This document shows positions 1 to 33,423 of a stretch of DNA of 33,423 bases, piece after piece. A program made the translations under genes and the position numbers. This DNA is from Candidatus Nitrosopumilus sp. (GTDB lineage: Archaea; Thermoproteota; Nitrososphaeria; Nitrososphaerales; Nitrosopumilaceae), in NCBI GenBank assembly GCA_014384555.1, contig JACNFR010000036.1:1-33423 (forward strand). The letters run 5' to 3'. The notes under the pieces are model-generated. The model did no database searches. It was not told the origin of the DNA and saw nothing but the letters and a program-made list of their open reading frames with translations. Position 1 is the first letter of the stretch. Each line of letters opens with the position of its first letter.

Positions 1-1
1 T

Positions 2-130
2 GAAATCAAAGTTCTAACTTTTGAACTCAGAGTATTTGATGATAATGAAAGAGAAAGCATGGACACTGTAGTTATTACTGTTGATCCAGTTAACTCTCCT
101 CCTGAAGCATCTGCATCTGCAAAACAATAA
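2..130 (+). CDS. C-terminal fragment of a truncated CDS, Ig/cadherin-like extracellular domain tail (EIKVLTFELRVFDDNERESMDTVVITVDPVNSPPEASASAKQ*)
   Basis: Open frame from window edge to TAA at 128-130; beta-sandwich style 'FDDNERESMDTVVITVDPVN' resembles PKD/cadherin repeats. Confidence 0.6.
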   Translation, partial: EIKVLTFELRVFDDNERESMDTVVITVDPVNSPPEASASAKQ

Positions 131-202
131 TTTTTAATTTAGTTTAGGTCTATCTGCGGATTTGACAAACAGTATGCTTTATGGCTGGCTTGTTTTGATA
201 AA

Positions 203-1267
203 TTGAACATGGATACACTTCTTGGATCTCCTGAAATTACTCCACATGAGTGGATATCGATTAACCAGTTTCTACATGAGATAAAGACAATTGATTCTCA
301 ATGCATATCTGTTTACTATCCGTATGGTCAGGGACAAGATACTATCTCTCTACTGAATGAAACAAAGCGAAACGATACTCTTGAAAGAATAGAGTCAAAA
401 ATTGAAAATAAAATCACTGAACTTAAAAAAAATCCTGTCACTGTAGGTAAATTTACACAAACTTTGTGCATTTTTGGATGGATAAAAAACGGCAAAGTTA
501 ACCTCAAAGTACTTGGAACTTCAAAAAAACTTCCATATGTCTACATGGCAAGCAAAAAACCATTTATCAAACCATTCAATGATATTTTGAAAACTAGTTA
601 TGATGTTTTGCTGGTAACCCTTGATCAAAAAACTGCAAGAATTCAGAAATTTCATGGCAATCAAATAATTCAAGAATCTAAACTTCGAATTGATTTACAG
701 GGCAGGCATAGAAAAGGAGGACAGAGTCAAGGCAGATTTCTTAGAGCACGACAAACAAAAATTCATGTATTTTTCAAAAAGGTAGCAAACAAAGTCAAAG
801 AGATGGATTCTGGTTCATCATTAATTTTACTAGGTGGAATTGGTCCTGCAAAAACAGAATTCCACAGTGAACTTGATTCAGAATTGGTAAAAAAATGTCG
901 ATTTGTAGAGGATTTGTCATTTTCTACTTCGATGAAAAATATTGATATGAAAATAATCCATCATCTGTATCAACACAGAAGAAAATATGTTACAGAATTA
1001 ATTGAAAAATATGAGACTCTATTCAAAGATGGATTAACTGCTAGAAGAAATGATGTAATTTACAAAGCACTGGAAATTGGAGCAGTAGATACATTGATTG
1101 TTTCTGCAAATTATCACACAAATTCACAATTCAAAAAAATTATGAAAATGCTAGAGATTGCAAAAAACACCTCTTGCAAAGTAGAGTTTGCAGTAAATCC
1201 AAAAATAATTAAAAAATTAGACATTGATAATTCAGTTCTAGCCATACTTCGATACAAAATAAAGTGA
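203..1267 (+). CDS. eRF1/Vms1-like GGQ-domain protein (non-canonical release factor family); ATG start probably at 209
   Basis: ORF of 354 aa with RHRKGGQSQGRFLRARQ motif typical of eRF1 domain 2 (GGQ at 716-724); no NIKS motif recognised in the N-terminal part. Confidence 0.75.
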   Translation: MNMDTLLGSPEITPHEWISINQFLHEIKTIDSQCISVYYPYGQGQDTISLLNETKRNDTLERIESKIENKITELKKNPVTVGKFTQTLCIFGWIKNGKVNLKVLGTSKKLPYVYMASKKPFIKPFNDILKTSYDVLLVTLDQKTARIQKFHGNQIIQESKLRIDLQGRHRKGGQSQGRFLRARQTKIHVFFKKVANKVKEMDSGSSLILLGGIGPAKTEFHSELDSELVKKCRFVEDLSFSTSMKNIDMKIIHHLYQHRRKYVTELIEKYETLFKDGLTARRNDVIYKALEIGAVDTLIVSANYHTNSQFKKIMKMLEIAKNTSCKVEFAVNPKIIKKLDIDNSVLAILRYKIK

Positions 1268-1297
1268 TTTTTCCCAACTGGTTCTTAGAATATTCAT

Positions 1298-2605
1298 TTA
1301 CTGTAGTTTTTCTATAATTTCAGAGAATTTCCATGGGCCACAAACTGCATCCTCCTCTTCATTACTGAATAACCCCGCTTTGTTTAGGTGGTTTACAATG
1401 TGTGCTGCAAATGGCAAAGCACCAGTAGCTCCTGGAGAATTATAATTCAAAACATGAAATGACATCTCATTTTCTATTAGGATTACATCTGGTGCAAATT
1501 TCCCTTTATCATCAATGATTGATGATCTTATTCCTGCAGTACCCTTTTTTGTAATTTTATCCGCATCTATTTTTGGCAAGAATTTTTTCACTCTATTCAC
1601 CATTGTTGTTTTTGACATTGATGATTGAATTTCATTCATGGCAAGTTCCTGAAATTGTTTATCAAAAACTGCTTTTCTTGCACCTGAATTTAGCATCTCA
1701 AGCATTTTTGGAATGAATTCTTTGATGTTCTCTGCTGCATCATATCCATATGGACTAAACACTGGCACAGCATTTGGTCCGATTTCACAACTACCATCCA
1801 CTCTGATAATCCAATGTGGATCTAAAAATGGATAATCTGGAAATTCAGGTACCGAATACACGCTAGATTTTGTAAGCTTGTTGTATTCCTTTGGGGCTTT
1901 CCAATACTCTCCTCTAAAATGCACATCCGTGAATTTTTTTGCTACATCTACATTGTGTGCAATATCTATGGCTTCTCCACCTGCAGCATTGATTAGAAAT
2001 TTTGCATTAATTTCATGTTCATTGTTTAATGTTATAATCCACTTGTCGTTTTCTTTTTTGATTTTAGTTGCTTTAGTATCTAAAAGAAAGTTTGTACCTT
2101 TTTCTTTACTGTCTTTCATTATTGAATTTGTGAGTATAGAATAGTCTGTTGACGCATCTCTGTAAACACACAGTGCAGATTCACATTTTATTTCAGGTTC
2201 TATCTTTTTGATTTGTTCTTTATCGATTAGTTCAATGTCATTATCCTCTAGACCATTATGCTTTCCCCATTTGAGATATTTTTCAAGAACTTTGGTTCCT
2301 TTTTCATCCATCGCAACTTCGATAACTCCATCTTTTTTAAACGGTAAATCTTTTAGTTTTGAATATTCTTCCCACATTCCATAACCATGAAAAGCTGATT
2401 TTGCAAACAATTTTTTCTTTTCAGGATTGTATAGATATGGTGCATGAACTTTTCCAGTGTTTCTTCCGCTAGTATGAAATGCTACAGTATGAGCTTGTTC
2501 AATTACTGCTATTTTTTTTGATTTGTTTAGCGATGATAGAAAATAAGATAATGAAGTTCCAAGAATACCTCCACCAATAATTACAACATCAAAATCATGT
2601 GCCAA
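1298..2605 (-). CDS. FAD-dependent oxidoreductase (DAO family, L-2-hydroxyglutarate oxidase-like)
   Basis: N-terminal Rossmann FAD motif DVVIIGGGILGTSLSYFLS; C-terminal NYNSPGATGALPFAAHI. Confidence 0.8.
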   Translation of the reverse strand: MAHDFDVVIIGGGILGTSLSYFLSSLNKSKKIAVIEQAHTVAFHTSGRNTGKVHAPYLYNPEKKKLFAKSAFHGYGMWEEYSKLKDLPFKKDGVIEVAMDEKGTKVLEKYLKWGKHNGLEDNDIELIDKEQIKKIEPEIKCESALCVYRDASTDYSILTNSIMKDSKEKGTNFLLDTKATKIKKENDKWIITLNNEHEINAKFLINAAGGEAIDIAHNVDVAKKFTDVHFRGEYWKAPKEYNKLTKSSVYSVPEFPDYPFLDPHWIIRVDGSCEIGPNAVPVFSPYGYDAAENIKEFIPKMLEMLNSGARKAVFDKQFQELAMNEIQSSMSKTTMVNRVKKFLPKIDADKITKKGTAGIRSSIIDDKGKFAPDVILIENEMSFHVLNYNSPGATGALPFAAHIVNHLNKAGLFSNEEEDAVCGPWKFSEIIEKLQ

Positions 2606-2684
2606 TAACTTTCATTTTTTATTGAATCTGGTTGATAATAAATTGAGTCTATAACAATCAAGATTAATATCTGATCAAATCTCA

Positions 2685-2975
2685 ATGCAAACTGTGTTAC
2701 CTGACAAGTGTTCTGTTTCAAAAGAGGGCAAACAATGTGTAAATCCCCCTGAGTTTATCGTATCCATTATTTCAGGAAATGATGAATACATGGTAGGAGT
2801 CACTTGTGGACGACACAAACAAGTTGTAACTGGAAAAATTGATCATATGCAAAAAGAAGGAAAAATTCATGATGGAAAAGTTAGTTTTTCACCTGTAAAG
2901 GCTGTGGGAACTGACTGTGTTCATGGAGATGTTGATGATTTCGTTCAAATTGATATGAATCGCTCTAAAAACTGA
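2685..2975 (+). CDS. hypothetical protein (96 aa, paired Cys/His residues)
   Basis: ORF with ATG, intergenic placement. Confidence 0.6.
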   Translation: MQTVLPDKCSVSKEGKQCVNPPEFIVSIISGNDEYMVGVTCGRHKQVVTGKIDHMQKEGKIHDGKVSFSPVKAVGTDCVHGDVDDFVQIDMNRSKN

Positions 2976-3001
2976 AATAATTTCAATTCCAATACTTTAC
3001 A

Positions 3002-3373
3002 ATGCTTTTAGAATTGCTATCTGATCTAGTCAAAATTGATGATGCTTTACTTATTGTAAAAAACAGCGGTGCCGTAAGTGAGGTCAGAAGTCCTCTTAGT
3101 ATACGACAAAAAGAAAAGTGGATAACCATCGGTGATAATGACGGTCCTGCTCATCTCCATGTCAATTCAGAATTGATAAAATCTGCAGAATTTGTTGAAG
3201 AAGAAAAACCTGAACGCACAAGTTTTAGCGTTCGTTTTTTCGATGAAAACAATGATCGAATTATTGCAGTGTTTTTTACAAAAATGTATGATGATTCTAA
3301 ACAGATAATTCCTGAAAGAAAAAAAATCTATGATCACTTAAAACAAAAATTTAGTTTTAAAATTCAATTTTAA
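3002..3373 (+). CDS. hypothetical protein (123 aa)
   Basis: ORF with ATG just downstream of previous gene, same strand. Confidence 0.65.
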   Translation: MLLELLSDLVKIDDALLIVKNSGAVSEVRSPLSIRQKEKWITIGDNDGPAHLHVNSELIKSAEFVEEEKPERTSFSVRFFDENNDRIIAVFFTKMYDDSKQIIPERKKIYDHLKQKFSFKIQF

Positions 3374-3400
3374 AAAAAAACTTGTCTGAAAAAGACAAGT
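3371..3400 (-). terminator. hairpin plus T9 terminator-like element for minus-strand transcript
   Basis: On minus strand: ACTTGTC-TTTTTCA-GACAAGT followed by TTTTTTTTT (plus-strand A run 3372-3380). Confidence 0.55.
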
Positions 3401-3410
3401 GAAAAATCTT

Positions 3411-3500
3411 TTATTCTTTAGACTCTTTTTCTTTCTTTTCTTTTTCAGTTTGTTGTTTAGCTAATTCTAATTCTTCATTCGTATGTTTGAATTTTTTCAT
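3411..3500 (-). CDS. 29-aa charged microprotein MKKFKHTNEELELAKQQTEKEKKEKESKE
   Basis: Short ORF absent from ORF track; TATA-like GATATAAAAA (plus-strand 3523-3532) about 27 bp upstream and hairpin/T-run directly downstream. Confidence 0.5.
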   Translation of the reverse strand: MKKFKHTNEELELAKQQTEKEKKEKESKE

Positions 3501-3569
3501 TCTGATTCTATATGATAATTTAGATATAAAAACCGCACATTTTATGGGGTGTCAACTCGGGCGTGAAAG

Positions 3570-4538
3570 TCAATACCCAACTGAGTAAATTGGCTTTTTG
3601 CCTTTCATTCCAAGATCCAAGTTTTCAACAGTAATTTCTGCCATCTTAATTCTTGTCTCTTTTGTTGAACTTCCTATATGTGGGGCAAGTACAATGTTTG
3701 GCAAGTTCACAAATGGATGTTTTTTATTAATTGGTTCTGTCTCAAACACGTCTAATCCTGCACCTGCAATAGTTTTTTTCTTTAACGCAGCAACAAGATC
3801 TTTTTCATTGATTACTTTTCCTCTTGACGTGTTGATTAAAAATGCTGTTTTCTTCATTTTCTTCAAAATTTTCATGTTAAACAACTGGTCTGTTTCTTTA
3901 GTGTGAGGCACATGAATTGAAATAAAATCACTCTCTGTAATCAATTTCTCAAATGAGACATATTTTGCGTTTAATGATTTTTCTCTAGTTTTTGAAACAT
4001 GATTTCTATTGTGATATGTTATTTTCATATCAAATGCCTTTGCTCGTTTAGCAAGTGTACTTCCAATTCTACCCAAACCTAAAATTCCAATTATTTTTTC
4101 TTGTAAATCTACTCCGACATAATCAAATGCTCCAAAGATTTCTTTCCATCTTCCATCTCGAATAATTCTATCTCCTTCTGAAACCCTTCTTGAAACATCA
4201 AGCAATAATGAAAATGCAAGATCAGCAGTTGCATCAGTTAATACCTCTGGAGTATATCCTACACGAATTTTCTTTTCTTTGGCATACTCTGTATCAATAT
4301 GATCAAAACCAACACTATAGGTACTGATCACTTTCAGATTTTTAGCACAATCAATCACTTCTTTGTCAATCTTGTCATATGGGAAACAGATGAGTCCATC
4401 TGCTTCTTTAATTTTTGATCGTAATTTTGTTTTTGGTATTGGAATTTTTCCAGTATGAATTTCAATCTGATATTTTTTTTTCAGCTCTTTTAACGCAAAA
4501 TCATGCAAAGTCCTTGTAAGAAACACTTTATTTTTCAT
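3570..4538 (-). CDS. D-isomer-specific 2-hydroxyacid dehydrogenase (glyoxylate reductase / phosphoglycerate dehydrogenase-like)
   Basis: GLGRIGSTLAKRAKAF NAD-binding motif, 'LINTSRGKVINEKDLVAAL', 'LAPHIGSSTKETR'. Confidence 0.9.
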   Translation of the reverse strand: MKNKVFLTRTLHDFALKELKKKYQIEIHTGKIPIPKTKLRSKIKEADGLICFPYDKIDKEVIDCAKNLKVISTYSVGFDHIDTEYAKEKKIRVGYTPEVLTDATADLAFSLLLDVSRRVSEGDRIIRDGRWKEIFGAFDYVGVDLQEKIIGILGLGRIGSTLAKRAKAFDMKITYHNRNHVSKTREKSLNAKYVSFEKLITESDFISIHVPHTKETDQLFNMKILKKMKKTAFLINTSRGKVINEKDLVAALKKKTIAGAGLDVFETEPINKKHPFVNLPNIVLAPHIGSSTKETRIKMAEITVENLDLGMKGKKPIYSVGY

Positions 4539-4591
4539 CAGTCTTGATATTCATCTCAAACAATTTATACGATTTCTTTGTAATTTCATTG

Positions 4592-4738
4592 ATGTCTTCT
4601 AAAGTTGAAGAAGAGGAAGAATTTGCTATTTGTGTGGAATGTGGAAATTCGATTGAAAAATGTGTATGTGTGTGTCCTTATTGTGGTGAACGTGATAAAT
4701 GTGAGTGTGCATTGTTTGATGCAGCCACTGGTGGTTAG
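4592..4738 (+). CDS. small Cys-rich putative zinc-binding protein (48 aa)
   Basis: ATG at 4592 in frame with the 4544 ORF; CVECGNSIEKCVCVCPYCGERDKCEC. Confidence 0.65.
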   Translation: MSSKVEEEEEFAICVECGNSIEKCVCVCPYCGERDKCECALFDAATGG

Positions 4739-4787
4739 AAGAAATGAACTATCATACTATTAAGATTCATGATATGGGTGAATATCT

Positions 4788-6698
4788 GTGAGTTCTACTG
4801 ATTTCACATGGCTAATTGGAGGCCCTCAAGGCAGTGGGGTTGAATCTGGTGCCAATATTTTCTCTCGTGTATGTGCTGAAATGGGTTATCAAATTTTTGG
4901 AAAGAGAGAATTTTATTCAAACATCAAAGGTGAACACAGCTACTTTACAGTAAGAATTGCTGATAAAAAAATTCATTCAAATGTCAATGATGTAAATTTA
5001 ATGGCATCCTTTGATGCTGAAACTATTTTCCGTCATTATGATGAAGTGGTTTCTGGTGGCGGAATAATTTATGATTCAGATCTTGAGGAAACTAAAACTG
5101 ATGCAGTTCACACACTTGATGCACCGTTTAAAGAAAGACTGCACAAAGAACTAGAGTCAAAAAACAAACCGTTTACTATTGCAGGAGTTTTAGAGATTGC
5201 AAAAGAAAAAGGAGTTTTGCTATACCCTGTATCTTTCAAATCAATTCTTTTGACTTTGTCTGAAGAAACTGAAAATCCCCGTCTAAAGGGATTAATTCGA
5301 ATGTACAATGTAATTGGAGTTTCATTATCTTTGGGCATTGTCAAAATGCCTCCTGATTCTTTGCAAAAAACAATTGATAATATTTTTTCAAAAAAACCAG
5401 AAATTGCAAAAATCAATCAACAGACTGCAACATACTCTTACAATTACGCTGCAGCAAAATTTGAAAACTTTGCTCATACATTACCTGGAACAGAAAAAGA
5501 ACCTGGAACGTTACTTGTTCAGGGATTTCAAGGAACTGCATTAGGAAAGATGGTGTGTGGATGTAGATTCCAACCATACTATCCAATCACACCAGCTTCT
5601 GATGAATCAGTATACTTGGAATCAAATGAAATTTTAGAAATAACTGGTGATAGGCCTGGCTCTACTGCAGTTATTCAAACTGAAGATGAAATTTGTGCAA
5701 TTGGAATGACTATTGGTGGTGCTTTGACTGGAACGCGTTCTGCTACTTGTACGTCTGGACCTGGATTTGCATTAATGACTGAAATGCTAGGTTGGGCAGG
5801 AATGAATGAAGTCCCTGTAGTAATTACTGCATACCAGAGAAGCGGTCCATCAACTGGATTGCCAACAAGACATGGACAAGATGATTTACTATTTACAGTA
5901 TTTGCAGGACACGGTGATTTCCCAAAGATTGTTTATGCATCAGGGGAAATTGAGGAGAGCTTCTATGATACTGGTAATTGTTTTAACTATGCAGATGTTT
6001 TTCAAGTTCCAGTAATCCACATGATGGATAAATTCCATGCAAGTTCAGTTATTACTTGTAAAAGATTTGATCCTGAAAAAATTACAATTGATAGGGGTCT
6101 ATTGCTAGATAAAGTCGAGGATGGATACAGAAGATTTGAATTTACGGAAGATGGAATTTCCCCTCGTTCAAGACTTGGGATGGATAATGGAATTTTTTGG
6201 AATACTGGAGATGAATCTGATGAAACGGGTCATATCACAGAGGATCCAATTATGCGTGTAAAGATGATGGATAAGAGAATGTCTCGATTGGAATTAATTT
6301 TAGAGCGTATTCCAACTGAAGAGCAAGTGGTATCCTACGGCATTGAGGAATATACAATAATTTCTTGGGGTTCTACAATTGGTCCAGTTAAAGATGCCAT
6401 TGACATGCTAAAAAAAGAAGGAATTTCAATAGGACTGCTTCAACTAAAACTGATGCACCCATTTCCAGCAGAACATGTTTCATCTTTACTTAAAGACGCT
6501 AAAACAATAATTGATGTAGAAGCAAATCACTCTGGTCAGCTAGGAAAACTATTCAAACAAAACACTGGACGCAGTGTTGACTATTCTATCTTAAAATACT
6601 CTGGACGTGCAATGACTAGTACTGAAGTTTATGATACGCTTAAGAAAATTGTTGAAAATAAAGCAGAAAAAAGGGAGGTTTTAATGCATGGCGCTTAA
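4788..6698 (+). CDS. 2-oxoacid:ferredoxin oxidoreductase, alpha subunit (gamma-alpha fusion), GTG start
   Basis: N-terminal gamma domain (GGPQGSGVESGANIFSRVCAEMGYQIFGKREFYSNIKG) fused to alpha domain (YYPITPASDESVYLE). Confidence 0.92.
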   Translation: MSSTDFTWLIGGPQGSGVESGANIFSRVCAEMGYQIFGKREFYSNIKGEHSYFTVRIADKKIHSNVNDVNLMASFDAETIFRHYDEVVSGGGIIYDSDLEETKTDAVHTLDAPFKERLHKELESKNKPFTIAGVLEIAKEKGVLLYPVSFKSILLTLSEETENPRLKGLIRMYNVIGVSLSLGIVKMPPDSLQKTIDNIFSKKPEIAKINQQTATYSYNYAAAKFENFAHTLPGTEKEPGTLLVQGFQGTALGKMVCGCRFQPYYPITPASDESVYLESNEILEITGDRPGSTAVIQTEDEICAIGMTIGGALTGTRSATCTSGPGFALMTEMLGWAGMNEVPVVITAYQRSGPSTGLPTRHGQDDLLFTVFAGHGDFPKIVYASGEIEESFYDTGNCFNYADVFQVPVIHMMDKFHASSVITCKRFDPEKITIDRGLLLDKVEDGYRRFEFTEDGISPRSRLGMDNGIFWNTGDESDETGHITEDPIMRVKMMDKRMSRLELILERIPTEEQVVSYGIEEYTIISWGSTIGPVKDAIDMLKKEGISIGLLQLKLMHPFPAEHVSSLLKDAKTIIDVEANHSGQLGKLFKQNTGRSVDYSILKYSGRAMTSTEVYDTLKKIVENKAEKREVLMHGA

Positions 6699-7650
6699 AC
6701 CTGCTGAATTTAAAACCGAAGTTCACAATGATTGGTGTCCAGGATGTGGGGATTTTGGCATCGTTAATGCAATCCAAATGGCGTTAGCTGATATGGGTGC
6801 TCAACGAGACAAGACTGCAATATTTTCAGGAATTGGATGTTCTGGTAAGACATCTCATTACATCAATACGTATGGAGTTCACACATTGCATGGTAGAGTT
6901 TTGACATTTGCACAAGGTGCAAAGATTGCAAATCCTGAGATGACTGTGGTTGCTGTAGGTGGTGATGGTGATGGTTTAGGAATTGGCGCTGGTCATTTTG
7001 TGGCTGCTGGCAGACGAAATGTAAACATGACATACATTATTTTTGATAACGGAGTTTATGGATTAACTAAAGGTCAAGCATCTCCAACTCTAAAACTGGG
7101 AGAGAAAACAAAATCACTTCCATCTCCTAACACAAATTCAAATGTTAATCCGATTGGATTGGCAATTGCTAGTGGATTTACATTTGTTGCCCGTGGATAT
7201 TCATATGATATACGTCATCTCAAAGATTTGATAGTTCAAGCTGTAAACCATCCTGGATTGTCCTTCTTAGATGTGCTGCAACCATGTCCTACATACAATG
7301 ATCTAAACACTAGGGATTGGTACGCAGGAGCTGATTTAATGGATGAAGCACAAAAAAGACATTCAAGAATTTACAAACTAGAGGAGACTGGATATGAACC
7401 AACAGTTCATTATGATTCAGAAGTTGAAATTAATGAAAAACTAGCTCAAGCATTAATCAAATCTTTAGAGTGGGGAAACAAAATCCCAACTGGGGTATTT
7501 TATAAAAATGAAAACACTACTCCATATACTGTAAGACTACAGGATAAAATTCCAAACTATTTGGAAAACTCTCCTGCAAAACAAAATATTTCAAAAGATG
7601 GTCATTCTAATACTGATATTTCAAAGATATTGGATTCTCTCGAAGTATAG
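6688..7650 (+). CDS. 2-oxoacid:ferredoxin oxidoreductase, beta subunit
   Basis: WCPGCGDFGI, GIGCSGKTSHY, GGDGDGLGIGAGH (TPP-binding); overlaps the alpha subunit by 11 nt. Confidence 0.93.
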   Translation: MALKPAEFKTEVHNDWCPGCGDFGIVNAIQMALADMGAQRDKTAIFSGIGCSGKTSHYINTYGVHTLHGRVLTFAQGAKIANPEMTVVAVGGDGDGLGIGAGHFVAAGRRNVNMTYIIFDNGVYGLTKGQASPTLKLGEKTKSLPSPNTNSNVNPIGLAIASGFTFVARGYSYDIRHLKDLIVQAVNHPGLSFLDVLQPCPTYNDLNTRDWYAGADLMDEAQKRHSRIYKLEETGYEPTVHYDSEVEINEKLAQALIKSLEWGNKIPTGVFYKNENTTPYTVRLQDKIPNYLENSPAKQNISKDGHSNTDISKILDSLEV

Positions 7651-7687
7651 ATTACTATTTTTACTTAAGATTTCTATTTTGAAAAGA

Positions 7688-7816
7688 TTATTCTGAATAC
7701 TCTCTTTTTCTTCTGTATGCCCCACATTTAGGACACGGTTTTTTCTTCTCCCCTGCAAGAGTCATCTCTAAGGATGTCCCACAATCAAGGCAAGATTCTG
7801 TTATATTTGCTGACAT
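7688..7816 (-). CDS. 42-aa zinc-ribbon microprotein MSANITESCLDCGTSLEMTLAGEKKKPCPKCGAYRRKREYSE
   Basis: Two CxxC pairs; ATG overlaps upstream stop as TAATG; not in ORF track. Confidence 0.65.
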   Translation of the reverse strand: MSANITESCLDCGTSLEMTLAGEKKKPCPKCGAYRRKREYSE

Positions 7817-7941
7817 TATTTCTTACAACCTTCACAACTACAATCGAACATACCAGCTTTTCCCATACACTGATCATGATGTTTGTTATAGCATTTGTTA
7901 CAAACTACCATCTTAAGGTCCACTTTTGTGAGTTTTTTCAT
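7816..7941 (-). CDS. 41-aa Cys/His-rich microprotein MKKLTKVDLKMVVCNKCYNKHHDQCMGKAGMFDCSCEGCKK
   Basis: Six Cys plus two His; overlaps both neighbouring small ORFs; not in ORF track. Confidence 0.6.
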   Translation of the reverse strand: MKKLTKVDLKMVVCNKCYNKHHDQCMGKAGMFDCSCEGCKK

Positions 7942-8014
7942 GGTCTAGTACTTTTTGAAAAGTATCTGAATTTCCTTCCCAACCAAATTTACAAATTCTA
8001 CAGCTGTATTTCAT
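7913..8014 (-). CDS. 33-aa single C2H2-like zinc finger microprotein MKYSCRICKFGWEGNSDTFQKVLDHEKTHKSGP
   Basis: CX2CX16HX3H pattern; begins 1 nt after the stop of the upstream ORF; not in ORF track. Confidence 0.6.
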   Translation of the reverse strand: MKYSCRICKFGWEGNSDTFQKVLDHEKTHKSGP

Positions 8015-8015
8015 T

Positions 8016-8207
8016 TTATTTTGCTTTGTCCTTTTGATTTTTTTCAGATTCTTTGAATGCGTTTACATCCTCTGATGGTTTGGTTTTATTAGAACCAAAT
8101 TTCAGTTTTGCAATTAATTTTTTAAACATACTTTCTATGGATTCACGTTGGTATATACTGGCGTATTGTTCAAACTTTGCGCCTGATTTTATCTCTTGAT
8201 AAAGCAA
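8016..8207 (-). CDS. small Lys-rich hypothetical protein (up to 63 aa; may start at an internal Met, MFKKLIAKLKF...)
   Basis: ORF directly preceding the C2H2 microprotein with near-zero spacing. Confidence 0.5.
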   Translation of the reverse strand: MLYQEIKSGAKFEQYASIYQRESIESMFKKLIAKLKFGSNKTKPSEDVNAFKESEKNQKDKAK

Positions 8208-8306
8208 AGCAGTTTATAGCTAAAATCCCCTCTTAGAATAGAATGATTTTTTGGGATATTCAATGGCAAGATGAAAATATTTTAATTGAGATTAGCAAAT
8301 AGAGTC

Positions 8307-8489
8307 ATGGCCGGTTACATGGGAGATAAATCCAATATGGTTGTACATCATTTAGAAATGATGTCTACTGATTGTAAAATTCATGATGTGGAAAAAGCAA
8401 ATATGCATTATTTTGTCCCTGACATGCTTGATCAAGCACGAAAAGAGAACTTTGTACCATGTAAATACTGCAATGAAACTAAAACTTGA
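8307..8489 (+). CDS. small hypothetical protein (60 aa from ATG 8307; ORF opens at 8286)
   Basis: In-frame ATG; terminal CKYC and internal H/C residues. Confidence 0.55.
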   Translation: MAGYMGDKSNMVVHHLEMMSTDCKIHDVEKANMHYFVPDMLDQARKENFVPCKYCNETKT

Positions 8490-8559
8490 GAAATATTTTG
8501 AATAATCAACGCAGATAGATGATGATTTTTCCCTAAATACTAGTCCAACAGATAACAGT

Positions 8560-8709
8560 ATGAATTGTCACAAAATTAGTGAAGCCCATCTTTGGAGATA
8601 TTCCAAACATAACAAAATGCGTAGATGCTTAAAATGCAAATCTAGAATCAAAATGACTGAGCAAGAATATCATCTCAAATGGGGGATGCATAAAATTATT
8701 GCAAAATAG
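8560..8709 (+). CDS. 49-aa Cys/His microprotein MNCHKISEAHLWRYSKHNKMRRCLKCKSRIKMTEQEYHLKWGMHKIIAK
   Basis: ORF with CxH, CxxC and HxxxxxH; not in ORF track. Confidence 0.5.
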   Translation: MNCHKISEAHLWRYSKHNKMRRCLKCKSRIKMTEQEYHLKWGMHKIIAK

Positions 8710-8770
8710 TTTGTGCTAATCTAAATGGATTCTGAACGTAGAAGTTATAGGCAAGTTTTAGAATATTATT

Positions 8771-9211
8771 TTGCATTTGAATATTAATGAGGCAAATAAA
8801 ATATTTCGAAAATCCATTATCAAAGGTTTTTTTGAACCACAACTGGTGAATCTAGATTTTCAAAAATCCCCGATAAAACATCCCTCGATTAGTGATGATG
8901 GCTTGATGCAGTCTGATTTACTTCATGTATTTTTTGATGTAGAAACTGGTTCTGATTATCCTGATGGCGATGAGTGGTTTATTGTTGAATTTGTATTCCC
9001 TCACGATGTTAAACTTCCTGATTCTCTGATGGGAACTGATTATTTTACAACTTTGTCTGTTGATGAAGGCAAAACATTCTGGCATCATCGTGAACTAATT
9101 CGTTACAAATATGGAAAATCTAAAAAATTACTTGATGCATTAGATTTTCTAGAATCAAAATACAAAGAACTTCATGAATCCCTTGAACCCTTACAGAAAG
9201 ATCTTAAATGA
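8771..9211 (+). CDS. hypothetical protein (146 aa)
   Basis: ORF, no recognised family. Confidence 0.65.
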   Translation: MHLNINEANKIFRKSIIKGFFEPQLVNLDFQKSPIKHPSISDDGLMQSDLLHVFFDVETGSDYPDGDEWFIVEFVFPHDVKLPDSLMGTDYFTTLSVDEGKTFWHHRELIRYKYGKSKKLLDALDFLESKYKELHESLEPLQKDLK

Positions 9212-9737
9212 TCTCATTCCATGAATCTCCTCGGAATGTGTATTTTTTATTTTCAGATAATGCAGAATCCAAACGCCATCTAATTGATTCAGCATCAAAT
9301 CTGTATATGATTTTTGTAATTTCTGATGGTAGTTTTTTAGGATCTAGATGAAATGGCAATAATTCCAAAACAAAATCAATCTTTTCTAATGCATTATCAA
9401 ACCATTGTCTGTCTTCAGTGTCTATGGTGAAAACGATTTTTGGGTTTCCAGAAAAATTAATTACAATTTTTAAAGCATTTCCACTACCTCTTCTTCTCTT
9501 CATTTCTTTGAAAACTGCTTTGATCTTTTCCCAACGTTTGAATTCAAACCATTGGAAAAACTCTTCATTGAATTGTAGGGGTATGTCAATATCTAGAAAA
9601 CTAACAAAATTCTCATCATTTACTTCAATTTCATCCTGAACTATTGTAAAATGAGAATTTAGAAAACCATAAAGAACTTCAATCTCCCAAGGAGAAATTC
9701 CATAATATCGTAATGTAGTTTTCACATTTTCTGACAA
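9204..9737 (-). CDS. hypothetical protein (177 aa)
   Basis: ORF convergent with previous gene, 8-nt overlap. Confidence 0.65.
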   Translation of the reverse strand: MSENVKTTLRYYGISPWEIEVLYGFLNSHFTIVQDEIEVNDENFVSFLDIDIPLQFNEEFFQWFEFKRWEKIKAVFKEMKRRRGSGNALKIVINFSGNPKIVFTIDTEDRQWFDNALEKIDFVLELLPFHLDPKKLPSEITKIIYRFDAESIRWRLDSALSENKKYTFRGDSWNEII

Positions 9738-9841
9738 TGATTTAAAATCCTAAAAATTGTAATTAAAGCTTCAAAATCAGTCAAACTAGTACAAATTCAC
9801 CTTAAAATTAAAATTATATGGAATGACATACAACCTCAGAC

Positions 9842-10171
9842 ATGAAGAAAGAATTTGTAGTAAAAAGCATTGATTCTGCACCTGATGGAGCACCATACGT
9901 TGTAGTCTCATTATCATCCATTAAGGATCTAAAGGGAGGAACTCAAACTCAACAACCTCCTTTTGGCAGTCCAAAAGTTATGGGATTTTCTAACATGAAT
10001 GATATGATGAAAGACTTGAACAAGATGATGTCTGGAATGGGTGGTGGAATGGGTATGCAATCCGGTGTTACTCAACTAAAACTGGAAATGCATGAATACA
10101 AAGAGATGGGTCTTTCAGTTGGAGATAAGGTCTTTTTAGAATTAAGTAAGGCAGAATCTTTAGGTGTCTAG
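9842..10171 (+). CDS. hypothetical protein with Met/Gly-rich central segment (109 aa)
   Basis: ORF; FSNMNDMMKDLNKMMSGMGGGMGMQSG. Confidence 0.7.
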   Translation: MKKEFVVKSIDSAPDGAPYVVVSLSSIKDLKGGTQTQQPPFGSPKVMGFSNMNDMMKDLNKMMSGMGGGMGMQSGVTQLKLEMHEYKEMGLSVGDKVFLELSKAESLGV

Positions 10172-10172
10172 T

Positions 10173-10739
10173 CTACCAGATTGTGTCGAAAAATTTCCAA
10201 CCATAAAATGCTGCAATAGTTCCAATTACAAATAACATTGGTTTCCATGCAAATACAGGAATGCTCGGTGTTGCAAGTTTAACTTTGTAATTATCTACAA
10301 TAGCATGAACGTTTTTCTTTATTTTATCATGCCAAATACTGTAATCCACTTGGTATTTTTTTAAAATTTCTTCTACCTCATAAACCACTGGAGTTCTTTG
10401 TGAAAACAAATGTTGAAGATAATCCCTTGACACTTCTACCTCTGCATGAATTCCGATTAGTCCCTTTTTCAAATCAACCATTCTAATGTGCATCTCCCAT
10501 GGTTTTTTCAGTTTAAGATTAAGGCCACTTCCAATTTGATCTGGTTGTTTATGTTCGAGTTTAACTTTGGTAAATCCTTCATCCGTGAAAATTTTTGTTA
10601 GTTCTTCAAAACTTTTCTTAACTACAATATGGAGCTGCTCTACACCATCTTTACTATCGACATTAATTTTGTGTTTTATTCCATCAAAAAATGATACTGT
10701 TTTTGGATATGTGGTGAGATATTCCATTATTTTTTTCAC
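10173..10739 (-). CDS. hypothetical protein with C-terminal transmembrane anchor (188 aa)
   Basis: C-terminal hydrophobic segment PMLFVIGTIAAFYGWKFF. Confidence 0.65.
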   Translation of the reverse strand: MKKIMEYLTTYPKTVSFFDGIKHKINVDSKDGVEQLHIVVKKSFEELTKIFTDEGFTKVKLEHKQPDQIGSGLNLKLKKPWEMHIRMVDLKKGLIGIHAEVEVSRDYLQHLFSQRTPVVYEVEEILKKYQVDYSIWHDKIKKNVHAIVDNYKVKLATPSIPVFAWKPMLFVIGTIAAFYGWKFFDTIW

Positions 10740-10775
10740 CTGATTCCTCTATTTAAAGCAGAACTGAGTTTCATG

Positions 10776-11552
10776 CTAGTTATTTGGGGGATTTGACAAT
10801 CCTCTAACGTAAACACATTGATCTGGTGAAATTGCCATTTCTGATGGATTGATTTTTCTATCTGTGAGTTTTGCATCTGAATTTCTAACTATTGCAAACG
10901 GTCTTGATTCGGCCCCTTCCCCCATCTTGTGATTTGCAATTGTAGCGAGATTATCGACCACTGCTTGAAATGTGACTTTTAGTGGATTTCCATCAAGATC
11001 TTTTTTTGCTCTCATATCTAAAACAGGTTCAATTCCAGCACATGATATTGCAACACCTGATGTCCCAATTCTTGCTGGCATTAATCTACTATCTACAAGT
11101 ATAATTCCAACATGGATGAGGAATTTTAAGAAAATTTTTCTACGAATCTCTTCTGCAGTGTGATATGGATTAATTGGATATAGTATTGCTCTGCCTTTTT
11201 TTGCATTTGATTTGTCAATTCCTGCATTTGGAGCCATGATATTATCTGAAGATGTAATGACAAATCCACCAATCCCGCCAAAAATTTTATCAGATTCTCT
11301 AATGATAATTTCTGCAATTTCCGATTTTAACTGATATGTTTTTGAAACTTTCAAACCTTCTTCTGAAGTCTTGATTTTATCCAAATCTACAATTCTTCCT
11401 TGTGAATTTGAAATGTATTTTGTTGAAATCACCAAAACGTCTCCGTTTTCTAGTTCTGTTTTATTTTGCTCTAATGTTTTTAGTAGTACCTCGAAAACAT
11501 CAAATTCTCCTTCCATCCTTTCTGCTAAGAGTGGTAAAACCGTTAATTGCAC
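10776..11552 (-). CDS. cofE: coenzyme F420-0:L-glutamate ligase
   Basis: Family resemblance: GDVLVISTKYISNSQGRIVDL, ...GIDKSNAKKGRAILYP, DSRLMPARIGTSGVAISCAGIEPVLDMR. Confidence 0.88.
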   Translation of the reverse strand: MQLTVLPLLAERMEGEFDVFEVLLKTLEQNKTELENGDVLVISTKYISNSQGRIVDLDKIKTSEEGLKVSKTYQLKSEIAEIIIRESDKIFGGIGGFVITSSDNIMAPNAGIDKSNAKKGRAILYPINPYHTAEEIRRKIFLKFLIHVGIILVDSRLMPARIGTSGVAISCAGIEPVLDMRAKKDLDGNPLKVTFQAVVDNLATIANHKMGEGAESRPFAIVRNSDAKLTDRKINPSEMAISPDQCVYVRGLSNPPNN

Positions 11553-11625
11553 ATTATTCTGAGCATTCTTTTTCTTTTTTATTGTTCTGAAAAGCTTTTA
11601 ATCTGTATAACGAGCTTTTTTGATT

Positions 11626-12894
11626 ATGAATATTACTGAGAAGATTCTTGCTCGTGGCGCTGGAAAATCTTCTGTTTCCCCTGATGATGTGGTTTTTGCT
11701 AATGTGGATAAAGTCATGATGCATGATGTATCTGGACCAGGCGTGATTAAGGTATTTGACAAATTAAAGAAACAAGGAATTTCTGTTGATAAATTATGGG
11801 ATCCTACTAAAGTTTGGGTGGCAGAAGACCACTTTGTTCCTTCTGCAGAAAAAGTATCTGCTGAAAATATTGTAAAATTATCAAAATTCACTAAACAGTA
11901 TGGAATTGAAAAACACTTCAAATATGGAATGGGACAATACGGAATTTGTCATACCATATCTCATGAAGAAGCTATGGTGTTGCCTGGTGAGGTTTATGTC
12001 GGTGGGGATTCTCACACAAATACAACTGGTGCCTTGGGTGCTTTTGCTTGTGGTCTAGGACATACTGATGTTGCATATGTTTTATTGAATGGAAAAATTT
12101 GGTTCAAAGTTCCAGAAACTTATTACTTTAAGCTAAACGGAAAATTACCTGATCATGTAATGGCCAAAGATTTGATTCTAAAAATTATCGGTCAAATTGG
12201 AACTGATGGGGGTGCATATCAAACTATGCAGTTTGGTGGTAGTGGTGTTGATGAAATGTCTGTAGAAAGTAGATTGACATTATGTAATATGACTACAGAA
12301 GCTGGTGCAAAGAACGGTATTGTAGAGCCAGATCAAAAAGTGGTTGATTATCTAACTCAGAGAGGTGCAACCAACATGAATTTGATAAAGGGTGATGATG
12401 ATGCTGAGTATGCTAAAATGTTTGAATTTGAAAGTTCAGAGATGGAACCAATGGTTGCAAAACCATTTTCTCCTGAAAATACAACTGTTGTAAGAGAAGC
12501 TCCTTCTGTAGAGTTGGATAAATCCTACATTGGTTCTTGTACTGGTGCAAAATACGAAGATTTGGTAGCTGCTGCAAGTGTTCTCAAAGGAAGAAAAGTA
12601 AAGATCAGAACTGAAATTTTGCCTGCAGCAATTTCTATTTATCGAAGAGCCATGGAAGATGGATTATTGAAGATTTTCTTAGATGCCGGTGTTACAGTTG
12701 GACCTCCAACATGTGGTGCCTGCTGTGGAGCACACATGGGTGTTTTGGCAAAAGATGAAATTTGCATTAGTACAACAAACAGAAATTTCCCTGGTAGAAT
12801 GGGTCATGTAGAATCTCAAACCTATCTCTCATCACCACTTGTGGCAGCAGCTTCTGCAGTAACTGGAAAAATCACCGACCCGAGGGATCTATGA
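11626..12894 (+). CDS. aconitase/3-isopropylmalate dehydratase family large subunit (archaeal LeuC/HacA-like paralog)
   Basis: GGDSHTNTTGALGAFACGLGHTD, IGSCTGAKYEDL, PTCGACCGAHMG; ATG at 11626 within the 11620 ORF. Confidence 0.85.
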   Translation: MNITEKILARGAGKSSVSPDDVVFANVDKVMMHDVSGPGVIKVFDKLKKQGISVDKLWDPTKVWVAEDHFVPSAEKVSAENIVKLSKFTKQYGIEKHFKYGMGQYGICHTISHEEAMVLPGEVYVGGDSHTNTTGALGAFACGLGHTDVAYVLLNGKIWFKVPETYYFKLNGKLPDHVMAKDLILKIIGQIGTDGGAYQTMQFGGSGVDEMSVESRLTLCNMTTEAGAKNGIVEPDQKVVDYLTQRGATNMNLIKGDDDAEYAKMFEFESSEMEPMVAKPFSPENTTVVREAPSVELDKSYIGSCTGAKYEDLVAAASVLKGRKVKIRTEILPAAISIYRRAMEDGLLKIFLDAGVTVGPPTCGACCGAHMGVLAKDEICISTTNRNFPGRMGHVESQTYLSSPLVAAASAVTGKITDPRDL

Positions 12895-13385
12895 TGAAAG
12901 GTAACGTCATAAAATACGCTCAAGACAATGTTGATACTGATGTCATAATTCCAGGGCAATACCTCAAAGTGCATGATTATGCAGAACTTGCAACTCATGC
13001 AATGGAGGGATTAGATCCTGATTTTCATTCAAAAGTAAAAGAAGGAGATTTTATTTTATCTGGCAAGAATTTTGGATGTGGCTCATCTCGTGAACATGCT
13101 CCGATTGCACTATCTCATTCTGGAGTAAAGGCTGTACTTGCATTATCTTTTGCAAGAATTTTTTATAGAAATTCTGTCGATGGCGCATTTTTGTTGCCAA
13201 TTGAAATCGAACAGGATGCATATGATGGAATTTCAGACGGGGATGAAATTGCAATCGACGTTTCTTTAAATGAAATTAAAAATATCACCAAAAATCAAAC
13301 CTACAAAATGAAACCTTTTTCAGAAATTATTGGAAAGATAATTGCTGCAGGTGGGCTTTTCAAGTATAAACCCGACCAGGATTAA
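12891..13385 (+). CDS. aconitase/3-isopropylmalate dehydratase family small subunit (archaeal LeuD-like)
   Basis: [30 protein letters not shown]. Confidence 0.88.
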
Positions 13386-13386
13386 A

Positions 13387-14802
13387 ATGGGAAAAACTCT
13401 TTTTGAAAAAATTTGGGAATCTCACATTGTTGTTGAAAAACAAAACGATCCTTCACTGATTTACATTGATAGACATCTTGTTCATGAAGTAACATCTCCA
13501 CAAGCTTTTGAAGGATTACGTATGAATAACAGAAAAGTCAGACGACCTGATCTCACTATTGCAACAATGGATCACAATGTCCCAACAACAGACCGTTCAC
13601 TTCCAATTTTAGATCAAACATCCTCAGTACAAATCCAAACTTTGGAAAAAAACTGCAAGGAATTTGGAATAAAATTATTTGATATTAACAGCCCCAATCA
13701 AGGAATTGTCCATGTTATTGGACCTCAATTGGGAATCACTTTACCTGGAACTACTATTGTTTGCGGTGATAGTCATACATCTACACATGGTGCATTTGGA
13801 GCCCTAGCTTTGGGTATTGGAACTAGTGATGTTGAGCATGTATTGGCCTCTCAAACAATGTGGCTAGAAAAACCAAAACCCTTTGAAATTAGAGTTGAAG
13901 GAAAAAGAAAAAATCCTCATGCTGTAACTGCCAAAGATATTGTTCTATCTATTATCAAAAATATTGGTACTGGCGGTGGTACGGGCACTGTAATTGAGTA
14001 TCGCGGTGATGGTATTACTGATCTCTCAATGGAGCAAAGAATGACTATTTGCAACATGTCAATTGAGGCAGGGGCACGTGCAGGTTTGATTGCTCCTGAT
14101 GAAAAAACCTTTGATTATTTGAGGGGTAGAGAGTACACTCCAAAGAACTATGAATCACTAGTTGATTCTTGGAAAGATCATCTCAAGACTGACGGTGATG
14201 CAAAGTTTGAAAAACAATTTACTTTACACATTGATGATATCGCACCTCAAGTTAGCTGGGGAACAAACCCTGGTATGACATCTGATGTCACTGAATCCAT
14301 TCCATCTCCTGATGAATTTTCTAAAGGCGATTCAAATCAAAAGAAGGGAGCTGAAAAGGCACTTGATTACATGGGTCTAGAACCTGGTACTGCAATTGAA
14401 GATATCAAAATTGATAGAGTGTTTATTGGCTCATGCACTAATGCAAGATTAGAAGATCTTATTGAAGCATCCAAAGTAATCAAGGGACAAAAAATTTCGC
14501 CAAACGTTCAAGCTATGGTTGTCCCTGGTTCTCAAATGGTAAAAAAACAGGCTGAAGAAATGGGGTTGGATAAAATTTTCATTGATGCAAATTTTGAATG
14601 GAGAGAAGCTGGATGTAGTATGTGTCTTGGAATGAATCCAGACATTTTATCTCCTGGTGAGCGATGTGCAAGTACCTCTAACAGAAACTTTGAAGGCAGA
14701 CAGGGAACTGGCGGGAGAACTCACTTGGTAAGTCCTGTGATGGCCGCAGCTGCTGCTATCAAAGGACATTTTGTAGATGTTAGGAAGATGGATTTGAGTT
14801 AA
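13387..14802 (+). CDS. leuC: 3-isopropylmalate dehydratase large subunit, bacterial type
   Basis: [58 protein letters not shown] 13387 within the 13342 ORF. Confidence 0.93.
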
Positions 14803-14803
14803 C

Positions 14804-15388
14804 ATGGAACCGTTCAAATCTGTCTCAAGCATTGTCACTCCTCTTGATAAGGTAAATGTAGATACTGATCAAATTGTTCCAAAACAATTCTTAAAACTAG
14901 TTCAAAAATCTGGATTTGGAAAATTCTTGTTTTTCAACTGGAGGTTTGATGAGAATGAGAATAAGAAATCTGATTTTGTCTTAAATGACCCAAAATATGA
15001 AAATTCACACATTCTTGTGGCCGGAGATAATTTTGGCTGCGGTTCTAGTCGTGAACATGCAGTCTGGGCCTTGCTTGACTATGGTTTTTCTGTGATTATT
15101 GCCCCTTCCTTTGCAGATATTTTCTTGAGTAATTGTTTCAAAAATGGTATTTTGCCAATAACCTTGGACCAACAACTTGTGGAAAAATTACAGCAAGAAA
15201 ATGGCGCAATTAATATCGATTTAGAAAATCAAACTATCAAAACTCCTTCTGAGGAAATATCTTTTGGAATTGATTCTTACAAGAAAAAAATTCTCTTAGA
15301 AGGGCTGGATGATATTGCACAAACTTTTCAATACGAAGATAAAATTTCAGAATTTGAAAAAGGATCTAAAGTCCCATCTGTTTTATAA
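14804..15388 (+). CDS. leuD: 3-isopropylmalate dehydratase small subunit, bacterial type
   Basis: [31 protein letters not shown]. Confidence 0.93.
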   Translation: MEPFKSVSSIVTPLDKVNVDTDQIVPKQFLKLVQKSGFGKFLFFNWRFDENENKKSDFVLNDPKYENSHILVAGDNFGCGSSREHAVWALLDYGFSVIIAPSFADIFLSNCFKNGILPITLDQQLVEKLQQENGAINIDLENQTIKTPSEEISFGIDSYKKKILLEGLDDIAQTFQYEDKISEFEKGSKVPSVL

Positions 15389-16085
15389 TCTTCTTTACCG
15401 TTTTTTCATTTCTTTCTAAGACCATTGGTGATTCTGCATCTATCCATTCATTATCTCCAATGTCAAAGGCACTAATTTTTCCTTCTTTTGATAATTGCTG
15501 CAAAATGTCATATGATAGGTTGATCTCTTTTTGCTTTTGTTTTGCTTTGATTCTTTTGATGATGTCTTTGCCAAGCATATAGATTCCTAAACATTCTGAT
15601 AATTGTAATTTCATCACTGGTTTCTCTTTGAATTCTTTTATGATTCCATCTTCTACTTTGGCAAATCCTGTTTCTTCTTTTCTTTTAGTTCTAGTTGCAA
15701 TACATGCTGAACTGTTTTTTTCTTTGAATGTTTCTCTCATTTTTTTAAGATCTATTGCACATAAATTATCTACAAACCATAATACAAATTCAGATTCGTT
15801 TTTGAGTTTGTCTGCAATGTGTAATAGGTCTCCACCTGTTCCACTTTGTGAATCTTGCACAAAAGTGATGTTTTTTTGTGTTTGATAGTAATTTTTGATT
15901 TGCCCTCCTAGTCCTTCAAAATCTGAAATAATGATAATTTCATTTACAAAACTAAATGATTTTAGATATTTTATGACATAATCAATTAGGGGTTTACCAT
16001 TGATTGGGCTCATGGCTTTTGGAAAATATTCAGTATATGGTTTGCCTCTGGTTCCCTTGCCGCCTGCAAGAATTACAGCCTTCAC
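15366..16085 (-). CDS. sugar-phosphate nucleotidyltransferase (NTP_transferase family)
   Basis: MKAVILAGGKGTRGKPYTEYFPKAMSPINGKPLIDY. Confidence 0.85.
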   Translation of the reverse strand: MKAVILAGGKGTRGKPYTEYFPKAMSPINGKPLIDYVIKYLKSFSFVNEIIIISDFEGLGGQIKNYYQTQKNITFVQDSQSGTGGDLLHIADKLKNESEFVLWFVDNLCAIDLKKMRETFKEKNSSACIATRTKRKEETGFAKVEDGIIKEFKEKPVMKLQLSECLGIYMLGKDIIKRIKAKQKQKEINLSYDILQQLSKEGKISAFDIGDNEWIDAESPMVLERNEKTVKKIIKQMGL

Positions 16086-16088
16086 AGC

Positions 16089-16538
16089 CTAACGGTATGA
16101 TTTCTGCTTTCTTCTTCTTGCACCAGGTCCGCCAAATTTCTTTGGTTCTTTTCTTCTGGCATCACCACTGACTAGATATTTATCAAAATCAGTGATTCTT
16201 TTTCTAAGGTCTTCTCTAGTTGATTTTGGGAAAGGATGATCTTTTGGCTCTTTTTTGGATTTTGTCCATCCTGTTAGGGCTCTTGAAATTCCAGTTGCTA
16301 TTGCACTGGCTTGACCCATAAAACCGCCGCCTCTAACTCTTACAGAAATATCAATTTTGTCTCTCAAATCTCCTGAAATTTCTAATGGTGCTAGAATAAC
16401 TTCACGTGCTGTTTCTTGTGGAATCATTTCTACTGGTACATTGTTAATTCTGACTTTACCTTTTCCTTTGGTAATGTAAACATGGGCACTAGCTGTTTTT
16501 CTAGTTGCAAAATAGATTTCAGTTTTTGGAGTTGTCAT
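16089..16538 (-). CDS. rps9: 30S ribosomal protein S9
   Basis: RVRGGGFMGQASAIATGISRAL, terminal GARRRKQKSYR. Confidence 0.95.
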   Translation of the reverse strand: MTTPKTEIYFATRKTASAHVYITKGKGKVRINNVPVEMIPQETAREVILAPLEISGDLRDKIDISVRVRGGGFMGQASAIATGISRALTGWTKSKKEPKDHPFPKSTREDLRKRITDFDKYLVSGDARRKEPKKFGGPGARRRKQKSYR

Positions 16539-17044
16539 TCAGTCCACCCAATTACTCTACATAATTCCCCAAGTACAGTATAGTTTGATGGGGTTTTTCT
16601 GATTTTAGCTTTTTCAAATTGAATTTTTTCAAGTGATTTAATTTCTTTAGGTGAACCAATGTATGTTCTAAGTCTTTGATGTGCTTCTTTTCCTGATGGC
16701 TTTCTATCAAATGGTAGCATTTGACGAATCATTTTTGCCATTAGTGTATCTGGTCTTCTGTAGTGGACAGGACCATGTTTGTAGTTGATAATACTGTTAA
16801 TTTCTAAAAATTCTCTATATTCTTTAATTTGATTACTTCTTGTTCCACTCATCATGATTTTTTCACAGTTAACTACTGATACTCTGTTTCCTTGCATCAA
16901 TAATTTTGCTACATTTGATGCTAGTCTTCCTGCAATGTGATCAGTTGCATCCACTACAATTGGTCTGTCTGTTCTAACAACAACTTCTTGTTTGGAAGTA
17001 TTTGAATTTCTTCCAGCAGGTTTGTTAATTCTTCCATTAGCCAA
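16535..17044 (-). CDS. rpl13: 50S ribosomal protein L13
   Basis: VDATDHIAGRLASNVAKLLMQGNRVSVVNCEKIMMSG. Confidence 0.95.
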   Translation of the reverse strand: MANGRINKPAGRNSNTSKQEVVVRTDRPIVVDATDHIAGRLASNVAKLLMQGNRVSVVNCEKIMMSGTRSNQIKEYREFLEINSIINYKHGPVHYRRPDTLMAKMIRQMLPFDRKPSGKEAHQRLRTYIGSPKEIKSLEKIQFEKAKIRKTPSNYTVLGELCRVIGWTE

Positions 17045-17384
17045 GTAGAACTACTCCTTTACCTGTTGGGTTTTGTTCAATCAAATCTGAATGGGTGATT
17101 ATTTTTCCACCTTTTTCAATGATTTTGGCTGCTGCAGAATTTGAAATTGAAAATGAGAATAATGTGATTTTATGAGCAATACTACCTGTTCCAAGTACTT
17201 TTCCTGGAAATACTACAATGTCGTTTTCTTTTGTTAGTTGACCGATTCTATTCAAGTTAAGATCTCTTCTTGCTACGGATGGTTTTAATGCATATTCTGC
17301 TAATTTAGCCCAAATTGGAGCATCATTTTTAGCTGATGCCTTTTTTAGATCTTTGGCCATATGTATAACGACTTGATTAGTCAT
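17037..17384 (-). CDS. rpl18e: 50S ribosomal protein L18e
   Basis: Family sequence and conserved position in rps9-rpl13-rpl18e-rpoD operon. Confidence 0.92.
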   Translation of the reverse strand: MTNQVVIHMAKDLKKASAKNDAPIWAKLAEYALKPSVARRDLNLNRIGQLTKENDIVVFPGKVLGTGSIAHKITLFSFSISNSAAAKIIEKGGKIITHSDLIEQNPTGKGVVLLG

Positions 17385-17429
17385 GTGAATAATGCGGTTT
17401 GTAACCCAAATATAATGTCTATGCTTGAA

Positions 17430-18068
17430 TTATGCTTCAACTTTGTCAATCATTTCTTTAAATTGACCTATTCTATTGCTGACTTCATCTACTCCTGAAA
17501 TAATGATTTGTTCAGGTTTTAGTGCGCCAGTTGATTCTACTGTTAGAACTTTGACATCTTCCTTATCGGTATCTGTAAGTGTTGAGATGTTTGCAGAGTT
17601 CCATTTTGCATGTTCTGTTCCACGTCCTAGTCTGGCATAGCATTCCAATTTGATTCTTTGACCTGGTGCTAGTTGGACTATGGGAATTTTATCTGAAATT
17701 GGTTTAATTGAATCATCTTCTGAGGATAATTCATTTGTTAGTAATGTTCTGGTAACATCTGAATCTCCAGAGTCTAAAACTAACATTACTCTACAATTTG
17801 AGCATCCTGTTTCACTTCCACATCCGCATTTGGATGGTTCATTAAATCTGCTCAAATCTGTTGTTAATGGAATTAGTCCTAATCTATGTGCTAAACCTTC
17901 ATCTGGTAATACTGATGAGTTCTCAATAATGTCAACTGTGTCCACTGCAAAAACTGGTACGCCGTTTAGACATACACGTCTAAGTGCATTTGCATATTGT
18001 AATGGTATGCCTTTGAGCTTTACAGCTATTTTCTGATCATCTTGACTAACAATCTCTAATGAGGACAA
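17430..18068 (-). CDS. rpoD: DNA-directed RNA polymerase subunit D (Rpb3/alpha homolog)
   Basis: YANALRRVCLNGVPVFAVDTVDIIENSSVLPDEGLAHRLGLIPL; CGCGSETGCSNC zinc-type motif. Confidence 0.95.
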   Translation of the reverse strand: MSSLEIVSQDDQKIAVKLKGIPLQYANALRRVCLNGVPVFAVDTVDIIENSSVLPDEGLAHRLGLIPLTTDLSRFNEPSKCGCGSETGCSNCRVMLVLDSGDSDVTRTLLTNELSSEDDSIKPISDKIPIVQLAPGQRIKLECYARLGRGTEHAKWNSANISTLTDTDKEDVKVLTVESTGALKPEQIIISGVDEVSNRIGQFKEMIDKVEA

Positions 18069-18196
18069 TGAGCAAAATCTTCAAAATCCACATAAAAATC
18101 TAGCTGGTTTTAGGCATAATGGAAATAATCTCTTTTTATTTTGATTTGCCCAATTTCTCTAGATATGCTTAAGTTCACAATATGTGCATTTGATTT

Positions 18197-18556
18197 ATGG
18201 ATTTTGACAAGTTATTTTCTGATGTTTTAAACATTGATTCTGGTATTCGTTATGCTGCAGTCCAAAATAATACTGGCAAGATAATCACTGGAGGTTTTCG
18301 AGAAAACATCACCCCAATCCTAAATGATGAAGATCTCCAAATGATGCACTATTATGCATCTCAGAGATGGCAAACCAGAAAAAACATCGAACACAAGCTT
18401 GGTTCTGCAAAGTATGCGTTAGCTGAATATGATGAAATTAAAAGAATTTCATTCCCAATTGATGAAAAGCATTTGCTAATGGTTACAACTCAATTAAACT
18501 CTGATCACACAAATATCATTACCAAAGTTCTTGAATTGATCAATAATTCAAAATAA
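18197..18556 (+). CDS. hypothetical protein (119 aa), roadblock/profilin-like appearance
   Basis: ORF; IRYAAVQNNTGKIITGGFRENI resembles an alpha/beta sensor fold, family not confirmed. Confidence 0.65.
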   Translation: MDFDKLFSDVLNIDSGIRYAAVQNNTGKIITGGFRENITPILNDEDLQMMHYYASQRWQTRKNIEHKLGSAKYALAEYDEIKRISFPIDEKHLLMVTTQLNSDHTNIITKVLELINNSK

Positions 18557-18639
18557 TGTTCAAAGTCATCAAAATAACAATTAATGTTGCTATTACGTTA
18601 GTACAGATAAATAGCAAATCATAGTTATCTATTTTAGAA

Positions 18640-19326
18640 ATGGCTGATGTAACACTTGTACGCTATTCTTTTGAAGGCGAAAAATTTGAAATCATGGTAA
18701 AGCCAGACCCTGCATTAGAATACAAGATGGGGAAGAAAAAAGACATATCTGCAGTTTTAGTTTCTGATGAAATTTACACCGATTCTGGTAAAGGTACCAG
18801 ACCATCGGCTGAAAAACTACTCAAGGCCTTCAACACTGAAGACCAAACTGTGATTGCAGAAATTATCATGCAAAAAGGTGATCTTAATCTTACAACTGAA
18901 CAAAGACGAAAAATGATAGAAGATAAGAAAAAACAAATTGTTACATTTATCGCAAAGACCTATGTGGATCCTAAAACTCACTTGCCTCATCCTCCGTTGA
19001 GAATTGAACAGGCAATGAAAGATGGCAGAGTTTCAGTTGATCCTCAAAAAAATGCTGAAGAACAGGTAAAAGATATTGTTGAGAGCTTGCGTTCAATCAT
19101 TGCACTAAAAACAGAAAGCCTACAATTGGAAATTACGATTCCTGCACAGTTTGCATCACAATCATATGCCGTGCTAAAGTCTGCAGGTTCTCTAAAATCT
19201 GAAGAATGGCAAAATAACGGTTCTCTAAAAGCAATACTTGAAATACCCGCTGCAGCAAGGCCAAATGTGATAGACAGATTAGGTTCTATAACAAAAGGTT
19301 CAGCTACAGTCGAGGTAGTTCAGTAA
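18640..19326 (+). CDS. ribosome maturation protein SBDS/Sdo1 homolog
   Basis: MADVTLVRYSFEGEKFEIMVKPD, first gene of exosome superoperon. Confidence 0.93.
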   Translation: MADVTLVRYSFEGEKFEIMVKPDPALEYKMGKKKDISAVLVSDEIYTDSGKGTRPSAEKLLKAFNTEDQTVIAEIIMQKGDLNLTTEQRRKMIEDKKKQIVTFIAKTYVDPKTHLPHPPLRIEQAMKDGRVSVDPQKNAEEQVKDIVESLRSIIALKTESLQLEITIPAQFASQSYAVLKSAGSLKSEEWQNNGSLKAILEIPAAARPNVIDRLGSITKGSATVEVVQ

Positions 19327-20009
19327 TGGATAACAAGAGAAAATATGTTATTCCAGGCGATGTAGTAACTACAGGACCATTTAGACCTGAACAAAATGTA
19401 ATTTTAGAAGGCGAAAAGATAATTTCTACAACTATAGGAATTTCAGAAATTTATGAAGATTCTGTTAGAGTCATTCCATTAACTGGAAAATATATTCCAA
19501 AAATTAACGATCTGGTAATCGGTAAAGTTATTTCTCATACCTCATTGTCTTGGGAATTAGATATCAATTCATGTTATGTTGGATTTTTGCCTGCTCAAGA
19601 CGTCTTTGGACGAGATTTTTCTGCTCATGCAGATGAACTATCATCCAAACTGAAAACTGGTGACTTGGTGGCTGCAAGAATAGCCAATTTTGATAGAACA
19701 AGAGACCCACTAGTTACCATTTCTGACAGAGATTTAGGTGCAATTGACTCTGGCGACTTGGTAAAAATCTCTCCTAGTAAAGTTCCAAGACTAATTGGAA
19801 AGCGTGGTAGCATGATTCAGATGATCGAAATGGCAACTAATGCTGCTGTGACTATTGGACAGAATGGCTGGGTAGTAGTTTCATGTGAGACTCCCGAGGG
19901 ATTATTAAAGGCTAAAAAAGCAATTGAAATGATTAATGCAAAAGCACATGTTGCTAATTTGACTGATCAAGTGAAAGAAATGTTAGAAATAAAGGATGAT
20001 GAATCATAA
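19326..20009 (+). CDS. rrp4: exosome RNA-binding subunit Rrp4
   Basis: YVIPGDVVTTG..., S1 and KH domains (SPSKVPRLIGKRGSMI). Confidence 0.95.
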   Translation: MDNKRKYVIPGDVVTTGPFRPEQNVILEGEKIISTTIGISEIYEDSVRVIPLTGKYIPKINDLVIGKVISHTSLSWELDINSCYVGFLPAQDVFGRDFSAHADELSSKLKTGDLVAARIANFDRTRDPLVTISDRDLGAIDSGDLVKISPSKVPRLIGKRGSMIQMIEMATNAAVTIGQNGWVVVSCETPEGLLKAKKAIEMINAKAHVANLTDQVKEMLEIKDDES

Positions 20010-20743
20010 TGGGCGGAAGAGACGCAACAATGGTCCTATTGGACGAGAATGGTATACGTTGTGATGGACGTAAAGTAGACGAAACACGACGAATCATGAT
20101 CAAAGCCGGTGGACTAAAAAACGCTGATGGCTCTGCTTACATTGAATTTGGTGACAATAAGATTTTGGTCGGAGTTTTTGGTCCAAGAGATGTACATCCA
20201 AAACACATGTCAAATACTGATACTGGAATTTTAAGAGTTAGATATCATATGGAACCATTCTCTGTTGGTGAAAGAAAAAATCCTGCACCATCCAGAAGAG
20301 AGATTGAAATTTCCAAAGTAATCAAAGAAGCATTAGAACCTGCAGTAATGTTGGAAAAATTTCCAAGAACTGCAGTAGATGTATTTATTGAAGTTTTACA
20401 AGCAGATGGTGGAACTCGTTGTGCTGCACTAACTGCAGCATCCGTTGCATTAGCTGATGCTGGTATTCCGATGAGAGATATGGTTGCAGCAGTCGCAGCA
20501 GGAAAAGTTGCAGATACTGTAATTCTTGATGTTAACAATGAAGAAGACCAAGCAGGTCAAGCAGATATGCCAATAGGTTACATGCCAAGTCTTGATAAAA
20601 TTACTCTATTACAATTAGATGGTGTTCTAACTCCTGAAGAATACAAAAAATGTGTTGATGTTGGAGTAAAGGGCTGCAAAGTCGTTTACGAATTACAAAA
20701 GAAAGCACTCAAAGACAAATACTTTGGAAACGGAGGAGACTAA
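20009..20743 (+). CDS. rrp41: exosome 3'-5' exoribonuclease subunit Rrp41
   Basis: GIRCDGRKVDETRRI, RNase PH fold; VLQADGGTRCAALTAASVAL. Confidence 0.96.
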   Translation: MGGRDATMVLLDENGIRCDGRKVDETRRIMIKAGGLKNADGSAYIEFGDNKILVGVFGPRDVHPKHMSNTDTGILRVRYHMEPFSVGERKNPAPSRREIEISKVIKEALEPAVMLEKFPRTAVDVFIEVLQADGGTRCAALTAASVALADAGIPMRDMVAAVAAGKVADTVILDVNNEEDQAGQADMPIGYMPSLDKITLLQLDGVLTPEEYKKCVDVGVKGCKVVYELQKKALKDKYFGNGGD

Positions 20744-20745
20744 AA

Positions 20746-21564
20746 ATGACATCTGTATCTGTTCTTGATGAATTAAAGAAAGCACAAATCCTTGAATTGT
20801 TAGAACAAGGAAAAAGAGTTGACGGACGTGCACTAGATGAACCACGTGAAATTAAAATTGAAACTAATGCCATTCCAAAAGCTAATGGTTCAGCAAGAGT
20901 CTTTCTTGGTGAAACTGAAGTTATTTGTGGAGTAAAAATTCAACCTGATAGACCTTTCCCAGACACTGGTGATAGAGGTCTTTTCATCTGTACTGCTGAA
21001 CTATTACCACTTTCTCATCCAACTGTTGAAACTGGTCCTCCACAACCACATGTAATTGAATTAGCAAGAGTTGTTGATAGAGGAATTAGAGAAAGTCACA
21101 TGGTTGATGTTTCTCAACTAGTTATTGAGAAAGACAAATCCGTAATTGGTGTCTTTGCTGATAATGTGGTAGTTGATTATGATGGAAATCTATTTGATGC
21201 ATGCTCTTATGCTGCTACAGCTGCTTTGCTTACATCAACAACTCCAAAATGGAATTGGATTGATGATAAACCAACGCTAGTAGAAGGTGAAGAAACTCCT
21301 TTGCCAATATCAACAATCCCTGTTTCTGTAACTATGGGAAAAATTGGCAGTCATATCATAGTTGATCCAAATGGTGATGAATGGGCTAGTATGGATGCTC
21401 GTATTACAATTACAAGTGATTCTGATGGCAATATTTGCGCTTTACAAAAAGGTGGCAGTGATGGATTCACACAGGATGAAATTAATCAATGTGGAGAAAT
21501 ATCTGTTAGAGTAGGCGCAAAAATAAGAGAAAAATTAAAAGAAGCCCAAAAAGGAAGTCAGTAA
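20746..21564 (+). CDS. rrp42: exosome subunit Rrp42
   Basis: GKRVDGRALDEPREIKIET; RNase PH fold, adjacent to rrp41. Confidence 0.95.
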   Translation: MTSVSVLDELKKAQILELLEQGKRVDGRALDEPREIKIETNAIPKANGSARVFLGETEVICGVKIQPDRPFPDTGDRGLFICTAELLPLSHPTVETGPPQPHVIELARVVDRGIRESHMVDVSQLVIEKDKSVIGVFADNVVVDYDGNLFDACSYAATAALLTSTTPKWNWIDDKPTLVEGEETPLPISTIPVSVTMGKIGSHIIVDPNGDEWASMDARITITSDSDGNICALQKGGSDGFTQDEINQCGEISVRVGAKIREKLKEAQKGSQ

Positions 21565-21565
21565 A

Positions 21566-21787
21566 ATGGTTAAACACTCTAAAGCAAAAAAATCCCTTAA
21601 AGGATTAGGTGCTCGTTACGGAATTAAACTTAGAAAGCAATATTCTAAAGTTCATTTCACTTTAAAAGAAAAAAGAACTTGTCCTGAATGTGGTTCATCA
21701 TCATTTGGACGTGATGCCGTAGGAATTTGGTCTTGTAAAAAATGCAGCTATAAAGTAGCTGGTACTGCATATGACGTTAAACTTTAG
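21566..21787 (+). CDS. rpl37ae: 50S ribosomal protein L37Ae
   Basis: GLGARYGIKLRKQ, CPECGSSSFGRDAVGIWSCKKC. Confidence 0.95.
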   Translation: MVKHSKAKKSLKGLGARYGIKLRKQYSKVHFTLKEKRTCPECGSSSFGRDAVGIWSCKKCSYKVAGTAYDVKL

Positions 21788-22016
21788 TGCAAAAATTACC
21801 GTTGATGCAAAAGATAAGACAAAAGCAATTTTTGATTCTGTAAATACTGACAATGAATTTTATCCAGAAAATCCTGTAAAAACTCAGATAATTTTTGATG
21901 AAAAAATTACCATCTCTGTAGAAACTAATCAATTACCTCATCTTAGAGCAAACTTGAATTCAACTCTTAGATTAATTCAGGCCAGCTATGATTCAATTGA
22001 ATCGGTAAAGATATAA
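21771..22016 (+). CDS. pcc1: KEOPS complex Pcc1-like subunit
   Basis: 81-aa protein of Pcc1 type (LPHLRANLNSTLRLIQASYDSIE), overlaps rpl37ae by 17 nt. Confidence 0.82.
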   Translation: MTLNFSAKITVDAKDKTKAIFDSVNTDNEFYPENPVKTQIIFDEKITISVETNQLPHLRANLNSTLRLIQASYDSIESVKI

Positions 22017-22039
22017 TGAAACAAATTTTGTGATTAAAT

Positions 22040-22441
22040 ATGTCAGCAGGACAAATGCCACCATGGCTTCAAGAACAGATTATGAAGATGCAACAATCTC
22101 AACAGAATCTTCAATCAGTAATGACTCAAAAACAACATCTTGAAATTGAAAAAGCAGAAACTGAAAAAGCACTTGAGGAATTAAGAAAAGTTGCAGATGG
22201 CGATGCAGTCTTTAAACAAGCTGGTACAGTTTTGATTAAATCAAAAAAACAGGAATTAATTGATGAATTAGAAGAACGAATTGAAATGACTAAAACTCGC
22301 GCAACTGTTCTTGAAAAACAGGAGACCCGTCTAAAAGAATCTCTTAAAGAACAAGAAACAAAAATTACTGAAATGATGAAAGGCGGTTCTGCAAATGCAC
22401 CACCAAATGCTCCACCTGTAGAAGACAATCCTAGAAAATAA
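22040..22441 (+). CDS. pfdB: prefoldin beta subunit
   Basis: Coiled coil with KVADGDAVFKQAGTVLIKSKKQELIDELEERIE. Confidence 0.93.
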   Translation: MSAGQMPPWLQEQIMKMQQSQQNLQSVMTQKQHLEIEKAETEKALEELRKVADGDAVFKQAGTVLIKSKKQELIDELEERIEMTKTRATVLEKQETRLKESLKEQETKITEMMKGGSANAPPNAPPVEDNPRK

Positions 22442-22494
22442 TTTTCCCAACATAGTTTCATACAAGATATTAACAATTCATTCCTAGTATTGCT

Positions 22495-23181
22495 GTGAAT
22501 TTAGAAAATCTGAGAATTGTTGTAGATGAGAGAGAGCGAAAAAGTGGAATTCCTGATTTGCTAAAATCAATTGGATTGAATATTGAAATGAAAACACTTC
22601 CTATTGGCGATTATATTGTGGCTCCTGAAACCATTGTTGAGAGAAAAAGTATTCGTGACCTGATGGCTTCAGTTTTTGATGGACGACTTTTTGATCAATG
22701 TACAAGACTAAAGGAGCATTTTGATAATCCAATTGTTCTCATGGAGGGAAATGTTGATGAAATTGAAGAAATCACCGAAAACCCCTTGATTTTTTATGGT
22801 GCTATATCTAGGGTGGTTCTTGATTTTAAAATCCCTGTAATTCCTACTCCGAGTGCCGCACACACTGCCAAACTCTTAGTTTCTATGTGTTCTAGAAAAG
22901 ATTCTGTACAAGGCCCATATCTAAAAAAGATCAAAAAATCTAATGATTTAGAAAAACAGCAACTATCTTCTCTTTGTAGCTTACCTGGAATTGGTGAAAA
23001 ATTTGCAGTTAGAATGCTGACAAAATTTGGAACTCCTTTGAAAGTTTTTAGTGCAACTACTGCAGAACTTGCAAAAGTCGAAGGGCTAGGTGAAGCCAGG
23101 GCCAAGAAAATCAAAAAAGTACTAGACACAAAAAGCAAGCATCTCAAAAAATCAAATCAAAAAACATTACATGATTCATGA
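22495..23181 (+). CDS. ERCC4/XPF-family nuclease with C-terminal HhH domain (GTG start)
   Basis: VDERERKSGIPDLL, GDYIVAPETIVERKSIRDL catalytic motif, LPGIGEKFAVRML and VEGLGEARAKKI HhH. Confidence 0.92.
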   Translation: MNLENLRIVVDERERKSGIPDLLKSIGLNIEMKTLPIGDYIVAPETIVERKSIRDLMASVFDGRLFDQCTRLKEHFDNPIVLMEGNVDEIEEITENPLIFYGAISRVVLDFKIPVIPTPSAAHTAKLLVSMCSRKDSVQGPYLKKIKKSNDLEKQQLSSLCSLPGIGEKFAVRMLTKFGTPLKVFSATTAELAKVEGLGEARAKKIKKVLDTKSKHLKKSNQKTLHDS

Positions 23182-23236
23182 TTTGATTAAATGTTCCTAA
23201 TATTGAAAATAATATTTTGATATTTTAATCGTCGAG

Positions 23237-23731
23237 TTAAATGGAAACTGGTTTCTCTTTGAGTAGTTTTCTTTTTAGTGGCGTTCCACAAGCAGGACAT
23301 TCTGTTCCGCTTGAATGATTGGTTCTACATCCAGGACAATAGTGAACCCATTTACCTACATCTTTAATTCCCTTAGTCATTATTGGGAGAATTACTAGTC
23401 CTAAATTTTTGGCAACATTTGAAATTGCAAAATCATCACTAATTATCTGGCCTTTCATTTCTATACATAATGCAATAATCGAAATATCTTGCTTTGATAA
23501 TTGCGGGTAATCTCCTGTTTCTTTAGATGCTTTGATTGCATTTTTAGTTGATTCAGAATCTGGCTCTCTAATTTTCAATCTGTTTGTTTCAAGTAGGGTG
23601 CCTAATGCATCGTGATTTTTCTTTATGTGTTTAATTTCATCATAAACTAATGATGTTGTAAAACAATCTTCTGATGATCTAAATGGCACTCCTGCATAAA
23701 ATGCACTTGCATCTAAAATTCTAAAATCCAA
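23237..23731 (-). CDS. nob1: PIN-domain plus zinc-ribbon rRNA maturation endonuclease Nob1
   Basis: FRILDASAFYAG PIN motif; C-terminal YCPGCRTNHSSGTECPACG. Confidence 0.88.
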   Translation of the reverse strand: MDFRILDASAFYAGVPFRSSEDCFTTSLVYDEIKHIKKNHDALGTLLETNRLKIREPDSESTKNAIKASKETGDYPQLSKQDISIIALCIEMKGQIISDDFAISNVAKNLGLVILPIMTKGIKDVGKWVHYCPGCRTNHSSGTECPACGTPLKRKLLKEKPVSI

Positions 23732-24536
23732 GTTTGCTCATCTGTCTTAGTCCTCTTTTCTTTAATCGTAAAAAGACTGCTGGTTTTTTGTATTTTTTGA
23801 TGGTGATTGGTTCTTCATATCCTATTGTTTTAACAACTTGCGCATCCATTGCAATGTGACAATCATGTGAACAAACAATTTCTATTTTCTCATCTGGAAC
23901 AATTAATGATGCCAATCTATACACTGGTGCAACTGGTGTGATGATCAAGACATCTAAACTTTCATGCAAAATTGGACCGCCTAATGAAAATGAATGTCCT
24001 GTAGATCCACTTGGCGTTGCAATGATTACTCCATCCATTTTTTGTTTTACTGTATCGTCTTGAAATTTTATTTTAATCTCTGCAGTTCTTGTCAAATTTG
24101 TTCTTGTAATGTAAATTTCATTTAGTGCTGGAGGGAATTCCTTTCCTCCACAAGATGCTATAACTCTGGTTCTTTTATCCAAAAAGAAATTATCTTTTAA
24201 AATTTGTTCAATTGCATCATCAATTTCGTCAATTGTAATTTCTGCTAAAATTCCCCTGTTCCCTCCTACGTTAATTGTTAAAATTGGAGTTTCATTTTCT
24301 AAATTCCTAAAAACTCGAAGCGTGGTGCCATCTCCACCAAGAGTAATGACTAGATCTAGTTTTTCTTTTTTTAACTCTTCTAGAGTTTCAAATTGTTTTG
24401 CACCTTCCACCTCGATTGGAGAAATTGTAAACACTTTTGCCTTTTTTGCTAAAAGTTTTTTTGTAACATCTTTGGCTGCTTGCTCTGAATCCTTAGAACC
24501 TACTTTGCTCACTACGGCCACTTTTTGTAATTTCAA
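23721..24536 (-). CDS. NAD(+) kinase
   Basis: ITLGGDGTTLRVFR, TPSGSTGHSFSLGGPIL. Confidence 0.94.
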   Translation of the reverse strand: MKLQKVAVVSKVGSKDSEQAAKDVTKKLLAKKAKVFTISPIEVEGAKQFETLEELKKEKLDLVITLGGDGTTLRVFRNLENETPILTINVGGNRGILAEITIDEIDDAIEQILKDNFFLDKRTRVIASCGGKEFPPALNEIYITRTNLTRTAEIKIKFQDDTVKQKMDGVIIATPSGSTGHSFSLGGPILHESLDVLIITPVAPVYRLASLIVPDEKIEIVCSHDCHIAMDAQVVKTIGYEEPITIKKYKKPAVFLRLKKRGLRQMSKLGF

Positions 24537-24626
24537 GCAGTTCTTCTGAATCTTATTTACTTAAAAATGATATTTTTAGCATTTTTTTGAAAAACAAATA
24601 AGTATGAAAACAAATTTGTTGAAATT

Positions 24627-25472
24627 ATGAGTTACGCACACCCTGAAGTTTTAGTTGATACTGATTGGGTATCACAAAATCCTCCTAATGAAAATAGAAA
24701 ATTAGTTGAAGTTGATTATGATCCTGTAAATGGATATCAAAAAGGCCACATTAGTGGCTCTAGCTTAATCTGGTGGAAACGAGACATTAATGATCCTGTT
24801 ACACGAGATATTATCAGTAAAAAAGAATTTGAAGCATTAATGTCCAAAAATGGAATTACTGCAGATACTGAAGTTATTCTTTATGGTGACTTTAACAATT
24901 GGTTTGCAGCATTTGTTTTCTGGGTTTTCAAAATTTATGGACACGAAAATCTAAAAATTATGAATGGTGGACGAAAAAAATGGGAATTAGAAAATAAAGA
25001 TTATACTACTGATGAACCTCAAATAGCTGCAACAAATTACATTGCACAGCCTCCTGATGAAGGATTACGTGCATATCTGTTTGATGTAAGTCGTGCATTA
25101 GGAAAAGAAGATACTGTCATGGTTGATGTAAGATCACCTGCAGAATTTACTGGTCAAATCACTGCCCCTCCTGAATATCCAATGGAGCATGCACAAAGAG
25201 GCGGCCATATCCCAGATGCAAACAACATACCATGGGCAACTGCAGTCAATGATGCTGATGGCACATTCAAAGCAGTTGAAGAGTTAAGACAAAACTATGA
25301 ACCAAAAGGTGTTACTCCTGACAAGGATGTAATTTGTTATTGTAGAATTGGAGAGCGTTCTTCACACAGTTGGTTTGTATTGAAATATCTACTTGGATAC
25401 CCAAGAGTTCGAAACTATGATGGTTCTTGGACTGAATGGGGAAACATGATAGGAAATCCTGTGGAAAAATAA
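24627..25472 (+). CDS. sulfurtransferase (tandem rhodanese domains)
   Basis: Active-site CRIGERSSHSWFVLKYLLG; MVDVRSPAEFTG. Confidence 0.92.
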   Translation: MSYAHPEVLVDTDWVSQNPPNENRKLVEVDYDPVNGYQKGHISGSSLIWWKRDINDPVTRDIISKKEFEALMSKNGITADTEVILYGDFNNWFAAFVFWVFKIYGHENLKIMNGGRKKWELENKDYTTDEPQIAATNYIAQPPDEGLRAYLFDVSRALGKEDTVMVDVRSPAEFTGQITAPPEYPMEHAQRGGHIPDANNIPWATAVNDADGTFKAVEELRQNYEPKGVTPDKDVICYCRIGERSSHSWFVLKYLLGYPRVRNYDGSWTEWGNMIGNPVEK

Positions 25473-25473
25473 A

Positions 25474-25785
25474 TTGCTTTTAGACCTTCCTGTTCTTGAG
25501 AAAGGTACTTTCTATTTTATCAAAGACGGTGAATTTGATATTATTCTCGAAGACAAAACAAAGCGTGGTCTTGAGATTAAAGAAACATCTATTGATGAAA
25601 AAATTAATGTCAAAGCCGATAAAGGAATGATCCATGATATGGATGGGATTGGCCATTGGGTTCCAATTCGTTGGTATTTTTCAAAGGATTCCTATGATCT
25701 CTCTCAGGTAGTAGTACATGCAGAATCTATGGAAAAAAAATACACAGAACTACGAGAACTCACATGTCCTGACGATGACGACTGA
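25474..25785 (+). CDS. hypothetical protein (103 aa, TTG start)
   Basis: ORF immediately downstream of rhodanese. Confidence 0.7.
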   Translation: MLLDLPVLEKGTFYFIKDGEFDIILEDKTKRGLEIKETSIDEKINVKADKGMIHDMDGIGHWVPIRWYFSKDSYDLSQVVVHAESMEKKYTELRELTCPDDDD

Positions 25786-25821
25786 TAACCTTTTTATCTA
25801 AAATAAATTTAGTAGAGACAG

Positions 25822-26769
25822 ATGTCCTTACTTCTTAAAGATCGAGTATGGTCAATGGAAGCACCAACTGCAAAACGTGGCGTATATCCTTTACATGGAT
25901 TCAAACTTGGACTTTACAGATTACCAATTAAACTTGAAGAAGTCGCAGAGCTGAAATCTGTCCATGATGGACTCAAAAAAGCATTTGAAATGGACATGTA
26001 TGCTGATAGAATTTACGCAACATATCGTTGGAAAGAACAAAACATGGATGATCCTGATGCAAAAGGATACGAAGAAGTTGACTTGTCAGTTACTGTAGAA
26101 ATTGTGACAGGTGAAGTTGTAGATATTATTTATCAAATTTTCCCAATTGAAAAATTCGGTGATCCTAATTGGGTCAAAGATTATAGAAAAAAGGCAGACC
26201 ATTTTGCTAAAATGATCATTGATACAATTTTACGAAACACCATTTTGGCTGACAAACTAATTTCCTATTATGCTAAAACTGAAAAAATATCTGAAATTGC
26301 AGCCATTCAAAAACTAGAAGAATTAACTCCTCTTGCAAAAATTGTTCTGGGTGCAAAACCAAAACCAGTTGAGGCAAAAGAAGATGATGAAGAAGAAGAT
26401 GATGGTGAAATTGAAATTCCTGATGGTGCAAAACCTGGACCAATTGATGTTGATTATAAATCAAAAATGAAACAAACTACAGCATATGAGGCCCCTGAAC
26501 ACACAATCAAAACTTGGGGTAGACGAGGTACAAGTAATGGTATCATGGGTGTATGGGGAGAATTTGTTTCAGTAGATTATGATATTTGTATTGCAGATGG
26601 TGGATGCATTGAAGCATGCCCTGTAGGAGTTTACGAATGGTTTGATACTCCTGGAAATCCTGCATCTGAACAGAAACCATTAATGTCAAAAGAACCAGAT
26701 TGTATTTTCTGTCTTGCATGTGAGGGTGTTTGTCCACCACAAGCAATCAAGATCTATGAGCAAAAATAA
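25822..26769 (+). CDS. ferredoxin-domain protein with long uncharacterised N-terminal domain
   Basis: C-terminal CIADGGCIEACPVGVYEW...CIFCLACEGVCPPQAIKI (dicluster/zinc-ferredoxin-like), N-terminal ~200 aa unrecognised, acidic linker. Confidence 0.85.
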   Translation: MSLLLKDRVWSMEAPTAKRGVYPLHGFKLGLYRLPIKLEEVAELKSVHDGLKKAFEMDMYADRIYATYRWKEQNMDDPDAKGYEEVDLSVTVEIVTGEVVDIIYQIFPIEKFGDPNWVKDYRKKADHFAKMIIDTILRNTILADKLISYYAKTEKISEIAAIQKLEELTPLAKIVLGAKPKPVEAKEDDEEEDDGEIEIPDGAKPGPIDVDYKSKMKQTTAYEAPEHTIKTWGRRGTSNGIMGVWGEFVSVDYDICIADGGCIEACPVGVYEWFDTPGNPASEQKPLMSKEPDCIFCLACEGVCPPQAIKIYEQK

Positions 26770-26785
26770 TCTAAATTATTTACAA

Positions 26786-26793
26786 GTATAAAT
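26786..26793 (+). promoter_or_regulatory. archaeal TATA box candidate for GT2 gene
   Basis: GTATAAAT, ~35 nt upstream of ATG 26824. Confidence 0.4.
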
Positions 26794-26823
26794 AGCGATA
26801 AATAATATTGTGAAATTAGGGAT

Positions 26824-28908
26824 ATGGCAATTAATCCTTTCACATCATTTGTATTTGATTTATTCATCATTTCGGCAATTATTATCACAGCATACACTGT
26901 TAATTTCTATTATCTGGCATTTCTTTCTAGAGTAAGAAATGAAGTTCGCCCTACTGTTGATTGGGGGACGCCTACTGTAACTATACAATTACCTATTTAC
27001 AATGAAAAATATGTTGCAAAAAGACTAGTAGATTCAGTATGTCATTTGGATTATCCTAAAGACAAAATGCGAATAATGGTATGTGATGACTCTGATGATG
27101 ATACTGTTGAACTACTTCAAGATGTGGTTGATGATTATAAAAAACAAGGATTTCAAATTGAGCATGTTAGACGTGGAACAAGAAAAGGGTACAAGGCAGG
27201 TGCGTTAAAACATGCAATGAAAACAACTGATACAGAGCTTGTTGCTATTTTTGATGCTGATTTCATCCCTCCTACTTGGTTTCTTAAAAGAGCGATTCCA
27301 CATTTTTCAAAATCTGATATTGGATTGATTCAGTGTAGATGGGGGCATGTTAATGAAAATTATTCTACAATCACTCAAGTCCAGGCCCTAAGTATTGATT
27401 TTCATTTCCTTATAGAACAAAAAGCAAAAAGCAACTCTCATCTCTTCATGAATTTCAATGGTACTGCCGGAATTTGGAGACGTGAGTGTATTGAAGATGC
27501 TGGAGGATGGCACACTGCTACACTTGTTGAGGATCTTGATTTGAGTTATAGAGCACAAATGAAAGGTTGGAAATGTGTATTTTTACCTGATATTGTAGTT
27601 GATGCTGAATTACCTGCTCAAATGAATGGTGCCAAACGTCAACAATTTCGTTGGGCTAAGGGTTCTATTCAGTGTGCAATAAAATTACTTTCTGATATTG
27701 GTTTAAAACGAAATGTTGCAATAGAGGCAAAAATTCAAGCGTTCATTCAACTTACTCGTCACATTGTTTATCCTCTAGTGCTGATACAATTTTTGACTTT
27801 GCCAATCTTACTGGCTGCTGAGGTCAACCTCTATGTAGTTAGTGTTCTTCCTGCAATTACCATTGCAACATATCTTGCAATGGGGCCTGGTGCATATCTA
27901 ATTGTAATACGTGGCATGTATCACAAGTCATGGAAGTCAAAAGCAAAATTACTTCCTGCACTACTTGTCTATAATGCTGGGTTGTCTGTAAACAATACTG
28001 TTGCAGTTTTTGACGCTGTACTTGGAAAGAAAAATGAATTTCATAGAACTCCAAAATATGGTCTAGTGACAAAAAAAGATGATTGGAGAGACAAGGCATA
28101 CAATTTACCATTTACACAAACAACTCTATTGGAAATATTTTTTGGCGTTTATGGGATAATGGGAATTTTTATTTCGATATTTACAAGTAATCCTGTCTTT
28201 ATACCAATTATTGCCATTCAAACACTGGGATTTTTCTATATTTCTTACATGAGTTTGTCTCACACTCGCTTCAAAAGAAACAAATCTGTAAGTGGCAAGT
28301 CTATGACCAAGAAAGAAAAAACAGCTAATACTATTTACAAACTTGCAATGATTGGAATTGTTTCAATAATTGTTTTTGGTGGTTACATGGCAGTTTCTGG
28401 TTATAATACTGACATTTACCCTCTAGATAGAATCCGAGGAAATCTTGATGGAGTCATGTCTTCTTCTGATCCTGCCATAATTCGTGATCATTTGGTAGCA
28501 ATTCAAACTGATTTGGATTTGGTGATGGCAAATATTCCTGAAATAACTGATAAAAATGGAAACGTTATTGCCAAAAATCCTGTTTGGATATTTGGAACAG
28601 AATCTACTAACTTTCTTAGAATTCAAAATAACATAGATACAATGTTTGCCGGATTAGATGAAATATCTTCACTCTCAAAAGACAACTCTGCATATCATAC
28701 TGGAATGTTGGATATCAACGACAGGGCATTATTATTAAAAATCAACATAATGGATGCAACTCCATACATGTATGTTAGTCCTGCAAACATGATGTTCAGT
28801 GTTATCTGGATTGCAGCAATTATTGGAATCTTTGCAATGTTGAAAAGAAAGAAAGAAAATCTCCAAAAAGTTGATTTGACACATGATATTCCTTTGAAAA
28901 CAAATTAA
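26824..28908 (+). CDS. family 2 glycosyltransferase (cellulose synthase/hyaluronan synthase-like), membrane, with C-terminal 2-TM module
   Basis: QLPIYNEKYVAKRLVDSVCHLDYPKDKMRIMVCDDSDDDT, AIFDADFIPP, EDLDLSYRAQMKGW, QQFRWAKGSIQ. Confidence 0.93.
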   Translation: MAINPFTSFVFDLFIISAIIITAYTVNFYYLAFLSRVRNEVRPTVDWGTPTVTIQLPIYNEKYVAKRLVDSVCHLDYPKDKMRIMVCDDSDDDTVELLQDVVDDYKKQGFQIEHVRRGTRKGYKAGALKHAMKTTDTELVAIFDADFIPPTWFLKRAIPHFSKSDIGLIQCRWGHVNENYSTITQVQALSIDFHFLIEQKAKSNSHLFMNFNGTAGIWRRECIEDAGGWHTATLVEDLDLSYRAQMKGWKCVFLPDIVVDAELPAQMNGAKRQQFRWAKGSIQCAIKLLSDIGLKRNVAIEAKIQAFIQLTRHIVYPLVLIQFLTLPILLAAEVNLYVVSVLPAITIATYLAMGPGAYLIVIRGMYHKSWKSKAKLLPALLVYNAGLSVNNTVAVFDAVLGKKNEFHRTPKYGLVTKKDDWRDKAYNLPFTQTTLLEIFFGVYGIMGIFISIFTSNPVFIPIIAIQTLGFFYISYMSLSHTRFKRNKSVSGKSMTKKEKTANTIYKLAMIGIVSIIVFGGYMAVSGYNTDIYPLDRIRGNLDGVMSSSDPAIIRDHLVAIQTDLDLVMANIPEITDKNGNVIAKNPVWIFGTESTNFLRIQNNIDTMFAGLDEISSLSKDNSAYHTGMLDINDRALLLKINIMDATPYMYVSPANMMFSVIWIAAIIGIFAMLKRKKENLQKVDLTHDIPLKTN
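28366..28857. repeat. 492-bp perfect direct repeat, copy 1 (C-terminal module of GT2)
   Basis: Identical base for base to 29135-29626 (offset 769); near-identity extends upstream to 28337 with 4 mismatches. Confidence 0.98.
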
Positions 28909-28933
28909 TTTCATTTCTGGAAATTCCATTGAA

Positions 28934-28943
28934 TTTTTATGTG
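28934..28943 (+). promoter_or_regulatory. TATA-like element (TTTTTATGTG) for the 28964 gene
   Basis: Centred about 26 nt upstream of ATG 28964, consistent with leaderless archaeal promoter. Confidence 0.35.
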
Positions 28944-28963
28944 TCTGAGAAGTAATTTACCTA

Positions 28964-29659
28964 ATGCCTGAATTTGGTACAATTGCATTGGTTGTCTTCG
29001 CTGTTGCAATAGTGGGTATCATAGCAGTTACTGCAAAATCAAGATTAACTTCAAATAATGTAACACCTGATGTTGGTGGTAAAACAACAATGTCTGGTAA
29101 TGTCTACAAACTTGCAATGATTGGAATTCTTGGGATAATTGTTTTTGGTGGTTACATGGCAGTTTCTGGTTATAATACTGACATTTACCCTCTAGATAGA
29201 ATCCGAGGAAATCTTGATGGAGTCATGTCTTCTTCTGATCCTGCCATAATTCGTGATCATTTGGTAGCAATTCAAACTGATTTGGATTTGGTGATGGCAA
29301 ATATTCCTGAAATAACTGATAAAAATGGAAACGTTATTGCCAAAAATCCTGTTTGGATATTTGGAACAGAATCTACTAACTTTCTTAGAATTCAAAATAA
29401 CATAGATACAATGTTTGCCGGATTAGATGAAATATCTTCACTCTCAAAAGACAACTCTGCATATCATACTGGAATGTTGGATATCAACGACAGGGCATTA
29501 TTATTAAAAATCAACATAATGGATGCAACTCCATACATGTATGTTAGTCCTGCAAACATGATGTTCAGTGTTATCTGGATTGCAGCAATTATTGGAATCT
29601 TTGCAATGTTGAAAAGAAAGAAAGAACAACTCCAAAAAGAAGATGAAATAGGAATTTAA
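28964..29659 (+). CDS. membrane protein: N-terminal PEFG-type TM segment plus duplicated GT2 C-terminal module
   Basis: MPEFGTIALVVFAVAIVGIIAVTAKSR followed by sequence essentially identical to the GT2 C-terminus. Confidence 0.8.
   Translation: MPEFGTIALVVFAVAIVGIIAVTAKSRLTSNNVTPDVGGKTTMSGNVYKLAMIGILGIIVFGGYMAVSGYNTDIYPLDRIRGNLDGVMSSSDPAIIRDHLVAIQTDLDLVMANIPEITDKNGNVIAKNPVWIFGTESTNFLRIQNNIDTMFAGLDEISSLSKDNSAYHTGMLDINDRALLLKINIMDATPYMYVSPANMMFSVIWIAAIIGIFAMLKRKKEQLQKEDEIGI
29135..29626. repeat. 492-bp perfect direct repeat, copy 2
   Basis: Identical to 28366-28857. Confidence 0.98.
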
Positions 29660-31170
29660 GGAATATTTAGGTCTCTTCTAATTTCGTCAACTGCTCTAAT
29701 ACCGTAAATGTCTCTTACTTGCTGAATTCTAATTGATTCTTTTAGCATGTCTCTTCCTATCGCATTGGTCAAAATTGAATATACGTCACTAAACCTAACT
29801 TCCCATTTGTCTGCACAATCTAATATTTTACTTACTGCCCACTGTCTTACTTCATGAGGCAATGGAATTTTTTCTCCGGATTCAATTGAAATTTTATCAA
29901 ACAAGTTGACAATGTCTGCAGTCTGTGATGCCATTTTCTCAATGTCTTTTGAAACCCCATACTTTGATTCTGCATTCATTCTAATGTTTGATTGATACTC
30001 TGATAGTTTTAACAATGCCATTATTTCTTTTGATGAATCATCAGATGCCTTACTTGTGACATCTTTGACTGATTGTAATTCTTGAAATAGTTTATCGGAT
30101 TTTTTATGAAATTCTATTGTAGATTCATCTTGTCTTTTCAGTGTGTCTGAAACTGATGATATTTTTTGTTCAATACTATTTGTCTTTTCAAATACATTCT
30201 GTTTGAAATTGGAAACTTCTTCTTGAACTGATTTGAGTCCTTCCCCTACAAATGCTGTGGAATCTGCTCTCTGTGCAAGTGCTCCTATTTCAGTCTCAAT
30301 TTTATCAATCTTACCGCCTAAATCTTTGATAGACTCTAGGCTCAAATTATCTACAGAACTTGCTTTTGATGCAATATCATCAAACTGTTGTTTGAGACCG
30401 TCAATTACTCCTCCTAATGAATCAATTTTTGATGCTTTAGATGAAATCGCATCAATTGTAATTTTGATTGCATCTAATTCTGCATTAAGATTTGAACTAG
30501 ATGATACTCCATCAGAAATTCTTCCCAACTCTTCTTTGAGACTTTCGATAATTTGAGAGCCTGTATCTAATTTTGCAGTTTTTCCTGAGATTTCTTCGAT
30601 TGTATTTTTTAGACTATCCATCTCAGAACCAATTTCTAAAAATGAATCTGTCTTGCCTGAAACCTTTCGTAAATCGTCTCTTACCTCATCAATTCTTTGA
30701 GCAATTTTAATAATCATTTGAGAATTGTTTTGAATTGAATTCATACTGTCTTCTACTTGCTGTGACAATTCTTGAGGTTTTGATGTTTTTTGTAATTCAG
30801 AAATTCGACTGATTTCTTTTTCTAATTTTGCTGTTTGATCATTAATCTTATTTACTAGATTTGACTGTGTTCTGACTTGATTTAATCCTGAGAATAGTTT
30901 TTGAGTATCATCTTCTATAATGTTAATCTGTTTTGATTGTTTTTGAATGTGCTCTAATGTTAATGCTAATGTGTCGATCATTCCTTTCATTGAAACCAGG
31001 ACTTTTTGATTTTCCCCAAAGATTTTTGACATTACTTTGATCTCCTTTTGTAATGCTTTGTTAGAATCTGAAACTGATGCTACTTTTTTTAATAATATTG
31101 ATGGGCTTGGCTCTTTCTTCGTTACTTTTTTTGCCTTGGGCGTGGTTTTCTTTGTAGTTTTGACAGCCAT
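29656..31170 (-). CDS. long coiled-coil protein with Lys-rich N-terminal tail (504 aa)
   Basis: MAVKTTKKTTPKAKKVTKKE basic tail, extended heptad-like region, globular C-terminus. Confidence 0.8.
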   Translation of the reverse strand: MAVKTTKKTTPKAKKVTKKEPSPSILLKKVASVSDSNKALQKEIKVMSKIFGENQKVLVSMKGMIDTLALTLEHIQKQSKQINIIEDDTQKLFSGLNQVRTQSNLVNKINDQTAKLEKEISRISELQKTSKPQELSQQVEDSMNSIQNNSQMIIKIAQRIDEVRDDLRKVSGKTDSFLEIGSEMDSLKNTIEEISGKTAKLDTGSQIIESLKEELGRISDGVSSSSNLNAELDAIKITIDAISSKASKIDSLGGVIDGLKQQFDDIASKASSVDNLSLESIKDLGGKIDKIETEIGALAQRADSTAFVGEGLKSVQEEVSNFKQNVFEKTNSIEQKISSVSDTLKRQDESTIEFHKKSDKLFQELQSVKDVTSKASDDSSKEIMALLKLSEYQSNIRMNAESKYGVSKDIEKMASQTADIVNLFDKISIESGEKIPLPHEVRQWAVSKILDCADKWEVRFSDVYSILTNAIGRDMLKESIRIQQVRDIYGIRAVDEIRRDLNIP

Positions 31171-31231
31171 GTAAATTCAATTAAAAATTTAAAGATAAAA
31201 AAGTTGGGTGTGAAATAAAAAATGTAAAGAG

Positions 31232-31339
31232 TTACTTGTTTACAACTTCTGGTTCATGAAGTAATTCATGAAATGTCTTTTCAGCCAAACCATTTGCTGT
31301 ATCGATAAACCCTTGTGGACAATATTCACATTGAATCAT
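31232..31339 (-). CDS. 35-aa single C2H2-like zinc finger microprotein MIQCEYCPQGFIDTANGLAEKTFHELLHEPEVVNK
   Basis: CX2CX16HX3H, same spacing as the 7913-8014 ORF; TATA-like element and palindrome directly upstream; not in ORF track. Confidence 0.65.
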   Translation of the reverse strand: MIQCEYCPQGFIDTANGLAEKTFHELLHEPEVVNK

Positions 31340-31364
31340 ATAGTACGGTATGGTACCGTACTAT
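31340..31364. promoter_or_regulatory. 25-bp palindromic operator candidate
   Basis: ATAGTACGGTA-TGG-TACCGTACTAT: 11-bp perfect arms, 3-nt spacer, abutting ATG of the 35-aa ORF. Confidence 0.65.
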
Positions 31365-31370
31365 TAATAG
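31361..31370 (-). promoter_or_regulatory. TATA-like element CTATTAATAG
   Basis: Positions -22 to -31 relative to ATG 31339 on the minus strand; itself a 10-bp palindrome. Confidence 0.4.
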
Positions 31371-31589
31371 TCAGGTGATTACAAAGTAACCAAGTATGCA
31401 GTCAGATACCCCAGGTCATATCTCTTCATTTAATTCAGTAGACCTAATCATCACTCTGCATATCGTTTATCATGTTTGGGCATAAAGAGGTTAAAGATTT
31501 TGTAAATATGTGAGCCTGAGATTTGTTGGTAAATTATTTTCAAATGGATAATCCGTAATGATTTTTAAACAAATTTGATTACTGATAGC

Positions 31590-32918
31590 ATGCAAAACCT
31601 TCCACTTCAACTAGATTCAAGTGGAATTCATAGTACACTCAACAATACTGTAACTACTCTAATTGAACAAATTACCCCTGAATTGCCTCACACAAGTTTT
31701 GTTACCGATTTAGCATTCATTATGATTATTGGCGCTGTTGTAACTCTAGCTTTTTTTAAAATAAAACAACCATTGATCATAGGCTATCTTTTTGCAGGAA
31801 TGTTGATTGGTCCTCTTTCTCCATTTTGGTCTTGGGTGTTACCTGAAGGCGGTCCTTCCACTGATGTTATAGGAGGTGTTGGAATTTTGTCTGATATTTC
31901 TGCATTGAATCTTTTTGCTGAAATTGGTGTCATCTTACTTTTGTTTGTAATTGGTATAGAGTTTCCATATGCAAAAATCAAAAGTATTGGACGAGTTGCT
32001 GTTGGTGTTGGGACTATAGGATTGTTTTCTACCATGGGTGTTTTGTTCTATACTGCTACTGCACTTGGATTGAACTTTATGGATGCTCTGTTTATTTCTG
32101 CAGCCTTGTCTATATCCAGTACTGCAATTATTGTAAAATTATTAGAAGATATGGGAAAAATCAAAAAAGAATCCTCTATTATGGTTCTTGGTATTTTAAT
32201 TGTTGAAGACGTAATTGCAGTAATTCTGATTTCTTCATTGCAATCAATCGCTCTAGTTGGTACTGTATCAATAGAATCTATCATTGTAGTTGTATTGGTT
32301 GCAACTGGTCTTATTGTAGGTACATTTACTATTGGAACTCGCGTAATTCCTCCTTTAATTGATAGGGTTGCCGCAGCAGAACATCGTGAAATTTTACTAC
32401 TTAGTGTCCTGGGTCTTTGTTTTGGTTATGCATTATTTGCAAATATTGTGGGACTATCTGTAGCAATTGGAGCATTTTTGGCAGGGGTTTTAGTCGCAGA
32501 ATCAAAATCTGCAGAAGTAGCCAAGTTACTTTCTAGTCCCATTAAAGACATGTTTGTTGCAATATTTTTCATTTCAGTTGGTGCATTGATGGATGTTTCA
32601 CAATTGGAAAATTATATTTTTGTAGCAATTGCTTTGATTGCAGTTGCAACTGGAATGAAATTTGGAGGCAACATGATTGGAAATTTCATTTTCAGACAGA
32701 AACGTGGTAAGGCACTTCGTTCTGCATTTACTTTGGCAGCCCCTAGAGGGGAATTCTCTATTGTCATTGTAAAAGTTGGAGTCGATATAGGTGCAGTTAG
32801 TGCCTTCTTGTTCCCTCTAGTTGGTATAATTTCTATCATCACTGCTTTCATTTCTCCCTTCTTGATGAAAACAGGTGACAAGGTAATTCCTGCATTGGAA
32901 GATAAAGAAAATGTCTGA
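31590..32918 (+). CDS. CPA2-family cation:proton antiporter (KefB/NapA-like)
   Basis: Multi-TM; QPLIIGYLFAGMLIGP, GLSVAIGAFLAGVLVAES, LAAPRGEFSIVI; ORF opens at 31575 (TTG), ATG at 31590. Confidence 0.9.
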   Translation: MQNLPLQLDSSGIHSTLNNTVTTLIEQITPELPHTSFVTDLAFIMIIGAVVTLAFFKIKQPLIIGYLFAGMLIGPLSPFWSWVLPEGGPSTDVIGGVGILSDISALNLFAEIGVILLLFVIGIEFPYAKIKSIGRVAVGVGTIGLFSTMGVLFYTATALGLNFMDALFISAALSISSTAIIVKLLEDMGKIKKESSIMVLGILIVEDVIAVILISSLQSIALVGTVSIESIIVVVLVATGLIVGTFTIGTRVIPPLIDRVAAAEHREILLLSVLGLCFGYALFANIVGLSVAIGAFLAGVLVAESKSAEVAKLLSSPIKDMFVAIFFISVGALMDVSQLENYIFVAIALIAVATGMKFGGNMIGNFIFRQKRGKALRSAFTLAAPRGEFSIVIVKVGVDIGAVSAFLFPLVGIISIITAFISPFLMKTGDKVIPALEDKENV

Positions 32919-33339
32919 TGAACTAAAACAATTCTTAGATCGAGTGCATCCTGGAATCACTACTTTTGATTTTGAAGGAAATGAGACTCCTTGCATTGAA
33001 TTGGATGAGAAAAAATATGATGAGATGTTGTCAAAAGTTGCAGGGCAATCATTGTCAATTAACACTGATTTGAATATTTTACAAGATGGATTGGGCAATG
33101 CATTCGTTGAAGTAAAATTAACTTTTTCAAAAGGCAATATCACTGAAACATTCTTGGTAAATGCAAAAACACATCTTGCTTTTTTCCAATCTCTTGCAAA
33201 AACATCGATGTTGGCCCTTACTTCTCCAAAATCTAATTATGGGAAAGATAAGGTGTTTATGATTCAATTACCGCGTCCAGAAAAAGCCCATGATGCTCTT
33301 GAAATTATTAAAAACGCACTAGTTCCGAAGAATCAATAA
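32911..33339 (+). CDS. hypothetical protein (142 aa)
   Basis: ORF overlapping antiporter stop by 8 nt, probable operon partner. Confidence 0.7.
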   Translation: MSDELKQFLDRVHPGITTFDFEGNETPCIELDEKKYDEMLSKVAGQSLSINTDLNILQDGLGNAFVEVKLTFSKGNITETFLVNAKTHLAFFQSLAKTSMLALTSPKSNYGKDKVFMIQLPRPEKAHDALEIIKNALVPKNQ

Positions 33340-33341
33340 AG

Positions 33342-33418
33342 TGGTGCAGTTACCGGGATTTGAACCCGGGTCACGTACTTGGCAAGCACGAGTACTAACC
33401 AGACTGTACTATAACTGC
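33342..33418 (-). tRNA. tRNA-Gly(GCC), encoded CCA
   Basis: Minus-strand GCAGTTA...TAACTGC acceptor, GTAC/GTAC D stem, CGTGC-TTGCCAA-GTACG anticodon arm, CCGGG-TTCAAAT-CCCGG T arm, discriminator A then CCA. Confidence 0.95.
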
Positions 33419-33423
33419 AACAA

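Follow-up and report, generated by a model that had tools for sequence, protein, structure and literature searches.

Zinc-finger microproteins are already known as a kind in archaea. Those of the haloarchaea, including the C(P)XCG proteins and Brz, are one-domain proteins of less than 70 amino acids, many of which are encoded per genome (PMC2253796, PMC6562870, PMC11241148). The small zinc-finger protein Brz regulates the transcription of the adjacent bop gene (PMC2253796), and several of the predicted archaeal zinc microproteins do not bind zinc (PMC11241148). Single C2H2-type fingers are represented by the AFV1p06 family of archaeal viruses and proviruses, whose viral member AFV1p06 binds zinc and DNA; a 2013 survey of this type of finger found no homologue in Thaumarchaeota (PMC3541406).

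The locus described here lies in a stretch of 33,423 nucleotides from Candidatus Nitrosopumilus sp. (contig JACNFR010000036.1), hereafter called the window. Between porB (6688-7650) and a gene coding for a 146-aa protein (8771-9211), four coupled genes named B37, C2H2, C41 and R42 follow one another on the minus strand, and the features of the region are the following:

7671 to 8739, no strand: inserted segment of ~1.07 kb between porB and the 146-aa gene
7688 to 7816, minus strand: R42, a 42-aa predicted zinc ribbon with two CxxC motifs, of the C(P)xCG type, with TAATG coupling to C41
7774 to 8037, plus strand: 87-aa ORF, a spurious antisense frame with internal stops or a broken frame in most relatives
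7816 to 7911, minus strand: C41, a 31-aa Cys/His protein MVVCNKCYNKHHDQCMGKAGMFDCSCEGCKK, start ATG 7911
7913 to 8014, minus strand: C2H2, a 33-aa single zinc-finger protein, C-x2-C-x16-H-x3-H
8016 to 8129, minus strand: B37, a 37-aa basic peptide MFKKLIAKLKFGSNKTKPSEDVNAFKESEKNQKDKAK, first gene of the operon
8150 to 8164, minus strand: promoter motif ACGCCAGTATATACC, with the TATA box at 8157-8152
8160 to 8183, minus strand: imperfect inverted repeat GGCGCAAAGT...ACAATACGCC, adjoining the TATA box, a possible but weak operator
8307 to 8489, plus strand: P67, a divergent 60-aa Ada-like predicted zinc microprotein, whose ORF is listed as 67 aa from TTG 8286
8560 to 8709, plus strand: P49, a divergent 49-aa Cys/His microprotein

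The genes of the minus-strand series are separated by at most 1 nt, with the junction sequences TAAaATG between B37 and C2H2, TAAgATG between C2H2 and C41, and TAATG between C41 and R42. The first-pass annotation had placed ORFs of up to 63, 33, 41 and 42 aa at these positions, and all four are present there; the 1-nt spacing of the first two and the TAATG coupling of the last two were likewise confirmed. Two of the starts had been set too far upstream. The 63-aa form of the first ORF, starting with TTG 8207, is unsupported, and the gene almost certainly starts with ATG 8129 and codes for 37 aa, because the relatives have stops upstream and a conserved promoter TATA box lies 28 nt before this ATG. 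The supposed overlap of the second and third ORFs was not borne out, as the conserved core of C41, of 31 aa, begins with ATG 7911, 1 nt past the C2H2 stop. That annotation had overlooked the divergent genes P67 and P49, the promoter common to the cassettes, the existence of several copies, the empty site and the TFB/TBP neighbourhood, but its description as a cassette of coupled microproteins stood. Elsewhere in the window, a 231-aa ORF (28964-29659) is a near-exact repeat of the C-terminal ~180 residues of a glycosyltransferase-like gene (26824-28908), owing either to recent tandem duplication of a part of this gene or to an artefact of the assembly.

The distribution of the minus-strand genes was determined by tblastn in 151 genomes of the family, and dN/dS ratios are medians over pairs with dS between 0.1 and 1. 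C41 was found in 82 of these genomes, belonging to 13 genera, with a dN/dS of 0.17, and the named organisms among the loci found through it are Nitrosopumilus, Nitrosarchaeum and other Nitrosopumilales. Its sequence HHDQCMGKAGMFDC is nearly invariant, and the Cys/His pattern proposed for the 41-aa ORF held as far as the conservation of the ligands is concerned, with the last Cys shifting by one residue (CxCxC versus CxCxxC); the AlphaFold2 model of C41 is poor (pLDDT 60.7). C2H2 was detected in 52 of the 151 Nitrosopumilaceae genomes (7 genera) by single-sequence tblastn. With a profile, it was found in 71 genomes among 300 of the class, exclusively in Nitrosopumilaceae and again in 7 genera. 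It is multicopy, with up to 7 copies per genome (G180), and 86 instances were present in the fetched loci. B37 was found in 53 of the 151 genomes and has relatives at 61 further loci, with the pattern MFKKIIxKLKFGSCK...DVNAFKESEKK. Both the paralogs and the limitation to pairs of low dS dilute the dN/dS values of C2H2 (0.49) and B37 (0.54). R42 is confined to this genus (6 of the 151 genomes, with 5 relatives in the genus; dN/dS 0.14), and the two CxxC motifs noted in the 42-aa ORF (CLDCG...CPKCG) are present, with their Cys residues conserved in the relatives.

Based on these comparisons, the four minus-strand ORFs are conserved protein genes under purifying selection. As the frames are very short and the intergenic region is AT-rich, they might also be regarded as chance ORFs with fortuitous Cys/His patterns. 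However, this explanation, which we consider hardly conceivable, is ruled out by tblastn matches that extend over 7 to 13 genera, by invariant ligands, by purifying selection and by the preserved gene order and coupling, in agreement with the initial argument against chance. Interrupted frames and unconserved Cys/His residues were both looked for in the relatives, and neither check refuted the cassette of coupled microproteins. The 87-aa plus-strand ORF had rightly been suspected of being spurious, its frame being stopped or fragmented in relatives.

The 33-aa protein is indeed a single C2H2-like finger, but of unusual spacing. In this family (A1), the residues C5, C8, W12, H25, E26 and H29 are invariant in 74 of 74 distinct cores, and all aligned members have 16 residues between the second Cys and the first His, four more than the x12 of the classical C-x2-4-C-x12-H-x3-5-H spacing. 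The AlphaFold2 model (pLDDT 84) predicts the same beta-beta-alpha fold (E2-4, E11-13, H16-30) as that of the classical PF00096-like fingers. The highest TM-scores among the PDB fold matches obtained with foldseek belong to C2H2 fingers, several of them DNA-bound, although these matches are weak and their E-values not significant. The C2H2 protein of the window has no Pfam match, and zf-H2C2_5 was matched weakly by 5 of 50 relatives. AFV1p06 is likewise a small single C2H2-type finger; it has Glu as the fourth ligand, whereas the family described here keeps His at this position, has x16 instead of the classical x12, and is chromosomal and multicopy. Two genomes (loci L131 and L158) encode proteins of 74-77 aa in which the C2H2 finger is joined with a second zinc ribbon.

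P67 has four invariant residues (H14, C23, C52 and C55) in 24 distinct relatives and a median dN/dS of 0.19. It shares the His/Cys...Cys...CxxC layout of Ada_Zn_binding (PF02805), a domain matched weakly by 5 of 18 members (best E 0.00095) and by the P67 of the window with 17.5 bits, under the Pfam cut-off of 23, but it is a free-standing 60-aa protein without the Ada methyltransferase domains. P49 has 8 members, several of which adjoin B37-C2H2 cassettes, and a dN/dS of 0.12. R42 alone has the two-motif C(P)xCG pattern, which it shares with the haloarchaeal C(P)XCG proteins, whereas C2H2, C41, P67 and P49 show other Cys/His patterns, without a matching Pfam or NCBIfam model. None of the cassette proteins gave anything above cut-off in Pfam, NCBIfam, PADLOC or PHROGs, and the sequence search of the PDB yielded chance-level matches only. 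Like the haloarchaeal microproteins, the cassette proteins of 33, 31, 42 and 60 aa are shorter than 70 aa and have invariant Cys and His residues, their zinc binding being predicted; unlike them, they are encoded by cassettes of several coupled genes, which share a promoter and are shuffled as modules.

This shuffling is apparent from the same-strand neighbour pairs in the fetched loci, where B37 is followed by C2H2 in 57 cases (mostly with gaps of -4 to +1 nt), C2H2 by C41 in 22 and C2H2 by P67 in 10. The arrangements include B37-C2H2, B37-C2H2-C41, B37-C2H2-C41-C2H2 and B37-C2H2-P67, while B37-C2H2-C41-R42 is found in the window and in G007, R42 being free-standing elsewhere. P67 or P49 is often placed divergently to the cassette, and P67 recurs downstream of the B37-C2H2 pair as well as in divergent orientation to it. 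Among the 69 named-organism loci, which were retrieved through C41, 35 also contain the C2H2 finger. These gene orders indicate that B37-C2H2 is a recurring pair which recombines with C41, R42, P67 and P49.

The porB locus also provides an empty site, as 16 relatives join porB to the upstream sequence of the 146-aa gene within ~15 bp. G007 contains a shorter version of the insert at this site, without P67, and other genomes contain unrelated inserts there. By comparison with the empty site, the ~1.07 kb after porB in the window is inserted DNA; no recombinase was found within this segment. The 3' flank of porB (window 7650-7670; L005:1690-2045) is an insertion hotspot. In G043, the 250 bp inserted there contain a small basic ORF and are bordered by a 45-bp stretch that nearly duplicates the 3' end of porB; the insert of G040 (L013), ~1 kb long, comprises two Cys-rich microORFs and a reductase-like gene. 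At the G191 cassette (G191:C1:584100-588200), the same comparison revealed hypervariable flanks, mosaics of short stretches which recur in many Nitrosopumilus genomes. In two other loci (L144:1676-1790 and L141:1663-1777), the end of a tRNA gene lies ~50 bp from the end of a B37-C2H2-P67 cassette and is a possible integration site.

Since the cassette is inserted DNA and small C2H2 proteins are also encoded by archaeal viruses (the AFV1p06 family, PMC3541406), its products might be regulators which descend from a virus or plasmid and have remained in the chromosome. However, C2H2 and P67 relatives are absent from 2.9 million viral contigs, the finger was not found in phage records, and the trace of C41 amounts to one 12-residue fragment on a single viral contig. 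The conservation of C41 is also strong and vertical-like, and such an origin therefore appears very improbable.

The motif ACGCCRGTATATAYC recurs upstream of the MFKK-type B37 genes in Nitrosopumilus, and in nearly all cases its TATA box lies 28 nt ahead of the ATG. When up to one mismatch was allowed, 16 sites were found in 12 genomes, 15 of them directly before microprotein cassettes and the remaining one within an unrelated gene. Since the counts obtained with two mismatches were near those of a reversed-pattern control, the strict matches alone were used. The distance of 28 nt fixes the start of the first gene and predicts a leaderless transcript, so that the cassette mRNA is probably leaderless. 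As the motif is nearly private to the MFKK-type cassettes, it suggests a dedicated regulator, most simply one encoded by the cassette itself. The inverted repeat of the window has 7 of 10 arm bases paired and is comparable or better in only a subset of relatives; a universal palindromic operator is weakened as a candidate by the lack of the left half, GGCRYAAA, in many copies.

The MLKK-type B37 cassettes form a second class with a different promoter. A 58-nt element, CGTAGTGGTGTGAGTTTGCATATCTGAAAGGAAGGACTGAATTAACTACTCAGCTACG, often lies 60-150 nt upstream of MLKK-type B37 genes. It is present in L143, L144, L149, L158, L163 and at 30 other places (for example G123:C3:174852-174910), and its conservation is 86-100% in the majority of 32 Nitrosopumilaceae genomes, usually with one copy per genome. 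As a structured RNA it was rejected, with no Rfam match and a fold no better than that of shuffled sequences (z -0.2). At L285 (G180:C1:222738, minus strand), the same promoter as that of the MFKK-type cassettes stands before a further type of cassette, in which a small CxxC...CxxC protein comes after an MFKKL-like peptide of 18 aa.

A small coupled pair with its own conserved promoter, an inverted repeat in some copies, an intergenic insertion, a patchy distribution and several copies per genome are also reminiscent of type II toxin-antitoxin operons. In such a selfish module, B37 would be the effector, as a short basic amphipathic peptide, C2H2 would be its neutraliser and autorepressor, and the other proteins would be passengers. 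However, the cassette shows no homology to these operons and no match in PADLOC, usual toxins are far longer than either B37 or C2H2, B37 is not a hydrophobic peptide, and several loci have C2H2 without a detected B37, all of which makes this explanation unlikely.

Ammonia-oxidizing archaea are described as having only one TBP, and the life-style change of N. maritimus is accompanied by TFB paralog switching (PMC12448741). We counted 5 to 11 TFB genes per ammonia-oxidizing archaeal genome. The 20 complete or near-complete Nitrosopumilaceae genomes gave 4 to 10 TBP-domain matches each, corresponding to about 2 to 5 TBP genes instead of the single one described. TFB is the commonest recurrent large neighbour of the C2H2 cassettes (15 places in 14 genomes), and a TBP gene is nearby at 5 places. 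Of the 33 C2H2 clusters in 14 complete genomes, 11 have a TFB zinc-ribbon gene at a distance of up to 2.5 kb, versus 0.85 expected when the TFB positions were rotated round each chromosome, a value of 11 never being reached in 20,000 trials, although the effective sample is smaller because some loci are orthologous between genomes. Shared flexible islands may contribute to this association and perhaps explain it alone, and no TFB lies near the cassette of the window itself.

Because of the private promoter, the coupled translation and the TFB/TBP neighbourhood, we favour the reading of the cassette proteins as small autoregulated transcription factors or cofactors. This reading is also backed by the 57 B37-C2H2 pairs, the fold model of C2H2, the selection on every frame and the precedents of Brz and AFV1p06. 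We give a probability of roughly 0.5 to this function taken jointly with the view that the operon in the window, coding for predicted zinc-binding microproteins, is one copy of a lineage-specific and modular type that is shuffled horizontally. The operon would be transcribed leaderless from the shared TATA promoter, and the single-finger C2H2 protein, with its beta-beta-alpha fold, would bind DNA or a basal transcription factor. B37 would be its obligate small basic partner, C41, R42, P67 and P49 would serve as interchangeable accessory zinc modules, and the cassette proteins would control their own promoter as well as nearby or TFB-dependent genes.

Single C2H2 fingers alone seldom bind DNA specifically, which counts against such a regulator, as do the lack of the inverted repeat in many relatives and the different promoter of the MLKK-type cassettes. 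RNA or proteins are frequent binding partners of small zinc ribbons and fingers, and the cassette proteins could be RNA- or ribosome-associated zinc microproteins, acting in translation, RNA processing or zinc buffering and travelling with the flexible genome near TFB by chance. The best weak matches of R42, which are the ribbons of RNA polymerase subunit P and of FmdB-like proteins, are consistent with this possibility, as is the presence of U1/U11 snRNP and ribosomal proteins, none significant, in the foldseek list of C2H2. In contrast, the promoter private to the cassettes and the TFB/TBP enrichment point to transcription, and we regard an RNA- or ribosome-related role as a less probable alternative, to be kept in mind.

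No prior description of C2H2-x16, C41, P67 or P49 cassettes was found in the open-access literature. The new elements are four protein families (C41, P67, P49 and, in ammonia-oxidizing archaea, C2H2-x16), the coupled and modular cassettes in which they occur, the promoter of the cassettes and the association with TFB and TBP. Whole conserved operons can thus be hidden by short-ORF filters, and C2H2-like fingers are now added to the phylum in which the 2013 survey of AFV1p06-type fingers saw none (PMC3541406). A more speculative and rather doubtful extension of the regulator reading is that the B37-C2H2 cassettes act as promoter-selectivity modules, whose microproteins would pair with particular TFB paralogs, set promoter choice and spread as shuffled cassettes. 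Being multicopy, restricted to one family of ammonia-oxidizing archaea, provided with their own promoter and enriched beside TFB/TBP genes, the C2H2 cassettes are a concrete and testable candidate for the source of TFB specificity in these organisms.
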